Made by a program: the position numbers and the translations under genes
The notes under the pieces: model-generated
What the model was told of the DNA's origin: nothing
Database searches by the model: none
What the model saw: only the letters and a program-made list of their open reading frames with translations
Shown: positions 1 through 64,000 of the stretch, in pieces
How the letters are laid out: the number at the start of each line of letters is the position of its first letter
Position numbering within the stretch: position 1 is the stretch's first letter
Source of the DNA: Halorussus sp. MSC15.2
GTDB lineage: Archaea; Halobacteriota; Halobacteria; Halobacteriales; Haladaptataceae
Assembly: GCF_010747475.1 (NCBI RefSeq)
Contig: NZ_VSLZ01000001.1
Span: 744,001 to 808,000 of the forward strand
Direction of reading: 5' to 3'
DNA: 64,000 nt

Positions 1-333
1 CGGGCCGCTGCCCAGACCCTCGAAGTCGTCGGTCGTGACCTCCCACCCGGCCTTCTGCGAGCAGAGCAGGGCCAGCGCTGGGTGGTCGCTCGTCAGTTCC
101 ACGTACTGGAAGGGCGCACCGGCCACCTCGTCCATCCGGGTCTGGACGGTGGCGAGTCCGGCGGTTTGCATCTCGGCGAGCAGGAGTCCGGCCTCGACGC
201 CGCCGTCGAACTCGTGACCGAAGTCGATGACGGTCGCGCCGTTGTCGAGTTCTCGCGCTCCGATGTCCAACTCCTCGGCGAAGTCGAGGGCCTCGTCGGC
301 CAACTCCAAGGCGTTCCGATTGAGACTGTCCAT
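1..333 (-). CDS. mch: Methenyltetrahydromethanopterin cyclohydrolase, N-terminal part (runs off the window)
   Basis: The first 111 codons of a minus-strand gene are present; the rest lies before base 1. The start is ATG at 333-331. The translation has the Mch N-terminal pattern: NGATVIDFG near residues 31-39, a glycine-rich EAGLLLAEM stretch, then SDHPALALLCSQKAGWEV, which matches the family's 'DHPxxATLGSQKAGW' region. Mch converts methenyl-tetrahydromethanopterin to the formyl form in C1 metabolism. Haloarchaea keep this enzyme without methanogenesis, probably for folate-type C1 interconversion. The identification rests on these conserved blocks; the C-terminal half cannot be checked. Confidence 0.85.
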   Translation of the reverse strand, partial: MDSLNRNALELADEALDFAEELDIGARELDNGATVIDFGHEFDGGVEAGLLLAEMQTAGLATVQTRMDEVAGAPFQYVELTSDHPALALLCSQKAGWEVTTDDFEGLGSGP

Positions 334-455
334 GCGCGTCGATTGGGCGTCCCCTCGTAAACCCTTTATCAGTTTCCACAGCTTCTCCGATACTCCACCT
401 ATATAAAATATAGGTAGAAAATTATTTATACATTCGATTAATTAAGACATTTGAA

Positions 456-1787
456 GTGAGGAAATTGAATAACAGAAGGAATGTATTAAAGTCAGTGGCA
501 GCTGCTGGAGCGGCGTTCAGTATACCGAAATTCGGATCTATTCCAGTCGAAGCGACGAGGGAGACGATGGTAACCAACGCGTTGTCAACAAACGCTTCGC
601 GTACCGCCAACTGTACTCCCCGCCTCGAGTCGAAAAACTCCGAGGCGACGGTATCGAACGGTCGATTTGGCCCTTCTCAATCTGGATACGCTCCAAGTAT
701 TGAGGGGCCGTCCGGAGAGAACGTTGGTCGAAAGTGGACGTTAGACGCCAATTCGAGCAAGCTCTCATCACCGGTCGTCGGTAACGGCGTCGCGTTCTCG
801 GTAGCGTACCACCCGCAAGCTGAACTCGTTGCCGTGAACCTTCAAACCGGTAACGAACTCTGGACTACTAAGCCCAAAAGCAACGGCCAGTCGGTCGTGG
901 CGAATGCACCACCTACAGTTAGAGGTGCGAACGTCATCGCCGGATTCTCGAACGGAAGCTTACATGCGAACGAGACTCAAACCCAATCTAACGGTCAGAC
1001 GGTGACGGAGTTATCCGGGCGTGTTACTGCGCTTCGGACCGCGGGTGAGGCAACCATCGCCGGTACGAGTGGGAAGACGACGTCCATCGTCGTCATGAAC
1101 CGGGCTGGAACAGTCTGTCAGGAGTATCGGCTGAAAAATCCAATAACGAAAGTGACTGGTCTCGCGGTCGCGGACGGTAAGGTGTTCTACTCTGCAGCCG
1201 GACAGACCGAAGGCCACCCGACGTTCGGCTCCGTTGGCGCTATTGACGTTGAAACAGGTGATGTTTTGTGGGACGTAATGACGAAGGGACAGGCACGAGG
1301 CGTCTCAGTTGCGGGCAAGTCGGCGTTTGTTCGAACTACCGACTACACGCTCACTCTAAATGCGCAAACCGGTGAGCACCGCTGGCACGTCGATACCCAC
1401 GGTGGAAGTTGGGTTCCTCCGACCGTGGCCGACGGGACTGTCTACTTCGGCGGACACTACGAAGTAGCCGCTATCGACGCGGCGACGGGGAGTGTTGAAT
1501 GGCGTCACGAGATGCAGGCCATAAACCCTCGCCCAATCGTCGCAGGAGATGCGGTCTTTGTGGCAGCGGACGCTATCGCAGGTCGTCCCGGTATCGTTAC
1601 CTCGTTGTCCCCTTCGACCGGGGAGACCAAATGGACGGAAGAGATTCCGAAGCGGAACTTGAGCACGCCGATGGTGACCGACGGTACGCTTCTCGTCTCG
1701 GCGTATCGGGCAGCGCAGGGTGCACCGGGAACCGAGCAGTATCAACCAAGTACTGGCGAACTTATCGCACTGGAGGGACGGAAATGA
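456..1787 (+). CDS. Exported PQQ-type beta-propeller protein (BamB-like repeats)
   Basis: This protein of 443 residues starts at GTG 456. RR at residues 7-8 followed by NVLK and a short hydrophobic alanine-rich stretch suggests a Tat leader. The body has repeated blade motifs such as AVNLQTGNELW, AIDVETGDVLWD, TLNAQTGEHRW, AIDAATGSVEW and SLSPSTGETKW, which are PQQ-like propeller blades. Such proteins usually act as scaffolds or substrate-binding propellers outside the cell; no catalytic residues are evident. The gene lies in an A+T-richer patch unlike its neighbours. Its stop overlaps the start of the downstream HExxH gene (ATGA), so the two are probably translated together. The exact function is unknown. 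Confidence 0.8.
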   Translation: MRKLNNRRNVLKSVAAAGAAFSIPKFGSIPVEATRETMVTNALSTNASRTANCTPRLESKNSEATVSNGRFGPSQSGYAPSIEGPSGENVGRKWTLDANSSKLSSPVVGNGVAFSVAYHPQAELVAVNLQTGNELWTTKPKSNGQSVVANAPPTVRGANVIAGFSNGSLHANETQTQSNGQTVTELSGRVTALRTAGEATIAGTSGKTTSIVVMNRAGTVCQEYRLKNPITKVTGLAVADGKVFYSAAGQTEGHPTFGSVGAIDVETGDVLWDVMTKGQARGVSVAGKSAFVRTTDYTLTLNAQTGEHRWHVDTHGGSWVPPTVADGTVYFGGHYEVAAIDAATGSVEWRHEMQAINPRPIVAGDAVFVAADAIAGRPGIVTSLSPSTGETKWTEEIPKRNLSTPMVTDGTLLVSAYRAAQGAPGTEQYQPSTGELIALEGRK

Positions 1788-2509
1788 GCTACACGTACAT
1801 GGGTACTACAAGTTCCGGAGCGACGGATAAGAACTGTACACTCGTAGTGTATCTCCTTCAGGCAAGTAGTGGTTACAGCTCAGACATGACGACTGCGCGA
1901 GACGCGCTGAGCGAAAGTCTGGCCGACGCGTACAGTTCCGGGTTCATTAGTGGATATCAGATTCACGAGTACGACACGGACGGGACGCTCACGATAGACC
2001 CCTCCGGTGCACCGCTTCAACAGATAAATGAGTGGCGCGACACCAATGGCTTCACGGAGAACGCCAACTACATCGGGGTTCATCGGAAATCGACGATCAG
2101 TCCCGGTGCGACCGGCGGTGGACTTGCGTGGGAACAACCGGTCCCGACACAGGTTTCGTTCACTCAGGGGAATCCCCCCGTCTCGACTTCTCACGAGTGT
2201 ATGCATGCCTACATTCTAGGGACCTGCGACTATATATGGAACAGTATGATCTACCGGAGTGATTCCAATGGGAGTCCCAACGAACACGACCTTGGTTCGA
2301 CCATTGATGTGAATGGAACGATGCTCCACACTCCGTTCGGAGGTGAGGGTGGCTCAGTGCCTTCTGAACACGGGTCATGTTCAGTCAGCGACGCCTCCGT
2401 TGGGAATGGTCGGACGCAGAAACTATCTTCGTGTACGAAGAAGGCGTTACAGTACTCGGCTCACCACGTGTTCACCAACCATAGCAGTATTACCGGCGAT
2501 ATCTGCTAA
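1784..2509 (+). CDS. Putative HExxH zinc metallopeptidase-like protein
   Basis: This protein of 241 residues starts at ATG 1784, overlapping the TGA of the propeller gene. The sequence HECMH at residues 137-141 fits the HExxH zinc-binding signature, with two His as ligands and Glu as catalytic base. NEHDLGS about 25 residues later could supply a third ligand. No signal peptide is visible, and the N-terminus (MSYTYMGTTSSG) is polar. Several Cys cluster in the last 50 residues. I do not recognise the family. The coupling to an exported propeller suggests a joint role, but how this partner would leave the cell is unclear. HExxH alone can occur by chance, so the peptidase call is tentative; the gene itself is well supported by the overlap. 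Confidence 0.6.
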   Translation: MSYTYMGTTSSGATDKNCTLVVYLLQASSGYSSDMTTARDALSESLADAYSSGFISGYQIHEYDTDGTLTIDPSGAPLQQINEWRDTNGFTENANYIGVHRKSTISPGATGGGLAWEQPVPTQVSFTQGNPPVSTSHECMHAYILGTCDYIWNSMIYRSDSNGSPNEHDLGSTIDVNGTMLHTPFGGEGGSVPSEHGSCSVSDASVGNGRTQKLSSCTKKALQYSAHHVFTNHSSITGDIC

Positions 2510-2530
2510 AACTATATACTTTCATATTTT

Positions 2531-2977
2531 TCATTCGGACTCTTTTCGAATCGCTGTGCCGTTTCCGACTAAGTAGGTAACTGGCTTTCCGATGTAGTCT
2601 CCGTGAGTTGTCTTGTCCTCAGAGTAGACGGCTCCACCACAGAGAAGGACAACCCGATACCCGCCGTTGATGGCTTCGGACTTCGTGACGTTACAGCTGA
2701 CGTTTATATCGGATGCCTCCGTAGTATGCAATCTGTTGTAGATGTGCCGTTCCTCGTACTTGATGGCGTACTCTCTAGCCGTCTTCTCTGTCCACGCCTC
2801 CGGAGGCTCCGGGGGCGATTTCGGCCCGTTGGGGAGTTCGTGCCGCTGTTGCGGAAGCACTGAAGTCGTTTCGCCACCAAGGTTCGATGGGGCCGATTCC
2901 GGTACTCCGTTACAACCAGCTAGAAGACTTCCGAAGACTCCTGCGGATGCACAGAGGACGTGTCGTCTGGAGGGCAT
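2531..2977 (-). CDS. Tat-type lipoprotein of unknown function
   Basis: This protein of 148 residues starts at ATG 2977. SRRHVL at the N-terminus followed by a hydrophobic stretch and LAGC is a twin-arginine leader with a lipobox; lipidation is expected at the Cys of LAGC. The mature part is Pro- and Glu-rich, then globular, with one Cys pair (SCNV and LLCGG). It is convergent with the HExxH gene, with about 20 bases between stop codons, and shares that gene's lower GC. It resembles many short haloarchaeal lipoproteins, and I cannot assign a function. Confidence 0.75.
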   Translation of the reverse strand: MPSRRHVLCASAGVFGSLLAGCNGVPESAPSNLGGETTSVLPQQRHELPNGPKSPPEPPEAWTEKTAREYAIKYEERHIYNRLHTTEASDINVSCNVTKSEAINGGYRVVLLCGGAVYSEDKTTHGDYIGKPVTYLVGNGTAIRKESE

Positions 2978-3076
2978 CCTGACAAAGATAGGTGTTATTA
3001 GTTATAAAATTTCCCATCCTCGAAAGAATGAGGTGGCGTCGATGGACGTAATCCGAGACAGAAACATCTGACTCCG

Positions 3077-3388
3077 CTACTTCTCCCGCTTGGCTTCCCG
3101 ACCCAGCGCCTCCTCGACCGCATCGACCTTCTCGTGCGCGCGTTGCTCGCGCGTGCGCTTGTCGTCTATCTTCAGGACGGTACTCACGCGGTCGCCGTCC
3201 ACGGCCTCGTGGGCGGCCTGCGCCGCGGCGAACAGTTCGTCCGTCGAATCGGCCTCGATGACGGTCCCCATGGGGTTGGTCTCGTAGGACACGTCGAAGT
3301 CGTCCAGCGCGGCCACGGCCTTTGCGACTTCCTCGGACATGCTCCCCTCGACTACCGGTGCCACACTCAGAAGTGCGATTACGGTCAT
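3077..3388 (-). CDS. MTH1187 / thiamine-binding-like domain protein
   Basis: This protein of 103 residues starts at ATG 3388. It fits the small thiamine_BP (DUF77, YqgV/MTH1187) family: a first strand of TVIALLSVAPVVEG, then MSEEVAKAVAALD, then SYETNPMGTVIEA and a terminal helix rich in charged residues. Members form ferredoxin-like folds that assemble as tetramers; some bind thiamine in the cytoplasm. The length is normal for the family. It stands alone between a lipoprotein and the protease, so context does not refine the role. Confidence 0.85.
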   Translation of the reverse strand: MTVIALLSVAPVVEGSMSEEVAKAVAALDDFDVSYETNPMGTVIEADSTDELFAAAQAAHEAVDGDRVSTVLKIDDKRTREQRAHEKVDAVEEALGREAKREK

Positions 3389-3529
3389 CGGTTGGACCTG
3401 ACGGGCGGCACACTCTAATGCGTTTGCCGATTAGTTAGAAATTAAACTATTTAACTGTGTCCGTTATTAGATTTGATAATCTAAGTAGAATACAAGTAAC
3501 TGACGCGTTATCTGTCGGCCAACAGCAAC

Positions 3530-6500
3530 ATGAGTGACGAACCGACACGACGAGACGAAGGTCGGACGACCGCACCCGTGACGGCACTGCTCCTCTCGGT
3601 TCTCATCTTGAGCGGTGCCGTCGCGCCCGCGTTCGGTCTCCAACCGCAGGACGACTCCCGGCCCGCGGCGGACGTCGTCGCGGACGGAGCGACGCAGGTA
3701 TCGCATTCGAAGGGCCACCCGGCGACGCTTCCGAGCGCCGAGGTGACGTCGCTGAACGAAACGCCGGCGGACGAAGCGGTCCGGAACGCGTCGCTGCCGG
3801 AGAACGCGACGACGAAACGGGTCACGCTTCTCACGGGCCAGACCGTGACCGTCGTCGAGACGGGGAACCGCACCGAGTACCGCGTCTCGGCCGACGTGCG
3901 GATGCAGAAGGTCTCGACCGGGAACTCGACGTACGTCTTCCCGGTCGGCGTCGATTTCGGCAAGTTCGACCGCCACCTGTTCGACGTCGAGTTCCTCGTC
4001 CAACAGAACCTGACCGACGCCGAGACCGACTCGATTCCCATCATCGTCAGCGAAGACGGTCAGGGAGACTACATCGTCACCGGAGACACGCAGACCACCG
4101 ACGGGATGCTCGACTCCGTGACCGGCGTGGAGAAGCAGGCCACGCTCGAGTCCATCGACGCCGAGGCGGGTCGAGTGTCGAAGGCGGACGTCGGGCAGGC
4201 CTACGCCGACCTGAAGGCCGACGATACCATCGAGAAGGTCACGCTCGACATCAAGTACCGGACGGACCTCGCCGCGACCGACGACGCCGTCTCCGCCTCG
4301 CAGGCGCGCAAGGACTACGGTGTCAGCGGTAACAACGCGAAGATTGCGGTGTTGGACACCGGTATCGAGAACAGTCATCCGGCGATAGACGCGTCGTCGC
4401 GGAGAAGGACTTCACCGGTGAAGGAGACTACGACGACGACGCCGGTCACGGCACGCACGTCGCGGGTATCGTCGCCAGCGACAACGAGAGTTACACCGGG
4501 ATGGCACCGAACGCGAGTCTGATGGACGTCCGCGTCCTCACCGACGACGGCTGGGGACGCACGTCGTGGATAATCGACGGCATGGAGTACGCCGACAACA
4601 ACGGTGCCGACGTCGTCAGCATGAGCATCGGCGGCCCGGTGTCTGCCGAGCGGTCGAACGACCGATACACAGACGCGGTCAATCAGGTCGTCGCGAACGG
4701 AACGCTCGTCGTCGTGTCGGCGGGTAACAGCGGCGAGAACGGCTACCGAACGGTGAGCACCCCGGGCATCCAGTCGAAGGCGCTCACCGTCGGCGCGACG
4801 GACGCTTATGACGGCGGCATTGCGAGTTTCTCCTCTCGCGGCCCGACGCCGTACGGCTACTACCTCAAGCCCGACATCGTCGCGCCCGGCGTCGGCGTGA
4901 AGAGCGCCGACAACGACGGCGGATGGGTTCGGTATAGCGGTACCAGCATGTCCGCGCCCACCGTGAGCGGTATCGCCGCACTCCTGATACAGAAACATCC
5001 AGACTGGTCGCCCGAGCGACTCAAGAGCGTCCTCACGACCACCGCGGACCCACTCGGCGGCGAGGACGTCTACACGCAGGGTGCCGGTGAGGTCAACGCC
5101 ACCGACGCGGTCGGGACGAACGTCGCCGTCTCGCCGGGCACGGTCGATTTCGGCACGTTCGGTAACGACACGACAGCGACACGGACGATTCGCGTCACGA
5201 ACCTCGGCGAGTCGAACGTGACGCTCGACGCGACTGCGACCGCCGCGAACATCGTGCAGAGCGGCACGGCACCGGCCGAACTCAACCAGAGTTCGGTCAC
5301 CGTTCCGGCCAACGAGACGGTCCACCTCGGCCTGACGGTGAACACCAGCGTCCCCCACGGTGTCTACTCCGGGCGGGTCTCGTTCGACGACGGGACCTAC
5401 ACGACCATCTTCGGGTTCGTCCGCGCGCACGAGGTGACCGTGGAGAAGGAGAGCGTCGGCACGACGCCCGTGGCCGACGACCTCTCGTGGGTGTTCTCCG
5501 AGAACCTCGGCCAGTTCGACATGGTCGGTCGTCGAGGTCTCGACCAGTTCAACGGTTCGAAGGTCACCTACCACGTCGTCGGAGGCGGCGAGTACAACGT
5601 CCTCTCACACGGCATCAACGAGAAGAACGGTCAGCCCGTCGTCTTCTCCGAGGAACTGACGGTGGACGGCGACGAACACGTCGTCCTCAACGAGAGCGAC
5701 ACGACGGAGTACACCCTCGACGCTTCGGAAGCCGAGAGCAAGCACGGCGACCTCTCGACCCGGAGTACGCAGGTCACGTACTTCGAGGAGACCTCGTACA
5801 ACAGGTACGTCGCCAGTCTCTCGGGGTCGGGTGCCGACACCTCGACGGTCCGGTTCGGCGTCGAGGGCGAGTTCGACGCCGGAGTCGAACACCTGTTGGT
5901 GCCGACGTCGGCGACCGGTGCGTCCGACAACTTCAGCGGCGAAGCCATCTACCACCTCGCTCACCAACTCGGTGAGACGACCGGAACCACGTTCGACGTG
6001 AACCAGAGCGCGTTGACCGAGAAGAACGTGACCTACTACCGGAACCGGCGCGGCGGGTCGTACGACGTCACGCTCTCGGCGACGGCCGAGTTCCCCTACG
6101 ACTGGCACTACGACCACCTCATTACCGACGGCATCGGCGACCGCCGTCACCAGACCATCTACCTCAACGACGAGGTCGTCAACCACGGCGTCGGTGCCAC
6201 GTCCGAGGAGAGTGTCACCCCGTCGTGGAACCTGAGTACCAGTTACACCGCGAACTTGGGCGATATCCCGGTCAGCCAGACCGTCAACGAACACCCCTAC
6301 ACCGGACTGATGAGCCTGTTGGCGAGGGACGGGAAGCTGGCGTACTACGTCGAGACCCAACTCGACCAAGGCTTTCACGGGTTCGAGGACGCGGGCGAGG
6401 AGACGGTCCGCCTCGCGCTGAACGGAACGACCGTGAGCGAGACGAACACCACGAAACGGTCGGTGTTCAACGTCACGGAGTTCGACCTCAACCCGAACAC

Positions 6501-9234
6501 TGACGTCGAACTCACCGCCGTCGGCCGCAACGACGTGACTCCGCTCTCGACGCGGACGGTGACGACGTACGAGGCGACGTACAACCCCTACGAGGACTTC
6601 TCACCGCCGGACGTTGACTCGGCCGACGTCGCCGGACTGACGGCGAACAACACCGCGGACGACACGCTTCGCGTTCGGTTCGCCACCGACGCGGACGCCA
6701 CGGGCCTGTCGGCGCTGGTGGCGAACGACGCGAGCACCGTCCCGTTCGAGGACGCGACGGGATGGACGAACGCGTCGGTCCAGAAGGTCCACGAGTCCGA
6801 CTACTCGACCGTCTACGAGGCGACCATCGACCTGAACGAACCCTTCGGCCAGTACGTCGGGCGAATCGACCTCGCGGTGCGTGTCACCGACGATAACGGG
6901 AACACGGTCGAGATGACGACCTTCGACGCGGTCCGCGCGGACGCGAAGAAACCGGCGGTGTCCGTCACCGCCGCAGGGTCGGGCGACGCGCCGACCGGCG
7001 TCTCGAAGTCGATACACACGAACGGGACGGTGACGTTCGAGTTCGACGCCGACGGGACGCCCGGTAACGCGAGCTTCGTCGGGTCGTCGCTCTCGGCGGA
7101 CTTCACGAACTTCCGGACGTGGAAGGAAGCGGCGCGGACCGACAGCGGGACGTGGACGGTCACGCACGACCTGACCGACCTCCCGGACGACGGGAACTAC
7201 ACCCTCGGAGCGGTCGCGGCCGACCGACTGTGGAACGTGAACCTCACCGAGACGCCCGTGACGGTCGTCCTCGACCGGAAAGCCCCGGACCTCGGTGCGA
7301 CCGTCGAGAAGGTCGGAAACGAGGGCGAGGTGACGCTCACGAGCGACGAACCGCTCCGGTCGGACTCGGTCTCGGCGACCGTCCAGAAACCCGCCGGAAA
7401 CACCGCAGAGGTCTCGCTGGCGCGGAACACGTCCGCGGACGGTTACGTGTGGAACGGGACGTTCGCGCTCGGCGAGGACGGCACGTACAACGTGACCGCG
7501 AACGCGTCCGACCGCACCGGCAACTACGGGACGACCAACTCGACCGCCGAGATACGGACGGTCAGCACGAACGGCGACAAGACCGTCACGGTCGTCCTCG
7601 AAAAGTCGGGGCTGTTCGTCCGGTTCACGACGAACCAGTCGGGCGTCGACAGCACGGTGTCGCTCACGGAGAGTCGGTCTGCGCTCGCACCGCTCTCCCG
7701 GAACCTCGCGGGACTGAACTTCCTGAACGGTGAACTTGGGAAGAACCTGACCCAGCACCTCGACAACGCCACTATCGGCATCCCGGTGAAGGACTCGACT
7801 CTCCCGCCGGGCATCGACGAGACGCAGGTGGACATAAGCTACTACAACTCGTCTACCGGCGACTGGGAGGTCCGGAGCACCTCCGTCGAGAACAAGACGG
7901 TCAACGGGACGACCGACACCTACTGGGTGACGAACGTCTCGCACTTCTCGACGTACGGTGCCGTGGCCGACGACCAGAAGGCCCCGTCGCTCGACGCCAA
8001 GTCGCCCGACGGCCAGACGTTCGATTCGGGGACCACCCACAAACGAGTGACCTTCAACTACAGCGACGACATCAGCGGCGTCAACGCGAGCGCGGTCGAA
8101 CTCTACTTCGACGGCGAGCGCGTCACCGACGCCGACGCGACGAACGTCACCGGGGAGTACGCGACGTACAACGCGACCAACTTGAGTTCCGACAGTTACC
8201 ACGCGACGGTTACCCTCGAAGACGAGGCCGGTAACACCAAGAACTACACCGCGAGGTTCACCATCGAGCAGCAGAACAGCGGCGGTGGTGGCGGCGGTGG
8301 CGGGGGCGGCGGCGGGAACGTGCCACCGCCGGCGGTTCAGGAGACCGTCACGGAATTGAACGAGACCTACGCCAAGGCGAAGATAACCAGTGCCAGAGCG
8401 TCGAGCGGGGGCGTCGTCTCGTTCGACGGCGGTCTGCGGGCCGGAGACGCCACCGTCCGGAAACTGAAGGTGGTCCCGAAGAGCGCCGACGCCGAACCGC
8501 GGTTCTTCGTCGAGGCGCGAACGTCCGGGTCCGCGCCGAGCGGGGTCGCGGCCTTCGAGGGAGCGAGCGAGACGCTGGGCTACCTGACGGTGACGCCCAC
8601 GTACATCAGCGACGACGAACTCGACACCGTCGGGGTCACGCTCGGCGTGGACGCCGCGAGGGTGGACTCGCCGAAGAACGTCGCACTGTATCGCTACGAC
8701 GACGGCGAGTGGTCGTCGGTACAGACGACGTTCCTCCGCGAGCGCGACGGGCAGTATCGGTACCGAGCGTCGAGCGCTGCCACCGGGACGTTCGCCGTCG
8801 GCGTCGAGGCGTCCTCGTTCGAGGTCGTCGAGGCGACGCTCGGCGCGTCCTCGGCGTCCGCGGGCGAGGAGGTGACCGTGTCCGCGACCGTCGAGAACGT
8901 CGGTTCGAGCGAGCGGACCTACACCGCCGAACTGACGGTGGACGGTGAGGTCGTCGCGACGAAACAGGTGACGCTCGCGGCGGGCGAGCGGACGACCGTC
9001 GAGTTCGCCCGGACGTTCGACGCGGGCGAACACCGCGTCGCCGTCGGTTCGGCGAGCGCGGGCACGCTCGACGTCGCCGCCGAAACGTCTGAAGGGGCGC
9101 TCGACGACGGCCAGAATCAGGGCACGAAGGAGGGCGCGAAGAGTTCCGGTTCCGGCGTCCCCGGATTCGGACTCCCCGCGACGCTGGTCGCGTTCCTCGT
9201 CGCGGCGCTACTCGCTCGCCGACGCGAGTCCTGA
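3530..9234 (+). pseudogene. Subtilisin-like (S8) surface protease with PGF-CTERM anchor; one frameshift
   Basis: With one base restored near 4390 this encodes about 1,900 residues. Frame 1 (3530-4522) holds a Sec-type signal peptide, a propeptide region and the catalytic Asp (VLDTGIENSH, codon 4355). The continuing frame holds the His motif (GHGTHVAG, His codon 4447), the oxyanion Asn (SAGNSG) and the Ser motif (GTSMSAP, codon 4945), then Ig/Fn3-like domains. A run of glycines follows at about 8281-8316, then a PGF-pre-PGF-like domain, a CARDB-like adhesion domain, and a C-terminus of PGFGL plus a hydrophobic helix and RRR. That tail is the archaeosortase sorting signal, so the protein should be anchored to the outer surface. 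The break falls between the Asp and His motifs and has the sign of one lost base, for example GACGGCGTC read as GACGCGTC. All catalytic residues survive on either side. A sequencing error is more likely than decay. Confidence 0.85.
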
Positions 9235-9258
9235 GCGCCGCCGAGAGCGGTAACGACT

Positions 9259-9269
9259 CCTCTTTTTTG
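9259..9269 (+). terminator. Poly-T transcription terminator after the protease gene
   Basis: A run of six T (9262-9267) begins about 28 bases after the protease stop codon, in an otherwise GC-rich stretch. Short T-runs are the usual archaeal intrinsic termination signal. No strong hairpin precedes it, which is normal in archaea. Confidence 0.5.
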
Positions 9270-9298
9270 TGCGGTACTCGCGACGGCCAGTTGCTAGC

Positions 9299-9470
9299 GT
9301 TTATGTAGAAAGACGGGACGAATCCCGACCGGACGCTTCGTGCGGTTGCGAGCAGATAGCTGACGAGTCAGTCAGCACTGTCACCGCGGCGGTGTCGCGG
9401 CGCGGCGGTACCGCCCCTACCTCGTAACCGCCAGTCCGACTACTCCGAAAGGACTGTGCCGAGAAAGAGC
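9299..9470 (+). repeat. Intergenic element, copy A; candidate structured RNA
   Basis: This gap between convergent genes holds a sequence related to one at about 33556-33645. The strongest block is 9427-9460, which matches the second copy at about 30 of 34 positions. It folds as CAGTCC / GGACTG around a 13-base loop. In copy B the stem becomes CAGTC / GGCTG, with U-A replaced by U-G, so pairing is kept. A second small hairpin lies upstream (CTGAC gagtca GTCAG). A TATA-like gtttatgta at about 9299 could start a transcript. No open reading frame is shared by the two copies. Whether it is a transcribed small RNA or a dispersed repeat cannot be told from sequence. Confidence 0.4.
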
Positions 9471-9477
9471 GACGCCG

Positions 9478-10026
9478 TCAGTCGTGAATCTCGACCGATT
9501 CGAGGACCACGTCTTCGTTGGGGTTGTCGTTGTGGTCGGTCGGAATCGAACCGATTTCGCGCACCACGTCCATCCCGTCCACGACCTCGCCGAACACCGC
9601 GTGGCGGTCGTCCAGATGCGGTTGGGCGTCGAGGGTGATGAAGAACTGCGAGCCGTTGGTGTCCGGGCCGCTGTTCGCCATCGAGAGGATGCCCGCGCCG
9701 TCGTGGCGGAGTTCGTCGTGGAACTCGTCTTCGAACTCGTAGCCGGGGCCGCCGCGACCGGTCTCGGTCGGGTCGCCGCCCTGAATCATGAAGTCCTCGA
9801 TGACGCGGTGGAAGGCGACGTCCTCGTACAGCGCGTCGCCGCGGACCTCGCCGGTCTCGGGGTCCTCCCACGTGGGAGTGTCCGGGGCGGGGTCGTCGTT
9901 CGCGGCGGGGTCGTGTTTCGCCAGTTTGACGAAGTTCTCGACGGTTCTGGGCGCGCGGTCGTCGAACAGTCGAACCTCGATGTCGCCGTGATTCGTGTGG
10001 AGCGTCGCGGTCAAATCGTCTGCCAT
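9478..10026 (-). CDS. Peptidyl-prolyl cis-trans isomerase, cyclophilin type
   Basis: This protein of 182 residues starts at ATG 10026. The cyclophilin core is clear: [23 protein letters not shown], then [16 protein letters not shown] with the catalytic FHR, then GSQFFIT, then [14 protein letters not shown]. It catalyses proline cis-trans isomerisation in protein folding. No signal peptide is present, so it is cytoplasmic. An acidic insertion after KLAKHDPAA is common in halophile versions. It is a single-gene unit, convergent with the surface protease. Confidence 0.95.
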
Positions 10027-10133
10027 GGTTCCGAGGAGGGTCGCCGGATAGAAAACGGTGCCGGACGCGCCTCGGCGCTCTTTGCGGACCGGAACCCCGC
10101 GTAGCTACTGTGACGCGTCGAAGGACAGCGGTC

Positions 10134-10529
10134 TCACTTCAGGTCCACGTCGGCGGCCGCTTCGAGGCAATCGACGACGCTCGGTGACTCGACCAGACGA
10201 ACGACCCCGTCGTCGTGTTCCACGATACCGGCCTCCGTCAGTTTCGGCAGGTGAATCCGGAGGAGTTCGGCGTGGGACTTCTCGACTTCCTCGGGCGTGA
10301 GGACGGCGGGGGTCTTCTCGGTCGTGGACGCGGCCAACAGTTCGGCGAGTTCGGTCACTGCCATCGGCTCGTCGGCCCGAACGAGGTAGTGACAGACGCA
10401 TCGCCGGCGGTGGTCCGAGAGCGCCCGGAACACCGAGTCGAGCGACTCGCTCTCGCTGGCGACCGGTAGTACGTCGCTCTCCGAGACGTGCGTTGGGGAG
10501 ACGGCCCCCCGATTGTGGTCTTGACTCAT
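10134..10529 (-). CDS. DUF7344-type winged-helix regulator
   Basis: This protein of 131 residues starts at ATG 10529. The core LDSVFRALSDHRRRCVCHYLV, then HLPKLTEAGIVEHDD and a short C-terminal tail, match the haloarchaeal DUF7344 winged-helix domain, which also occurs here at 21566 and 39792. Such proteins are probably DNA-binding regulators with an acidic N-terminal tail; no ligand domain is visible. It sits just downstream of the peptide transporter operon on the same strand, but a gap of over 160 bases argues for its own promoter. The target is unknown. Confidence 0.8.
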   Translation of the reverse strand: MSQDHNRGAVSPTHVSESDVLPVASESESLDSVFRALSDHRRRCVCHYLVRADEPMAVTELAELLAASTTEKTPAVLTPEEVEKSHAELLRIHLPKLTEAGIVEHDDGVVRLVESPSVVDCLEAAADVDLK

Positions 10530-10693
10530 AACTATCGTGAGGACGCTCGCGGTGTGAACGGCGTCGGTTGTGGTTCTCGTCCACGCGCTCTCCGATTGGA
10601 GAGACACACCGGGCGTCGTACCGTAGTTCGACAACGACGTTGACGGAGAAAAGGGTACTGCCCGACTATTCAGGTCGAAGGACAACGCGACCG

Positions 10694-11745
10694 TCAGTCG
10701 TCGGCCGTCGTTTCGGCCGTCTGCTCGTCGTCGAGGGGCGGACTCGACCAGTACTCGTGGTCCTCGACTCGCCGGAAGCAGGCCGCGCGGTGGTCCTCGT
10801 CGCCTTCGACTTCGTATCCGTCGGGGTCCTCCTTGGCACAGGCCTCGCGGGCGTACGGACAGCGGGTGTGGAACCGACACCCGGAGGGCGGGTTCCGCGG
10901 CGAGGGAACGTCGCCCGCCAGCGTCTCCACGTCGCGGCCCTGCTCGCTCGTGTCCGCGCGCGGGACGCTCTCCAGCAGCGCCTCGGTGTAGGGGTGGCCC
11001 GGGTTCTCGAATATCTCGTCCACCGGACCGATTTCGACGATTTCGCCCAGATACATCACCGCCACGCGGTCGGAGATGTGCCGGACGACGCTCAGGTCGT
11101 GGGCGATGAACAGGTAGGTGAGACCGAACTCCTCCTGCAGGTCCTCCAGCAGATTGAGAATCTGGGCCTGCACCGACACGTCCAGCGCCGACACCGGTTC
11201 GTCGCAGACGACGAAGTCGGGTTCGAGCGCCAGCGCGCGGGCGATGCCGATGCGCTGGCGCTGACCGCCCGAGAACTCGTGGGGATAGCGGTCCATCTGT
11301 CCGGCCGACAGGCCCACTCGTTCCATCAGTTCCGCGACTCGCTCGCGGCGCTCGGCCTTCGTGCCCAGACCGTGAACGTCGAGCGGTTCGCGCACGATTT
11401 CGCCCGCGGTCATCCGCGGTCGAGACTGGAGAACGGGTCCTGAAAGACGACCTGCGCGCGCTCGCGGAACTCGGTCAGGTCGCCGTTCTCGAAGACGTTC
11501 TCGCCGTCGAAGTACACCGCACCGCCGGTCGGTTCGCGGAGGTTGAGCAGGGTCTCGCCGGTGGTGGACTTCCCGCACCCCGACTCGCCGACCAGTCCGA
11601 GCGTCTCGCCCTCGCGGACATCGAAGCTCACGCCGTCCACGGCCTGCACGCTCTCGGGTTCCTTGCCGAGCAGTCGGTCCGTGAGGTTGTCCTGCTCGTA
11701 GTAGTACTTCTGGAGGTTCTCGACGCGGACGAGCGGGTCAGTCAT
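10694..11745 (-). pseudogene. Peptide ABC transporter ATP-binding protein (DppF/OppF type); one frameshift
   Basis: The N-terminal part (from ATG 11745) has Walker [10 protein letters not shown] and [10 protein letters not shown]. The frame then breaks at about 11417, and the other frame continues with RMTAGEIV, signature [14 protein letters not shown], Walker [11 protein letters not shown], and the C-terminal oligopeptide domain with CRFHTRCP. Adding one C (GACCGCGG to GACCCGCGG) restores DPRMT, the normal family sequence, and a 350-residue protein of standard size. It starts 8 bases inside the end of the upstream ATPase gene, so it belongs to the operon. A sequencing error is more likely than loss of function, because the four other subunits are intact. 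Confidence 0.85.
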
Positions 11746-13036
11746 CCGCGCTCACCTCCTCGGTCCGGGACTCGTCATCGGACTCGGGGGCGTCCTCGCT
11801 CCGGAAGTAGTCCTCCGGCAACGCCCGCGAGGGGTCGTACTCGTGCCGGGCGAGGACGCACCGCGCGCCGTGTTCGCCGGTCTGGGTCCTCTCGTCCCGG
11901 GACTCGCCGGAGCCGGCGGTTTCACCGCCTCCTTCTCGCGACTCCTCCGGAGTCGCGCCAACCTCGAACTCCGGCGGGTGGTCAAGACACTCCTCCATCG
12001 CTTTCGGACAGCGGTCTGCGAAGTAACATCGGTCCTCCATCTCGTCGGCGTAGAGGTTCGGCACGTTGCCCTCGATGGGTTGGAGGCGCGGCGCGGGGTC
12101 GTCCAAGTCGGGAATCGACCCGAGCAGTCCCCGCGTGTAGGGGTGGACCGGGTCGTCGAACACGTCTTCGAGCGTGCCGCGTTCGACGATTTCGCCCGCG
12201 TACATCACGCCGACTCGGTCGCACATCCGCGCGATGACCCCGAGGTTGTGAGTTATCATCACGATGCTCATCCCGGTCTCGTCCTGCAGGTCGCGCAGGA
12301 GGTCGAGAATCTGGGCCTGAATCGTCACGTCGAGCGCGGTGGTGGGTTCGTCGGCGATGAGCAGGTCGGGTTCGCCCGCCAGCGCCTGCGCTATCATCGC
12401 GCGCTGGAGCATCCCGCCGGAGAACTCGTGGGGGTACTCGTCGGCGCGCTCGGCGGGGTCCGGGATGCCGACCTGTTCGAGCAGGTCGATGGCCTCGGCG
12501 CGACTCTCCTCGCTGACGTACCCCCGAGACGGGAGGACCGTACTCGCGAGCAGGTCGGTCAGGCCGAACCCTTGGGTGCGCGACCGAGTCGTCCGCGGGT
12601 TCGAGCGCGCGCGGCGCTGGACCTCGACCGCCTCGGCTATCTGCTCGCCGACGGTCAACGAGGGGTTCAGACTGCTCATCGGGTCTTGGAAGATAGTGCT
12701 GAACGACGGCCCGCGGAGCGCCCGCCGGACGTTCTCGGGCACTCGGCGCACGTCCACGAACTCGCCGTCCACGGCCTCTGGCGTGTCGTTCCGGACCTCG
12801 TCGGCGAGGTCGGCGTTTCGGTACCAGACCTCGCCGCTGGTGATGCGGCCCGGCGACTCCACGAGGTCGATGACTGAGAGCGCGGTCACGCTCTTGCCCG
12901 ACCCCGACTCGCCGACGATGCCGAAGACCTCGCCGTCGCGCACGTCGAAGTCCACGGACTCGACCGCGTTGACCTGTCCGTCCTCGGTGAAGAACCGAGT
13001 CGAGAGGTCCCGGACGCGGAGGAGGTCGTCGGCCAT
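11738..13036 (-). CDS. Peptide ABC transporter ATP-binding protein (DppD/OppD type)
   Basis: This protein of 432 residues starts at ATG 13036, overlapping the stop of the permease gene (ATGA). It has Walker [10 protein letters not shown], the Q-loop in [14 protein letters not shown], signature [10 protein letters not shown], Walker [13 protein letters not shown] and the C-terminal oligopeptide/dipeptide domain with CYFADRCP. An unusually long acidic tail ([10 protein letters not shown] to the end) follows and is probably halophile-specific. Together with the next ATPase it would energise uptake of short peptides or related solutes at the cytoplasmic face of the permease pair. Confidence 0.93.
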
Positions 13037-14103
13037 CAGACGCCACCTCCCTCGCCCTCGATGCCGGGGTCGAGCGCGTCACGGAGCCAGTCGCCCACGA
13101 GGTTGATGCCGATGACCGTCAGCACGATGGCGATACCGGGCACCGTCGAAATCCACCACGAGGAGGCCAGATAGTCCCGGCCCTGCGCGATGTCGAAGCC
13201 CCACGAGAGGCTGGTCCCCGAGAAGCCGAGGAACGACAGCGCGGATTCGAGCAGGATGATGGCCGCTATCTGGATGGTCGCGAGCACGAGTATCGGCGTC
13301 ACGCTGTTGGGCAGGATGTGCTTGCGAAGGATGAACCCGTCGCCAGCGCCCACCGAGCGGGCGGCCTTGACGTACTCTTGGCCCTCGATGGAGAGCGCCT
13401 CGCCGCGGGCGACCCGTGCGAACCACACCCAGTTGACCAGTCCGACGACGAGGATGACCGTCCCCGGCAGCGCGAAGGTCTCGGGCATGTTCGGCGTGAC
13501 GCCGAGTTCGACGAGCGGGTCGGGCACCTGCACGACCGCCCTCCCGAACAGGCCGACCAGCGCGACGGCCAAGACGAGCGACGGGAACGCGAGCATGATG
13601 TCGGCGCTCCGCATCAGCGCGTCGTCCACTTTCCCGCCGTAGTAGCCCGCGACCAGTCCCACTGTGACGCCGACGCTGGCGGCGATGACCGTTCCGAGGA
13701 GTCCGACGAGCAGGGAGGTCCGCGCGCCGTAGATGACCCGCGAGAGCATGTCCCTGCCGAGCGAGTCGGTTCCGAGCGGGTACTTCGGGGTCGCCGAGAC
13801 CGTGACCGTCTCGTTGACGACCTCGACGGACCCGTTGACCATCTGTGAAGTGGTCTGGGTCGTCGTCTTACTGAACCCGAGAGGCGGCAGTTGGGACTCG
13901 TCGAGGTGCTGACTCGTGGGGTTGTGCGGTGCGAGCAGGGGCGCGAACAGCGCCACCAGCACGATTGCGACCACGACGACGATACCGATTTTCGCCAGCG
14001 CGCTCTGGCGAAGTTCCTTCCGGAGATTTCGGACGGTCCGCGGAGAGACGCCCCGCTTGAGTCCGTCCCAGAACAGTTTGGCGAGTTCATCGAAAGGCCA
14101 CAT
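13036..14103 (-). CDS. Peptide ABC transporter permease (DppC type)
   Basis: This protein of 355 residues starts at ATG 14103, sharing one base with the stop of the other permease gene. The N-terminus has the OppC-type first helix (IGIVVVVAIVLVALFAPLLAPHNP), then YPLGTDSLGRDMLSRVIYGARTSL, a family hallmark, and the EAA-type loop around EYVKAARSVGAGDGFILRKHILPNS that contacts the ATPases. About six membrane helices are expected. A soluble insertion of about 35 residues (QTTSQMVNGSVEVVNETVTV) sits outside the membrane between helix 1 and the core. Confidence 0.93.
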   Translation of the reverse strand: MWPFDELAKLFWDGLKRGVSPRTVRNLRKELRQSALAKIGIVVVVAIVLVALFAPLLAPHNPTSQHLDESQLPPLGFSKTTTQTTSQMVNGSVEVVNETVTVSATPKYPLGTDSLGRDMLSRVIYGARTSLLVGLLGTVIAASVGVTVGLVAGYYGGKVDDALMRSADIMLAFPSLVLAVALVGLFGRAVVQVPDPLVELGVTPNMPETFALPGTVILVVGLVNWVWFARVARGEALSIEGQEYVKAARSVGAGDGFILRKHILPNSVTPILVLATIQIAAIILLESALSFLGFSGTSLSWGFDIAQGRDYLASSWWISTVPGIAIVLTVIGINLVGDWLRDALDPGIEGEGGGV

Positions 14104-15089
14104 TAGTGAACCACCTGCGGGTTGATGTAGGCGTACAGCGCGTCCACGAAGATGTTGATGACGACGAATCCGGTGCCGATGACGATGAGCGACCCCTGAA
14201 TCAGCGGCCAGTCGCGGGCGTTGATGGCGTTGATGAGCAGGGTGCCCAGTCCGGGCCACGCGAAGACGGCCTCGGTGATGACCGCGCCGCCGATGAGCGT
14301 GCCCAGTTGGAGACCCAGCACGGTGACGACCGGAATCAGCGTGTTCCGGAGCGCGTGCTTGTACCGGACCAGCGTCTCGGGCAGGCCCTTCGCGCGCGAC
14401 GACCGGACGTAGGGCTTGCCGAGTTCGTCCAGCATGCCGCTCCGGGTGAGGCGCGTGATGAGCGCGGTGAAGTACGTCCCGAGGGTTATCGCCGGGAGCG
14501 TGATGTGTGCGAGCCACGTGACGAGTCCGGAGAACTCGAACTCGGTGAACAGCATCGCCACCGCCGGGAGGAACCCGATTCCGCGGCGACTGGTCGGGAA
14601 CAGGCCGAACTGGACCGACAGAATCAGCACCAGCATGATGCCGAGCCAGAAGTTCGGCGTCGAGATGCCGACCAGCGAGAAACTCGTCGCCGCGTAGTCG
14701 GCGGGTTCGTGTCGGCGCGTGGCCGAGACGACGCCCAGCGGAATCGAGATGACGACCGCGACGATGCTCGCGGCGACTGCGAGTTCGAGGGTCGCCGGGA
14801 GTCGGGCGAAGATGATGCTGCTCGCTTCGGTGCCGCGGATGTAGGAGTAGCCCATGTCGCCCTGCAACAGGCCCCAGAGGTAGTCGAAGTACTGGACGTA
14901 GAACGGTCGGTTCAGACCCAACTCCGTGGCTATCTGCTGGCGTAACTCCTGACTTGCGTCGAGCGGTGCGACGAACGTCACCGGGTTACCCGGCGTGATG
15001 TATCGTAACCCGAACACCACGGTCACGACGCCCCAGACGACCAGTATACCCTGTGCGCTACGCTTGAGCAGGAATCGTCCCATCGACAT
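14103..15089 (-). CDS. Peptide ABC transporter permease (DppB type)
   Basis: This protein of 328 residues starts at ATG 15089. It begins with the typical helix and FGLRYITPGNPV, then QIATELGLNRPFYVQYFDYL, the family's N-terminal periplasmic-side loop. The core has VVSATRRHEPADY and the EAA-type loop LDELGKPYVRSSRAKGL. Its stop shares a base with the DppC-type start, so the two permeases are translationally coupled. It follows the binding-protein gene after 39 bases. It forms the membrane channel with the second permease. Confidence 0.93.
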   Translation of the reverse strand: MSMGRFLLKRSAQGILVVWGVVTVVFGLRYITPGNPVTFVAPLDASQELRQQIATELGLNRPFYVQYFDYLWGLLQGDMGYSYIRGTEASSIIFARLPATLELAVAASIVAVVISIPLGVVSATRRHEPADYAATSFSLVGISTPNFWLGIMLVLILSVQFGLFPTSRRGIGFLPAVAMLFTEFEFSGLVTWLAHITLPAITLGTYFTALITRLTRSGMLDELGKPYVRSSRAKGLPETLVRYKHALRNTLIPVVTVLGLQLGTLIGGAVITEAVFAWPGLGTLLINAINARDWPLIQGSLIVIGTGFVVINIFVDALYAYINPQVVH

Positions 15090-15128
15090 CAGGCATCACT
15101 CCGTCGAAACGAAAACATCGGTTGAAGC

Positions 15129-16769
15129 TTACTGACCTTCGGCCGGTGACATCGCGTAGGCGTCGATGCGCTCGTCGCGGCGCGCCTTCCACTGAACCCG
15201 GCTGCGCACGCCGTAGACGCTGTACTGGCGGTTCAGGAATATCCACGGCGCTTGGTCGTGGAGAATCTGGTTGACCTCCTGCAGCGTCTGCTCGCGCTTG
15301 CTCTCGTTGCCTTGGTTCTGGGCCTGTTCCATCTTCTTGTCCACCTTGTCGTTGCTGTAGGAGGTCAGCGCGCCGTCGGTGGTCAACAGCGGGATGATGG
15401 TCTGGCTCGCGTCGAACGTCGCGTTCCCCCACCCGATGAGGTAGAAGTCCGGACTCGTCTTCAGTTTCCCGTCGGTGAGTTCGCCCGCCAGCGTGGCGAA
15501 GTCGCGCTGCTTGACCGAGCAGGAGACGTTCGAGAGCTGGTCTATCTGGTTGGCGACCGCTTGGGCGATTTCCACGTCCTTGAGGTAGCGACCGACCGGC
15601 GTGTGGAGCGTGATGGAGGCCCCCGCGTGGCCGCTCTCCTCGACCAGTTTCTCCGCCTTCGACTTGTTGTGCGGGTACGGGTTCACGTCGGGGTTGTAGC
15701 CGAAGAAGCCTTCGAGGGTCGGCTGCCCCGTCGGGTCGGCGAAACTCGACAGGACGTTCTTGATGATGCTCTGGAGGTTCACTGCGTGGTTCATCGCGCG
15801 GCGGAACTTCGGACTGGAGAACGGTTCCACGTTGTACTTCATCGCGTTGTAGATGATGCGGGTACTCGGGGCCGCGCTGATTCGGGCGCTGCCCGAGTCC
15901 TTGACGCGCGGGATGTCCTGCGGCGGAACGTTGACGATGACGTCAGTTTCGCCCTCCAGCAGTTGGTTCACCCGAGTACTCGACTCCTTGGCCGCGCGGA
16001 ACGTCAGCGTCGAAACCGCGGCCGGGTCCCGCCAGTAGTCCTCGTAGCGCGAGAGTTCGACCTTCACGTCCGACTGGTACTCTTCGAGTTTGAACGGGCC
16101 GGTCCCGTTCATCTGCTGGGCTATCTCGGACTTCGACCGGTCCTGCACCCACGACTTCTGCATCACGTCGCAGTACGTGGCGAACAGCGAGAAGACGACG
16201 GGGTTGATGCCGTCGGACATCACGTCCACCGCGCGCTGACCGTCTACGACCTTCGCGCCCGTGACGCCGGCGAGTTGGTCAGACTGCGGACTCGCGATGC
16301 CGACGCCCTCCTTGACGATGCGGTTGATGCTGAAGGCGACGTCCTCTGGCGTTAGCTCGTCGCCGTTGTGGAACGTGACGCCATTCCGGATGGTGAACCG
16401 GACGCGGCCCGGTTCCTGTCGCTCGTACTTGGTCGCGAGCTTCTGGACGATTTTCCCCTTCTGGTCTCGGCCGAGGAGTCCCTCGTAGACGTGCAGAACC
16501 ACGTTGTCCGTCGGCGTCTCGCGGTGGTTCTGCGGGTCCAGTGTCGAGGGCATCTGGCCCTGCGTGATGGTGACCGGGAACTCCCCCGCGTCCTCGCTCT
16601 GGGTCGTGTCGGTCTCTGTTCCGGTGGTTTCGGCCGTCGTCGTGTCCGTCTCGGTCGTCGTCTGCTGTCCGCTCTCGCCGCCGGTACAACCAGCGAACGA
16701 AGCGGTCGCGGCCGCCGCCCCGGCGGCCGTCAGAAATTTCCGTCGAGACGTGCTGTCGTCGTGCGCCAT
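15129..16769 (-). CDS. Peptide/solute-binding lipoprotein of the ABC transporter (SBP family 5)
   Basis: This protein of 546 residues starts at ATG 16769. The leader has SRRKFL, an alanine-rich stretch and FAGC, a Tat lipobox; a Thr/Glu-rich linker follows. The mature part is a family 5 binding protein: LDPQNHRETPTDNVV, VHVYEGLLGRD, VRFTIRNGVTFHNGDELTPEDVAFS, and FRRAMNHAVN. It would be tethered outside the membrane and hand substrate to the permeases. The true substrate (peptides, nickel, sugars) cannot be read from sequence. It is first in the operon with permeases and ATPases in the usual order. Confidence 0.92.
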   Translation of the reverse strand: MAHDDSTSRRKFLTAAGAAAATASFAGCTGGESGQQTTTETDTTTAETTGTETDTTQSEDAGEFPVTITQGQMPSTLDPQNHRETPTDNVVLHVYEGLLGRDQKGKIVQKLATKYERQEPGRVRFTIRNGVTFHNGDELTPEDVAFSINRIVKEGVGIASPQSDQLAGVTGAKVVDGQRAVDVMSDGINPVVFSLFATYCDVMQKSWVQDRSKSEIAQQMNGTGPFKLEEYQSDVKVELSRYEDYWRDPAAVSTLTFRAAKESSTRVNQLLEGETDVIVNVPPQDIPRVKDSGSARISAAPSTRIIYNAMKYNVEPFSSPKFRRAMNHAVNLQSIIKNVLSSFADPTGQPTLEGFFGYNPDVNPYPHNKSKAEKLVEESGHAGASITLHTPVGRYLKDVEIAQAVANQIDQLSNVSCSVKQRDFATLAGELTDGKLKTSPDFYLIGWGNATFDASQTIIPLLTTDGALTSYSNDKVDKKMEQAQNQGNESKREQTLQEVNQILHDQAPWIFLNRQYSVYGVRSRVQWKARRDERIDAYAMSPAEGQ

Positions 16770-16900
16770 ATCCACTACAACATCTACTTGGACATAAATA
16801 TGCTGTGGTGACACACACCATTCGCCGCGCTCGAGGTTCGTTCGTCGGTCCGGAGGGTTCGGGCCGTAAGCTTAAGTTGTCCGGACCCGAAACCGTAAAT
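16770..16900. promoter_or_regulatory. Divergent promoter region: peptide transporter / RNase H-like gene
   Basis: On the minus strand, a TATA-like box at about 16793-16801 (catatttatg read on that strand) is about 25 bases upstream of the binding-protein start, giving a very short leader. On the plus strand, gcttaagttg at about 16869-16878 precedes ATG 16901 by about 25 bases, which also suggests a leaderless or near-leaderless transcript. Confidence 0.5.
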
Positions 16901-17551
16901 ATGGCCGTTCACGGCCGTTCCTCCCCACTCCGGGCACTGTTCGACGAATCGCCCACGCCGCACATCGCCCATCCGCCGCGGACGCATCACCGCGATTTCT
17001 ACGTCGCCGCGGACGGTTCCTACGACCTACAGAGCGACGACGGTGGACTCGGCGTCATCATCGAGACGCGAGACGGCGAGCGAGTCACTCGTCTCTCCGT
17101 TCCCGACGAGACTGTCGCCGACAACAACATCGCCGAGTACCGAGCGCTTCACCTCGGACTCGACGTACTCGCGGCCCACGCGCCGACGGGGTGTCGCGTC
17201 GGCGTCCTCGTGGACCACGACGACCTCGCCGCGAACGTCAACAGCGCGGCGCTGGCGACCCGTCGGACCGACCACACGCCGCCGCGAAAACTCACGGTCC
17301 CGACCGCGAGCAAGTACCACTGGCGCGGGATTCGAGCGCGCATCTGCGGGTTCGGCGAGATTCGGGCCGCGGTCGTCGAGAGCGGTCAGAACCCCGCCCA
17401 CGCGCTGGCCAACTCGCCCGAGGAGTACGCCCACGTCAACCGCGAGACCGACCGGTGTCTCCTCCCCGAACGCCCGTCGTCGAGCGAGGCCCAGATTCCG
17501 CCGCCGTCGCGGGCCGACCGGAAAGCCGGCGACTCCCGGGCGAGCGACTGA
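16901..17551 (+). CDS. RNase H-like domain protein
   Basis: This protein of 216 residues starts at ATG 16901, chosen because a TATA-like box lies just upstream. The central part fits an RNase HI fold: YVAADGSYD with the first Asp, NNIAEYRALHLGLDVL with the conserved Glu, and VLVDHDDLAANVN with the third acidic residue. The later part resembles the archaeal RNase HI-like tail (PAHALANSPEEYAHVN). The protein could cut RNA in RNA-DNA hybrids, but activity in this subfamily is not certain. It is followed by a CBS gene on the same strand after 63 bases. Confidence 0.75.
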   Translation: MAVHGRSSPLRALFDESPTPHIAHPPRTHHRDFYVAADGSYDLQSDDGGLGVIIETRDGERVTRLSVPDETVADNNIAEYRALHLGLDVLAAHAPTGCRVGVLVDHDDLAANVNSAALATRRTDHTPPRKLTVPTASKYHWRGIRARICGFGEIRAAVVESGQNPAHALANSPEEYAHVNRETDRCLLPERPSSSEAQIPPPSRADRKAGDSRASD

Positions 17552-17614
17552 CCTGACAGCCAACCTGTCGCGTAACCGGAAACGATACGGACCGCGGCTA
17601 CCTCGGGTTCGAAC

Positions 17615-18127
17615 ATGAACGCCCGCGACCTGATGACGACCGACGTAGAGACGGTCCACCCCGACGACGAGATAAGCGAGGTGCTGACCCGTCTCGCGAC
17701 CGCGGACTTCAACGGGTTCCCCGTCGTGGACGACGACGAGCGCGTGGTCGGTATCGTGACCCAGCACGACCTCGTCCACATCTTCCAACCCAGCGACCGG
17801 ACGCTCTGGATTCCGGTCGGATTCCCGCCGTTCCTCGAAACCCTCGAGTACGCCATCGACCTCTCGTGGGACGACCTCGACACGGAACTCGACCTGTTGA
17901 AACACGCCGGAAAGCCGGTCGAGACCGTGATGACCGCCGACGTCGTGACGGTCGAACCCGAGACCGACTTCGACCGCATCCTCGACCTGTTGGCCGACGA
18001 CGAACGCGACATCAACCGACTCCCGGTCGTCGACGACGACGGCAGACTGCTCGGTATCGTCGCCCGTCAGGACGTGCTTCGAGCGGTCCGCGACGAGCGC
18101 CGGACCTCCGGAGAACGCCTCGCGTAA
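17615..18127 (+). CDS. Two-CBS-domain protein
   Basis: This protein of 170 residues starts at ATG 17615. It consists of a CBS pair: MNARDLMTTDVETVHPDDEISEV and GFPVVDDDERVVGIVTQHDL form the first; VETVMTADVVTVEPETDFDRI and RLPVVDDDGRLLGIVARQDVL form the second. Such pairs bind adenine nucleotides and report energy state. About 50 residues between the modules (IFQPSDRTLW and following) are atypical and may contact a partner. No effector domain is attached, so the partner is unknown. Confidence 0.9.
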   Translation: MNARDLMTTDVETVHPDDEISEVLTRLATADFNGFPVVDDDERVVGIVTQHDLVHIFQPSDRTLWIPVGFPPFLETLEYAIDLSWDDLDTELDLLKHAGKPVETVMTADVVTVEPETDFDRILDLLADDERDINRLPVVDDDGRLLGIVARQDVLRAVRDERRTSGERLA

Positions 18128-18204
18128 GTCGGTCGAGAAGTCGGTAACCGGCAAACCCTGTCGTCCTTCGAAACGTTGACTCCCCGGCGGCGTCCAGTTC
18201 CGTC

Positions 18205-19136
18205 GTGACCAGATACCGGAACGTCGCGCTGTTCGTCGTGCTTGCCGCCGTCTGGGGGTCGGCGTTCATGGCCATCAAGGCCGGACTCGAATACTTCCCG
18301 CCGGTCCTCTTCGCCGCGATTCGGTACGACATCGCGGGCGTCCTGATGTTGGGATACGCCGCCTACGCGACCGACCGCTTGCGGCCGCGCGGTCGGAGCG
18401 AGTGGGCGCTCGTCCTCGTCGGCGGGTCGCTGATGATAGCCGCCTACCACGCCTTCCTGTTCGTCGGCGAGGGGTACGCCAGCGTGACGAGCGCTGTCGC
18501 GGCGGTCGTCTCAGTCTCAGTCCCGTCCTCACGACCGGGTTCGCGCGCGTCCTGCTCCCGAGCGAACGTCTGACCCCGGCGGGAATCGCAGGTCTGCTGT
18601 TGGGTCTCGTCGGCGTCGTGGTTCTGAGCGACCCGAACCCGAACAACCTCGTGAACGCCAGCGTGGTGGGCAAGTCGCTGGTGTTCGCCGCGGCCGCGTC
18701 GTTCGCGCTCGGGAGCGTCCTGACCCGCCGCATCGAGACCGAACTACCCATCGAGACGATGGAGGCGTGGTCGATGGTTCTCGGCGCGGCTATAATGCAC
18801 ATCGTCAGCGTCGCCCGGCCGAGCGAGTCGTTCGCCGCGATTCGGTGGACGCCCGAAGCCATCGCCGCGATGGCCTACCTCTCTATCGCCGCGAGCGCTC
18901 TCGGGTTCCTCGTCTACTTCGACCTGCTGGACCGCCTCGGTCCCATCGAGATTAATCTGGTGTCCTACGTCGCGCCGGTGTTCGCGGCGCTCTCGGGATG
19001 GTGGTTCCTCGGCGAAGGCATCGACCTCACTACCGCCGCAGGGTTCCTGATAATCTTCGCCGGGTTCTGCCTGATGAAACGGAAGGTACTGGCCCGCGAA
19101 CTCCCCCATCTCAGGGCCGCGGTCACGAGAGAGTGA
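18205..19136 (+). pseudogene. EamA/DMT-family transporter; one frameshift
   Basis: The N-terminal half from GTG 18205 reads ALFVVLAAVWGSAFMAIKAGLEYFPPVLFAAIRY, the usual EamA start, through about residue 100. The frame then breaks near 18510 and resumes with SLSPVLTTGFARVLLPSERL, then further EamA helices. Adding one base after GTCGTC gives a continuous 310-residue protein with about ten helices, the standard size. It would export or import small metabolites at the membrane; the substrate is unknown. The restored protein is normal throughout, so a base-call error is the simplest reading. Confidence 0.8.
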
Positions 19137-19177
19137 CTCCACAAGGACTTTAGCCACCCGACGAACACCACGCCGCA

Positions 19178-19396
19178 ATGACTGACCGCGGTACCGAGTT
19201 CGTGGGTGTCGCCTCCGAGCAAACTCGTCCGGAACCGAATCGGTCGCGGGCCGCCACGGCGCTGTTCGTCGTCGGACTGATGACCGTCGTCGCAAACAGT
19301 ACGCTGTACTTCTTCGGTGTGGATTCGTTCTCACATCCTGCGGTTTCGGTGCTCGCTCTCTCGTTGCTGGTGCCCCTGTATCTGCAGGAGCGCTGA
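19178..19396 (+). CDS. Small membrane protein, two helices
   Basis: This protein of 72 residues starts at ATG 19178. A polar N-terminal stretch of about 23 residues is followed by two hydrophobic segments (ATALFVVGLMTVVANSTLYFF and VSVLALSLLVPLYL). It follows the EamA gene after about 40 bases on the same strand and may be co-transcribed. No family is recognised. Confidence 0.55.
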   Translation: MTDRGTEFVGVASEQTRPEPNRSRAATALFVVGLMTVVANSTLYFFGVDSFSHPAVSVLALSLLVPLYLQER

Positions 19397-19497
19397 ACGC
19401 GGAGGGACCTGACCGAAGTCCGGTCCGCCTCACCCTCTCCGCCGGTCGTCTGGCCACAATCGCTTTTCCTGCAACTCTGGTATAGCACGTACTTCCG

Positions 19498-20198
19498 ATG
19501 AAGGCGTTCACCATCACGCACTCGACGGCCCTCGCAGTTGGACTCGGCATCGTCCTCGTCGCGGGTACCGTCGGGGGCGCGCGACGTTCCACACGGAACC
19601 GAGCAGCACCGTCCAGCGAACGACCACTGCGGTCGCAGACGGTACGGTCGCGCTTCAGAACGAGAGTGACAACGCCTCGACCGTCCCGGCGAACAAAACC
19701 ATCGAAGCGATACGGACGGTCGAGAACCGGACGAACGGGACCGTGGTCGGAGCGAGACTTCGCGGTGAGGGAGGCGGGGAACTACAGCGGTCCACGTTCG
19801 TCTACGAAATCGACGCGCTGGCGGCTAACGGGACGCTCCTCACGGTGGAGGTGTACGCCGGAAACGCGACGGTAATCGACACGACGCGGGCGAACGAGAG
19901 CGGCGGTATCCTCGGCGACCTGTTCGGGTCGAACGACGGGGTGCCAGACGAGGCCCGCAACACGAGTTCACTTCGGTCGGCCGCCGAGGCGGTGGGACTC
20001 GCGGTGAACCAGACCGAGTCCGACCCCGCGAACCAGACCGTAACCGAAGTCAAACTCGGAACCCGGAACGACTCGCTAGTTTACACGGTGACGCTGTTCG
20101 CACCCGGCGGCGAACCGCGCGAGATAGTGGTGGCCGCGAAGAAGGGGGGCGACGCTGTCGTCACGACTGACCCTCAGTCCGCGCGGACTGTCCCCTGA
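19498..20198 (+). pseudogene. PepSY-domain exported protein; one frameshift
   Basis: The start ATG 19498 begins a signal-like helix (STALAVGLGIVLVAG). The frame then breaks at about 19578, within gggggcgcgcg. The other frame continues with ATFHTEPSSTVQRTT and a PepSY-like unit: AIRTVENRTNGTVVGARLRGEGGGELQ, FVYEIDALAANGTLLTVEVYAGNATVIDT. One restored base (for example GGCGGCGCG from GGCGCGCG) gives 233 residues. PepSY domains are thought to act outside the cell, some as peptidase inhibitors. Many N-glycosylation sequons (NxT/S) are present. It is probably intact in the organism. Confidence 0.65.
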
Positions 20199-20370
20199 GT
20201 CCGTCACTCCGCCTCGGTCGCTCGCTCGAACTGCTCGTCGGTGAGGTCGATAGTCGCGGTACCACAGGTCGCTGCGCATTGGTCGCCCGTACGCGTCGAA
20301 CGCGAACTGTCACTAGACGAGGGTTCGAGAAGTTCGGTGGGGAGAGAAGAGATGGAGGGCCGAAGCGTCG

Positions 20371-20667
20371 TCACTCCCGCTTGTGGCCGTGACCTGCGAG
20401 GAGGGCCGCGAGGTTCAGGACGAGGAGACCGACGAAGGTCAGCAGTTCACCCTGCGTCGAGATGCCGGCCAGCAGCAGCGGCACGTAGAGGAACGGGAGG
20501 GCGATTGCCGACCAGAAACTGACGACTTCGAGCGGGGTCGTGAGGGCGTGTTCTCGATAGCGGTCAGACAGGGAGGCGAGTCGGCGACTCGTCGCGGTCG
20601 TCTCACCGGCGTCTGGCGAAGAACCGACGGCGGACTTGCTTTCGTTTTGGAGGGGTGATTCGGTCAT
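20371..20667 (-). CDS. Small membrane protein of unknown function
   Basis: From ATG 20667 this is 98 residues; an upstream ATG at 20709 would add 14. A charged N-terminal half, with SLSDRYREHALTTPLEV, is followed by two membrane helices (FWSAIALPFLYVPLLLAGI and LLTFVGLLVLNLAALLAG). No family is recognised. A TATA-like atataa lies at about 20709-20714, close to the upstream ATG, so the later start is preferred. Confidence 0.55.
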   Translation of the reverse strand: MTESPLQNESKSAVGSSPDAGETTATSRRLASLSDRYREHALTTPLEVVSFWSAIALPFLYVPLLLAGISTQGELLTFVGLLVLNLAALLAGHGHKRE

Positions 20668-20709
20668 GGGCGTTCCGACCTCGTTCCTTCGTTGGAGGGC
20701 GAGGGTCAT

Positions 20710-21039
20710 ATAACGGGAAGAGTGTTAGCGCGATTTCAGAATCTTCATCCACTGGACGAACGAAAACTGTACATTTTATAACTGCTTCTAATGGCTTCAT
20801 AAAATTTAAAACCGAATCTAAGGGTTTTTCACTCATTTTATACGCGTGCAGAAATGCGGGGATAACCGTCGGCGAAACGCGGTAATCAGGTGTTGCCTGT
20901 GTCACGTCGCCCCGAAATCAGGGACCCTCCAAACGGGCAGTACGCTTCGAACGGCGGTTTCTCTCTACAGGTAGAAGGACGCAGTCGAGCGCGAGGTCGG
21001 CAGAAAAGGATGAAGATGCCGCGCGAGAAACGACCACAC
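20710..21039. other. Intergenic region between divergent genes, A+T-rich
   Basis: This stretch holds no convincing gene. Its first part (about 20750-20850) is notably A+T-rich, with several TATA-like tracts (cattttataact, aaaatttaaaacc, cattttatacg). These could serve promoters on both strands. I see no RNA gene or repeat in it. Confidence 0.4.
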
Positions 21040-21294
21040 ATGTGCGAGCAGGGAGATTGGATGCGACCAGAGGACGACCACTTGCTCGCCTTGCTCCGTA
21101 CCGAGCGTAAGGATACGTTCACCGCCATCGCCGCGCAACTCCCGTTCCCGCGCGAGCGAGTCGCCGAGCGCTGTCGGACGCTGGCGTCGTACGGTCTGGT
21201 CGAACACCTCGGCAGCGACATTTACACCATCAGTCCGCTCGGGGAGCGGTATCTCGACGGTGAAGTCGAGGCGGCGGAACTGGAAGAGTGCTGA
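21040..21294 (+). CDS. PhiH1-repressor-like winged-helix regulator
   Basis: From ATG 21040 this is 84 residues. MCEQGDWMRPEDDHLLALLR aligns with the start of haloarchaeal PhiH1-repressor homologues (typically M-x-x-x-G-x-W-M-x-P-x-D). It continues with RERVAERCRTLASYGLVEHLG and IYTISPLGERYLDGEVEAAEL, the winged helix and the family's usual C-terminal end. In-frame ATGs at 21010 and 21016 are possible but would add an uncharacteristic basic stretch. It is a likely small transcription regulator with unknown targets. Confidence 0.75.
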   Translation: MCEQGDWMRPEDDHLLALLRTERKDTFTAIAAQLPFPRERVAERCRTLASYGLVEHLGSDIYTISPLGERYLDGEVEAAELEEC

Positions 21295-21565
21295 CTCGGA
21301 CGCAAGTAACCCCGGAGATATTCCCGAACACGTACTGCACACCGGTTACTCCGTTGTCGAGACGACTAAGGCCGAGCAAAATAGTGGACCGAACTGCAAC
21401 GGTGGTACAGACGTTCGGGAACTCCGAAACGATACGTCCCTAGTTTCGGAGATGGCCGCAACGGTCGAAACCGACCGGAACCGACGGGACTGGTGGCGGT
21501 GTTTAGGAGGTCTCCCTGAGTGGAGCGACGTACGAGCGGGCGTCCTCGCCCGCACTCTACCCACC

Positions 21566-21898
21566 ATGGCCGTAACTACGAACCCCGAACACGTGAATCG
21601 CGAAACGACGTTCGAACTACTGAGCAATCCCGTCCGCGAGGCGATTATCTCGACCCTCCACGAGTCCGGGTCCGTCGAGCGGGAACGCCTAACCGAGACG
21701 CTGACGACCGACACCGACGAGGGCGCTCGTCGCCGGACTCGCATCGCGCTTCACCACAACCACCTCCCGAGACTGGCCGACGCCGGGTTGCTAGTCTACG
21801 ACGAGGAGACGGTGACTGCGACGAGTCGGTTGGCGGCCGTCGCCGACCGAGTGGCGGCGCTCGACGAACTCGACGACTCCCTCACGCGAGCCGAATAG
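21566..21898 (+). CDS. DUF7344-type winged-helix regulator
   Basis: From ATG 21566 this is 110 residues. ETTFELLSNPVREAIISTLHES, then HHNHLPRLADAGLLVYDEE and a helical tail, fit the DUF7344 winged-helix pattern. An in-frame ATG at 21452 would add 38 residues of poor character, so the later start is chosen. The stop is two bases before the start of a small zinc-ribbon gene, suggesting one transcript. It is probably a DNA-binding regulator; its target is not visible. Confidence 0.7.
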   Translation: MAVTTNPEHVNRETTFELLSNPVREAIISTLHESGSVERERLTETLTTDTDEGARRRTRIALHHNHLPRLADAGLLVYDEETVTATSRLAAVADRVAALDELDDSLTRAE

Positions 21899-21900
21899 CG

Positions 21901-22047
21901 ATGGTCGTTCACGCGCTTCAGTGCACGGAGTGTACCGAGACCAGAATCGGCCGCGACACCGAGGACGGCGTTCGCCCAGTCAAGCGTGCGTGTCCGAACT
22001 GCGGGTCCACGTCGGCGGTACCGTTGGCGACGACGCAGACGAACTGA
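21901..22047 (+). CDS. Small CxxC zinc-ribbon protein
   Basis: This protein of 48 residues starts at ATG 21901. Two CxxC pairs (LQCTECTE and RACPNCGS) about 25 residues apart form a likely zinc ribbon. It begins two bases after the stop of the DUF7344 gene, so the two are probably co-transcribed. Such mini zinc-finger proteins are common in haloarchaea; their roles are mostly unknown. Confidence 0.65.
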   Translation: MVVHALQCTECTETRIGRDTEDGVRPVKRACPNCGSTSAVPLATTQTN

Positions 22048-22301
22048 GTCGCGCCGGGGGCCTCCTACGACGGGTGACTCGCCGTCGGCGGTGTCACTTC
22101 TTGCGGCGGCCGATATGAGGAGGACTATCGCCAGTCTCAGGTCGTGGTATCGCCGTCTCATCGCTCGTCGAGACGGTTCGATACCCGAACAAACGCATTA
22201 CGTATCCTACAATACGGATTTTAGTGTCCGATAGTTCGTGTCGGGTTCGACGAGTTCATCGCCGAGAACAGAGGCTACCGGAGGAAACAAAATCCTGAGA
22301 A

Positions 22302-22451
22302 TGCCCGGGGAGGGCTCCGAACCCTCGATCTCCGCATGACCCAGGTACGAGGCTCGGCGGGCCCCTTGGGCATGGGAGGCTTCCAAGGCCTGAGCACCGA
22401 ATCTCAGTAACCCTATGAGTGCGGCGCTATGTCCAGCTAAGCCACCCGGGC
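22302..22451 (-). tRNA. tRNA-Met (CAT), elongator type, with a 76-base intron
   Basis: The acceptor stem is GCCCGGG (5', at 22451) with CCCGGGC plus A at the 3' end (22302). The T arm (GAGGG TTCGGAG CCCTC) and the D arm GGCTTAGCTGG are present. The anticodon CAT lies at 22417-22415 inside the loop CTCATA. The exons are 22451-22414 and 22337-22302; the intron is 22413-22338, right after the base following the anticodon, the usual archaeal position. The anticodon stem CCGCA/TGCGG forms only when the intron is removed. Haloarchaeal elongator tRNA-Met is known to carry an intron of about this size. The splicing endonuclease would recognise a bulge-helix-bulge at the junctions. Confidence 0.93.
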
Positions 22452-22475
22452 TCGGTTTCGAGTAGGGCGGTTCTA

Positions 22476-22488
22476 CTCTTTAAAGTTC
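22476..22488 (-). promoter_or_regulatory. TATA box of tRNA-Met
   Basis: The sequence ctctttaaag on this stretch, read on the minus strand as CTTTAAAG, lies about 27-35 bases upstream of the tRNA 5' end. That is the normal archaeal TATA spacing. Confidence 0.55.
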
Positions 22489-22685
22489 TCATCTCGAACG
22501 GGTTCGCCACACCGAAGCACGGAGGTTCCGGCGGTCGGCGGGAACGTCCGTTGCAGGGCGACGAACCCACGACGACGAACGGTTGGCCGACCGTCACGCT
22601 TGCGGACTGAGGCGTGTCACACCGCGTGAATAAACCGCGGCACTCACCCGGCGGATTTAAGCCGGGGGGATAATCATACCTGAGC

Positions 22686-24002
22686 ATGAACGTTCCCGGA
22701 ATCGTACAGTCCCGACTCGACGGCGAACAGGTCGCGGCGAAGGTGTCCCTCGGCGGTGAGGACGGTCTCTACGTGACCCGCACGCGGACCCTCATCTACC
22801 GCGCCGACGGACTCCTGAGCGACGAGTCCGTCGAGGAGTACCCTCACGAGGCCGAGCGAATCGAAATCTCGGAGGGGCGACGCAAGTCGTCGGTCGAACT
22901 CGATTACGGTATCGACGGCGAAGAGAAGTTCAAGGTGCCGAGCAACCGACTCTACGAGGCGCTCCACCCCGTGCTGGCGGGCGTGCTGAACGCCGCGGAC
23001 GTGACCGGACCGGACGAGACGGTCAAGCAGACCTACCAGTTCAGCGAACTCACGCTCGTCATCACCAGCGAACGCGTCGTCAAACACGTCGGCGCGGCGG
23101 TCTGGGACCAGGACTACGAGGAGTTCCACTTCGACGACGTGACTGCCCTCGACGTGGAGAAAGGCAGCGTCTCCTCCCAGATAATCATCGAGAGCGCTGG
23201 CCGACCCCAGCGCATCAAGACCCCGAGCGACCAGACCCGAGAGGTCCGCGAGCGCATCGAGCGCGCACTGCTCGAACACCACGACAAGGGTTCCTACGAG
23301 GAGTTCGCCCGCGAACACGCCGACCCGGACGACCACGCCGAGGCCGAAGGCGAGCAGTCCGCCGAGACCGAGTCCGCGAACGACAGTGACGCCGACCCGC
23401 TGGCCGGTGGCGGCGTCGCCCCCATCGACGCTAATCCTCCGGAACTCGACGACGACGGTGCGATTATCGAGAACGAGGAGAGCGTGACGACCGCCGAGCG
23501 TGACGACGAGGACGCGGTGAGCGCCGCCGAGGCGAGCGACGCCGCGGCGAAGGCCGCCGCAGCGAGTTCGAACGCGTCGGAACCCGCCGAGCGCACCGAC
23601 GACGTCAGTTCGACCGAAACGCGGACCGCCGACGGTGCGTCGGCGGCCGACGGCGCAACGCAGTCGGTGGGCACCGACGACGTGGCTCTGACCGACGACC
23701 CCGCCGACGCGAGCGGGACTGCCACCGCGACGGCGACCGGCGACGCGGCCGCAAGTTCGGGAGAGAACGGCGAGTCGGTCGGGAGGGCTGACTCCGACGG
23801 GATGGCTGGCTCAGACGCCGCGAGTGACTCGGAAGGGTTCGCCGACTCCGGCTTCGAACCGGCGAGTTCGGAGACCGAGCGCGACTCCACCGAGGAGCAA
23901 CTGGCGGCGTTGACCGAGGCGGTCCAGCGCCAGAACGAACTGCTCGCCGAGCAACAGCGGACGCTCGAGACGCTCATCGAGGAACTCAGTCGCGGTCGGT
24001 GA
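22686..24002 (+). CDS. Haloarchaeal conserved protein with PH-like N-terminal domain (DUF7115-like) and coiled-coil tail
   Basis: This protein of 438 residues starts at ATG 22686, with a TATA-like tttaag about 30 bases upstream and so probably leaderless. Residues 1 to about 205 form a conserved domain: MNVPGIVQSRLDGEQVAAKV, LIYRADGLLSDESVEEYPHEAERI, then a second repeat-like unit with LTLVITSERVVKH. The alternation of strands suggests two PH-like (bPH) units. A very acidic, low-complexity linker of about 190 residues follows, then a short helical C-terminus (EEQLAALTEAVQRQNELLAEQ) that should form a coiled coil. From memory it matches a haloarchaeal family labelled DUF7115; the function is unknown. 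Confidence 0.75.
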   Translation: MNVPGIVQSRLDGEQVAAKVSLGGEDGLYVTRTRTLIYRADGLLSDESVEEYPHEAERIEISEGRRKSSVELDYGIDGEEKFKVPSNRLYEALHPVLAGVLNAADVTGPDETVKQTYQFSELTLVITSERVVKHVGAAVWDQDYEEFHFDDVTALDVEKGSVSSQIIIESAGRPQRIKTPSDQTREVRERIERALLEHHDKGSYEEFAREHADPDDHAEAEGEQSAETESANDSDADPLAGGGVAPIDANPPELDDDGAIIENEESVTTAERDDEDAVSAAEASDAAAKAAAASSNASEPAERTDDVSSTETRTADGASAADGATQSVGTDDVALTDDPADASGTATATATGDAAASSGENGESVGRADSDGMAGSDAASDSEGFADSGFEPASSETERDSTEEQLAALTEAVQRQNELLAEQQRTLETLIEELSRGR

Positions 24003-24028
24003 GCGCGGGTCCCCCTCACTTCGGACGC

Positions 24029-24454
24029 TCAGTCCCGGCCGGTGACCTTCCGGATGCACTCCGGGCCGAACGCGCCGTGTTCTCCCGCGTCGAGTTTGAT
24101 GAAGTACCCCGTCGAGATGCCCGCACCGCATCGGCGACACGAGAACTCTCCCTCTTTGGTGACGACCTCGCTCTGAAAACTGACGTACCCGCCGCCGGTG
24201 GTCTTCACGATACCGTCCTCGCGCTCGATGAAGCCCCGCTTCTCGGCCTCGTCCAGAATCTTCCGCGTGGTCGCGGGGTGTGTCGTGACGGTCTCGATTC
24301 GGTCCACGGCCTCGGCGACCGATAACTCGGGGTGTTCGAGCTTCGAGAGGAATTCGACGCCCACCTCCACGGGGTCCGCGTCTCCGTTCTCACGGTCCGC
24401 GTCGCTGTCGGAGTCGCCGGGCGCGGCGTCCTCGCCTGCGGCGTCGTCGGCCAT
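24029..24454 (-). CDS. Haloarchaeal DUF5830-like zinc-containing protein
   Basis: This protein of 141 residues starts at ATG 24454. An acidic N-terminal stretch of about 30 residues leads into a winged-helix-like segment (LSVAEAVDRIETVTTHPATTRKILDEAEKRGFIERED). The C-terminal part is FSCRRCGAGISTGYFIKL and EHGAFGPECIRKV, with Cys positioned to bind zinc. I believe this is the haloarchaeal DUF5830 family. A regulatory or nucleic-acid-binding role is plausible but not shown. It converges on the DUF7115-like gene with 26 bases between. Confidence 0.7.
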   Translation of the reverse strand: MADDAAGEDAAPGDSDSDADRENGDADPVEVGVEFLSKLEHPELSVAEAVDRIETVTTHPATTRKILDEAEKRGFIEREDGIVKTTGGGYVSFQSEVVTKEGEFSCRRCGAGISTGYFIKLDAGEHGAFGPECIRKVTGRD

Positions 24455-24595
24455 CGCTTCGGAGTCGGCCGCGAGACGGATTAAAGGTTGCGCGAGACCG
24501 GGTATCGAACGCGACGCCGTCGAAGCCCGACTTCGGTCGAAACTCGCGGTCCGACCCAAAAAGCGGATACCCACCGAACGAAAACCCACGGAGCG

Positions 24596-25243
24596 ATGAC
24601 CGCCGTCCCGCGCCGCCAAGTGGCAGGGCTCGCCCTCCTCGCCGTCGTCGCGGCCGCGAGCGTCCTCGCCGGACCGGAGTACCTTCTGGCAACCGCCCGA
24701 CGACTCGCCGACCGACCGCTCCGTTTCGGCGTCCTGCTCGTCGGCGTCTACCTCGTCCGACCGCTGTTCGCGTGGCCGACCACGCTCGTCGCCGTCCTCG
24801 CGGGGTACGCCTACGGTCCCGTCGTCGGCTTCCCCGTCGCGCTCGCCGGGACGACCGCGAGCGCGCTCGTGCCGTTTCTCGTCGCGCGCTATCTCGGCGC
24901 GGGGTCGGGGCTGGTCGCGCGCCTCGGCGACTCCGGCGAGCGGTTCTTCGCCGCGACGGGCGACCTGCGCGGGATGGTCGCCTCTCGACTCGCGCCCGCG
25001 CCCTCCGACCCCGTCTCCGCCGCGGCGGGTCTCTCCGGCGTCTCCACGGGTGCGTTCGTCGCCGGGACGGCCGTCGGCGAGGTTCCGTGGACCGTCGCGG
25101 CCGTGCTCGCGGGGAGTTCGCTCGACGGACTCTCGACCACCGGCCTGTCCGCGGTCAGTTGGGAACTCGTCGCCGCGGCGGCCGCGGTGGCGGTCGCGCT
25201 GCTCGCCGGTCCGGCCTACCGCGCCGCGAGCGCCCGCCGGTAG
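24596..25243 (+). CDS. TVP38/TMEM64 (VTT domain) membrane protein
   Basis: This protein of 215 residues starts at ATG 24596. It has a first helix of LALLAVVAAASVLAGPEYLL, then the VTT core: RPLFAWPTTLVAVLAGYAYGPVVGFPVALAGTTASALVPFLVARYLG. A re-entrant region follows (SRLAPAPSDPVSAAAGLSGVSTGAFVAGTAVGEVPWTVAAVLAGSS), matching the DedA/TVP38 pattern of Pro- and Gly-rich hairpins. About five to six membrane helices are expected. Family members act in lipid scrambling or transport; the substrate here is unknown. Confidence 0.85.
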   Translation: MTAVPRRQVAGLALLAVVAAASVLAGPEYLLATARRLADRPLRFGVLLVGVYLVRPLFAWPTTLVAVLAGYAYGPVVGFPVALAGTTASALVPFLVARYLGAGSGLVARLGDSGERFFAATGDLRGMVASRLAPAPSDPVSAAAGLSGVSTGAFVAGTAVGEVPWTVAAVLAGSSLDGLSTTGLSAVSWELVAAAAAVAVALLAGPAYRAASARR

Positions 25244-25375
25244 TTCGGCCGCGACCGGCGGGCCGTTACCGCCGACGAATTCGGAACGAAATTGGAACGG
25301 AGTCGGAACGGACTCCGAACGAAGCGGGTGAGAGTCCGAAAAACTCCTTTTAGGGTGGCTCTCGCCGGTAGAACC

Positions 25376-25915
25376 ATGCGATTCGTAACTCCAGTTACGC
25401 TGGCGCTGGTCGTGCTGACAGTCTTCGCCGCACCGATTGCGGCCCAAGAGACGGTGGCCGAGTGCGGCCCGACGACCAACGACGGGATGATGGCCAACGA
25501 GACGATGGGTGAGACGACCGAAATGATGGAGAACGAGATGACTGAGACGATGGGCGGCGATTCGACGAACGACTCGACGGGCGAAACGACCGAATCGATG
25601 GACGGGACGTCGAACGAGAGCACCACGGAGTCCATGGCCGGTTCGATGAACGACACCACGACCGGGACGATGGACGACTCGACGAGCGAGACGACCGCCT
25701 GTTCGGACGAGTCGATGGGAGGCGATTCGATGGCGGACGACACCACAGAGATGGGCGACTCCATGGCCGACGATACCACAGAGATGGACGACTCGATGAA
25801 CGACACGACCGGCGCGCCCAAGAGCGGGTCGAGCGCGTTCGCGCCCGGGTTCGGAATCGGAGCGGCAATCGCCGCACTGGCGGCGGCGTTGTACGTCGCA
25901 CGGGGGCGACCGTGA
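25376..25915 (+). CDS. Methionine-rich secreted protein with PGF-CTERM-like anchor
   Basis: This protein of 179 residues starts at ATG 25376, with a TATA-like cctttta about 25-30 bases upstream, so leaderless. Residues 1 to about 24 are a signal peptide (LALVVLTVFAAPIAAQE). The next 105 or so residues are very unusual: almost only Thr, Ser, Asp, Glu, Gly, Asn and Met, with 17 Met, often in short units such as DDTTEM, DSMADD or TESM. Two Cys are present. The C-terminus has FAPGFGIG followed by a hydrophobic helix and basic end, a PGF-CTERM-type signal for archaeosortase anchoring. The stop overlaps the start of the molybdoenzyme gene (GTGA), so the two products are coupled. A role as a sacrificial oxidant target or metal binder at the cell surface is inferred, not shown. 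Confidence 0.8.
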   Translation: MRFVTPVTLALVVLTVFAAPIAAQETVAECGPTTNDGMMANETMGETTEMMENEMTETMGGDSTNDSTGETTESMDGTSNESTTESMAGSMNDTTTGTMDDSTSETTACSDESMGGDSMADDTTEMGDSMADDTTEMDDSMNDTTGAPKSGSSAFAPGFGIGAAIAALAAALYVARGRP

Positions 25916-27489
25916 CTGACGCACCCGGCGAGTCGGCGGACCGCTCGGACCCGTCTGTCGGGGGCGGTGACCGCCGTACCCTGCTCGAATCGGCCGTCGT
26001 CGCCGCCTCGGCGGGCGTCGCGGCCGTCGCCGGGTCGTACGCCGTCGCGGGTCTTACGCCCGCGTTCGTCGCCGCGCCGGTGAGCGACCTCGTGGTCGCC
26101 TCGACGCCCGACGCGGTAATCGCGTGGTCCATCCAGACCCTCGGCGACCTCGGGAGCCAACTCGGATTCCTGTTGGCGCTCGCGCTCACGGTGGCACTGT
26201 TCGCCCTGACGAGCGCGCTCGGAATCGCGCTCGCCGCCCAGTTCGAGGTCCCGGCGTCGCCGGTCGTCGCCGTGGCTGGCGTCGCCGCGGCGCTGGCGCT
26301 CACGGGGTCGGCCGCCTCCACGCTCGCCGCGGGCGCGAGCGCGGGTATCGTCGCGGGTCTGGCGTCGGTCGGCGGTGGCGCGGACGACGCGGGTTCGCCC
26401 GCACCGGGAACGGCCCGGCGGCGCGTCCTTCAGGCCGTCGCAGGTGCGTTCGCGGTCGGCGGGGCGGGTGCGGTCCTCGGGTCCGGCCGAGGCGACGAGA
26501 TTCCGACCCCGGACGACGGGTCGGTCTCGGCCGACGTGGAGTCGCTCCTCGGCGAGGCCGAGGGGCGGTCTCTCGACGTGGAGGGCATCGAACCGCTCGT
26601 CAGCGAGCAGTTCTATCAGGTGGACATCAACAACGTGGACCCCACGGTGGACCGCGAGGACTGGACACTGGCCGTGACCGGCGCAGTTGAGGAGGACGTG
26701 GAGTTCGGCTACGACGAAATCGCGGGGATGTCGGAGTCGGTCGAACACCGCTTCGTCACCCTGCGGTGCGTCGGGGAGGGACTGAACGGCAAGAAGATGG
26801 ACACCGCGCTCTGGACCGGCGTGCCGGTGACAGACCTGCTCGACGCGGCCGGTATCGACGCCTCGGGAAACTGCTGTGTCATGCTCCGGGCCGCCGACGA
26901 CTACTTCGAGGAGTTCCCGCTGTCGGCCCTCCAGAACGGCTTCTTGGCCTTCGAGATGAACGGCCGGAGACTCCCCCGCAGTCACGGCTACCCCGTGCGG
27001 GCGCTGATTCCGGGCCACTGGGGCGAGATAAACGTCAAGTGGCTCACCGAAATCGAGGTGCTGGAACGGGAGGCGAAGGGCTACTGGGAGAAGCGCGGGT
27101 GGCACGGCACCGGCCCGGTCAACACCGTCGCCAAACTCCACGCCGTCAACCACCTCGACGGGGGCGAGATTCAGGTCGGCGGACACGCCTACGCGGGCAC
27201 GCGAGGAATCCGGAAGGTCGAGGTCTCGACGGACGGCGGAGCGTCGTGGAGCGAGGCGACCCTCTCGGACCCGCTCCCCGCAGGCACCGGCGAGGCGGGT
27301 TCGGCGAGCGGACGGGCGGAGTCGGCCGAGGACGCGTGGCGACAGTGGGAGTACACTTACGAGGCCACGGCCCCGCACGAGGTGGTCGTGCGCGCGACCG
27401 ACGGCGAGGGGACCCTGCAACCGAGCGAGGAGAGCGAGGCGTTCCCCAGCGGTCCGACCGGATGGGTCTCCAGACGCGTCGAGCCGTAA
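25912..27489 (+). CDS. Membrane-attached sulfite-oxidase-family molybdopterin oxidoreductase
   Basis: This protein of 525 residues starts at GTG 25912. Residues 20-180 hold several hydrophobic segments (four or so membrane helices), with an RR pair at each end (GDRRTLLESAVV and ARRRVLQAVAGAFAVGG). The catalytic part (about 230 onwards) is the SUOX fold: FYQVDINNVDPTVDREDW, then TLRCVGEGLNG with the Mo-ligand Cys at residue 286, RSHGYPVRALIPGHWGEINVKWL, and the C-terminal dimer domain GIRKVEVSTDGGASWSEA. The reductase or oxidase domain probably faces outside. Known relatives oxidise sulfite or reduce methionine sulfoxide (MsrP). It is coupled to the methionine-rich protein gene and followed by a regulator gene. 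Confidence 0.88.
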   Translation: MTDAPGESADRSDPSVGGGDRRTLLESAVVAASAGVAAVAGSYAVAGLTPAFVAAPVSDLVVASTPDAVIAWSIQTLGDLGSQLGFLLALALTVALFALTSALGIALAAQFEVPASPVVAVAGVAAALALTGSAASTLAAGASAGIVAGLASVGGGADDAGSPAPGTARRRVLQAVAGAFAVGGAGAVLGSGRGDEIPTPDDGSVSADVESLLGEAEGRSLDVEGIEPLVSEQFYQVDINNVDPTVDREDWTLAVTGAVEEDVEFGYDEIAGMSESVEHRFVTLRCVGEGLNGKKMDTALWTGVPVTDLLDAAGIDASGNCCVMLRAADDYFEEFPLSALQNGFLAFEMNGRRLPRSHGYPVRALIPGHWGEINVKWLTEIEVLEREAKGYWEKRGWHGTGPVNTVAKLHAVNHLDGGEIQVGGHAYAGTRGIRKVEVSTDGGASWSEATLSDPLPAGTGEAGSASGRAESAEDAWRQWEYTYEATAPHEVVVRATDGEGTLQPSEESEAFPSGPTGWVSRRVEP

Positions 27490-27526
27490 GTATAAGGGCC
27501 GTGACTGATAACCGAGGGACAGCGCG

Positions 27527-27802
27527 ATGGACAAGGCGCTCTGGTACCTGCTCACGGCGACGCGCGGCGGGGAGAACCGCGCGCGCATCATCCGCGCGCT
27601 CTCGGAGCGCCCACGCAACGCCAACCAACTCGCGGAGGTTCTGGACGTGCGGTACAAGACGGTCCGCCACCACCTCGATATGCTGGAAGACCACGACGTG
27701 GTCGACCCCGGCGACAACGAGTACGGGAAACTCTACTTCCTCACCGACCAGTTCGAGCAGCACCGCGAAGCCTTCGAGGAGATTATGGAACACATCGAAT
27801 GA
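27527..27802 (+). CDS. ArsR-type winged-helix regulator
   Basis: This protein of 91 residues starts at ATG 27527. RARIIRALSERPRNANQLAEVLDVRYKTVRHHLDMLEDHDVV is a clear winged helix-turn-helix; the rest is a short wing and tail helix (TDQFEQHREAFEEIMEHIE). It follows the molybdoenzyme gene by 37 bases and precedes a small membrane protein gene by 15. It is a likely local regulator of the redox cluster, though no ligand-binding Cys cluster is visible, so the signal is unknown. Confidence 0.85.
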   Translation: MDKALWYLLTATRGGENRARIIRALSERPRNANQLAEVLDVRYKTVRHHLDMLEDHDVVDPGDNEYGKLYFLTDQFEQHREAFEEIMEHIE

Positions 27803-27817
27803 CACGGAGACGATAAC

Positions 27818-28105
27818 ATGAGTACGATACAGTTTGCCAGCGGAATCGCGGTCGTGAACATCCTCCTGCTCGGTCTGCTCACGTCCGTGTGGGTGCGCAA
27901 CTACCGGAAGTTCCGCACGTCGCTGCTGCTCGGACTGGTCGCGTTCGGGAGCGTCATGCTCGCCGAGAACGTGGTCGCCATCTACTTCTTCTTCAGCATG
28001 AAGATGCTCTACTCGGGCGACCCCACCGTCCAGCAGGCCGTACTGGTGCTTCGCGGTCTCCAGTTCGTCGCCGTCGCGTTCCTGACGTGGGTGACGATGA
28101 AGTAG
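27818..28105 (+). CDS. Small three-helix membrane protein
   Basis: This protein of 95 residues starts at ATG 27818. Hydrophobic segments are ASGIAVVNILLLGLLTSVWV, SLLLGLVAFGSVMLAENVVAIYFFF and AVLVLRGLQFVAVAFLTWVTM. No metal-binding His pair of the MsrQ/YedZ type is evident. It is probably co-transcribed with the wHTH gene upstream (gap 15 bases). The function is unknown. Confidence 0.75.
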   Translation: MSTIQFASGIAVVNILLLGLLTSVWVRNYRKFRTSLLLGLVAFGSVMLAENVVAIYFFFSMKMLYSGDPTVQQAVLVLRGLQFVAVAFLTWVTMK

Positions 28106-28162
28106 GCAGTCCGGACGAGAACCGGTCGGTCAGCGACGATCGAGGGAAGTGAGGGCGGGCGC

Positions 28163-28324
28163 TCAGTAGAAGGTGTCGGCGCAGTCCATGATGACGCCGT
28201 GGTTCGGACAGACGTACTTGCAGTGACGATGGTACATCGACTCCTCGCAGATGGGGCACGGTCGGCCGCCTCGCTCGGCCGTTCCGTCGGCCTTGGCGTC
28301 CGAACTACCGCCCGTGTCGCTCAT
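28163..28324 (-). CDS. Small zinc-finger protein (haloarchaeal mini protein)
   Basis: This protein of 53 residues starts at ATG 28324. The core is RPCPICEESMYHRHCKYVCP then NHGVIMDCADTFY: Cys and His spaced as CxxC, HRHC, C, H and C, a typical zinc-knuckle set, with a short Gly/Ser-rich leader. It resembles the haloarchaeal small zinc-finger proteins of the HVO_2523 type, from memory. The role is unknown. It shares its strand with the arylsulfotransferase-like gene 37 bases upstream. Confidence 0.75.
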   Translation of the reverse strand: MSDTGGSSDAKADGTAERGGRPCPICEESMYHRHCKYVCPNHGVIMDCADTFY

Positions 28325-28361
28325 AGCCGACAGTCACGCCGCGAGCGCCATCACTGTTTCC

Positions 28362-29608
28362 CTAACCCCGCGCGGCCAGAAGGTAGCCCCCGCGAATCCA
28401 GAGGACGGCCGCGACGCCGACCGCCAACAGGTGAAGTTCCGACACCCAGAAGGGGAGCGCGACGACGTGGCGAGCGCCCGCGAGGAGCGTCGAGAGGACC
28501 GGGACTTTCCGGTCGAAGAGACCCACGTCGGCCGTGTGACTATTACCGTAGGGCGACACCGAGTTCGCGGCCGATTCGCCGTGGGGCAGGCGGTCGGCTT
28601 CGTAGGGAAGCGACGGGACCGAGTAGCTCGCCGCGACGCTCCCGTTCTCGCGCACCTCGACCACGCGGTTGTTCCGGCTGTCCGTTATCAGCGTGTTGCC
28701 GTTCGGGAGGCGGTCGGCGTCCCGCGGCCAGTCGAGCGGGATGCCGCCGACCTTCGCCACCGACCACGCCTCCTCCCACGTATCGGTCGTGTCGTTCCGG
28801 TGGAGTTCGACCACGCGGTGGTTCTCGGAGTCGGCGACGAGGACCGCGTCTTCGCCGAGCCAGTGGGGGTTGTGCTGTTTGTCCAGCACGCCCGAGTCGG
28901 GGTTCTCGTTTACCACCTCGACCACACCCGACCCGCGCTCGACGACGAGCAGTTGGTTCATGTTCCGAATCGAGACGAGGTAGCGACCGTCTCCGATGCG
29001 GTCCACGTCGTTGAGGTGGAGCCAGTCGGTCGTCGTCGGGTCCTCCGGGCCGCCGTAGTGCTGGCTGGCGTTCCACGTCCAGACCCGGTCACCGGTCTTC
29101 GGGTTCAGTACGAAGATGCTCTCGAACTCCATGTCGGCGACGAGGACGTTCCCCGACGGGAGCATCTCGGCGTCGTGAACCTCGCTGTCCTCGCGCGTTC
29201 GGACCGGGTAGCTCCACTGCCAGACGACGCGCGGTTCGGGTTCGGGTTCGATGATTCGGACCCCGGTGCGCTTGCAGGGCGAGTCGTAGGGGCCGCAGTT
29301 CTGGTAATCGCCGGCCGCGAACGACGCCAACACGGACCCGTTGTCGAGTTGCTGGACGCTCTGGTAGCTGATGATGTCGCCGATGCTCCAGCGCACGTCG
29401 CCGCGACCGTCGAGCGCGGTCACGTTCCCGTTCGGTCCCGGTCCCTGCACGCCCACCAGTACCGACGTGTTGTCGCGTCCGCGGCCCCGGAGACGGTCTC
29501 GGTGTCGGGCGCGAGCGCCCAACTCGCGCCGAACGCCGCGACCAGCACGACCATCCCGACGACGAGAAACGCCACGCCGCGCCGGAACGAGTCGGTCAGT
29601 CCGAACAC
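28362..29608 (-). pseudogene. Arylsulfotransferase-like (ASST) propeller membrane protein; one frameshift
   Basis: The start GTG 29608 gives MFGLTDSFRRGVAFLVVGMV, a membrane helix, then the frame breaks at about 29485. It resumes as DNTSVLVGVQGPGPNG, with ASST-type blades: EVHDAEMLPSGNVLVADME, DRVWTWNAS, HLNDVDRIGDGRYLVSIRNMNQLLVVE, HNPHWLGEDAVLVADSENHRVVE, and a C-terminal helix (HLLAVGVAAVLWI). One lost G (GACGGCGAC read as GACGCGAC) accounts for it; the restored length is about 415 residues. ASST-like proteins transfer sulfate between phenolic compounds, but for archaeal members this is not shown. The pattern matches the other six single-base breaks, so it is probably intact in the cell. 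Confidence 0.75.
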
Positions 29609-29749
29609 GGTCGTCCCTCCTGTGCGTCCCGGACGGTCCCCCGTCCCCCGTTCGAGTACATGTCCGACGAGAGTATGCTATCATCTGACGTAACGTCTCC
29701 GGCCGAACCGGACGCCGAAAAAGGAATCGCCGATTAGGTCACACCGCGT

Positions 29750-32700
29750 TCAGCACTCCGACCAGCCGCAGGACTCGCAGGTCTTGCAGCCTTCGGAGTA
29801 GTACAGCGACAGCGACCCGCAGTCGGGACACTCGGGACTCTCGCCCGAGTCGATGATGTCCTGCTGGTCGGCCTCCTTACTCGTCGCGACCCCGCCGCTA
29901 CCGTCGGTTTCGGGGGCCTCGTCCTCGACTTCGGTGAGGTTCTGCTGTTGAGGGTAGGCCTTCTCGACTTCGCCGTCGAGGTACCGGCGCAGCGCCGTGC
30001 CGATGGCGTCGGGGATGGAGTTTATCTGCTCGCCCTTGTCCCACGCGACCTTCGGGCTACGGATGCCCTGTAGCTCGTCGGCTATCTCCTCGGGGTCCAC
30101 GCCCGAGCGGAGCGCCGTCGAGATGGTCTTCGCCAGCGCCTCGGTGAACGAGGCGGTGAAGCCACCGGAGTTGCCAATGTTGGCGAACAGCTCGAAGGGT
30201 CGGCCCTGCTCGTCCTCGTTGATGTTGACGTAGAGTTTGCCGTACCCGGTGTCGATGCGCTGGGTGATGCCGTGGAGCACGTCCGGGCGCGGACGCTTCT
30301 CGGCGTACGCACCGTCGGCGTCCTCGCCGTCGGCGACTTCGAGGATGGACTCGATTTGCTCGTCGAGGTGAGCCTGAACCTCGTCGCTCTCGACGAAGCC
30401 CTCGATGCCGCCGAAGACCTCTCGAATCTGCTCGACCAGTTGCTCGGCGGCCTCGGACTCGTCGGCGAACTCCTTGTTGTCCGCGCGAGTGGTGAGAACC
30501 TGCTTGGAGCGGGTGCCGTCGCGGTAGACGGTCACGCCCTTGCCGCCGTTCTCGTAGATGTACTCGTAGACCTCCTGCATGTCCTCCTTACTGGCGTCGT
30601 TCGGGAAGTTGCAGGTCTTCGAGATGGCCGAGTCCACGCCCTCCTGACAGGCGCACTGGACCGCGGCGTGGTCCTTGCCCGAGAGGTCGGAGGTCACGAC
30701 GAACAGTTCGCCGATGGCGTCCGGGACGGTTTCGAGTCCCTCGACGCCGTCGAACTCGTTGTTCGCCATCTGGTCTTGGGCCTCTCGCTTGACCTCCTCG
30801 ACGTCGATGTCGTTGTCCTCCAGCGTCCGGAGGAAGTAGTCGTCGAACTCCACGAGCATCTCGTCGCCCTGCACGTCGTCGGAGACGTTCTTGTAGTAGG
30901 CGACGTTGTAGATGGGTTCGCAACCGCCCGTGGTGTTCCCGACCATCGACGTGGTGCCGGTCGGCGCGATGGTCGTCGTGTTGTGGTTGCGGACCGGGAA
31001 GCCGTCCTCCCAGTCGTCGGCGTTCAGGCCGGTCTGCTTCTCGAACCACTCGGCGTACTCGGTGGGGTTCGCGTACTTCGACTTGTCCCACTCCTCGAAC
31101 GACCCGCGCTCCTCGGCGAGTTCGTGGGAGGTCCACTTCGACTCGTGGTTGATGTAGCGCATCAACTGGCGGGCAATTTCGTTCCCGGCGTCGCTCCCGT
31201 ACTCGACGCCCAACTGGATGTAGAGCTGGGCCAGTCCCATGACGCCGAGACCGATTTTGCGCATCTCCCGGACCTTCTGCTCGATTTTGTCCACCGGGAA
31301 GTCCGACATCGTGACGACGTTCTCGAGGAAGCGCGTGCCGTACTCGATGCGGTGGTCGAAGTCGTCCCACGCCATCGCGTCGGCGAGGAAGGCGTCTACG
31401 GCGTCCTCGAAGCTGTCGTACTCGTCGCCGTGGTCGTCGTACCAGACGCGCCAGTCGGGCGCGTCGGTGTCGGCCAGCGTCGAGAGGTTGATGTGGCCGA
31501 GGTTACAGGCCTCGTACTCTTCGAGCGGCTGCTCGCCGCACGGGTTGGTCGCCAGAATCCGGTGGTCGGGGTGCTCCTCCACGTCGAACGAGTGTTCCTT
31601 GTTGACTCGTTCGAGGTAGATGACGCCGGGTTCGCCGTTCTCGTGGGCACCGTCCACGATGCGGTCCCAGACGAGTTCGGCCGGAACCGAGAGTTCCTCG
31701 CCGACCTCGACGTGTTCGCCGAGGTCGAACATCTCGTAGAGTTCCTTGGTGTGTTCGGTGGCGATGTGGGGTTCGCCGGTCCGCGGATTCGTGAAGGTGA
31801 ACTCCTCGCCGTTCTGCACGGCCTCCATGAAGTCGTCGGTGATACCGACGGAGATGTTGAAGTTCGAGAGGTGACCTTCGGCGGCGTTCCGCAGGTGCTT
31901 GGGCACGCGCCCGTCCTCGTCGATGAGTTCGCGGGCCTCTTCGAGGGCCTCCTCGAACGAGTTGTGGGTGTAGTCGTCCGGGTCGTTCAGGCGGAGGGTC
32001 TCCGCGAGGCTGACGTCCTTGTTCTTGGCGTGGATGAACTGGATGACGTCGGGGTGCGAGACGCGCATGACGCCCATCTGTGCGCCGCGCCGGGCACCGC
32101 CCTGCGCGATGGTCTCGCACATCTGGTCGTAGGTCCGCATGAAGGTGATGGGTCCGGAGGCGATGCCGCCGGTACTGCCCACCGCGTCGCCGTAGGGTCG
32201 GAGCTTCCAGAACGCGTAGCCCATGCCGCCGCCGGACTGGAAGACCTGCGCGGCCTCCTTCGCGGTCTGGTGGATGTCGTCGATGTCGTCGGCCGGGGAG
32301 TCCACGAAACAGGCCGAGAGCTGCTGGAGTTCGTCGCCCGCGTTCATCAGCGTGGGCGAGTTCGGCATGAACGAGAGGTCTTCCATCAGGGTCTGGAACT
32401 CCTCGCGCACGTCTTCGACGTGGGCGCGAATCTCGTCGGGGAGTTCCGGGACGACGGTCTCGTAGGAGAACTTGTTGACGTTGTAGACGGAGAGCGTCGT
32501 TTCGACGTCGTCGTCGGCCGTCGTGCCCGCACCGAACACTTCCTCGGCGAGTTCGTCGCGCCGGGGGTGGTCGGGTTTGAGTTGGTCGGGCGTGACCGTG
32601 ACTTCCTCGTCGCGCTTCTCGGCCTCGTAGACAGCCTCGGCCAGTGCGATGTTCTCGGCGACGCGCGGGAAGAGGTCCTCCTGCTCCTCGATGAGGTTCC

Positions 32701-32842
32701 CGTCGGCGTTCTTCCGGAGGTAACGCGCCGGGAGGATGTTGTGATAGGCGTTGCTGGTCAGTCGGTCTTCGAGCGTCTCTCCCTCGGTTCGCTTGATGGG
32801 GAGCGTGAGTTCGTCTGCCGTGAGTTCACCCGCACCGCTCAT
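29750..32842 (-). CDS. nrdJ: Adenosylcobalamin-dependent ribonucleotide reductase (class II)
   Basis: This protein of 1,030 residues starts at ATG 32842, chosen over in-frame starts further up because MSGAGELTADELTLPIKR begins the family domain. Key sites are CFVDSPADDI (first active-site Cys region), the NPCGEQPLEEYEACNLG motif near residue 430, the finger-loop region, and the C-terminal redox-active and zinc-ribbon tail (ECPDCGSLSLYYSEG and CKTCESCGWSEC). It reduces ribonucleoside diphosphates to deoxy forms using B12, with no oxygen need and no small subunit. The gene stands alone, with a long leader of about 70 bases below the promoter. It is the main dNTP source in this organism unless other reductases exist elsewhere. 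Confidence 0.95.
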   Translation of the reverse strand: MSGAGELTADELTLPIKRTEGETLEDRLTSNAYHNILPARYLRKNADGNLIEEQEDLFPRVAENIALAEAVYEAEKRDEEVTVTPDQLKPDHPRRDELAEEVFGAGTTADDDVETTLSVYNVNKFSYETVVPELPDEIRAHVEDVREEFQTLMEDLSFMPNSPTLMNAGDELQQLSACFVDSPADDIDDIHQTAKEAAQVFQSGGGMGYAFWKLRPYGDAVGSTGGIASGPITFMRTYDQMCETIAQGGARRGAQMGVMRVSHPDVIQFIHAKNKDVSLAETLRLNDPDDYTHNSFEEALEEARELIDEDGRVPKHLRNAAEGHLSNFNISVGITDDFMEAVQNGEEFTFTNPRTGEPHIATEHTKELYEMFDLGEHVEVGEELSVPAELVWDRIVDGAHENGEPGVIYLERVNKEHSFDVEEHPDHRILATNPCGEQPLEEYEACNLGHINLSTLADTDAPDWRVWYDDHGDEYDSFEDAVDAFLADAMAWDDFDHRIEYGTRFLENVVTMSDFPVDKIEQKVREMRKIGLGVMGLAQLYIQLGVEYGSDAGNEIARQLMRYINHESKWTSHELAEERGSFEEWDKSKYANPTEYAEWFEKQTGLNADDWEDGFPVRNHNTTTIAPTGTTSMVGNTTGGCEPIYNVAYYKNVSDDVQGDEMLVEFDDYFLRTLEDNDIDVEEVKREAQDQMANNEFDGVEGLETVPDAIGELFVVTSDLSGKDHAAVQCACQEGVDSAISKTCNFPNDASKEDMQEVYEYIYENGGKGVTVYRDGTRSKQVLTTRADNKEFADESEAAEQLVEQIREVFGGIEGFVESDEVQAHLDEQIESILEVADGEDADGAYAEKRPRPDVLHGITQRIDTGYGKLYVNINEDEQGRPFELFANIGNSGGFTASFTEALAKTISTALRSGVDPEEIADELQGIRSPKVAWDKGEQINSIPDAIGTALRRYLDGEVEKAYPQQQNLTEVEDEAPETDGSGGVATSKEADQQDIIDSGESPECPDCGSLSLYYSEGCKTCESCGWSEC

Positions 32843-32935
32843 GCGTCGGTCACCTCGGGGGTCTGTACGTCGATTCTCGTTTCTCTGCAGGGGGTTGTGC
32901 GTTTCATTCGTGACGGAGATTTCGTTCTGAGGCCA

Positions 32936-32970
32936 CCCAGATAAACATTTCTTTAACTTCTGCAAGTTTA
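32936..32970 (-). promoter_or_regulatory. nrdJ promoter with an inverted repeat
   Basis: On the minus strand a TTTATC-type TATA-like box at about 32941-32946 precedes the gene. Just upstream lies AACTT gcag AAGTT (32955-32968 on the plus strand as aactt ctgc aagtt), a perfect 5-base inverted repeat with a 4-base spacer. It is placed to bind a dimeric regulator next to the TATA box. This is inferred from position only. Confidence 0.4.
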
Positions 32971-33238
32971 TTTGGACTGCGATGCCTCTGTTCCAAATTG
33001 TACGCTACCGCGACCGACCCGTCCGAGCGGACGGGGTGGATTCACGGCTGTCGGGTTGTCACTAAACGATAGCGTCCGGACCCTAATAAGAGTATGTAGA
33101 CCTCGGTGAAAGTAGTCAACGAACTAGACGGCCTTCGGGAATGACACTGGTATCGCGCTTCAGCCTCCCGATTTCGGAGTCCGAGACGATGTTCCGTTGC
33201 CGATACGTTTACGGTGGTCCGGTCACCTCGATGCTACC
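32970..33238. other. Intergenic region between nrdJ and a small membrane gene
   Basis: Together with the nrdJ leader this makes a gap of nearly 400 bases. It holds the nrdJ promoter side and, near 33205-33238, the upstream region of the small membrane gene. I see no gene, repeat or RNA in it. Confidence 0.4.
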
Positions 33239-33418
33239 ATGAATCTCGTACTCGCGGCCGGACTGCTCGCAACGCCGCTGGGGAAACTGCTGGTCGGACT
33301 CGTCGCGCTCGCGGCCGTCGTACTCGTCGGCCGAATCCTGTTGAACGTCGCGTGGAAACTGCTCCTCGTCGCTATCGTGGTCGTCGGAGCGCTCTACACG
33401 ACCGGTGTCCTGCTGTAA
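33239..33418 (+). CDS. Small hydrophobic membrane protein
   Basis: This protein of 59 residues starts at ATG 33239. It is almost entirely hydrophobic: LAAGLLATPLGKLLVGLVAL, then AAVVLVGRILLNVAWKLLL and VAIVVVGALYTTGVLL, two or three membrane segments. It resembles short uncharacterised haloarchaeal membrane proteins. No function is assignable. Confidence 0.6.
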   Translation: MNLVLAAGLLATPLGKLLVGLVALAAVVLVGRILLNVAWKLLLVAIVVVGALYTTGVLL

Positions 33419-33424
33419 CGCGAC

Positions 33425-33660
33425 CCGAGGGTTTAGGTGCGAAGGCGGGGCCAATCCTGCTCGGACACGTCGCGCGGTCACGCGAGCGAAGCGAGCGTGG
33501 CCTCGGAAGTCGCAGTTCGTGCAGGAAGCGAACGCGACGGAGCAGAACCGACTTCCGGCGGTTGCGGACAGGAAGGTGGCGACTCAGTCACCAGCGTCGA
33601 TGACTCCGCGACCGCCAGTCCGACTACCCTGAAAAGGCTGTGCCAAGCGACGAACCACCA
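33425..33660 (+). repeat. Intergenic element, copy B; candidate structured RNA with hairpin
   Basis: This gap lies between the small membrane gene and the convergent trpG. The block at 33611-33644 matches copy A (9427-9460) at about 30 of 34 positions and keeps its stem as CAGTC / GGCTG with a wobble change. Upstream, gcggttgcgg and gactcagtca also match copy A loosely, and AGTCA/TGACT forms a small hairpin. Earlier, 33477-33503 forms an imperfect hairpin of CG-rich arms (ggtcacgc / gcgtggcc). A TATA-like gtttaggtg lies near 33431. No shared reading frame exists. Confidence 0.4.
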
Positions 33661-33668
33661 GCAACACG

Positions 33669-34285
33669 CTACGCGACGTCGTCGAGGAAGTTCCGAATCA
33701 CGTCGTGACCGACGGCCGTCAGGACGCTCTCGGGATGGAACTGGACGCAACGAATCGGATGCTCTCGGTGGCGAACGCCCATCACGAGTTCGTCTCCCTC
33801 GTGGTCGGTCGTCGCAGTCACCTCGAAGCAGTCCGGTACGTCGGTCGCCACCAGCGAGTGGTAACGACCGGCACGGAACCCCTGCTCCAGTCCCGCGTAG
33901 ACGCCTCGGCCGTCGTGGTCCACGGGGAACGCCTTGCCGTGAATCGGTTCGGGCGCGCGGCGACCGACCCGCCGTAGGCGTAGACCGCGGCTTCGAGTCC
34001 GAGACACACGCCGAGCGTCGGCACCTCGGGACTCACCTCGCGGAACACGTCGAGCGTGACACCCACGTCGCGGTCGTTCTTCGGGTGTCCCGGCCCCGGC
34101 GAGACGATGATAGCGTCCGGGTCGGCCTCGCGCACGTCGGCGAGCGAGGCGGTGTTTCGGACGACTTCCGTCTTGGCGAACTCGCTCGTGTACTCCACGA
34201 GGTTGTAGGTGAACGAGTCGAAGTTGTCCACGAAGAGGACCTGCAGGTCGGTCGTCTCCGCCTCCGCACCGGCGCTCTCAGTCAT
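33669..34285 (-). pseudogene. trpG: Anthranilate synthase glutamine amidotransferase subunit; one frameshift
   Basis: From ATG 34285, VLFVDNFDSFTYNLVEY, AIIVSPGPGHPKNDRDVGV and TLGVCLG with the catalytic Cys are seen. The frame then breaks at about 33950. The other frame continues with RAPEPIHGKAFPVDHDG, AGRYHSLVAT and CVQFHPESVLT, which holds the catalytic His and Glu. Restoring one G (GTCGCCGCG to GTCGGCCGCG) gives SVGRAPEPIHG and 205 residues, the family size. It supplies ammonia from glutamine to TrpE. After VCLG the usual HQ is LE, which may be normal in haloarchaeal TrpG. The gene overlaps trpE by ATGA, and the rest of the operon is intact, so an error in the sequence is likely. Confidence 0.88.
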
Positions 34286-35898
34286 CGTCCCACCTCCGGA
34301 GCGTCGGCAGCGTCCGCCGCGTCCGACTCCTCGATACGTTCGAGGGCGGTCAGGACCCCGTCCATCTTCTGCTCGGTCTCCTCGTACTCGGCGGCGGGGT
34401 CGCTGTCCGCGACGATGCCCGCTCCGGCCTGCACCGTGATTCGGTCGCTACCCGGGTCGCCGACGGTCGCGCGGGACTCGACCGTCGCAGTCCGGATGAC
34501 GATAGCGAAGTCCGCGTCACCCGACCACGAGTAGTAGCCCACGCCACCGCCGTAGAGACCGCGGGCCGAGAGTTCGAGGTCGTCGATTATCTCCATCGCG
34601 CGAATCTTCGGCGCGCCCGAAAGGGTCCCGGCGGGGAACGACGCCCGGGTCGCGTCGAAGGGGTCGGAATCCTCGGCGAGGCGGCCCGTCACCGTGCTCT
34701 CGATGTGCTGGACGTGACTGTACTTGAGGACGTTCATGAACTCCTCGACCTGCACGCTCCCGGGTTCGCTGACCCGGCGCACGTCGTTGCGTGCGAGGTC
34801 CACCAGCATCGTGTGTTCGGCCCGCTCCTTTCCGTCGGCGAGCATCTCCCCCGCCAGACGCCGGTCCTCGACCGGACTCGACCCCCGTGAGCAGGTCCCG
34901 GCGATGGGGTTGGCCATCACCTCGCGGCCCCGGACCGAGACCAGCGTCTCGGGACTCGCGCCGACCACGGTCAGGTCGTCGTAGCCGAGCAGATACATGT
35001 ACGGCGACGGGTTCACGTCTCGGAGCGCCTCGTAGAAGCCGAGGGGGTCCACGTCCCCGCGGAGTTCGCGCTTTCGAGAGATGACGCCTTGGTAGATGTC
35101 GCCGTCGAGGACGTGTTCCTTCGCGGTTCGGACCGCCTGTTCGTACTCGTCTCGCGGCCCGGCGGTCGCCGACTCCCGGACGAACCCGCCCGTCTCGGGG
35201 GCGTCGGCCGATTCGAGCAGGTCGGCCACGCGGTCGGCCTCCGCGCGGAGTTCGTCGTAGACCGCACCGGGGTCGTCCTCCGGTCCGACGAGCGGCGTAA
35301 ACACGAGCGAGACCGTCCCCTCGCGGTGGTCGAACGCGACGGTCTTGGTGTTCAGGACGAACTGGGCGTCCGGGAACCGCGAGTCGGGACGCTCGACGCC
35401 GACCTCGTCGAGCCAGAGGTCGTACACCGCGTCGTAGGCCAGAAACCCGACCAGTCCGCCCTCGAAGTGCTGACGGTCCTCGTCGGGGAACCCGCGCTGT
35501 ACGGCGTCCGGCATGGCCGACCGGAGCGCGTCGAGCGCGTCGCCCTCGTGGTCGGCCGAGACGTACCTCGCGGCCCGGCCGCCGAGCGATTCGACTCGCA
35601 CGTCTTCGGGGTCTACCGTCACGACCGCCTCGGGGTCGTAGCCGACGTAGGAGTAGCGGGCGTGGCGGTCGCCCGACGCGTCCGGCGAGAACGCCCCGTC
35701 GGGGTCGCTGGACGCGGTCTTCTCCGCGCTCTCCAGCAGGAAGGCGTACTCCGAGGGGTCGGTCGCGGTCGAGCGCCCGGTCAGCGCCGCGTAGGCCGAC
35801 AGCGGAGTCGTCGCTACGTCGAGTTGTGCTTCGACGCGAATCACGGCCGGGTCGTCGTGTCCGGCGAGGTCAGTGAACTGTGCGCGTTCCGGTCTCAT
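34282..35898 (-). CDS. trpE: Anthranilate synthase component I
   Basis: This protein of 538 residues starts at ATG 35898. The chorismate-binding core is complete: EHVLDGDIYQGVISRKRELRGDVDPLGFYEALRDVNPSPYMYLLGYDDLTVVGASPETLV, then NPIAGTCSRG, ERAEHTMLVDLARNDVRRV and SFPAGTLSGAPKIRAMEIID. It makes anthranilate from chorismate with ammonia supplied by TrpG. The first 200 residues hold the N-terminal domain that in other species binds tryptophan for feedback. Start and stop both overlap neighbours by four bases (trpF before, trpG after). Confidence 0.96.
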   Translation of the reverse strand: MRPERAQFTDLAGHDDPAVIRVEAQLDVATTPLSAYAALTGRSTATDPSEYAFLLESAEKTASSDPDGAFSPDASGDRHARYSYVGYDPEAVVTVDPEDVRVESLGGRAARYVSADHEGDALDALRSAMPDAVQRGFPDEDRQHFEGGLVGFLAYDAVYDLWLDEVGVERPDSRFPDAQFVLNTKTVAFDHREGTVSLVFTPLVGPEDDPGAVYDELRAEADRVADLLESADAPETGGFVRESATAGPRDEYEQAVRTAKEHVLDGDIYQGVISRKRELRGDVDPLGFYEALRDVNPSPYMYLLGYDDLTVVGASPETLVSVRGREVMANPIAGTCSRGSSPVEDRRLAGEMLADGKERAEHTMLVDLARNDVRRVSEPGSVQVEEFMNVLKYSHVQHIESTVTGRLAEDSDPFDATRASFPAGTLSGAPKIRAMEIIDDLELSARGLYGGGVGYYSWSGDADFAIVIRTATVESRATVGDPGSDRITVQAGAGIVADSDPAAEYEETEQKMDGVLTALERIEESDAADAADAPEVGR

Positions 35899-36560
35899 GG
35901 CGTCGGAGTCGTGCGGGCGTGCTTCGCGGTCGTCACGAACTCGGCGACCGCGTTCGGGTCCTTTCGGCCGGGGATGGATTCCACGTCGTCGGCCTCCACG
36001 CCGCTCGCCACGTCCACGGCGAACGGTTCGACGGCGCGCACGGCGTCGGCCACGTTCGCCGGCGTCAGACCGCCAGCGAGGACGACCGGCGAGTCGAGCG
36101 TGGCGGCGAGTTCGGCGGTGCGCTCCCAGTCGTGGGTTCGGCCGGTGCCGCCCGCACCGTCGTCGTCCACCGAATCGACCAGCAGTCCGTCGGCCACCTC
36201 GTCGTAGCGCCGGGCCTGTTCGGGGTCGGCGGCGTCCACGACCTTGAGTACCTTCGCCTCGACGGTCGCGGTCAGGTAGGCGAGGTCGCCCGCACCCAAC
36301 TCGCCGTGAATCTGGAGCGCGTCGGGTTCGACCGCGCGGACGAGTTCGACCGCACGCTCGGGCGAGTCGGGCATCGTCACGAGGACGGTCGTGACGAACG
36401 GCGGGGTCGCGTCGGCGAGTTCGACCGCGCGCTGAACGTCGATTTCCCGCGGGGAGTCCACCGGCACGTCCACGAGCAGACCGACCGCGTCTGCGCCAGC
36501 CTCGACGGCCACTTCGAGGTCCTCGTGACAGGTGAGACCGCAGATTTTCGTCCGCGTCAT
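35895..36560 (-). CDS. trpF: Phosphoribosylanthranilate isomerase
   Basis: This protein of 221 residues starts at ATG 36560. KICGLTCHEDLEVAVEAGADAVGLLVD is the TrpF start with the catalytic Cys, and VSHG-type features continue through LQIHGELGA and the phosphate-binding end SPVVLAGGLTPANVADAV and VDVASGVEADDVESIPGRKDP. It isomerises phosphoribosylanthranilate to the linear form in tryptophan synthesis. It overlaps trpD by four bases upstream and trpE by four bases downstream. Confidence 0.95.
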   Translation of the reverse strand: MTRTKICGLTCHEDLEVAVEAGADAVGLLVDVPVDSPREIDVQRAVELADATPPFVTTVLVTMPDSPERAVELVRAVEPDALQIHGELGAGDLAYLTATVEAKVLKVVDAADPEQARRYDEVADGLLVDSVDDDGAGGTGRTHDWERTAELAATLDSPVVLAGGLTPANVADAVRAVEPFAVDVASGVEADDVESIPGRKDPNAVAEFVTTAKHARTTPTP

Positions 36561-37561
36561 GCTCTCACGGAGCGACCGAGTTCGTCGAGTTGCTCGGCGG
36601 CCGCGCCGTCGTCGATGGCCTTCGCCGCGAGTTCGGCACCGTCTTCGAGGGAGTCGGCCGCCCCCGCCACGTAGATGGCCGCACCGGCGTTGGCGAGGAT
36701 GATGTCGCGCTTCGCGCCGGTGACCTCGCCTTCGACGATGCCGCGGAGGTCCTCTGCGTTCTCCTCGGGAGTGCCGCCCGCCACGTCGGCCACGTCGTGG
36801 TGCTGGAGTCCGAGGTCGTCGGGTGTGATGGTGTACTCCTCGATGTCGCCGTCGTCGAGTTCCGCGACGGTCGTCTCCTCGTGGATAGCGATTTCGTCCA
36901 TGCCCGACCCGTGGACGACCAGCGCACGCTCGACGTCCATCTTGCCGAGCGAGCGGGCGATGACCGGCACGAGGTCGTCTTCGAAGACGCCGACGACCTG
37001 TGCGTCGGCACCCGCGGGGTTCGTCAGTGGCCCGAGGACGTTGAATACGGTGCGCATGCCGAGTTCTCTGCGAGGGCCGATGACGGCCTTCATCGCGGGG
37101 TGGAACGCCGGCGCGTGCATGTAGCCGATGCCGTTGTCTTCGATGGTGGCCTCGACCGCCTGCGGGTCCGCGTCGAGGTCCACGCCGACCTCCTCCAGCA
37201 CGTCGCTGCTTCCCGACGACGAGGAGACCGAGTAATTACCGTGCTTGGCGACCGGCACGCCCGCCGCGGACGTGACGATGGCGCTCGTGGTCGAGACGTT
37301 GATGGTGTTGTAGTCGTCGCCGCCGGTCCCGCAGGTGTCCACCAGCGGCGAGCGGTCTGGGTCGATGGTTCGGGCGGCGTCCCGCATCCCCTGCGCGAAC
37401 CCGGCGATTTCGGTCTCGGTCTCGCCCTTCGCTCGGAGGGCGGTGAGCAGTGCGCCGATTTGGGCCTCGGTCGCGCCGTCGAAGACGGCCGTGGCCGCTT
37501 CTCGCGCTTCGTCGAGCGTGAGGTCCTCGCCGTCGGTGACGCGTTCGATATAGTCCTGCAT
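36557..37561 (-). CDS. trpD: Anthranilate phosphoribosyltransferase
   Basis: This protein of 334 residues starts at ATG 37561. It has the TrpD features: LVDTCGTGGDDYNTINVSTTSAIVTSAAGVPVAKHGNYSVSSSSGSSDVLEEVG, HPAMKAVIGPRRELGMRTVFNVLGPLTNPA, and VVHGSGMDEIAI. It transfers phosphoribose from PRPP to anthranilate. As first gene of trpDFEG it follows the operon promoter with a leader of about 30 bases. The later genes of the pathway (trpC, trpB, trpA) are not in this window. Confidence 0.96.
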   Translation of the reverse strand: MQDYIERVTDGEDLTLDEAREAATAVFDGATEAQIGALLTALRAKGETETEIAGFAQGMRDAARTIDPDRSPLVDTCGTGGDDYNTINVSTTSAIVTSAAGVPVAKHGNYSVSSSSGSSDVLEEVGVDLDADPQAVEATIEDNGIGYMHAPAFHPAMKAVIGPRRELGMRTVFNVLGPLTNPAGADAQVVGVFEDDLVPVIARSLGKMDVERALVVHGSGMDEIAIHEETTVAELDDGDIEEYTITPDDLGLQHHDVADVAGGTPEENAEDLRGIVEGEVTGAKRDIILANAGAAIYVAGAADSLEDGAELAAKAIDDGAAAEQLDELGRSVRA

Positions 37562-37569
37562 TTGGAATC

Positions 37570-37625
37570 ACCAATGTACTTCTTCGTCTTACAATGAACA
37601 CAATCGTACATCGACTTAAAGGTGT
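37570..37625 (-). promoter_or_regulatory. trp operon promoter with two TGTAC-type boxes
   Basis: On the minus strand, CTTTAAGTC at about 37613-37621 is a good TATA box about 55 bases before the trpD start. Two partial TRP-box-like sequences lie at 37575-37580 (TGTACT on the plus strand) and 37605-37610 (CGTACA), in mirror arrangement on either side of the predicted start of transcription. TGTACA is the box bound by TrpY in a methanogen; whether haloarchaea use it is not shown here. Confidence 0.45.
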
Positions 37626-37629
37626 CGGG

Positions 37630-37980
37630 GTGGGGAACGGGGCGTCGGTGGGACCGCGCCATCGGTTGTGCGACGGAGTACGCTCAATGCAGATATCTCC
37701 TCGGCGTTCGCAGTTGGTATTGACTGGCTATCGGGTACGGAGGTGTCCGAACACCGTGTTTGGTCTCGGGTGTAGCTAGTCTCGCTGAATCGCCCGGCGT
37801 ACGAGGTGGGAAGCTCCGTCGTCCCAGAGTCTCTCCGGTACGTACGCGGTCCGCCGAGTCTGCCTCACGCCGAAACCGACGACCCTCATCGAAAAATCGC
37901 CAGAACGCGTCCGAATCCGAAAGGTTCAATTATCCCCCGGCCAAACGAAGAAATGCGTCCAACGGAGGCCGCACCAACAT
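37630..37980. other. Intergenic region between the trp operon and tRNA-Val
   Basis: No convincing gene is seen. Near 37926-37934 a TATA-like caattatcc lies about 50 bases before tRNA-Val and may be its promoter. The rest shows short palindrome-like words (gaggtgtccgaacacc and similar), but nothing I can name. Confidence 0.35.
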
Positions 37981-38054
37981 GGGTTTGTGGTCTAGTTGGT
38001 TATGACACCTCCTTGACATGGAGGAGGCCGGCAGTTCAAATCTGCCCAAACCCA
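37981..38054 (+). tRNA. tRNA-Val (GAC)
   Basis: The 74-base gene folds as a cloverleaf: acceptor GGGTTTG/CAAACCC plus A, D arm GTC...GAC, anticodon stem CCTCC/GGAGG around TTGACAT (anticodon GAC), and T arm GGCAG TTCAAAT CTGCC. No intron is present. A Pro- or Ile-type reading is excluded by the anticodon. Confidence 0.95.
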
Positions 38055-38197
38055 CTCCGTTTTTCACTTCGCCAAATCTGCAAGCAGTCGCTGCTTCGGT
38101 CATGAATCGAATGCCCAGTTTCGACGACGGAGTATCGTCTTCAGTTAGTTGAAGCGGGAGATTTCTGCCAGTCGAACTCCACGAATCACACTCTGCG

Positions 38198-39049
38198 TTA
38201 CCCGGGCCGGGGGAAGGCGTTGAACGACAACTCGACCGGGGAGAACGGGTCGTACACCGACTGGTGACACTGGCAGTACACCGCGTCGGTCGCGTCGAAC
38301 TTCGCGGCGTCTTTCGAGGAGTTGAACCCGGGCGTGCAACAGAAGTGGGTACACTTGTCGAGCCACGCGATGAAGTCCGATTCGGTGGCCGCACGGAGGA
38401 AGTCGGGGGCGTCACCTTTCGAGGGGAGGTCCGACACCTTCGGCGAGCGCAGCACCTGCACCGGGAGTTCCTGCACGTCCTGTTCGCCCTCCGACTGCGA
38501 GCGCCACGTCGTCTGAGCGGGCTTGCCTGCACCCGCCGACCCGATGTCGTTACTCCACTCCTCGTAGTCGGCGAAGTCGTCCACGTGGAGTTTCTGGCCG
38601 GGTTCGTGGTCGGCCTGCCACTCGTAGAGACCGGGCTTGGACCGCAGGAAGTTGTCTTGGTCGGCGTCGGGCCGTAACCCCTGTGCCGACTGGACGCCGC
38701 AGTACTGGAACCACCGTCCGGTGTACGTGACGCCGCCGATATCCTGTTCGGTAATCGTGACGGTGCTACCGTCCTTCAGTTCCCGCTCTTTGACCTCGGG
38801 CCAGACGCCCTTCAGGTACCCCTCGTCGTCGATGGTGAGGGGGACGAGGGGCATCCCTCGCGGGGCGGGACCGTCGGTGTTCTCGATACCGACGTAGTCC
38901 GTCGGCCCGCCGGTTCCACCGGCCACGGAGGTGGCCGAGTTTAGGACGGCGGTGGCACCGGTACCGACGCTGGCGAGCGTCGCCGAACCGACGACGCCTT
39001 TCACGAACCGCCGTCGGCCGTCCTCGGGTGGGTACTTGTCTGAATCCAT
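38198..39049 (-). CDS. Rieske [2Fe-2S] protein, Tat-exported
   Basis: This protein of 283 residues starts at ATG 39049. GRRRFVKGVVGSATLASVG is a Tat signal that probably stays as an N-terminal membrane anchor. The cluster ligands are in KCTHFCC (Cys, His) and VYCQCHQS (Cys, His), with the extra Cys of both boxes likely forming the family disulfide. It is the Rieske-type subunit of a bc1-like respiratory complex, passing electrons at the outer membrane face. No cytochrome b or other partner gene is next to it, so its complex must be encoded elsewhere or it acts with another oxidase. Confidence 0.9.
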   Translation of the reverse strand: MDSDKYPPEDGRRRFVKGVVGSATLASVGTGATAVLNSATSVAGGTGGPTDYVGIENTDGPAPRGMPLVPLTIDDEGYLKGVWPEVKERELKDGSTVTITEQDIGGVTYTGRWFQYCGVQSAQGLRPDADQDNFLRSKPGLYEWQADHEPGQKLHVDDFADYEEWSNDIGSAGAGKPAQTTWRSQSEGEQDVQELPVQVLRSPKVSDLPSKGDAPDFLRAATESDFIAWLDKCTHFCCTPGFNSSKDAAKFDATDAVYCQCHQSVYDPFSPVELSFNAFPRPG

Positions 39050-39228
39050 CGGGACCGTTCGGAGGTCCGCCCGATAGTGTTGTATAGGTGATGAATGGTT
39101 CCAGACGGCTTGTAACTATAGAAAATTTTAAGTTTAGTTTTCGACTTCAGCGGTAGAGAGGGCACCGCGAACCGCGTAGGCGGCGCCTGAAGTCGCGATA
39201 GGGACGACCAACCGACGAGAGGAGAGGG

Positions 39229-39789
39229 CTACCCGAGTTCGTGCTCCGCGTCGCACATCGCCCGGAGTCGTCCGTAGGTCTCGTCGGCTATCACGTCCGG
39301 GTTCGCGCAGTAGACGCCGCGCACGTCCTGCGTACGGACTCGACTGGTCAAGGTCTGGAAAAAGCGACTCACGCGCGCGTCTTCGGTGTACGTGAGGAGG
39401 ACGCCGAGCGCGTCTGTCAGGACCCACCCGCGACCGGGTTCGACGTACTGCATCGCGTCGGAGAACCGCATGGCCAGTCCGGTCAGGTCGTCGGGATTGA
39501 CTGGGTCGGTCGTCCAGAGGTCGCCCTCGTACTCGTCGGTCGCGGGAACCACCGGGACGACGCCGACGTTGGCGGGGTCGTGTCCGGCGCGTTCGAGGCG
39601 CGTCTGGAGTCGGTTCGGGTGGTCCCGTGCCGAGACCACGAGGAGATTGTCGAACGCGCGGTCGGGCAGGGCGGAGACCGGGTCGGCGTCCGCCGGCGTG
39701 CGGACGAGCGTCTGCGTTCCGGCCGCGAGCGGGCCGTCCGTAAGTTCGTCGTCGGCCGTGACTTCGTCGGACCGCACTGCCTCCTCCAT
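39229..39789 (-). CDS. DUF7504-family protein (RecA/KaiC-like fold)
   Basis: This protein of 186 residues starts at ATG 39789. FDNLLVVSARDHPNRLQTRLERAGHDPANVGVVPV, then DLTGLAMRFSDAMQYVEPGRGWVLTDALGVLLTYTEDARVSRFFQTLTSRVRTQDVRGVYCANPDVIADETY fit the haloarchaeal DUF7504 family, a degenerate RecA-like ATPase fold with no Walker A. It lies two bases after the stop of the neighbouring DUF7344 gene, so the pair is probably one transcript. The role is unknown, perhaps linked to signal transduction. Confidence 0.75.
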   Translation of the reverse strand: MEEAVRSDEVTADDELTDGPLAAGTQTLVRTPADADPVSALPDRAFDNLLVVSARDHPNRLQTRLERAGHDPANVGVVPVVPATDEYEGDLWTTDPVNPDDLTGLAMRFSDAMQYVEPGRGWVLTDALGVLLTYTEDARVSRFFQTLTSRVRTQDVRGVYCANPDVIADETYGRLRAMCDAEHELG

Positions 39790-39791
39790 GT

Positions 39792-40460
39792 CTACGAGTC
39801 CTGAATTTCCGGCGGCGTCTCGCCCGCTCCGCTCGCGTGGCGCGCGTAGTACGTGTGCGCGACCGCTATGGAACCGAAGGCGGCCACGATGACGGTCGCC
39901 AGTACGACGTCGGGGACCGCTCCGAGCGGCGGGAGACCGAGCCACGCGCCCGTGAGGAGACCGAGACCTCCGACGGCGAGTCCCAGATACCAGTTACACC
40001 ACGGGATATCTGGTCGGGATTCGAGGTCGAGATACACGTCGAGTTGTTCGGCCGCGTCCGAGAGTTCGACGATACCGCGATTCTGGTTGTACTCCACAAT
40101 GCCCGCGTCGTCTAACTTGGGGAGGTGGGACTGGTACAGCGCAGTGTATACCCGTTTGCGTTCTGCGGCGGAAATCGCGTCTACCGTGATATCGTTCTCC
40201 CACGCCGCCACCTGCTCGGCCAACTCGGACAACTGGACCGAGTCGTCCGCGCGACGGAGATAGTGGAGAGCGTACCGTCGTCGTCGATTCTTGAGAACGT
40301 CGAAGACGAGATCGCGCGAGAGTTCCTCCTCGGTCTGCTCGTCGTCCTCTGAGTCGACGATATCGGAGACTTGCGATTCCGCGACAGCCGAATCCTGCTG
40401 GTCCGGAGTCTCCTCCGGTTCGGTGCTTTCTGTTCCGGATGAGTCACCAATGGTGCTCAT
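39792..40460 (-). CDS. DUF7344 winged-helix protein with C-terminal membrane helices
   Basis: This protein of 222 residues starts at ATG 40460. After an acidic stretch of about 45 residues, LVFDVLKNRRRRYALHYLRRAD and YQSHLPKLDDAGIVEYNQNRG form the DUF7344 winged helix. The C-terminal third has two hydrophobic helices (LAVGGLGLLTGAWLGL and VVLATVIVAAFGSIAVAHTYY). A membrane-bound DNA-binding regulator is therefore suggested. It is followed at a gap of two bases by the DUF7504 gene, a pairing that may be functional. Confidence 0.8.
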   Translation of the reverse strand: MSTIGDSSGTESTEPEETPDQQDSAVAESQVSDIVDSEDDEQTEEELSRDLVFDVLKNRRRRYALHYLRRADDSVQLSELAEQVAAWENDITVDAISAAERKRVYTALYQSHLPKLDDAGIVEYNQNRGIVELSDAAEQLDVYLDLESRPDIPWCNWYLGLAVGGLGLLTGAWLGLPPLGAVPDVVLATVIVAAFGSIAVAHTYYARHASGAGETPPEIQDS

Positions 40461-40610
40461 TACTATGCCACCCCTTGCTCGTAACCCAGCATGGATAAGA
40501 CACATCGCCCGGATTAGTCTTTGTTATTCACCATTTACCCGTTAGAAACCGTTGCTTACGAACAGTTGCACGTCCGTTCCAGCCACTCGCCGTCCCGCGG
40601 TAACCGCCGC

Positions 40611-41057
40611 TTACCCCCGGTTTTCGACCGTTCCAGACGACGGATGTCGCTCGTCGGTCTTGCGGAGGGTCTCGTGTATTCCCAGAACGAGCGCCGGAAC
40701 GACCACCATGAACAGATGTTCCTCTATCGGGATACCGAGGAGTTCTACCCCGGTCCGAAGGGGAATCTCGAACACGCCGATACGGAGGGTGTACCAGTCC
40801 CACACGTAGGCGATTGGATAGAGCGCGCCGATAGTCCGGGCGGCCTGAACCAACGCACCGGCCCGGTAAAGGAGTCCTACCGCCACGGTTCCCCAGACGA
40901 CTTCGGTCAGGAGGTAGGTGTACTGGCCGAACGCGGCACCGATGTCGGGTATCACTCGACCGAGTACGGTCGGCGTCGGCAAAAAACTCCGGTCGGAGGC
41001 GGACTCGGCCGTCGTACCCCCGGATTCCCGAACTTCGATAACTCTGCTAAGTTTCAT
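40611..41057 (-). CDS. Single lycopene-cyclase-type domain membrane protein
   Basis: This protein of 148 residues starts at ATG 41057. After a polar lead of about 40 residues, YTYLLTEVVWGTVAVGLLYRAGALVQAARTIGALYPIAYVWDWYTLRIGVF then GIPIEEHLFMVVVPALVLG match the lycopene cyclase (CrtYc/CrtYd type) repeat, including the EEHLF signature. Most haloarchaeal lycopene cyclases carry two such repeats in one chain; here only one is present. It could be one half of a two-subunit cyclase or a related protein with another use. No carotenoid gene is next to it. Confidence 0.7.
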   Translation of the reverse strand: MKLSRVIEVRESGGTTAESASDRSFLPTPTVLGRVIPDIGAAFGQYTYLLTEVVWGTVAVGLLYRAGALVQAARTIGALYPIAYVWDWYTLRIGVFEIPLRTGVELLGIPIEEHLFMVVVPALVLGIHETLRKTDERHPSSGTVENRG

Positions 41058-41086
41058 TATCACAGGAGACGTAGGTTCACGTGACG

Positions 41087-42229
41087 ATGGACATCGCTGA
41101 TATAGCAACGACGGACTTCACCGAGTTAGACGCCGCATCGAACGTCGGCAAGGCCCGGTCCGTCTTCGAAGACGAGAACCCGAAAGGCATCATCGTGACC
41201 AAGTCCGGCGAGTACGAGGGGGTCATCACGCAGAAGCAACTGCTCCGCTCTCACATCGAGGACCACACCAAAATCGAGACGCTCACCAAGTCCGCGCCCA
41301 AGGTGGACCGAACCGACGACGTTCGGGACGTCGCGCGTTCGCTCGTGGAAGGCGGTACCAAAGTCGCTCCCGTCTTCGAATCGGGGTCGCTCTGGGGAGT
41401 CGTCAGCGAGGACCTCATCCTCGAAGCGGTGCTCGAGCATCTCGACTCGCTGACCGTCGAGCAGATTTACACCGAGAACGTGATAACCATCGCCGAGGAC
41501 GCGACGCTCGGGCAGGCCATCAATCGCCTGCGCGAACACGGCATCTCTCGACTCCCCGTCGTGGACGAGGACGGCTTCCTGACCGGCGTCGTCACCACGC
41601 ACGACGTCGTGGAGTTCGCCACCCGGAACGTCCAGAAGACCACGCGCGGCGACCGGTCCGGCGAGGGTGACCGACTCCTGGACCTGCCGGTGTACGACGT
41701 GATGTCGAGTCCCGCCACGACCACGCAACTGGACGAGACCGTGCGCGCGGCCGTCGAACGCATGTTCGAGAACGACTACTCCGGACTCGTCGTCACGCCG
41801 GAGGACGACGACCGAGTCGTGGGCGGCGTCATCACCAAGACCGACGTGCTACGGGCGCTGTCGTACACCGAGGAGGAGGTGCTGGACGTCCAGATTACCA
41901 ACGTGAACCTGCTCGACACGCTCAGCAGGGAGTCGATTCGGTCGTCCATCGAGGAGATAACCGAGAAGTACGGCAAGATGCAGGTGCGCCACGCCCACGT
42001 CCGGTTCCACGAACACAAGGAGCGACTCCGCGGCACACCGCTCATCCAGTGTAAGATTCGCCTCCGGACCAACCGCGGACAGGTCGCGGGGTCGGGCGAG
42101 GGATACGGGGCCGAGCAGGCGTTCAACGTCGCTCGCGACAAACTCGAACGCAACGTCCTCGAAGTGAAGGGCGTCGAGAGCGACCGCGAGTATCAGGGGC
42201 AACTCCTCCGGAAACTCGGCGAACTGTAG
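41087..42229 (+). CDS. Multi-CBS-domain protein with ribosome-hibernation-factor-like tail
   Basis: From ATG 41087 this is 380 residues (GTG 41081 is also possible). Residues 1-250 hold up to four CBS motifs: MDIADIATTDFTELDAASNVG, GIIVTKSGEYEGVITQKQL, TVEQIYTENVITIAEDATLG, DLPVYDVMSSPATTTQLDETV and GVITKTDVLRAL. The last 100 residues (RHAHVRFHEHKERLRGTPLI, CKIRLRTNRGQVAGSGEGYGAEQAFNVARDKLERNVLE) look like an HPF/S30AE-type fold that binds the ribosomal small subunit. CBS modules sense adenylates, so energy-state control of ribosome shutdown is a natural inference. Archaeal dimerisation factors with related logic have been reported, but I have not verified identity. Confidence 0.8.
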   Translation: MDIADIATTDFTELDAASNVGKARSVFEDENPKGIIVTKSGEYEGVITQKQLLRSHIEDHTKIETLTKSAPKVDRTDDVRDVARSLVEGGTKVAPVFESGSLWGVVSEDLILEAVLEHLDSLTVEQIYTENVITIAEDATLGQAINRLREHGISRLPVVDEDGFLTGVVTTHDVVEFATRNVQKTTRGDRSGEGDRLLDLPVYDVMSSPATTTQLDETVRAAVERMFENDYSGLVVTPEDDDRVVGGVITKTDVLRALSYTEEEVLDVQITNVNLLDTLSRESIRSSIEEITEKYGKMQVRHAHVRFHEHKERLRGTPLIQCKIRLRTNRGQVAGSGEGYGAEQAFNVARDKLERNVLEVKGVESDREYQGQLLRKLGEL

Positions 42230-42299
42230 GCCTTCGAACGCTCGGTGAATCTCTCGCACTGAGGACCCGGCGAACGCCGACCGCGAACGTCGGCCGACG

Positions 42300-43301
42300 C
42301 TACTTCTCGGGTCGCGGTGCGGCCTTCTGGAGCGCGGTCTCGGCGATGTTTCCGCCGTAGTCCGCGCTCCGCGACAGCGAGTCCACGACGAGACTCAGGT
42401 ACTGGGCGCGCTGGGCGTCCATCTCTCGGATGAGGTCGTCCACCGCGCGGGTGTGTTCGTCCACGCCGCGAACGCGCTCGCGGGCCTCGTTTCCGAGGCG
42501 CGTCGCCTCCTCTCCGTCCTCTTCGAGCAGCGCGTCCATCGCCATCTCGACGATGTTGGCGGCCTCCTCGTGGAGGTCTTCGAGTGCCTCGGCCACGTCG
42601 TCGGGAACCTCGTCGAGGTTGAGGCTCAACTGGCCGATTTTGGCCGCGTGGTCGGCGATGCGCTCCAACTGGCGGGCGCTGGAGTGGTAGTCGAAACACG
42701 TCTCGCGGGGCATGCCGATGTCGGCCGCGGTGCTGGGGTTGCGGAGCGCCGACCGGAACACCCGCGAAATCATGAACCAGAGTCGGTCCACGTCGTCGTC
42801 GCGTTCGATGACGTCCGTGGCGAGACTGTCGTCGTTTTCGACCAGTGCGGTGACCGCGTCCTGTAGCATCGTGGCCGAGACGAGTCGCATCCGGGTGATG
42901 GCGTTGTGAATCGAGAGTTCCGAGGAGTCGAGCAGGTCCTGCAGGACCACTCGGTCGGCCGTCTCTTCGATGACTTCGAGACCCACGAGACCCTGCGTGG
43001 CGTCTCGAACCGTCCGGCGCTGGTCTGGCGTCACGCGCGTCGCTTCGAGGTTGATGATGTCGAAACCGCTGACGTACAGCGTGAACACCGTCCGCATGAG
43101 TTCCGTCCCTTCGAGGTCGGTGATATCGACCGTCCCCTCGACGGTGTCTTGGGCCGAACGCGGCGAGAGCAGCAGCGAGTCACCTTCCGGGTGGAACTCG
43201 ATGCGGTCGCCCGCTTCGATGCCGTTCTCCGTCGCCCATCCCTTCGGGATGGAGACCGTGAACGTGGAACCGCCCGTGACCTGGACCTTCCGGGTTTCCA
43301 T
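42300..43301 (-). CDS. PhoU-domain protein with N-terminal AbrB-type DNA-binding domain
   Basis: This protein of 333 residues starts at ATG 43301. METRKVQVTGGSTFTVSIPKGWATENGIEAGDRIEF is an AbrB/SpoVT-type DNA-binding unit. From about residue 100 on are two PhoU helical repeats (MRLVSATMLQDAVTALVEND, SSARQLERIADHAAKIGQLSLN and later helices). Such fusions are probable regulators of phosphate genes in haloarchaea. It is divergent from pstSCAB with about 270 bases between, so it may control that operon and itself. A TATA-like sequence lies about 40-50 bases before its start. Confidence 0.88.
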   Translation of the reverse strand: METRKVQVTGGSTFTVSIPKGWATENGIEAGDRIEFHPEGDSLLLSPRSAQDTVEGTVDITDLEGTELMRTVFTLYVSGFDIINLEATRVTPDQRRTVRDATQGLVGLEVIEETADRVVLQDLLDSSELSIHNAITRMRLVSATMLQDAVTALVENDDSLATDVIERDDDVDRLWFMISRVFRSALRNPSTAADIGMPRETCFDYHSSARQLERIADHAAKIGQLSLNLDEVPDDVAEALEDLHEEAANIVEMAMDALLEEDGEEATRLGNEARERVRGVDEHTRAVDDLIREMDAQRAQYLSLVVDSLSRSADYGGNIAETALQKAAPRPEK

Positions 43302-43570
43302 ATGTCGATAGCCGAACCGATACACAATAAATCTACTCAAATCTATATACAGGTCGGGCTATTAGACGATATTTCGTGACGGACGTGATTCGGTCTCGGT
43401 GCGAACTCGTTCTTCGGTCGTATCACATCGTCTCCTCTCGGCCTGAGGTGGCTAGTCGTGGGGTCTTGTGACAGAACCCGGTCGAACGACACCGGGTGTA
43501 TGCATGGGTAAGTACGTCTATATAGATATAATAGAAGGGTATTTACTTCGCCTTGGGCAAGTCAATCGTA
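43302..43570. promoter_or_regulatory. Divergent phosphate-regulated promoter region
   Basis: On the pst side, a perfect palindrome TCTATATAGA (43517-43526) within tctatatagatataatag overlaps the likely TATA box. It is flanked by AAGTA (43510-43514) and TACTT (43544-43548), an outer inverted repeat. This is a likely operator-plus-promoter for pstS, about 45-55 bases before ATG 43571. On the other side a TATA-like tatatagattt (minus strand) near 43341-43352 serves the PhoU-AbrB gene. Phosphate control is inferred from the genes, not shown. Confidence 0.55.
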
Positions 43571-44659
43571 ATGCGGGAAAAACCCTCTATCGACCGTCGA
43601 ACCGTTCTGCTTGGAGGGGGTGGCGCTATCGCCTCACTGGCTGGATGTATCAGCACGAGTTCGACACCGCCCGGTAGCCGAGGGCGAGCGACGACGTCGG
43701 GGGAGACCGACGAGTCGTCCTCGGAGCAACTGAAAGCGGGCGGCTCCTCGACGGTGTACCCGATAACGAGCAAAGCCGCGTCGGTGTGGAACTCCAACCC
43801 ACCCGCCGACGACGAGGAGTACTGGGGACCGAGCAAGTACGGTATCGAGACCGACGAACGACTGGCGACCTACTGGGCCGGGAAGTACGGGTTCGAGGCG
43901 TCCGGGTCCACCCCGCCGTTCAAGGTGAACGTCGGTCTGAGCCACTCGGGAACCGGTCTCGAAAAGCTCAAGAAGGGTCTCGTGGATATCGGCAACGCGA
44001 GCGCCCCTGTGAAGGCCGAACTCCCGGACCTGAGCCAGTCGGAGCTGGAGAAGTACACCGACCACGTCGTGGGCGTGGACGCCCAACCTATCGTGGTCAG
44101 CAAGGAGATTCGGGAGGCGGGCGTGGACAAACTGACCGCCGAGCAGGTCCGGGGGATATACACGGGTGAGATAGAGAACTGGTCGGAAATAGACGCCTAC
44201 AGCGGCGAAGACAAAGAGATTCAGGCAATCGGTCGGGCCGAGGGGTCGGGGACCGACACCGCGTTCCGGGTGAACATGCTCGGCGGCCCCGACGCGAAGA
44301 TGGCGGGCGTGGACGTGCGGAAGGGCCAGAACCAGCAGGTCAAGACCATCGTCGCGCGCTCGAACAACGCCATCGCGTACATGGCGCTGGCGTTCGTCAC
44401 CAGCGAAGTCGCCGCCATCAAACTGGAGTTCGACGGCAAGGTGTACGAACCCGGGAAGAACCTCGCCGACGAGAACTACCCCCTCTCGCGTGACCTCCAC
44501 TGTTACACCTACGAGGGCACTTCGGAGAAGGAAGCCGCGTTCCTCCGAATGTTGATAAGCGACTTCGGTCAACAGAACTTCGTCAAGCCGTCGGGGTACG
44601 CGATGCTGACGGACAAACGACGGAAGAACCAACTCGGTAAGCTTCCCGACGCTAAATGA
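43571..44659 (+). CDS. pstS: Phosphate ABC transporter substrate-binding lipoprotein
   Basis: From ATG 43571 this is 362 residues. DRRTVLLGGGGAIASLAGC is a Tat leader with lipobox. The mature protein has the PstS pattern: GGSSTVYPITSKAASVW, SHSGTGLEKLKKGLVDIGNASAPVKA, QPIVVSKEI, LTAEQVRGIYTGEIENWSEI and GRAEGSGTDTAFR, which line the phosphate site. It would bind phosphate outside the membrane. Its stop overlaps pstC by ATGA. An upstream in-frame start at 43553 is less likely because MREKPSIDRR gives a normal leader. Confidence 0.93.
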   Translation: MREKPSIDRRTVLLGGGGAIASLAGCISTSSTPPGSRGRATTSGETDESSSEQLKAGGSSTVYPITSKAASVWNSNPPADDEEYWGPSKYGIETDERLATYWAGKYGFEASGSTPPFKVNVGLSHSGTGLEKLKKGLVDIGNASAPVKAELPDLSQSELEKYTDHVVGVDAQPIVVSKEIREAGVDKLTAEQVRGIYTGEIENWSEIDAYSGEDKEIQAIGRAEGSGTDTAFRVNMLGGPDAKMAGVDVRKGQNQQVKTIVARSNNAIAYMALAFVTSEVAAIKLEFDGKVYEPGKNLADENYPLSRDLHCYTYEGTSEKEAAFLRMLISDFGQQNFVKPSGYAMLTDKRRKNQLGKLPDAK

Positions 44660-45729
44660 TAGGAAGCATCGACACCCGCGTTCGGTCCGCCCGCGCGACG
44701 GTCAGCGACATGGACCGCGGGGCGCAGTTCGTCGACGGCGCGGCTATCGTCTCGGTACTCCTCACGATGGCGGCGTTCCTCGTCGCGCCCGCGTACACGG
44801 TCTTCCCGCTGTTGGCGTTCTTCGCCGTCGCGGCCTACGGGTGGAAATCTCATCAGGCCAACACCGCGAAGCTACTGATGTTCCTGATGACGGCTTCGAC
44901 TATCGTCATCCTCGGTCTCATCACTGTCTACCTCATCTTACGCGCGGTTCCGGTGTTTCAGGCGATGGGACTCGACCTGCTGTTCCGGACCCAACAACCG
45001 CTGTGGAGTACCAGCGAGGGCGTCTACTCGCTTGTGCCGATGATGTGGGGGACGCTCGTGACCACCGTCCTCGCGATGGCAATCGCCGGACCCCTCGGCG
45101 TGGCCGGGGCGCTGTTCATCAGCGAAATCGCGCCCCGGTGGGCGCGGGAGGTCATCAAGCCCGGCATCGAGATTCTGGCCGGGGTCCCCTCCATCGTCTA
45201 CGGGTTCATCGGTTACGTCATCATCAACACGTACATGATGGAGGAGTTGGAGTTGGCGAACTTCGGGAGCCTGTTCGGGGCCGCGCTGGTCATCGGCGTG
45301 ATGGCCCTGCCGACGGTGGTCTCGGTCGCCGAGGACGCCATCGGGAGCGTGCCCGAGTCGATGAAGAGCGGGTCGCTCGCGCTCGGCGCGACCGACTGGC
45401 AGACCATCAAGAGCGTCACCATCCCGGCGTCGTTCTCGGGCGTCTCGGCCGCGGTCCTGCTCGGGGTCGGCCGGGCGGTCGGCGAGACGATGGCCGTCAC
45501 CGTGATGCTCCCCCACCAGCAGGTCCTGCCCGACCCCATCTACGACGTGTTCCGGGGGACCGAGACGCTCACCAGCCTCATCGCGGGGCAGTACGGCGTC
45601 GCCTCCGGGAACCAGATGTCGGCGCTGTTCGCGGCCGGTGTGGTGCTGTTCGTGACGGTCCTCGGACTCAGTATCGCCTCGCAACTCGTGGAAGCGCACA
45701 TGGAGCGGAAACTCGGGGGTAGCCAATGA
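44656..45729 (+). CDS. pstC: Phosphate ABC transporter permease
   Basis: This protein of 357 residues starts at ATG 44656, overlapping pstS. After two N-terminal helices, it has [46 protein letters not shown], then [33 protein letters not shown], the loop that meets the ATPase, and [15 protein letters not shown]. This is the PstC-type permease. It overlaps pstA by ATGA. Confidence 0.94.
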
Positions 45730-47348
45730 GCTACGAGACCACCGATTTAGTCGCCGACGAGTCCTCGCTCGCCGAGCGAGTCGCGTCCGGCGTCGTCGGT
45801 CTCGACGTACTGTCGGTCGTCCTCGGCTTCGCGGCCATCTTCCAGTGGACCGAGGTCGAGAGCGAGTTCTTCGGCGTGACCCTGTTCAACCTCTACGGGG
45901 CGAGTCTCGTCTTAGCCGGCGTCGGCGTCGTGGCGCTCGGATTCGCGTCCCGGTTCGGGTACGTGGAGACGACGCCCAACCGGAGCGCCGGACTGCTCAC
46001 CGGGGGTCTGTTCGGTCTCGTCGGCGTGGTCGCCGGCGGACTCGTTGCCTCCCAGACGCTCGGTCTGGGTCTCGTCGGGTGGCTCCCCGCGGCGATACTG
46101 GTCGGCGTCGGCGTGGCCGCGGTGACTGTCCTCCCGCGCGAGGACGTCGGGTCCACGCTCCCGGCGGGCGCGCTCTCGGCCCTCGTGGGTGCGCTGTTCC
46201 TGACCGACGTGTTGACGACCGAGTGGGAGTGGGCACCCGAGGGCTTCTCGGCTACCTTCACCGGTCCCGTTGTCGGTCCGGTGTTGACAATCTTCGCGGG
46301 ACTCGTCTGCGCGTGGGCGGCCGCGAAGGCCCACGAGGGCTTCGGCACTCGGGGGCGACAGGCCGGGGCGTACCTGCTCGTCGGCCTGAACGCCTTCGGT
46401 ATGCTCGGCGTGCTACTACTGCTCGTCCTGTTCGTCGCCGGGAAGGGCTGGTCGCGGATGGTCGAGGGCATCAAACTCGGCCTGTTCAGCGAACCGGCCT
46501 TCTGGTTCCACGTGCCCGGGTTCGACCAGTACCTCATCTTCGAGATACCCGGCGTCTGGTTCTACTGGCCGTTCACGATGAACGGCTACTCGCTGTCTCA
46601 GGACGTGATGAACGGGGTCCTGCCCTCCATCGTCGGGACGGTCTGGCTGGTCGTCGGCGCGGTGCTGTTCGCGGTCCCGCTGGGCGTCGGCGCGGCGGTG
46701 TTCCTCACCGAGTACGCCGAGCAGGGCGGGTTCACGCGTGCGGTCGAGATAGCGACCAACGGGCTGTGGAGCACGCCGAGCATCGTCTACGGCCTGTTCG
46801 GCTTCGCGTTCCTCGTCCCGCGACTGGGCAACAGCTTCTCGCTGCTGGCGGGCCAGTTGGTGCTGGGCTTCATGCTCCTCCCGCTGGTGCTCATCACCAG
46901 TCGCGAGGCCATCATGACGGTGCCCGACGAGTACCGCGACGCCAGCGCCGCGCTGGGCGTCAGCCAGTGGGAGACCATCAAGAGCGTCGTCATCCCGGCC
47001 GCGATGCCCGGCGTCATCACGGGGGTCATCCTCGGCGTCGGCCGCATCGCGGGCGAGACCGCCCCGATTCTGCTGGTAGCGACCGGGTCGCCCCAAGTCA
47101 CCAGCGGCCCGCAGGTGCTGACGAGCTTCCGGTTCATCTCGAGTCCGCCGTTCGTGGCGAACCCGGCGCTGTTGGACAGCATCACCGCCCTCCCCTACAA
47201 ACTCTACGCGACCATCACGGCGGGCGTCGTGAGTTCCGACCCCGCGTTCGGATGGGCGACGGCGCTGGTGCTACTCATCGTCGTGCTGTCGTTCTACGCT
47301 ATCGGCATCGTCTCTCGAATCTACTTCCGGAGGAAACTCGAACAATGA
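45726..47348 (+). CDS. pstA: Phosphate ABC transporter permease, long form
   Basis: This protein of 540 residues starts at ATG 45726, longer than the usual PstA of about 290. The first 230 residues carry several extra membrane helices ([30 protein letters not shown] and others). The PstA core is C-terminal: [46 protein letters not shown] and [48 protein letters not shown]. The extra N-terminal domain is common in haloarchaeal versions. It overlaps pstC and pstB by four bases each. Confidence 0.93.
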
Positions 47349-48265
47349 GTAACGCAGAATTCAAGCAGAGCGAACCGAGCGCGGACGAACAGACAGAGAG
47401 CCAGACGACGACCGTCAGCGGGGAGAGCCAAGAGCAACTCGAAGACGAGTGGATAGAGTACGAGTTCGACGGCGCGCCCAAGATTTCGGTCGAGGACCTC
47501 GACGTGTTCTACGGCGACGACCACGCCATCCACTCGGTGTCGATGGACATCCCCGAGAACAGCGTCACGGCGCTCATCGGGCCGTCTGGCTGTGGGAAAT
47601 CGACGTTCCTGCGGTGTCTGAACCGGATGAACGACCGCATCAACTCGGCGCGAGTCGAGGGGTCGGTCGAAATCGACGGCGAGGAGATTTATCAAGACGG
47701 GGTGAACCTCGTGGAACTCCGCAAGCGCGTCGGCATGGTGTTCCAAGCGCCCAACCCCTTCCCGAAGTCGATTCGGGACAACATCGCCTACGGCCCGCGC
47801 AAGCACGGCGACATCAACGACGGACTGCTCGACAGACTCCTCGGCCGGGCCGACGACGAGAAGGAAGACGAACTGGTCGAGCGCTCGCTGCGGCAGGCGG
47901 CGCTCTGGGACGAGGTCAGCGACCGACTCGACGACAACGCACTGGGTCTCTCCGGCGGTCAACAACAGCGCCTCTGCATCGGTCGGTGTCTGGCGGTGGA
48001 CCCCGAGGTCATCCTGATGGACGAACCCGCCTCCGCCTTGGACCCCATCGCCACCGCCAAAATCGAGGACCTCATCGAGGAACTCTCGGAGGACTACACC
48101 GTGGTCGTCGTCACGCACAACATGCAACAGGCCGCCCGCATCTCCGACCAGACCGCCGTCTTCCTCACCGGCGGTGACCTCGTGGAGTACGGCGAGACCG
48201 ACCAGATATTCGAGAACCCCAACAGCCAGCGCGTCGAGGACTACATCACCGGGAAGTTCGGATAG
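47345..48265 (+). CDS. pstB: Phosphate ABC transporter ATP-binding protein
   Basis: This protein of 306 residues starts at ATG 47345. An acidic N-terminal extension of about 45 residues precedes the core: Walker [10 protein letters not shown] (about residue 79), [38 protein letters not shown], signature [16 protein letters not shown], Walker [16 protein letters not shown] and [21 protein letters not shown], a PstB hallmark. It powers uptake of phosphate and is last of the four overlapping pst genes. A 185-base gap separates it from phoU. Confidence 0.95.
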
Positions 48266-48450
48266 AGCGCTTCGACCGTCTCCGGCGAACGCGAACTCCC
48301 CTCCGGCGAGTTCGTATTCGGGGAGACCAGAGACCGGACAGCAATCCGTGTGCCGGGTCGCCGTTCTCCGCTCCGGACGCGCCTCGCACCACCGGCCCGT
48401 CAGGTCGTGCGGTCGAAAACTACAACACCCGGACCCGCCCATTCGTAACT

Positions 48451-49127
48451 ATGCCCCGAGAGGACTACCAACAGAAACTCACCGACCTCCGCGAGAACGT
48501 CCTCTACATGAGCGAGGTGTGATGGAGCGACTTCGCATGGGACTCGACGCCCTCGAACAGAAGGACACCGACCTCGCGTGGGAGGTCATCGACGGCGACG
48601 AGGAGGTCAACCAACTCTACCTCGACCTCGAACAGGAGTGCATCGACCTGCTCGCGCTTCAGCAACCGGTCGCGGGCGACCTGCGATTCATCGCGGCGTC
48701 GTTCAAGATAATCACCGACCTCGAACGCATCGGCGACCTCGCGACCAATCTCGGCGAGTACACCCTCGAAGCGAACCACGACGTGTTCCCCGAGGTCGAC
48801 ATTCAGGAACTCGGCACGTTCACCCTCGACATGATAGAGGACTCGATGGTGGCCTACGCCGACGAGGACGCCGACGGCTGTTACGCCATCGCCGAACGCG
48901 ACGACGAACTCGACAGTCGGTGCGAACGCGCCAGCGAAATCGTGGTCCGTGACCTCATCGAGACCGAACTGGAGGACAACACGGAGGAGGAGGTCGAGCA
49001 ACTGCTGGAGGACGTCTCCCGCCTGCTGCTGACGGTCCGAGACGTCGAACGCATCGGCGACCACGCGGTCAACATCGCCGCACGGACCCTCTACATGGTC
49101 GAGAACGACGACGAACTCATCTACTGA
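48451..49127 (+). pseudogene. phoU: PhoU phosphate signalling protein; one frameshift
   Basis: From ATG 48451, MPREDYQQKLTDLRENVLYMSEV ends at a stop (48520-48522). The other frame continues with MERLRMGLDALEQKDTDLAWEVIDGDEEVNQ, the rest of a normal PhoU: EQECIDLLALQQPVAGDLRFIAASFKIITDLERIGDLATNLGEYT, and DVERIGDHAVNIAART. One missing G (GAGGTGTGATG read as GAGGTGGTGATG) gives EVVMERL and a 225-residue protein, the family size. PhoU links the Pst transporter to signalling. It lies downstream of pstSCAB, so an intact phoU is expected and a sequence error is likely. Confidence 0.9.
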
Positions 49128-49133
49128 AACTTT

Positions 49134-49275
49134 TGCTGCGGTCGAGCGCGCCGTAGGCGCGCTCTCACTGGCAAAACTTTCATGAAAAACACGGCGGTCG
49201 TCCCGCCACTCGCTTCGCTCGTTCTGGTCCTCCCTTGGTCCGCTCGCTCACTGCGTTCGCTCGCGGTGGCTGCAG
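49134..49275 (+). repeat. Haloarchaeal intergenic hairpin element after phoU
   Basis: GAGCGCGCC gta GGCGCGCTC (49144-49164) is a perfect 9-base stem, framed by ttttgc and gcaaaa. Further on are cgcttcgctcg-type words (49209-49219) that are widespread in halophile intergenic DNA. The hairpin just past the stop codon may act as a terminator or RNA stabiliser for the pst-phoU transcript, or be a dispersed repeat. No gene is seen in the 245-base gap. Confidence 0.5.
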
Positions 49276-49373
49276 GTATCACCCCTCGGGCGGAATCGAA
49301 AGACCGACTACGGTACCGTACCGACCGTTGACAATCAGTTTCCGACGCGGCCCCCTCACCGATAGCTTGCTCC

Positions 49374-50756
49374 ATGACCGTGACACAAATCAAGGACCCG
49401 GTTCACGGGTACGTCGAACTCGAACAGTCGCTGCTCGATTACGTCGTGGACACCCGCCCGTTCCAGCGCCTGCGGTACGTGCGGCAACTCTCTGCGACGA
49501 ACCTCGTCTACCCCGGTGCCAACCACACCCGGTTCGAACACAGTCTCGGGGTCTACCACCTCGGGCGCACCGTCTTCGAGAACTTGCGCACCCAGTCGTA
49601 CTTCACGCACGACACCCCGGAGTCGGCGCTCGACGAGATTCAGCGGACGCTCGAATGCGCCTGTCTGCTCCACGACGTCGGCCACCCGCCGTTCTCGCAC
49701 CTCGGCGAGCGGTACATCGACACCGGGGACCTCCGAACGCGCCTCGCCGACCGCGGTCTCGTCGCGGCCTTCGAGGAGGCCGGCATCGAGGACCCGCTCG
49801 GGTCGGTCAACGCGCACGAACTGCTGGGCTGTCTCATCGTCCTCCGGGAGTACGCCGACGCGCTCCGGGACCTCGGCGTCGACCCCTACGAGGTGTGCGC
49901 GTACATTCTCGGGTACAGCCTCCGCTTCGAGCGCGGCGGCCGCTGGCAGTACGGCGTCGGCGCGCAGATTCTCCACTCGCCCATCGACGTGGACCGACTC
50001 GACTACATCACTCGGGACAACCAGATGACCGGGGCGGACGTGCTGAGTTTCGACACCGACCGGATGGTCGGCGCGTACACCGCCCACCCCGACGAGGGAC
50101 TCGCGCTCTCGGACAAGGCGCTCAGCACCGTCGGCAACTACCTCGAAGGTCGCATCGCGCTCTACATGTGGGTGACCCAGCACCACAAGTCAGTCTACGC
50201 GAACGTCCTGCTCCGCGCGCTCCTCGACGAACTCGCCGACATCGCCGACGACCCGCCGGTCACCGCCGACGGCGTGCTGGAGGAAGGCATCGACGACAAC
50301 ACGCTGATGGAGCGACTCCGGGTCGAGGCCCGCGACCGACCGGACTCCACGCTGGCGACGCTCTACGACCGCTTCAGGTCGCGACGGTTCCCCGAGTCCT
50401 GCTGGAAACACCGCATCGCCTACGCCGACCGAGTGGACGCCGACCTCGACGCGTTCGGCGAGTGGTTGCTCGACCACGACGACCGACTGGAACGCGCGCT
50501 CGCCGACGACCTCGACGTGCCGCTCCACGAGGTCTGGATAGAGCAGTCGTACGTCCCCGAGTACGAACCCGCCCAACTCGGGGACATCCCCATCGCGTAC
50601 GGGGGGACGACCCGTTCGGTCGGCGAGTGGGGACTCTACGGCGACCGGGCGTTCGACAGTCCGATTCCGTTCGTCTTCGTCCCCCACGGCACCGAGAAGC
50701 GCGCGACGGGGCTCCTCGTCGAACTGTTCCACGCCGAGCGCGGCGCTCACGACTGA
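49374..50756 (+). CDS. HD-domain phosphohydrolase (SAMHD1/dNTPase-like)
   Basis: This protein of 460 residues starts at ATG 49374. TQIKDPVHGYVELEQSLLDYVVDTRPFQRLRYVRQLSATNLVYPGANHTRFEHSLGV is the family N-terminus. The metal site HD is at residues 100-101 in CLLHDVGHPPFSHLGERY, with a later Asp in SPIDVDRLDYITRD. The C-terminal half (FVFVPHGTEKRATGLLVEL) is variable. Relatives hydrolyse dNTPs to nucleosides and triphosphate, or other phosphate esters. The role could be dNTP balance or phage defence; context does not decide. Confidence 0.88.
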   Translation: MTVTQIKDPVHGYVELEQSLLDYVVDTRPFQRLRYVRQLSATNLVYPGANHTRFEHSLGVYHLGRTVFENLRTQSYFTHDTPESALDEIQRTLECACLLHDVGHPPFSHLGERYIDTGDLRTRLADRGLVAAFEEAGIEDPLGSVNAHELLGCLIVLREYADALRDLGVDPYEVCAYILGYSLRFERGGRWQYGVGAQILHSPIDVDRLDYITRDNQMTGADVLSFDTDRMVGAYTAHPDEGLALSDKALSTVGNYLEGRIALYMWVTQHHKSVYANVLLRALLDELADIADDPPVTADGVLEEGIDDNTLMERLRVEARDRPDSTLATLYDRFRSRRFPESCWKHRIAYADRVDADLDAFGEWLLDHDDRLERALADDLDVPLHEVWIEQSYVPEYEPAQLGDIPIAYGGTTRSVGEWGLYGDRAFDSPIPFVFVPHGTEKRATGLLVELFHAERGAHD

Positions 50757-50792
50757 GGGTCTCGGGTTTGACTCTCTCGGGGAAACGTCCCG

Positions 50793-51542
50793 TTACCACG
50801 GAGACGGCGTCTCGGCGTTCGTTCCGAGCATCAACTTGGTGTACCACGCCGAGAGGCGCGCGAGTCCGTTGAGCAGGTGGAGCGAGGCGACCCCGAGCAG
50901 GACGCCGAGACCCGCCACGCCGAGTGCGGCCGGGAGCGTCGTGACCTGCCACGCGTCGATGCTGACGACCGTCTCGACGCCGACGAGCAGGTTCCGCCAG
51001 ACCACGTACAGCGAGGGGTGGAACTGAATCGGCGCGTCGGTCACGATACCGACGTAGACGCCCGGTTGGTCGTAGACGAGGGGAACCGCGAGCATGCTCA
51101 CCGCGGTCACGAGCAGAACCATGACCGAGACGAAGGCGGCGACACCGATGACCAGTTTCGACCCGAGGTAGACGATGGCCTTCCACGTCCCGAGGTCGGT
51201 CACGAGGCGCTTACAGCGTTCGGTTATCGACCCCGAGTCGGTCACGACCCACCCCGGCGACTCCACTTCGATGCCGAGGAGGAGCGTCGCAATCTTCCGT
51301 TCGACTCCGGCGAGACCGGTCGAGACGGCCAACACCGCCAGCAGAATCGGAGTCCCGACGACGGTAATGGCGAGACCGACGCCGATTGGGAGACCGACCG
51401 AGAGGAAGGTGAAGTAGGCCAGACCGAGCGGAAACGCCAACACCAGATAGAGCAGATTCCGGTAGGTCTGGAGTCGGAAGGGGACGCCGAAGACGGTCCC
51501 CAGCGCCCCGGTCAGACTCGTCGCGCGGTGGTCGGTCGTCAT
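50793..51542 (-). CDS. Sensor-domain membrane protein (paralogue of the gene at 53614)
   Basis: This protein of 249 residues starts at ATG 51542. PFRLQTYRNLLYLVLAFPLGLAYFTFLSVGLPIGVGLAITVVGTPILLA, then LSTKxG-free helices and LVTDLGTWKAIVYLGSKLVIGVAAF match the putative-sensor domain (Pfam 'Sensor', often fused to histidine kinases). Here it stands alone with four or so membrane helices and no kinase. A second copy lies at 53614-54312 with closely similar opening (AQTYRNLIYLALAFPLGLAYF). It may sense a membrane or redox state, with an unknown partner. Confidence 0.8.
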   Translation of the reverse strand: MTTDHRATSLTGALGTVFGVPFRLQTYRNLLYLVLAFPLGLAYFTFLSVGLPIGVGLAITVVGTPILLAVLAVSTGLAGVERKIATLLLGIEVESPGWVVTDSGSITERCKRLVTDLGTWKAIVYLGSKLVIGVAAFVSVMVLLVTAVSMLAVPLVYDQPGVYVGIVTDAPIQFHPSLYVVWRNLLVGVETVVSIDAWQVTTLPAALGVAGLGVLLGVASLHLLNGLARLSAWYTKLMLGTNAETPSPW

Positions 51543-51752
51543 CCGAGTACGGCGAACTTCTTGGCCAGTCACAATAAATTTTCGGACACTCGCTCGACGC
51601 GCGAGCGTCCGCAGTGCTTTACACGAGGGGGTACGAACCGGACGGTGGACGGCGATGGGACGTTGGTTCGACTCACTCGACGCTCGCCCGCAGTCGGTCT
51701 CCCCGCCCCGAGCGCGTCGTGGACGCCCCGGAGACGACGGGAGGTCGTCGCG

Positions 51753-52094
51753 GTGAGCGACGCCGACGCCAGTGCGATGTTCGACCTGCTCGACGACGAG
51801 TACGCGCGCACCATCCTCGTCTCGACCTACCGGGAGCCGATGTCGGCCGACGCGCTCGCCGAAGCGTGCGACGCGTCGCCCTCGACCATCTATCGGCGGG
51901 TCGAGCGCCTCCAAGAGCAGCGACTGGTCGAGGCCGAACAGCGCCTCGACCCGGACGGTCACCACTACGAAGTGTACTCGGCCTGCCTCCAGCGCGTCAC
52001 CGTCGAGTTGACCGAGGACGGTATCGAACTCGACGTGGACCGCGAGGAGGACCCGGCCGACCGATTCACCAGACTCTACGAGGGGTTCAAATGA
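51753..52094 (+). CDS. Helix-turn-helix regulator
   Basis: From GTG 51753 this is 113 residues. DADASAMFDLLDDEYARTILVSTYREPMSADALAEACDASPSTIYRRVERLQEQRLVEAEQ is an ArsR-type winged helix. A longer reading from GTG 51645 is possible. Its stop overlaps the next gene by ATGA. The cassette HTH plus two small membrane genes is a repeated arrangement in haloarchaea, as far as I recall. The target is unknown, perhaps its own cassette. Confidence 0.75.
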   Translation: MSDADASAMFDLLDDEYARTILVSTYREPMSADALAEACDASPSTIYRRVERLQEQRLVEAEQRLDPDGHHYEVYSACLQRVTVELTEDGIELDVDREEDPADRFTRLYEGFK

Positions 52095-52408
52095 CGGGTG
52101 ACGTCGCACTCCAGACGACGGTCGGCGGCTCTCGGACGGTCGCACTGCTCGCGCTCGCGGGACTGCTGGTCGCGGCGGTCCTGTCGCTCGCGGTAGTGTA
52201 CCGACTGGTCGAGGGCTACCGCCGGAACGGCACCCGACCGATGCTGGCGCTCGGCGTCGGACTCGCGTTACTCGTCACCGGTCCCATCTTCCTGCGTCTC
52301 GCGTTCGCCAACGTCGTAGACGTCTCGCCCGCGACGCGGTCGGTCACAACGACTGCGTCCGAACTGCTCGGCCTCGCGGCCATCCTGTACGCGATATATG
52401 ACCCCTGA
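52091..52408 (+). CDS. Small membrane protein (DUF7521-like), first of a pair
   Basis: This protein of 105 residues starts at ATG 52091, overlapping the HTH stop. Three helices: VALLALAGLLVAAVLSLAVVYRLVEGYRR, MLALGVGLALLVTGPIFLRLAF and SELLGLAAILYAIY. It overlaps the next gene by 11 bases. It resembles that gene's product in pattern (a helix, a short basic YRR loop, two further helices), so the two are probably related. The family is, from memory, DUF7521; the function is unknown. Confidence 0.7.
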   Translation: MTGDVALQTTVGGSRTVALLALAGLLVAAVLSLAVVYRLVEGYRRNGTRPMLALGVGLALLVTGPIFLRLAFANVVDVSPATRSVTTTASELLGLAAILYAIYDP

Positions 52409-52676
52409 CATCACCACGCTGGCGGCGTCGCTCCCCGCTGCGCTCGGCCTGTTCGTCTCCTATCAGGCGTACCGCGGCTACCGCCGCCACGGCAGCGCGA
52501 CCATGGGACTACTCGCGGTCGGCATCGTGTGCTTCACCGCGATTCCGTTCGCCCTGCAGGCGCTCCTCGCGCCCGCGCTGGCGTGGTCGGACGCGCTGGC
52601 GATTCTGGCAATCGTCGTCTCGTACAACGTCGGGCTGGTGGCGATTCTCTGGTCGCTCCGCGGAGACGGTCGCTAG
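52398..52676 (+). CDS. Small membrane protein (DUF7521-like), second of a pair
   Basis: This protein of 92 residues starts at ATG 52398, overlapping the previous gene by 11 bases. Helices: LAASLPAALGLFVSYQAYRGYRRHG, MGLLAVGIVCFTAIPFALQALL and LAILAIVVSYNVGLVAILWSL. It shares the helix plus YRR pattern with the previous product. The two may form a membrane heterodimer under control of the HTH protein. Its stop overlaps the convergent gene that ends at 52673. Confidence 0.7.
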   Translation: MTPDITTLAASLPAALGLFVSYQAYRGYRRHGSATMGLLAVGIVCFTAIPFALQALLAPALAWSDALAILAIVVSYNVGLVAILWSLRGDGR

Positions 52677-53443
52677 AACGGCGTTCGAATCCCGACGCCG
52701 TTCGAGAGCGACCAGTCGAGGCGTCGTTTGTCGCCGTCGGCGAACGAGAGTTCACAGCTTCCGACGAGCGGAACCTCCCCGCGGTGAAACCCCTCCCACC
52801 GCGACCGATAGACCGTCTCGCCGTCGAGTCCCGTCTCGTAGGAGTTTCCCGGGACCGTCACCCTCGCATCCGCGGCCTCGACCCGACCATCCTCCGTAGA
52901 GCGCACGCGGTTCGCCGACAGTTGGCCGTCGCGCTCGGCTTCCACCTCGTGTTCGAGCCACGTGAACCCCGGTCGTTCCCGGTAGATACCCCACGGGTCC
53001 ACTTCGTACAGCCTCCCGAGGAGACGGCCGGCGCTCCAGAGTCGGAGTCGGTAGCGGGCGTCGCCGCTAGCCTCACCGCCGTCCGAACCGTCGTCGAGTC
53101 GGTGGACGAGGACCGCTGCGTCCTGCACCGCGAACCGCTCGTCGGGTACCACGTCTGCTTGCCGTGCGTAGGCACCGACGAACTCGCCGGTGAGGGACGT
53201 AGGTTTCCGCCACGGGAGCGCGGCGTCGCCGTACTGCTCACGCGTTCGGTCGGCGTAAGCGGCGAACTCGCCGGGCGGAACGAACTCGTCGGAGTCCGGC
53301 GATTCGAGGTCGAGCGCACCGCCGAAGTCACCGCCGAGTTTCGTGCGGACGAATCCGACGTCGAGGTGGGCGGCACCGCCGAGGAGCGTTCCGACTGCGG
53401 CGACCCCGCCGACTCGACGGAGGAACCTACGTCTGGAGGACAT
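52673..53443 (-). CDS. Tat-exported protein of unknown function
   Basis: This protein of 256 residues starts at ATG 53443. SSRRRFLRRVGGVAAVGTLLGGAAH is a clear Tat signal. The mature part (DFGGALDLESPDSDEFVPPGEFAAYADRTREQYGDAALPW and onward) has no domain I recognise. It is rich in Arg, Asp and Tyr and looks globular. It lies between the two sensor-domain paralogues, and its stop overlaps the convergent DUF7521-like gene. Confidence 0.7.
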   Translation of the reverse strand: MSSRRRFLRRVGGVAAVGTLLGGAAHLDVGFVRTKLGGDFGGALDLESPDSDEFVPPGEFAAYADRTREQYGDAALPWRKPTSLTGEFVGAYARQADVVPDERFAVQDAAVLVHRLDDGSDGGEASGDARYRLRLWSAGRLLGRLYEVDPWGIYRERPGFTWLEHEVEAERDGQLSANRVRSTEDGRVEAADARVTVPGNSYETGLDGETVYRSRWEGFHRGEVPLVGSCELSFADGDKRRLDWSLSNGVGIRTPF

Positions 53444-53613
53444 CGTCCCGAACGGGGGCGCGACGAAGCATATACCTTCCGCACCGGTGACACCTCTGGC
53501 GGGGCGGAGTCCGATTCGGTCGAGACGCAGTCGTATAAAAATCCTTCCCCGAGTCGCCGCGACAGCGACTCGCCGACCCGGTTTACGGGTCCGTCCGCCG
53601 TCTCTCCGGTACG

Positions 53614-54312
53614 GTGACACACGTGACGACCACGCTCCGAGACGCCGCGACGACGCTCGTCGGCGTCCCCGTGCGCGCACAGACGTATCGAAACCTGATA
53701 TACCTCGCTCTCGCCTTTCCCCTCGGTCTCGCGTACTTCGTGGGCCTGACGGTCGGGTTCTCGCTCGGCGTCGGTCTCGCGTTCACGTGGGTCGGGATTC
53801 CGATTCTGCTGGCGACGCTGGCGGTCGCGAGCGCGCTGGCGAGGGTAGAGGCCGGACTGGCCAACTGCCTACTTGGGACGGACGTTCGAGCGCCCTCACT
53901 CGACACCTCCGGGGGCGTCCTCGCGGCGACGAAGCGTCTCGTGACCGACGCCCGGACTTGGGTGGCGGTCGGCTACCTCCTCGTCAAGTTCGGACTCGGC
54001 ATCGTCTCGTTCGCCGCGCTCGCGGCCCTCACCTCGCTGTCCGTGGGGCTGGTGACCGCGCCGCTGACCTACTCGTCGAACTACTACGTCGGTCTCCGCC
54101 TCGGGAACGCCACTGTCGGGCCGTTCGAGTCCGGACGACTCGTCGTGGACACGTTCGGCGAGGCGGTCGGGGTCGCCCTCCTCGGTCTGGTGGTCGCGCT
54201 CGCGTCGCTCCACGCGCTGAACGCGCTCGCACGTCTCTGTGGAACGATTACCGAAGAAATACTGGACAGTTCTGGAGCGGCGAGAACGACCGGAGCGACC
54301 GACGAGAACTGA
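53614..54312 (+). CDS. Sensor-domain membrane protein, second paralogue
   Basis: From GTG 53614 this is 232 residues (a GTG at 53623 is an alternative). PVRAQTYRNLIYLALAFPLGLAYFVGLTVGFSLGVGLAFTWVGIPILLATLAV and LVTDARTWVAVGYLLVKFGLGIVSFAAL match the paralogue at 50793. The stretch YYVGLRLGNATVGPFE may be a short external loop between helices. There is no kinase or other output domain. The pair of near-copies within 3.5 kb suggests local duplication. Confidence 0.8.
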   Translation: MTHVTTTLRDAATTLVGVPVRAQTYRNLIYLALAFPLGLAYFVGLTVGFSLGVGLAFTWVGIPILLATLAVASALARVEAGLANCLLGTDVRAPSLDTSGGVLAATKRLVTDARTWVAVGYLLVKFGLGIVSFAALAALTSLSVGLVTAPLTYSSNYYVGLRLGNATVGPFESGRLVVDTFGEAVGVALLGLVVALASLHALNALARLCGTITEEILDSSGAARTTGATDEN

Positions 54313-54323
54313 GCCGGACCGGG

Positions 54324-55157
54324 CTATCGCAGCGCCGAGACCCCGACGCTGCCGTTCTCCGTGACGAACCGGAGTTCGGGACCGCCGTCACCGAGCGTCC
54401 CTTGGACCAAGTGTTCGTTTCGAATCTCCGCCTCGAAGTTGGGCAGTTCGACGGTGAGGTCTCCGTTGTCGGTCGTGGCAATGAGGGTCGCGTTCATGTC
54501 GGGCGCGACCGCCGCGGTCACGTTCCCGTTCTCGCTCTCGACGGTCGTCTGGCCTCGTATCGCGGGGAATTCGACGTCGATGCTCCCGTTCTCGGTCCGC
54601 ACGTCGCCGACGCCCGAGACGTCCCGAATCGTCACGTTCCCGTTCTCGCTCTCGGCGGTGACGAACCCGTCGATGTCGTGAGCGTCGATACGCCCGTTCT
54701 CGGTGACGAGAGTCGCGTCCGACTCGACGCCGCGAACGTCCACGCTTCCGTTCTCGCTTCGGAGTTTTCCGAGACCGACCCCGGAGGGGAGTTCGACGCT
54801 GATTTCGACGGAGGGCATCCCGCCGAGCCACGACCCGTTGCCGGTCTGGTGGGGTTCGACGGTGAGTTCTCCGTTCTCGACGCCCATCTCGACGCGCACG
54901 TCGTCCAAATCGGCGAACACCGACCCCGATTTCTTGACCGTCCCGACTCGAACGCGGTCGGCGTCGGTCGTCCGGACGCGAACGTCGCCGTTCTGACCGA
55001 GCACTGTCACCGAGTCCACCGAATCGACGTCGAAGGTCCGTGCGTCTTCGAGTCGCTTGCCGACGAACGGCGTGGCACCGCTACACCCCGATAGAGTGGC
55101 GAGCGCGCCGGTCGCACTCAGTCCGAGGAGGCGACGGCGCCGAGTGTCTACTTTCAT
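54324..55157 (-). CDS. DUF4097-type beta-repeat lipoprotein
   Basis: From ATG 55157 this is 277 residues (ATG 55160 would add one Met). RRRRLLGLSATGALATLSGC is a Tat leader with lipobox. The mature part has about seven repeats of a strand-turn unit marked by (S/T)ENG or TDNG followed by a hydrophobic strand: SENGSVDV, TENGRIDA, SENGNVTI, TENGSIDV, SENGNVTA, TDNGDLTV, TENGSVGV. This is the DUF4097 beta-helix. It would stand on the outer membrane face. The function is unknown. Confidence 0.85.
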   Translation of the reverse strand: MKVDTRRRRLLGLSATGALATLSGCSGATPFVGKRLEDARTFDVDSVDSVTVLGQNGDVRVRTTDADRVRVGTVKKSGSVFADLDDVRVEMGVENGELTVEPHQTGNGSWLGGMPSVEISVELPSGVGLGKLRSENGSVDVRGVESDATLVTENGRIDAHDIDGFVTAESENGNVTIRDVSGVGDVRTENGSIDVEFPAIRGQTTVESENGNVTAAVAPDMNATLIATTDNGDLTVELPNFEAEIRNEHLVQGTLGDGGPELRFVTENGSVGVSALR

Positions 55158-55441
55158 CACACGTCGGGATACTGTTCAGTCCACCATAAAGAAGGGAATA
55201 GATTCGCAGAGCCAGCGCCCGTCCCGAATCTTTATTACCGGTGACGAACCCTCCCGTGCAGACGCGTTCTCTCGACGTTCGACCGACGTAACGCGGACAT
55301 TCACCTTCGACCGGCAAATCACGTCCTCCGCGTTCGATTTACACGCCGCGAGCGACCGAGCGCCGTGTCTTCGTTCGAGCTTTTGCGAAGCAGAGGTTCG
55401 CCCGCGGCGAATCTTCGGTCGGTAAAAAACGGTCCTCGGTT

Positions 55442-57667
55442 CTACTGGAAGCCGATACGGCCGCCGCGCCGACCCTGCTGGGGACTGGACGACCCGCCCT
55501 TGAACTCGTCTTCCATCTGTTCGTAGTAGTCGAGCAGGTCCTCCGTGATGGTCGGACGGACGTTCTCCATCGCCTGCCGGAAGTGGGTCATGCCGACCTC
55601 GGTGGCCTCGTCGTCCTCGCGGAGCGCCTCGATGGCGGCCTCCCGCGCGATGGATTCGAGGTCGCTACCCACGTAGCCGTCGGTGATTTCGGCGAGTTCG
55701 CGCAGGCTCACGTCGGGCGAGAGCGGCGTGTCGTCCGTGTGAATCTTCAGAATCTGCTCGCGCCCCTCCTCGTCGGGTTGACCAATCATCACGAGGCGGT
55801 CGAACCGGCCCGACCGGATGAGCGCCGGGTCTATCATGTCCGGGCGGTTGGTCGCGCCGATGACCATCACGTCGCCCTTCTCCTCCAGTCCGTCGAGTTC
55901 CGTGAGTAGCTGGTTGACCACGCGCTCGGAGACGTTCGACCCCATCTCCTGACTCCGGGAGGGCGCGAGGCTGTCCAACTCGTCGAAGAAGATGACGGTC
56001 GGGGAGACCTGCCGTGCCTTCCGGAACGTCTGGCGGATGGCCTTCTCGGACTCGCCGACCCACTTCGAGAGGAGTTGCGGCCCGCGGACCGAGATGAAGT
56101 TGGCGTTGGTCTCGTTGGCCACCGCCTTCGCCATCAGCGTCTTCCCCGTACCGGGCGGGCCGTAGAGCAGGACGCCGCTCGGCGGCGAGATGCCCAACCG
56201 CTGGAACTTCTCGGGCGAGGAGAGCGGCCACTCGACGCTCTCTTGGACTTGGTCTTTGGCCTCCTCGAGACCGCCCACGTCGTCCCACGATATCTTGGGC
56301 AGTTCCACGAGGACCTCGCGCATCGCCGAGGGTTCGACCTCGTTGAGCGCGCCGTTGAAGTCCTGACGCTTGACTATCATCCGGTCGATGAGGCTCGGCG
56401 GGATGTCCTCCTCGTCGAGGTCTATCTCGGGCAGGTAGCGCCGCAGGGCCTTCATCGCGGCCTCCTTCGTCAGGCTCTCGATGTCCGCGCCGACGAAGCC
56501 GTGGGTGTCGTTCGCCAACGAGTCGAGCGCCACGTCGTCCGAGAGCGGCATCCCGCGGGTGTGAATCTGGAGAATCTCCTCGCGGCCCGTCTCGTCCGGG
56601 ACGCCGATTTCGATTTCGCGGTCGAATCGGCCGGGCCGACGGAGCGCGGGGTCCACCGAGTCCACGCGGTTGGTCGCCGCGATGACGATGACCTGTCCGC
56701 GGGATTCGAGACCGTCCATCATGGTCAGCAACTGGGCGACCACGCGGCGTTCGACTTCGCCGGTCACGTCCTCGCGCTTGGGCGCGATGGAGTCCAGTTC
56801 GTCGATGAAGATGATGGAGGGCGACTCCTCGGTCGCGTCCTCGAAGATTTCCCGAAGCTGTTGCTCGGACTCGCCGTAGTACTTGGAGATGATTTCGGGA
56901 CCCGCGATGGAGAAGAAACTCGCGGAGGTCTCGTTGGCGACCGCCTTGGCGAGCAGGGTCTTCCCGGTCCCCGGCGGACCGTGTAGGAGGACACCCTGCG
57001 GCGGTTCGATACCCAGTTTCTTGAATATCTGGGGGTGCTTCATCGGGAGTTCGACCATCTCCCGGACGCGTTGAATCTCGTTTTCGAGTCCGCCGATGTC
57101 CTCGTAGGTGATGCCGCCGCCGGTCTTCTCGAAGCCCGAAATCGGCTCCTCGCGGAGTTCGACCTCGGTGTCCTCGGTGATGAGACAGACGCCGTCGGGG
57201 TCGGTCTCGACCGCGATGAGCGGAATCGCCTGTCCGGGCGACCGCATGAACGGGTGGTTGGTCGAGGACATCACGGGGACGATGTCGCGCTCGACCACCG
57301 GGCGCTTGAGAATCTGGCGCTTGACCATCCCGGCGGCGTCAGAACCGAACTGGACGCTGGCCTCCTCGGGCGGCGCGAGGACCAGTTTGTCCGCCTTCTC
57401 GGCCTCTGCCTTCCGAATCTCGACGCGCTCGCCGATACCCACGTCGGCGTTTTGCCGGGTGAACCCGTCGATGCGGACGGTGTCGGTGTTCCAGTCCTGT
57501 CGGTCCGCGCGCCAGACTTTCGCGGCGGTCGTGTCGCCGCCTTCGATTTCGATGATGTCGCCCGGACTCAGCTTCAGATGCAACAGCGTGTCCGGGTCGA
57601 GTCGGGCGATACCGCGACCCGAGTCGTTCGGGTACGCCTTTGCCACCTCTAGTTGAACTTCATTCAT
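55442..57667 (-). CDS. cdc48: Cdc48/VCP-type AAA+ ATPase
   Basis: This protein of 741 residues starts at ATG 57667. The N-domain ([36 protein letters not shown]) is followed by two AAA modules. Each has Walker A GPPGTGKT (near residues 230 and 507) and Walker B ([12 protein letters not shown] and [12 protein letters not shown]) with arginine fingers downstream. The C-terminus has a short glycine-rich tail ([11 protein letters not shown]). It unfolds proteins for the proteasome and remodels complexes. It is an essential, highly conserved archaeal ATPase. It is a single gene here, preceded by a TATA-like region near 57690-57720. Confidence 0.96.
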
Positions 57668-58020
57668 GATTCGATAATACGGGGATTGTTTGTCGGTCCG
57701 CGCCCGCGAAGGTTAAGTCCTTTGCTACCGGGGGTACCTCGTGAACCGGCCGACGGAGTCGTCACGACGGGGCGCATGCTATGGGTTTGCATACGGACTC
57801 GCGCTACAAAGCCGTTTGGCCTACAGGTGAACTTTGTGGTAGCGACAACGAGATGCGCCCGATTCGATTGACCACCGGACGCGTCGGTTCGACGGATGGT
57901 CGCGCCGCGGTCGGGTATCTAGCTCGCCCGAAGCCGTCGTCTTCTCACAGACCGTCACCGACTTCGACCGGCCCGCCGACAATCACCGCCTTTTTCGCCG
58001 CGAGCGACCCAGTCTACCGC
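57668..58020. other. Intergenic region between cdc48 and larC
   Basis: This gap of about 350 bases holds the divergent promoters: ggttaagtcc near 57711-57720 for cdc48 on the other strand is plausible. In-frame codons do run upstream of larC to 57781, but that extension is not family-like, so I treat it as non-coding. No repeat or RNA was recognised. Confidence 0.4.
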
Positions 58021-59520
58021 ATGAAGACGCTCGCATTCGACGGTCGGATGGGCGCGAGCGGCGATATGATACTCGCGGCCCTGCTCGCGGCGGGCGCGGA
58101 CCGCGACGCGCTCACCCCCGTCGAGGACACCCTGCCGGTACGCTACGAGGTCGGCGAGACCGACAAGAACGGGATTTCGGCGACCACGGTCTCGGTCCTG
58201 CTGGACGACGAGGGAGACGAAGCGGAAGGCGACGACGAGGCCCCCGACCGCGACAGTTCACACGCAGAAGGCCATTCGAACGACGGAGACGCGCACGGCC
58301 ACGACCATCACGGCCACGACCATTCCCACGACGAAGACGCACACAGTCACGACCGCGACGACGGAGGGCACAGCCACGACCACGACGAAGACGCCCACGA
58401 CCACACGCACGCCGAAGGGTCCGGTCCGCTCCGGTCCTACCCCGAGGTGGTCGAACTCGTCGAGTCGATGGACCTGCCCGAGAGCGTCGAACGCGACGCG
58501 CTGGCCGTCTTCGAGTTGCTTGGGGAGGCCGAAGCCAACGTCCACGGAACCGACCTCGAATCGACTCACTTCCACGAGGTCGGCGCGGACGACGCCATCG
58601 CCGACGTGGTGGGCGCGGCGCTCCTCCTCGACGACCTGCACCCCGAGCGCGTCGTGACGACGCCGCTCGCGACGGGCGGCGGCGACGTCGAGATGAGCCA
58701 CGGCGTCTACCCGGTGCCGACCCCCGCCGTCGTCGAAATCGCCGAGCGCGCCGACTGGTCGCTCCGGGGCGGTCCGGTCGAGACCGAACTCCTGACGCCG
58801 ACCGGCGCGGCCGTCCTCGCGCACTTCGCCGAGGGCGTCGAGACCCTGCCGTCGCTCGGCATCGACGCGTCGGGCTACGGCGCGGGCGGGTACGACTTCC
58901 CGGACCACCCGAACGTCCTCCGGGCGATGGTCGGCGAGAGCGCGGCGCGAAGCGCCGCGGAAGGTGCGAGTAGCGAGGGACGGAGTCCCTCTAACCATTC
59001 GAGCGGGCGAAGCCCGCGAGAAGACGGTGAAACCGCGAGCGAAGACGGCTCCGGAAGCCTCGTCCGCGACGACGTCGCGGTCCTCGAAACGAATCTCGAC
59101 GACGCCGCGCCCGAGATTCTGGGCGGCCTGCAGGACTCGCTCGCCGAGGTCGGCGCACGCGACGTGTCCGTCGTCCCGCTCACGATGAAGAAGTCCCGAC
59201 CGGGCCACCTCGTGAAGGTCGTCTGCAAGCCCGACGACGCCGAGACCGTCGCCCGGCGACTCGCCGAGGAGACCGGCACGCTCGGCGTTCGACAAGCCGG
59301 GGCGACCCACCGCTGGATAGCCCACCGGGAAATCGAGTCGGTCGTCGTGGACCTCGACGGTGAACGCTACGAGGTGGACGTGAAACTCGCCAGCGACGAC
59401 TCCGGCGAGGTGTACGACGTGAGCGCCGAGTACGACGACTGCGCGGCGGTGGCGTCGGAGGCGGGGGTACCCGTGCGCGACGTGATGCGCCGGGCAGAGA
59501 ACGCGGCCCGAAAGTCGTAG
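58021..59520 (+). CDS. larC: Nickel-pincer cofactor biosynthesis protein LarC, full-length fused form
   Basis: This protein of 499 residues starts at ATG 58021. MKTLAFDGRMGASGDMILAALLAAGAD, then ESTHFHEVGADDAIADVVGAALLLDDL, TTPLATGGGDVEMSHGVYPVPTPAVVEI and TELLTPTGAAVLAHFA form the LarC1 part. VLETNLDDAAPEILGGLQDSLAEVGARDVSVVPLTMKKSRPGHL forms the LarC2 part. LarC inserts nickel into the pincer cofactor of lactate racemase-type enzymes. Two odd features are a His-rich acidic loop (about 58260-58420, 17 His) likely binding nickel, and an insertion at about 306-340 made of three palindromes. In lactobacilli LarC1 and LarC2 are joined by a frameshift; here one frame covers both. No larA, larB or larE is in this window. 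Confidence 0.92.
   Translation: MKTLAFDGRMGASGDMILAALLAAGADRDALTPVEDTLPVRYEVGETDKNGISATTVSVLLDDEGDEAEGDDEAPDRDSSHAEGHSNDGDAHGHDHHGHDHSHDEDAHSHDRDDGGHSHDHDEDAHDHTHAEGSGPLRSYPEVVELVESMDLPESVERDALAVFELLGEAEANVHGTDLESTHFHEVGADDAIADVVGAALLLDDLHPERVVTTPLATGGGDVEMSHGVYPVPTPAVVEIAERADWSLRGGPVETELLTPTGAAVLAHFAEGVETLPSLGIDASGYGAGGYDFPDHPNVLRAMVGESAARSAAEGASSEGRSPSNHSSGRSPREDGETASEDGSGSLVRDDVAVLETNLDDAAPEILGGLQDSLAEVGARDVSVVPLTMKKSRPGHLVKVVCKPDDAETVARRLAEETGTLGVRQAGATHRWIAHREIESVVVDLDGERYEVDVKLASDDSGEVYDVSAEYDDCAAVASEAGVPVRDVMRRAENAARKS
58941..59017 (+). repeat. Three palindromic hairpins translated inside larC
   Basis: Three hairpins in a row: CGCGGCGC gaa GCGCCGCG (58941-58959), GAGGGAC gga GTCCCTC (58975-58991) and GCGGGC gaa GCCCGC (59003-59017), all with G-R-A loops. 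They encode a low-complexity linker between the two halves of LarC (residues about 307-335) and keep the frame. They look like an inserted palindromic repeat of the type common in halophile intergenic DNA, now used as coding sequence. Confidence 0.65.
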
Positions 59521-59621
59521 AAGACCGTCAGACGCGGATTCGGTTGCGCGACGACTCGAAGCTATTCGTGCTGCTCCGTGGCGTTCCGGTGCCGGTCCTC
59601 CTCACCGTTCTGACGCTCGAA

Positions 59622-60389
59622 CTACTCCCCACCGTTTCGATGCTCGTCCATCGCTTCCTCCAGTGTCAGGTCCCCTGCGGCCACGCGGCGGGCCAGTTCC
59701 TCGTCGATTTCCCGGTTGTCGTCTGCCCGTTCGCGCGACTTGTTCTTGATGACCTGTAGCTCTCCCGCGGTCGGTTCGATGTCCCGGCCCTCGACGCGTT
59801 CGCCCTCCAGTCGGGCGATGTTCACGGCGGCCAGCACGTCGCCCATCCCGCGCGCACCGGTGCCGAGGTAGGGCGTCGTCCCCGTCTCGTCCACGAGTTC
59901 GACGGGCGCGTCCTCCAACTCGCGGACGAGTTGCGCTCCCTGCAAGCGCGCGCCGTCGCCGATGCGGACCACGGGGTCCACCGCGTCCTCGACCTCCCGG
60001 CGGACCGTCTCGGCCACGTCCGCCAGCGGAACGTGGAACGCCGCGACCACCACGTCGCCCGAGAGGACCGCGATACCCGGCCGCGTGCCGGGGTCGATAC
60101 CGACGATAGTCCGGCCGTCGCCGCTCCGGAGGCGGGCGAGGGCCTCGTCTACCGCACGCCGGGGATTCTCCGGGTCGGCGACGACCGTCTCCACGTCGGC
60201 CCGCGCGTCGGGGTCGTCGGTCACTGCCTCGGGGGTGTCCTCGTCGCTCTCGGCGTGAATCAGCACCGCGGTCCCGTCCGGAAGCGGGTCGTCGGGTTCG
60301 ACCGTGGTGAAGGTCACGCCCCGGTCGCGCAACTCGTTGACCACGCCGTGATACACCTCGAAGTCCGCTGTGGCGACGACGACTGTCAC
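59622..60389 (-). CDS. RuvC/RNase H-fold archaeal protein
   Basis: This protein of 255 residues starts at ATG 60389. The first 95 residues are an alpha/beta unit (VVVATADFEVYHGVVNELRDRGVTF). Then VGIDPGTRPGIAVLSGDVVVAAFHVPLADVAET is a RuvC-like first strand with the acidic DPG. The C-terminal part (GMGDVLAAVNIARLEGERV, TAGELQVIKNKSRE) is helical. It could be a nuclease or a resolvase-like protein; the full acidic set is not certain. It is convergent with larC. Confidence 0.7.
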   Translation of the reverse strand: MTVVVATADFEVYHGVVNELRDRGVTFTTVEPDDPLPDGTAVLIHAESDEDTPEAVTDDPDARADVETVVADPENPRRAVDEALARLRSGDGRTIVGIDPGTRPGIAVLSGDVVVAAFHVPLADVAETVRREVEDAVDPVVRIGDGARLQGAQLVRELEDAPVELVDETGTTPYLGTGARGMGDVLAAVNIARLEGERVEGRDIEPTAGELQVIKNKSRERADDNREIDEELARRVAAGDLTLEEAMDEHRNGGE

Positions 60390-60532
60390 TGTCCGGTGGT
60401 TCGCGTTCGGGGGTCAAAAGTTCAACTGCCTCGACCGCGGCGCACGCGGCCCGTCACGGGCCTGCGAGAGTACGGGCGGGGGCGTGACGGCGAACGGGAA
60501 GGTTCATGGGGGCGAGGTCTCAGCGTCTACGC

Positions 60533-60901
60533 ATGAGACGACGCCGCCTGCTCGCGGTCTGTGGCGCTCTCGCCGTCGGGGCCGGGTGTACCGGAACCGA
60601 CGAGACGACCGAGACCGAACGCTCGACGAGCGCCCGGACGACCGCCGCCCGAACGACGGGCGTCGCGACGACCGCGGACGTGGACGATTACGACGACGAC
60701 GAGGACGAGGACAACGTCAAGGTGTACAGCCGCGACGGCGAGGTCAAGACCCTCAGCGACGAGGAGAGCGAGGAACTGCGCGAGGAGGTCGTGGAGAAGG
60801 CCCACGAGCAGAGCGAGAGCGGCGGGGCGGGCGACTGTAGCGACTACAACTACGACGGCGACTGCGACGGCGACGACGGCGTGGACGGCGACGAAGGCTG
60901 A
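60533..60901 (+). CDS. Small acidic lipoprotein with Asp-rich tail
   Basis: From ATG 60533 this is 122 residues (ATG 60506 in frame is an alternative). MRRRRLLAVCGALAVGAGC is a basic leader with a lipobox. A Thr-rich linker and a DDYDDDEDEDN run are followed by a C-terminal CSDYNYDGDCDGDDGVDGDEG, with Asp spacing like calcium-binding loops. The true function is unknown. It is 76 bases upstream of radB on the same strand. Confidence 0.7.
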   Translation: MRRRRLLAVCGALAVGAGCTGTDETTETERSTSARTTAARTTGVATTADVDDYDDDEDEDNVKVYSRDGEVKTLSDEESEELREEVVEKAHEQSESGGAGDCSDYNYDGDCDGDDGVDGDEG

Positions 60902-60977
60902 CTCGGGCCCGCCTTCGTCGCGGGACACGCGACCGCGAATCCGGAGCCTTTTGACCGGGTAGGCCCAACGCTCGCCC

Positions 60978-61697
60978 GTGAACGAAGAGGCCATTCCGAC
61001 CGGGTGCGGGCCGCTCGACGACCTGCTCGACGGCGGGTTCGAGACCGGGACCGTCACGCAGGTGTACGGCCCGCCCGCCGCGGGCAAGACGAACGTCGCG
61101 CTGGGCGCGGCGGTCGAAGTCGCCGCCGACGGCGGCACCGCGGTCTACATCGACACCGAAGGGCTGTCGCTGTCGCGGTTCCAGCAGGTCGCCGAGGCCC
61201 GCGCGAACGCCGCGGGCGGCGCTGACGACGTCGAGGAACTTACCTCCAGAATCATCATCAAGGAGGCCTACGACTTCGAAGAGCAGGAGGAGGCGGTCCG
61301 CGACACCGCCGAACTCGCCGAACGGGCGGACCTCGTGGTCCTCGACAGCGCGACCGGGTTCTACCGACTCGAACGCGCCGAGGACGAGGAGGGCGGCGAG
61401 GCGCTCCGCGAAGTCGCGAGTCAGGTCACGCACCTGCTCTCGCTGGCGCGCAAACACGACCTCGCGGTCGTCCTCACGAATCAGGTGTACACGGACCCCG
61501 ACGGGGACCGCGCCCGGCCGCTGGGCGGGCACACCCTCGAACACTGGACCGGGACGGTCGTCCGCATCGAGCGGTTCCGCGGCGGGAATCGGCGCGCGAC
61601 CCTCGAAAAGCACCGCGCCAAGCCCGCGGGCGAGAAGGTCCAGTTCCGGATTACCGACTCGGGCCTAGAGGGCGTCGAGGACACTGTCGGCGTCTGA
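60978..61697 (+). CDS. radB: DNA repair and recombination protein RadB
   Basis: This protein of 239 residues starts at GTG 60978. IPTGCGPLDDLLDGGFETGTVTQVYGPPAAGKTNVALGAA holds Walker A GPPAAGKT (residues 31-38), and ADLVVLDSATGFYRLE is Walker B. KHDLAVVLTNQVYTDPDGDRARPLGGHTLEHWTGTVVRIER matches the RadB C-terminal core. RadB is the archaeal RecA/Rad51 paralogue that assists RadA; the length (about 220-240) separates it from RadA, which has an extra N-terminal domain. Confidence 0.95.
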   Translation: MNEEAIPTGCGPLDDLLDGGFETGTVTQVYGPPAAGKTNVALGAAVEVAADGGTAVYIDTEGLSLSRFQQVAEARANAAGGADDVEELTSRIIIKEAYDFEEQEEAVRDTAELAERADLVVLDSATGFYRLERAEDEEGGEALREVASQVTHLLSLARKHDLAVVLTNQVYTDPDGDRARPLGGHTLEHWTGTVVRIERFRGGNRRATLEKHRAKPAGEKVQFRITDSGLEGVEDTVGV

Positions 61698-61871
61698 AGG
61701 GGAGGCTTCCGTGGAACTCTTCTGTGCGGTTCGACGATACGCGTCGCGCTCGACGGTCACGGCTACGTCTATCGGGGCAGCGTCAGCAGTTCACCGACGA
61801 GTTCGGCGAGAGCGCTTCGTACAGTCGCCGAATCGGTCGGCTGTGAGTGAGAAATCGGGTCCGAGTACGCG

Positions 61872-62249
61872 TTACTCGTCGTCGACGAGGACGGCGTTCA
61901 CGTTGCCGGTCTGACCGGGACGGGAGGTGACGCGGGCGGTCCCCTCGCTGGTCTCGATGAGCGCGCCTTTGGTGACGATGTTCCGTCGGACGTAGTTCGG
62001 GTTGGCGTCGTTCTCCACGACGTCCTCGATTTCGGCCTCGACGGTCTCGCCGTCGATGGCGACGCTGGCGACGTTGGTCGAGAGCGCGCGGATTTTCTGG
62101 GTGTTTCCGCGGGAGTCGGTGGTACGGAGTCGGGTCTCGCCGACGGTGGTTTCGGTGGGTTCACGGCCCAGTTCGTGCTTCTTCTTCTTTCGCGAGTGTC
62201 GGAGTCGGCCGCCGGTACGCTTACGCGTGGAGCCTCCTTGGTCTTTCAT
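61872..62249 (-). CDS. rps8e: Ribosomal protein S8e
   Basis: This protein of 125 residues starts at ATG 62249. MKDQGGSTRKRTGGRLRHSRKKKKHELGREPTETTVG is the S8e signature with its basic start; RALSTNVASVAIDGETVEAEIEDVVENDANPNYVRRNIVTKGALIETSEGTARVTSRPGQTG follows. It is a small-subunit ribosomal protein of archaea and eukaryotes. A TATA-like cttatatcc near 62274-62283 (on the other strand) gives a short leader. Confidence 0.96.
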   Translation of the reverse strand: MKDQGGSTRKRTGGRLRHSRKKKKHELGREPTETTVGETRLRTTDSRGNTQKIRALSTNVASVAIDGETVEAEIEDVVENDANPNYVRRNIVTKGALIETSEGTARVTSRPGQTGNVNAVLVDDE

Positions 62250-62431
62250 ACCCGAAAAATCCGCCACGCGCGTACTTATATCCAACCTTTTGGCCCCGGC
62301 TCTGCACCGAAGGGCACTCACCGCCAGCCGCCACTGTTGAAGAGAAAAGTTCTCCAATACACCCGAATGTAGTCTATATCCTCATCTTTAAGTATTGTCG
62401 ATTGTGAACTACCACAACGGAGAGTCACAGG

Positions 62432-63865
62432 ATGGCAGACGGAGTAACCACGGAAGAACGCGTGACCGTCTCGCAAGTGATGGACCGAATCCCCGTCGGC
62501 CGGTTCCACCGGCGCTTACTGGCGATTTGCGGGAGCGCGTGGGCGTTCGACGGCATGGAGGTCATCATCATCAGCTTCACGCTCCCGGTCCTCATCTCGG
62601 CGTGGGGACTCTCGGGGCTGAGCGCCGGACTGCTCGGGAGCGCGAGCCTGATGGGGATGATAGCCGGTAACTGGGCGTGGGGCTGGTACGCCGACGAACA
62701 CGGCCGGAAGGACGCCTTCCAGTGGACGGTCCTGACCTACTCGCTGTTCGCCGGGTTGACCGCGTTCGCCACCGGGTTCTACTCCGGGTTCGCGCTGCGG
62801 TTCCTGACCGGCGTCGGTCTCGGCGGCGCGCTCGCGGTGGACACGTCCTACCTCTCGGAGCACCTGCCGACCGAGCGACGCGGGCGCTATCTGGTCTACC
62901 TCGACGCGTTCTGGCCGCTCGGCAACGTCCTCGCGGTCGTGCTGGCGTGGCTGTTCCTCTCGGTGCTCTCGACCGGGGGGACCGTCGCGGTCCCCGTCCT
63001 CGGCGCTGTCGCCGGGTGGCGACTCCTGTTCGCCAGCGCGGCGTTCCCGGCCCTGCTCGTGTTCGTCATCCGGAGCCAACTCCGGGAGACGCCCTACTAC
63101 CTCGCCCGGACGGGCGACGTCGAGGGCGCGAACGACCGCATCCGAGCCATCGCAGAGGAGAACGACGAGGAGTTCACCCCCATCACCGCCGAGTCGGTCG
63201 AGACCGGCGACTCGGCGGGCTACGCTCGCCTGTTCGAGACCGACCTCCGCAAGCGCACGGTGATGATAGCCGCGGCGTGGTTCGCGGTCAACTTCGGCTA
63301 CTACGGCGTGTTCATCTGGCTCCCGGACACGGTCGGGGCCGCGGGCGTGGTCGAGAGCTTCTCGGTCGGCGGAGTGACGATAGAGGGTCTCTACGTCTAC
63401 TTCCTGCTCATCGGGCTGGTCCAGTTCCCCGGCTACTTCAGCGCGGCCTACCTCGTGGAGAAAATCGGCCGAAAGCCGACGCTCGGGAGCTATCTCGTCC
63501 TGTCTGGCGTGTTCACCTTCGTCTTCGCGGCGTCGATGCCGGGCGTGTCGCTGTTCGGTGCCGGACTCTCGGGGTTCTGGCCGTTCTTCGGCGGCCTGCT
63601 CGCGGCGAGTTTCTTCACGCTCGGCGCGTGGGGAGCCATCTACGCCTACACGCCGGAACTGTTCCCGACCGAAGTTCGGGGCACCGGAAACGGGTTCGCG
63701 GGCGGCGTCGGTAAAATCGGCGCGGTCGTCGGTCCGATTCTGGCGGGCGCGCTGGTCGAAGTCGGCTACCTCGCCGCGCTCGCGCCCCTCGCGGTCGCGT
63801 TCGTCCTCGGCGGACTGGTCGTCCTCGCGTTCGGCCGTGAGACGATGGGCGAACCGCTGTTCTGA
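62432..63865 (+). CDS. MFS transporter (sugar/aromatic-acid type)
   Basis: This protein of 477 residues starts at ATG 62432. RFHRRLLAICGSAWAFDGMEVIIISFTLPVLI is the family start, with the conserved D near helix 1. GNWAWGWYADEHGRKDAF is the helix 2-3 loop of the major facilitator family. RRGRYLVYLDAFWPLGNVLAVVLAWLFLS and later helices follow, with PELFPTEVRGTGNGFAGGVGKIGAVVGP in the last loop. The pattern fits AAHS or sugar-porter type members; the substrate is unknown. Twelve membrane helices are expected. Confidence 0.88.
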   Translation: MADGVTTEERVTVSQVMDRIPVGRFHRRLLAICGSAWAFDGMEVIIISFTLPVLISAWGLSGLSAGLLGSASLMGMIAGNWAWGWYADEHGRKDAFQWTVLTYSLFAGLTAFATGFYSGFALRFLTGVGLGGALAVDTSYLSEHLPTERRGRYLVYLDAFWPLGNVLAVVLAWLFLSVLSTGGTVAVPVLGAVAGWRLLFASAAFPALLVFVIRSQLRETPYYLARTGDVEGANDRIRAIAEENDEEFTPITAESVETGDSAGYARLFETDLRKRTVMIAAAWFAVNFGYYGVFIWLPDTVGAAGVVESFSVGGVTIEGLYVYFLLIGLVQFPGYFSAAYLVEKIGRKPTLGSYLVLSGVFTFVFAASMPGVSLFGAGLSGFWPFFGGLLAASFFTLGAWGAIYAYTPELFPTEVRGTGNGFAGGVGKIGAVVGPILAGALVEVGYLAALAPLAVAFVLGGLVVLAFGRETMGEPLF

Positions 63866-63922
63866 GACGGGGACTCCGCCGGTCCCCCGAGCGACTTACG
63901 TCTGGACACCTAACGTCCGGGT

Positions 63923-64000
63923 ATGAGCTGGGTACGAGAGTTCTCCTTCGACCGCGAGCGACTGGCGTGGTGGCTGGTCGCGGTCGGGTTAGCGCTCGCG
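63923..64000 (+). CDS. Start of a membrane protein (possibly AI-2E family), cut by the window end
   Basis: Only 26 codons are present from ATG 63923: MSWVREFSFDRERLAWWLVAVGLALA. The polar start and first helix resemble haloarchaeal AI-2E-type transporters, but too little is shown to be sure. It begins about 57 bases after the MFS stop on the same strand. Confidence 0.5.
   Translation, partial: MSWVREFSFDRERLAWWLVAVGLALA

Follow-up and report, generated by a model that had tools for sequence, protein, structure and literature searches.

Organization of the operon

We analyzed a 64,000-nucleotide stretch of the Halorussus sp. MSC15.2 genome (the window) and found four plus-strand genes in a tightly spaced unit. 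The first (P0001; 25376-25915, ATG at 25376) encodes a methionine-rich secreted protein of 179 aa. The second (P0002; 25912-27489, GTG start) encodes a polytopic SUOX-fold Moco enzyme, and the two share four bases, the GTGA at 25912-25915 joining the P0001 stop to the enzyme GTG. An ArsR/HTH_20-like winged-helix regulator (P0003; 27527-27802) begins 37 bases past the enzyme stop and is followed after 15 bases by a small three-helix membrane protein that is conserved with the regulator (P0004; 27818-28105). All four ORFs lay where they had initially been placed, and both the overlap and the close downstream spacing reported in the initial annotation were confirmed. We did not count as genes an 833-aa minus-strand ORF (25216-27717) or the other shadow ORFs, which we regard as antisense frames of GC-rich DNA. 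A neighboring VTT-domain gene was considered as a further functional part; it stays close to the enzyme in many genomes, yet it does not share the tight spacing of the four genes.

Upstream DNA aligned across 15 loci pointed to a putative operator and promoter at 25280-25352 (plus strand). This region contains TTGGAAC/TCGGAAC repeats at ~11-base spacing, a GAGAGTCCGAAAAA box at 25330-25343 and a TATA-like TTTTA at 25348-25352. The latter lies ~26 bases upstream of the P0001 ATG, which implies a leaderless transcript. By eye, similar GGAGTTCG-type boxes precede the enzyme-first operons of other haloarchaea. The window has 1 match to the short box RGAGTYCGNNNAA by itself, no significant excess over the 0.89 expected, so the putative operator is drawn only from the cross-genome alignment.

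P0001 has a Sec-type signal peptide (25376-25447), a methionine-rich low-complexity core (25448-25813) and a C-terminal PGF-CTERM motif (25832-25903; residues 153-176), all on the plus strand. The PGF-CTERM model TIGR04126 scored 26.1 bits in the genome scan, above the cut-off of 24.5, and 21.2 bits in the protein scan, below it; no Pfam or NCBIfam match reached its cut-off in the protein scan. These features agree with the initial description of a secreted protein with a PGF-CTERM-like anchor. That description had counted 17 methionines in ~105 mature residues; the 17 methionines stand, and the core that holds them is longer, at ~122 residues (25-146).

Recurrence of the gene pair and its alternative partners

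Recurrence of the pair in other genomes was a preset check, made on 95 non-redundant haloarchaeal enzymes. A methionine-rich partner accompanied 19 of them, 15 of these in the organism's own family, and these pairs are spread over four separate regions of the enzyme tree. Partner and enzyme genes overlap by 4 bases or nearly abut in several lineages. The winged-helix gene follows 46 of the 95 enzymes, including all 19 that have a methionine-rich partner. Four Haladaptataceae enzymes (L005, L009, L012 and L093) have lost the methionine-rich gene or never had it, and for 71 of the 95 enzymes the slot just upstream shows no recognized secreted partner. The enzyme must therefore also serve other clients or do other work.

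Elsewhere the partner slot is held by unrelated lipoproteins (Spond_N or DUF7482). In a survey of 27 lipoproteins, the three Spond_N members had the most methionine-rich linkers (4-6 Met per 60 residues; others 0-3). Beside related actinobacterial polytopic enzymes lie fasciclin lipoproteins whose first 70 residues past the lipobox Cys include 2-6 Met, and sigma/anti-sigma genes are often near these loci.

This distribution bears on the possibility that P0001 is a sacrificial or shielding stalk that guards the enzyme and is not regenerated, while the substrate of the enzyme is some small molecule (a sulfoxide, an N-oxide, or a chlorate- or sulfite-like compound). Most haloarchaeal homologues have no methionine-rich neighbor and the nearest fold is that of sulfite dehydrogenases, both of which would suit such a stalk. 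However, the gene overlap is conserved, P0001 is co-conserved with the enzyme, and the unrelated Spond_N partners carry methionine-rich linkers too. We consider this explanation unlikely.

Methionine content and spacing in the partner proteins

Methionine is abundant in P0001. There are 15 Met in the 110 residues before its PGF-CTERM motif, compared to 0-2 in the other PGF-CTERM proteins of the same genome (n = 18) and 0-3 in 29 such proteins encoded elsewhere in the family. Methionine made up 7-17.5% of the 19 enzyme partners, whereas 46 other PGF-CTERM proteins averaged 0.7% with a maximum of 2.7% (P = 5e-11, Mann-Whitney; the partners are related, so this value overstates their independence). 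Across 800 kb of this genome we compared 764 acidic ORFs of at least 100 aa, and a single one, with the sequence of SRP54, had a denser 60-residue stretch than P0001 (12 vs. 10 Met). The SRP54 M domain is methionine-rich. A chance origin of the methionine content was ruled out by these two nulls, the ORF census and the PGF-CTERM comparison.

Sequence, length and repeat units vary among the partners while methionine content stays, which bears out the expectation that methionine richness would be kept as the sequence changes. Within the partner cores, methionines are evenly spaced at 4-7 residues, preceded by S or G and followed by D, G, S or N; K and R are scarce in most cores. A GM(O)QAEED context is reduced efficiently by bacterial MsrP (PMC7402097).

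The initial annotation had named copper binding as the main alternative role for P0001. It would then be a surface ligand for the soft metals Cu(I) and Ag(I), and the molybdoenzyme would be its neighbor in a general envelope-stress operon. Methionine-rich secreted proteins can bind Cu(I), and the Halorussus partners share two conserved Cys. Such a role is weakened by the near absence of His (0-1 per 120-residue core, the cores including some leader sequence) and by the methionine spacing, with MxM observed 0 times vs. 39 expected and MxxM 9 times vs. 34 expected. The Cys pair is missing from the partners in Haladaptatus, L013 and L024, and there is no copper gene in the operon. In favor of such a role, methionine sulfoxide repair and copper stress are linked in E. 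coli through CusF (PMC9302797). A paper on silver stress does not describe a methionine-rich surface protein (PMC10694973). On balance, soft-metal binding appears quite improbable.

Classification of the molybdoenzyme

P0002 matched Oxidored_molyb (8e-37) and Mo-co_dimer (1e-10; PF03404, 42 bits, above the cut-off). AlphaFold helices and hydropathy place the N-terminal membrane helices at residues ~19-152 (25966-26367), and the His positions show none within them. A twin arginine of the Tat type (R169-R170; 26416-26421) stands directly before the last membrane helix. Beyond it lie the molybdopterin-binding domain (26641-27087), with the Mo-ligand Cys286 at 26767-26769, and the Mo-co dimerization domain (27151-27429), which holds Arg431; all of these features are on the plus strand. 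The initial report of a Mo-ligand Cys at residue 286 of a membrane-attached SUOX-fold enzyme held up, and Cys286 was invariant in 41 homologues. R169-R170 was likewise invariant in the 41 and the motif is listed for 76. His is absent from residues 1-200 of P0002, and the membrane helices of the 41 homologues have no conserved His, the best column reaching 7/41.

By its sequence, P0002 is a member of the known Sec/Tat dual-targeted polytopic Moco family typified by Sco3746, in which haloarchaeal proteins are included and a Haloprofundus marisrubri member is listed (available portion of PMC5449189). Judged by the same portion, it shares with Sco3746 the N-terminal membrane helices, the position of the twin arginine before the last helix and the SUOX domain outside. 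Unlike Sco3746 as described there, the haloarchaeal helices have no conserved His, and thus lack the proposed haem b ligands. That portion describes no partner genes and states no substrate for these enzymes. Because the Mycobacteroides homologue L230 has no His before the twin arginine and the Arthrobacter homologue L229 has only one, near the N-terminus, helix His is apparently not a defining feature of the family as a whole.

The initial annotation had treated P0002 as a counterpart of MsrP/YedY. Like E. coli MsrP, it has the Mo-ligand Cys, an FY...DP...W region (hhalign probability 97.6) and a short Arg-free loop after the Mo ligand. However, it scored 44.8 bits against the curated MsrP model NF003767, whose cut-off is 207 bits. 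E. coli MsrP is a soluble Tat protein that has no dimerization domain and uses MsrQ. A search of the genome with PF01794 found no MsrQ relative, and the E. coli control was positive. Since the dimerization domain is present, the genome has no MsrQ relative and the helices have no conserved haem histidines, P0002 is, on these predicted features, not an MsrP orthologue, and that part of the initial claim is not supported. The genome also encodes a single MsrA and a single MsrB, both of ordinary length.

P0002 might instead be an ordinary extracytoplasmic sulfite oxidase, with the methionine-rich gene incidental. Like SorA, SorT and the plant and animal sulfite oxidases, it combines SUOX and dimerization domains with a Mo-ligand Cys and keeps one of three substrate arginines, the invariant Arg431, which aligns with the Arg450 position of the chicken enzyme. 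SorA was both its best named profile (100 bits) and its best fold (E = 1.7e-21, vs. 2e-9 for MsrP). However, the profile cut-offs are far higher (SorA 600, SorT 570 and SoxC 420 bits), and identity to these enzymes is ~25%. The RNH and CxGNxR motifs are replaced, with V237 for chicken R138, L291 for R190 and W397 for the catalytic Tyr322. The loop following the Mo ligand is at least a dozen residues shorter than in sulfite oxidase. P0002 has no haem or cytochrome partner, and no cytochrome c subunit gene is in the operon. With two of the substrate arginines and the catalytic Tyr gone, we classify P0002 as not a canonical sulfite oxidase, and the idea of an incidental neighbor is very doubtful.

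Discussion

The least probable explanation is that repeat slippage built the methionine-rich core as a neutral low-complexity spacer: its length is variable and the L013 partner has tandem units such as TDDSM, but methionine is the best-conserved abundant residue (79-85% of aligned positions vs. 30-76% for the others), its spacing is even, and where other PGF-CTERM spacers of these genomes have expanded, they did so in T, S, D, E and G, not M.

We give about an even chance to the reading in which the operon encodes a cell-surface methionine-redox pair, an oxidant sink together with a sulfoxide-repairing enzyme. Such a pair probably absorbs and repairs oxidant damage outside the cell. The best reading by analogy is that it works like bacterial MrpX-MsrPQ with a different construction. 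The Azospira suillum MrpX-YedYZ and Brucella BcrXQP systems couple a methionine-rich peptide with MsrPQ (PMC8315932). The Halorussus operon resembles these in having a small secreted methionine-rich low-complexity protein, an adjoining SUOX-fold Moco enzyme and a regulator of the envelope-stress type. In contrast to them, P0002 is fused to membrane helices, has a dimerization domain and lacks MsrQ; P0001 is anchored by PGF-CTERM and has no MXKDX repeats of the MrpX kind; and the ECF sigma pair is replaced by a winged-helix regulator plus a three-helix membrane protein. The initial proposal of an archaeal counterpart to the bacterial methionine-rich peptide systems is partly supported: for the pairing and the methionine conservation, and not for an enzyme of MsrP/YedY type.

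In this methionine-redox pair, P0001 would be exported by Sec and anchored through PGF-CTERM, and its flexible acidic stalk would present ~17 methionines, each of them accessible individually. Outside oxidants (of the hypochlorous acid type, peroxide, or light-driven brine oxidants) would convert these methionines to sulfoxide, sparing other surface proteins. P0002, held by its N-terminal membrane helices and with its folded Moco domain moved outside by Tat, would reduce the P0001 sulfoxides back. The winged-helix and three-helix proteins may act as envelope-stress sensors that regulate the operon via the upstream repeats. We infer methionine sulfoxide as the substrate, as well as the direction of the reaction and the regulation. 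We count against a reductase that fold and curated profiles place sulfite dehydrogenases above MsrP. Because there is no MsrQ relative in the genome and no conserved helix histidine, an electron route for a reductase is missing. The donor in this clade is not a helix-bound haem; our guess is either the quinol pool via some partner or a blue-copper protein at the surface.

Haloarchaea live under intense light and in concentrated halide, where oxidation of surface proteins is expected. Our literature search found no description of a haloarchaeal repair system outside the membrane and nothing usable on the hypochlorite response of haloarchaeal SUOX genes. A 2018 review on methionine sulfoxide reductases of archaea describes MSRP as uncommon in archaea and archaeal sulfite-oxidase-family enzymes as widespread and not known to reduce methionine sulfoxide (PMC6211008).

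More tentatively, the operon may possibly belong to a prokaryote-wide, partner-swapping methionine redox control outside the membrane. Here the Sec/Tat polytopic Moco enzyme would be constant, the secreted partners would be interchangeable and share a methionine-bearing flexible stretch, and the electron supply in archaea would be haem-free. The swapped partners would be the methionine-rich PGF-CTERM protein and the Spond_N or DUF7482 lipoprotein in haloarchaea, and the fasciclin protein in actinobacteria. If this is true, archaea would have their first described system for repairing methionine sulfoxide outside the membrane, judging by the literature searched. The membrane assembly of Sco3746-type enzymes is known (available portion of PMC5449189), and our analysis suggests possible substrates for them, namely the methionine-bearing secreted partners encoded alongside. 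For haloarchaeal surface repair, the operon gives a concrete candidate enzyme, substrate and regulator.

A methionine-rich protein is encoded with a SUOX-fold molybdoenzyme

The initial annotation described a Met-rich secreted protein whose gene overlaps that of a SUOX-fold enzyme, followed by a winged-helix protein and a membrane protein. We found the four open reading frames (ORFs) as described, all on the forward strand, and the wider comparison strengthened that observation. P0001 (window 25376-25915) is a secreted protein of 179 residues with a PGF-CTERM anchor; residues 25 to 146 include 17 Met. Its end overlaps the gene of the 525-residue enzyme P0002 (25912-27489) by four bases (GTGA). 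The winged-helix protein P0003 (27527-27802) is encoded 37 bases 3' of P0002, and the 95-residue membrane protein P0004 (27818-28105) 15 bases 3' of P0003. The Halorussus-like genome is 4.4 Mb in size, and P0002 is 92% identical to the enzyme of the nearest named relative, Halorussus aquaticus.

Sequence and upstream alignment placed a TATA-like TTTTA ~26 bases 5' of the P0001 ATG, a position that fits the expectation for a leaderless haloarchaeal transcript. TTGGAAC repeats at ~11-base spacing and a GAGAGTTCGAAAAA box lie at 25280-25352 and are kept in 15 loci; they are a possible operator of the winged-helix protein.

The gene pair recurs in separate haloarchaeal lineages

We sampled the enzyme from 80 genome loci and from 146 genomes of the order; some kind of SUOX match was present in 128 of the latter. 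A tree was built from 95 non-redundant haloarchaeal enzymes; directly upstream of 19 of them, a Met-rich secreted protein is encoded. Fifteen of these belong to the Haladaptataceae clade and four (L013, L023, and L024 with L040) to three separate branches outside it, which bears out the expectation that the pair is present in other genomes. The exact four-base overlap was seen in several pairs, including those of the distant lineages L023, L024 and L040. A winged-helix gene follows the enzyme in all 19 loci with a Met-rich partner versus 27 of the 76 others.

The window also carries a gene for a VTT-domain (TVP38/DedA-like) membrane protein at 24596-25243. In about 41 of the 95 haloarchaeal loci, such a gene precedes the enzyme or its Met-rich partner, and so marks the enzyme's old chromosomal place. 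Four Haladaptataceae enzyme loci lack the Met-rich gene; in these the enzyme gene comes straight after the VTT-domain gene.

Unrelated lipoproteins can occupy the upstream slot. Natronomonas, Haloferax mucosum, Halogranum amylolyticum and another genome encode a Spond_N-domain Tat lipoprotein there, and one genome a DUF7482 lipoprotein; neither type is related to P0001. The Spond_N partners bear Met-rich linkers past the lipobox. Among 27 lipoproteins from the same enzyme loci and the window's genome, three of them ranked 1-3 for Met in 60 linker residues (6, 5 and 4; other lipoproteins, 0-3). A 60-residue stretch of the fourth (L102), found separately from this survey, contains 9 Met, and the DUF7482 linker holds several. 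A second copy of the pair of winged-helix and three-helix membrane protein genes was observed on contig C3 at 443 kb (L207:3685-5772), where it follows the gene of a Tat lipoprotein that carries Ferritin_2 domains; the pair thus looks like a reusable regulatory module for secreted proteins.

Methionines are enriched, conserved and regularly spaced

Aligned on the sorting motif, P0001 has 15 Met within the 110 residues ahead of it. The same stretch holds 0-2 Met in the 18 other PGF-CTERM proteins of the genome (one of which has just 40 residues before the motif) and 0-3 in 29 such proteins encoded by other genomes in the family. We compared 764 acidic ORFs (100 residues or longer) in 800 kb of genome sequence; a 60-residue stretch denser in Met occurred in just one, an SRP54-like protein. 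The Met content of P0001 exceeds chance. Spacers of PGF-CTERM proteins usually abound in T, S, D, E and G, not M, so in P0001 Met was added to a common spacer type.

As the initial annotation had anticipated, Met richness is kept. In pairwise alignments of Halorussus partners, Met was conserved at 85% (BLOSUM62) or 79% (plain identity scoring) of aligned positions, above T (76%) and S, D, E, G, N and A (30-64%), and second to two Cys. These Cys (P0001 residues 30 and 109; window about 25463 and 25700) are conserved in Halorussus Met-rich proteins and absent from those of other genera; a disulfide loop or metal site is possible.

Spacing was non-random, with Met-Met gaps of 4-7 residues over-represented. 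MxM was never seen versus 39 expected from shuffles, and MxxM occurred 9 times versus 34. Met is typically preceded by S or G and followed by D, G, S or N, and His is nearly missing. This pattern suits separately exposed, flexible methionines in polar contexts better than Cu(I) chelation. Bacterial MsrP reduces the GM(O)QAEED context efficiently and GYM(O)EEW poorly (PMC7402097).

Most of the sulfite site is missing from the enzyme

Sulfite dehydrogenases are the nearest solved structures in both fold and profile comparisons (SorA, 1.7e-21 versus MsrP, 2e-9). P0002 widely missed all curated equivalog cut-offs (SorA, 100 of 600 bits; MsrP, 45 of 207 bits). We examined its active site in an alignment that also included E. 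coli MsrP, one Streptomyces homologue and two annotated sulfite oxidases. The sulfite oxidase RNH motif is replaced (Val237-Asp238), Leu291 stands where sulfite oxidases have Arg, five residues past the Mo ligand Cys286, and the loop following this ligand is much shorter. The catalytic Tyr position is Trp397, invariant in homologues; Arg431 is retained. P0002 resembles MsrP in the FY...DP...W region before the domain and in the short loop after Cys. P0002 thus represents a SUOX subfamily of its own, in which most of the sulfite site has been lost. Elsewhere in the genome, contig C6 (177993-178262) carries a degenerate SUOX fragment that is interrupted by a TAG codon and is perhaps a decayed paralogue.

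An AlphaFold model (41-sequence alignment, mean pLDDT 86) predicted a helical membrane region at the N terminus, a final helix after R169-R170, the SUOX domain and a dimerisation domain. All 41 homologues share the twin arginine. The architecture is that of Sco3746. Reporter fusions in E. coli showed that this protein has five membrane helices and depends on Tat for export; the same work listed a Haloprofundus marisrubri protein for this architecture and proposed that conserved helix histidines bind two haems (PMC5449189). We observed no conserved His column in the N-terminal 200 residues of the haloarchaeal enzymes (best column, 7 of 41), which makes a haem-borne electron supply unlikely there. 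The proposed ligands are apparently also absent in the actinobacterial loci L229 and L230, and the haem proposal may thus not extend across the entire Sco3746-type family.

A proposed methionine-redox system

Fasciclin-domain genes adjoin polytopic SUOX enzymes in six of the seven actinobacterial loci examined, on plasmids (four Streptomyces, Rhodococcus and Arthrobacter; L135, L225-L229); Mycobacteroides is without one. ECF sigma and anti-sigma genes are often nearby. The 70 residues that follow the lipobox Cys hold 2-6 Met in the fasciclin proteins, with the highest count (6) in Arthrobacter. The parallel to the haloarchaeal pair is suggestive only.

The window's genome encodes one MsrA (frame of 186 residues) and one MsrB (151 residues), both taken as cytosolic, and no Ferric_reduct/MsrQ-type protein. 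The pair had been proposed as an archaeal counterpart of the MsrP-type system. The idea that it works like that system is supported; the identification of P0002 as an MsrP is not, given its MsrP score and the lack of an MsrQ-type protein. By analogy with the Met-rich proteins MrpX/BcrX and MsrPQ, the bacterial model for oxidation and re-reduction (PMC8315932), external oxidants would oxidise P0001 and P0002 would re-reduce it. According to a review on archaea, no sulfite-oxidase-family enzyme from this domain is known to reduce MetO (PMC6211008), so the proposed repair of P0001 by P0002 would be new.
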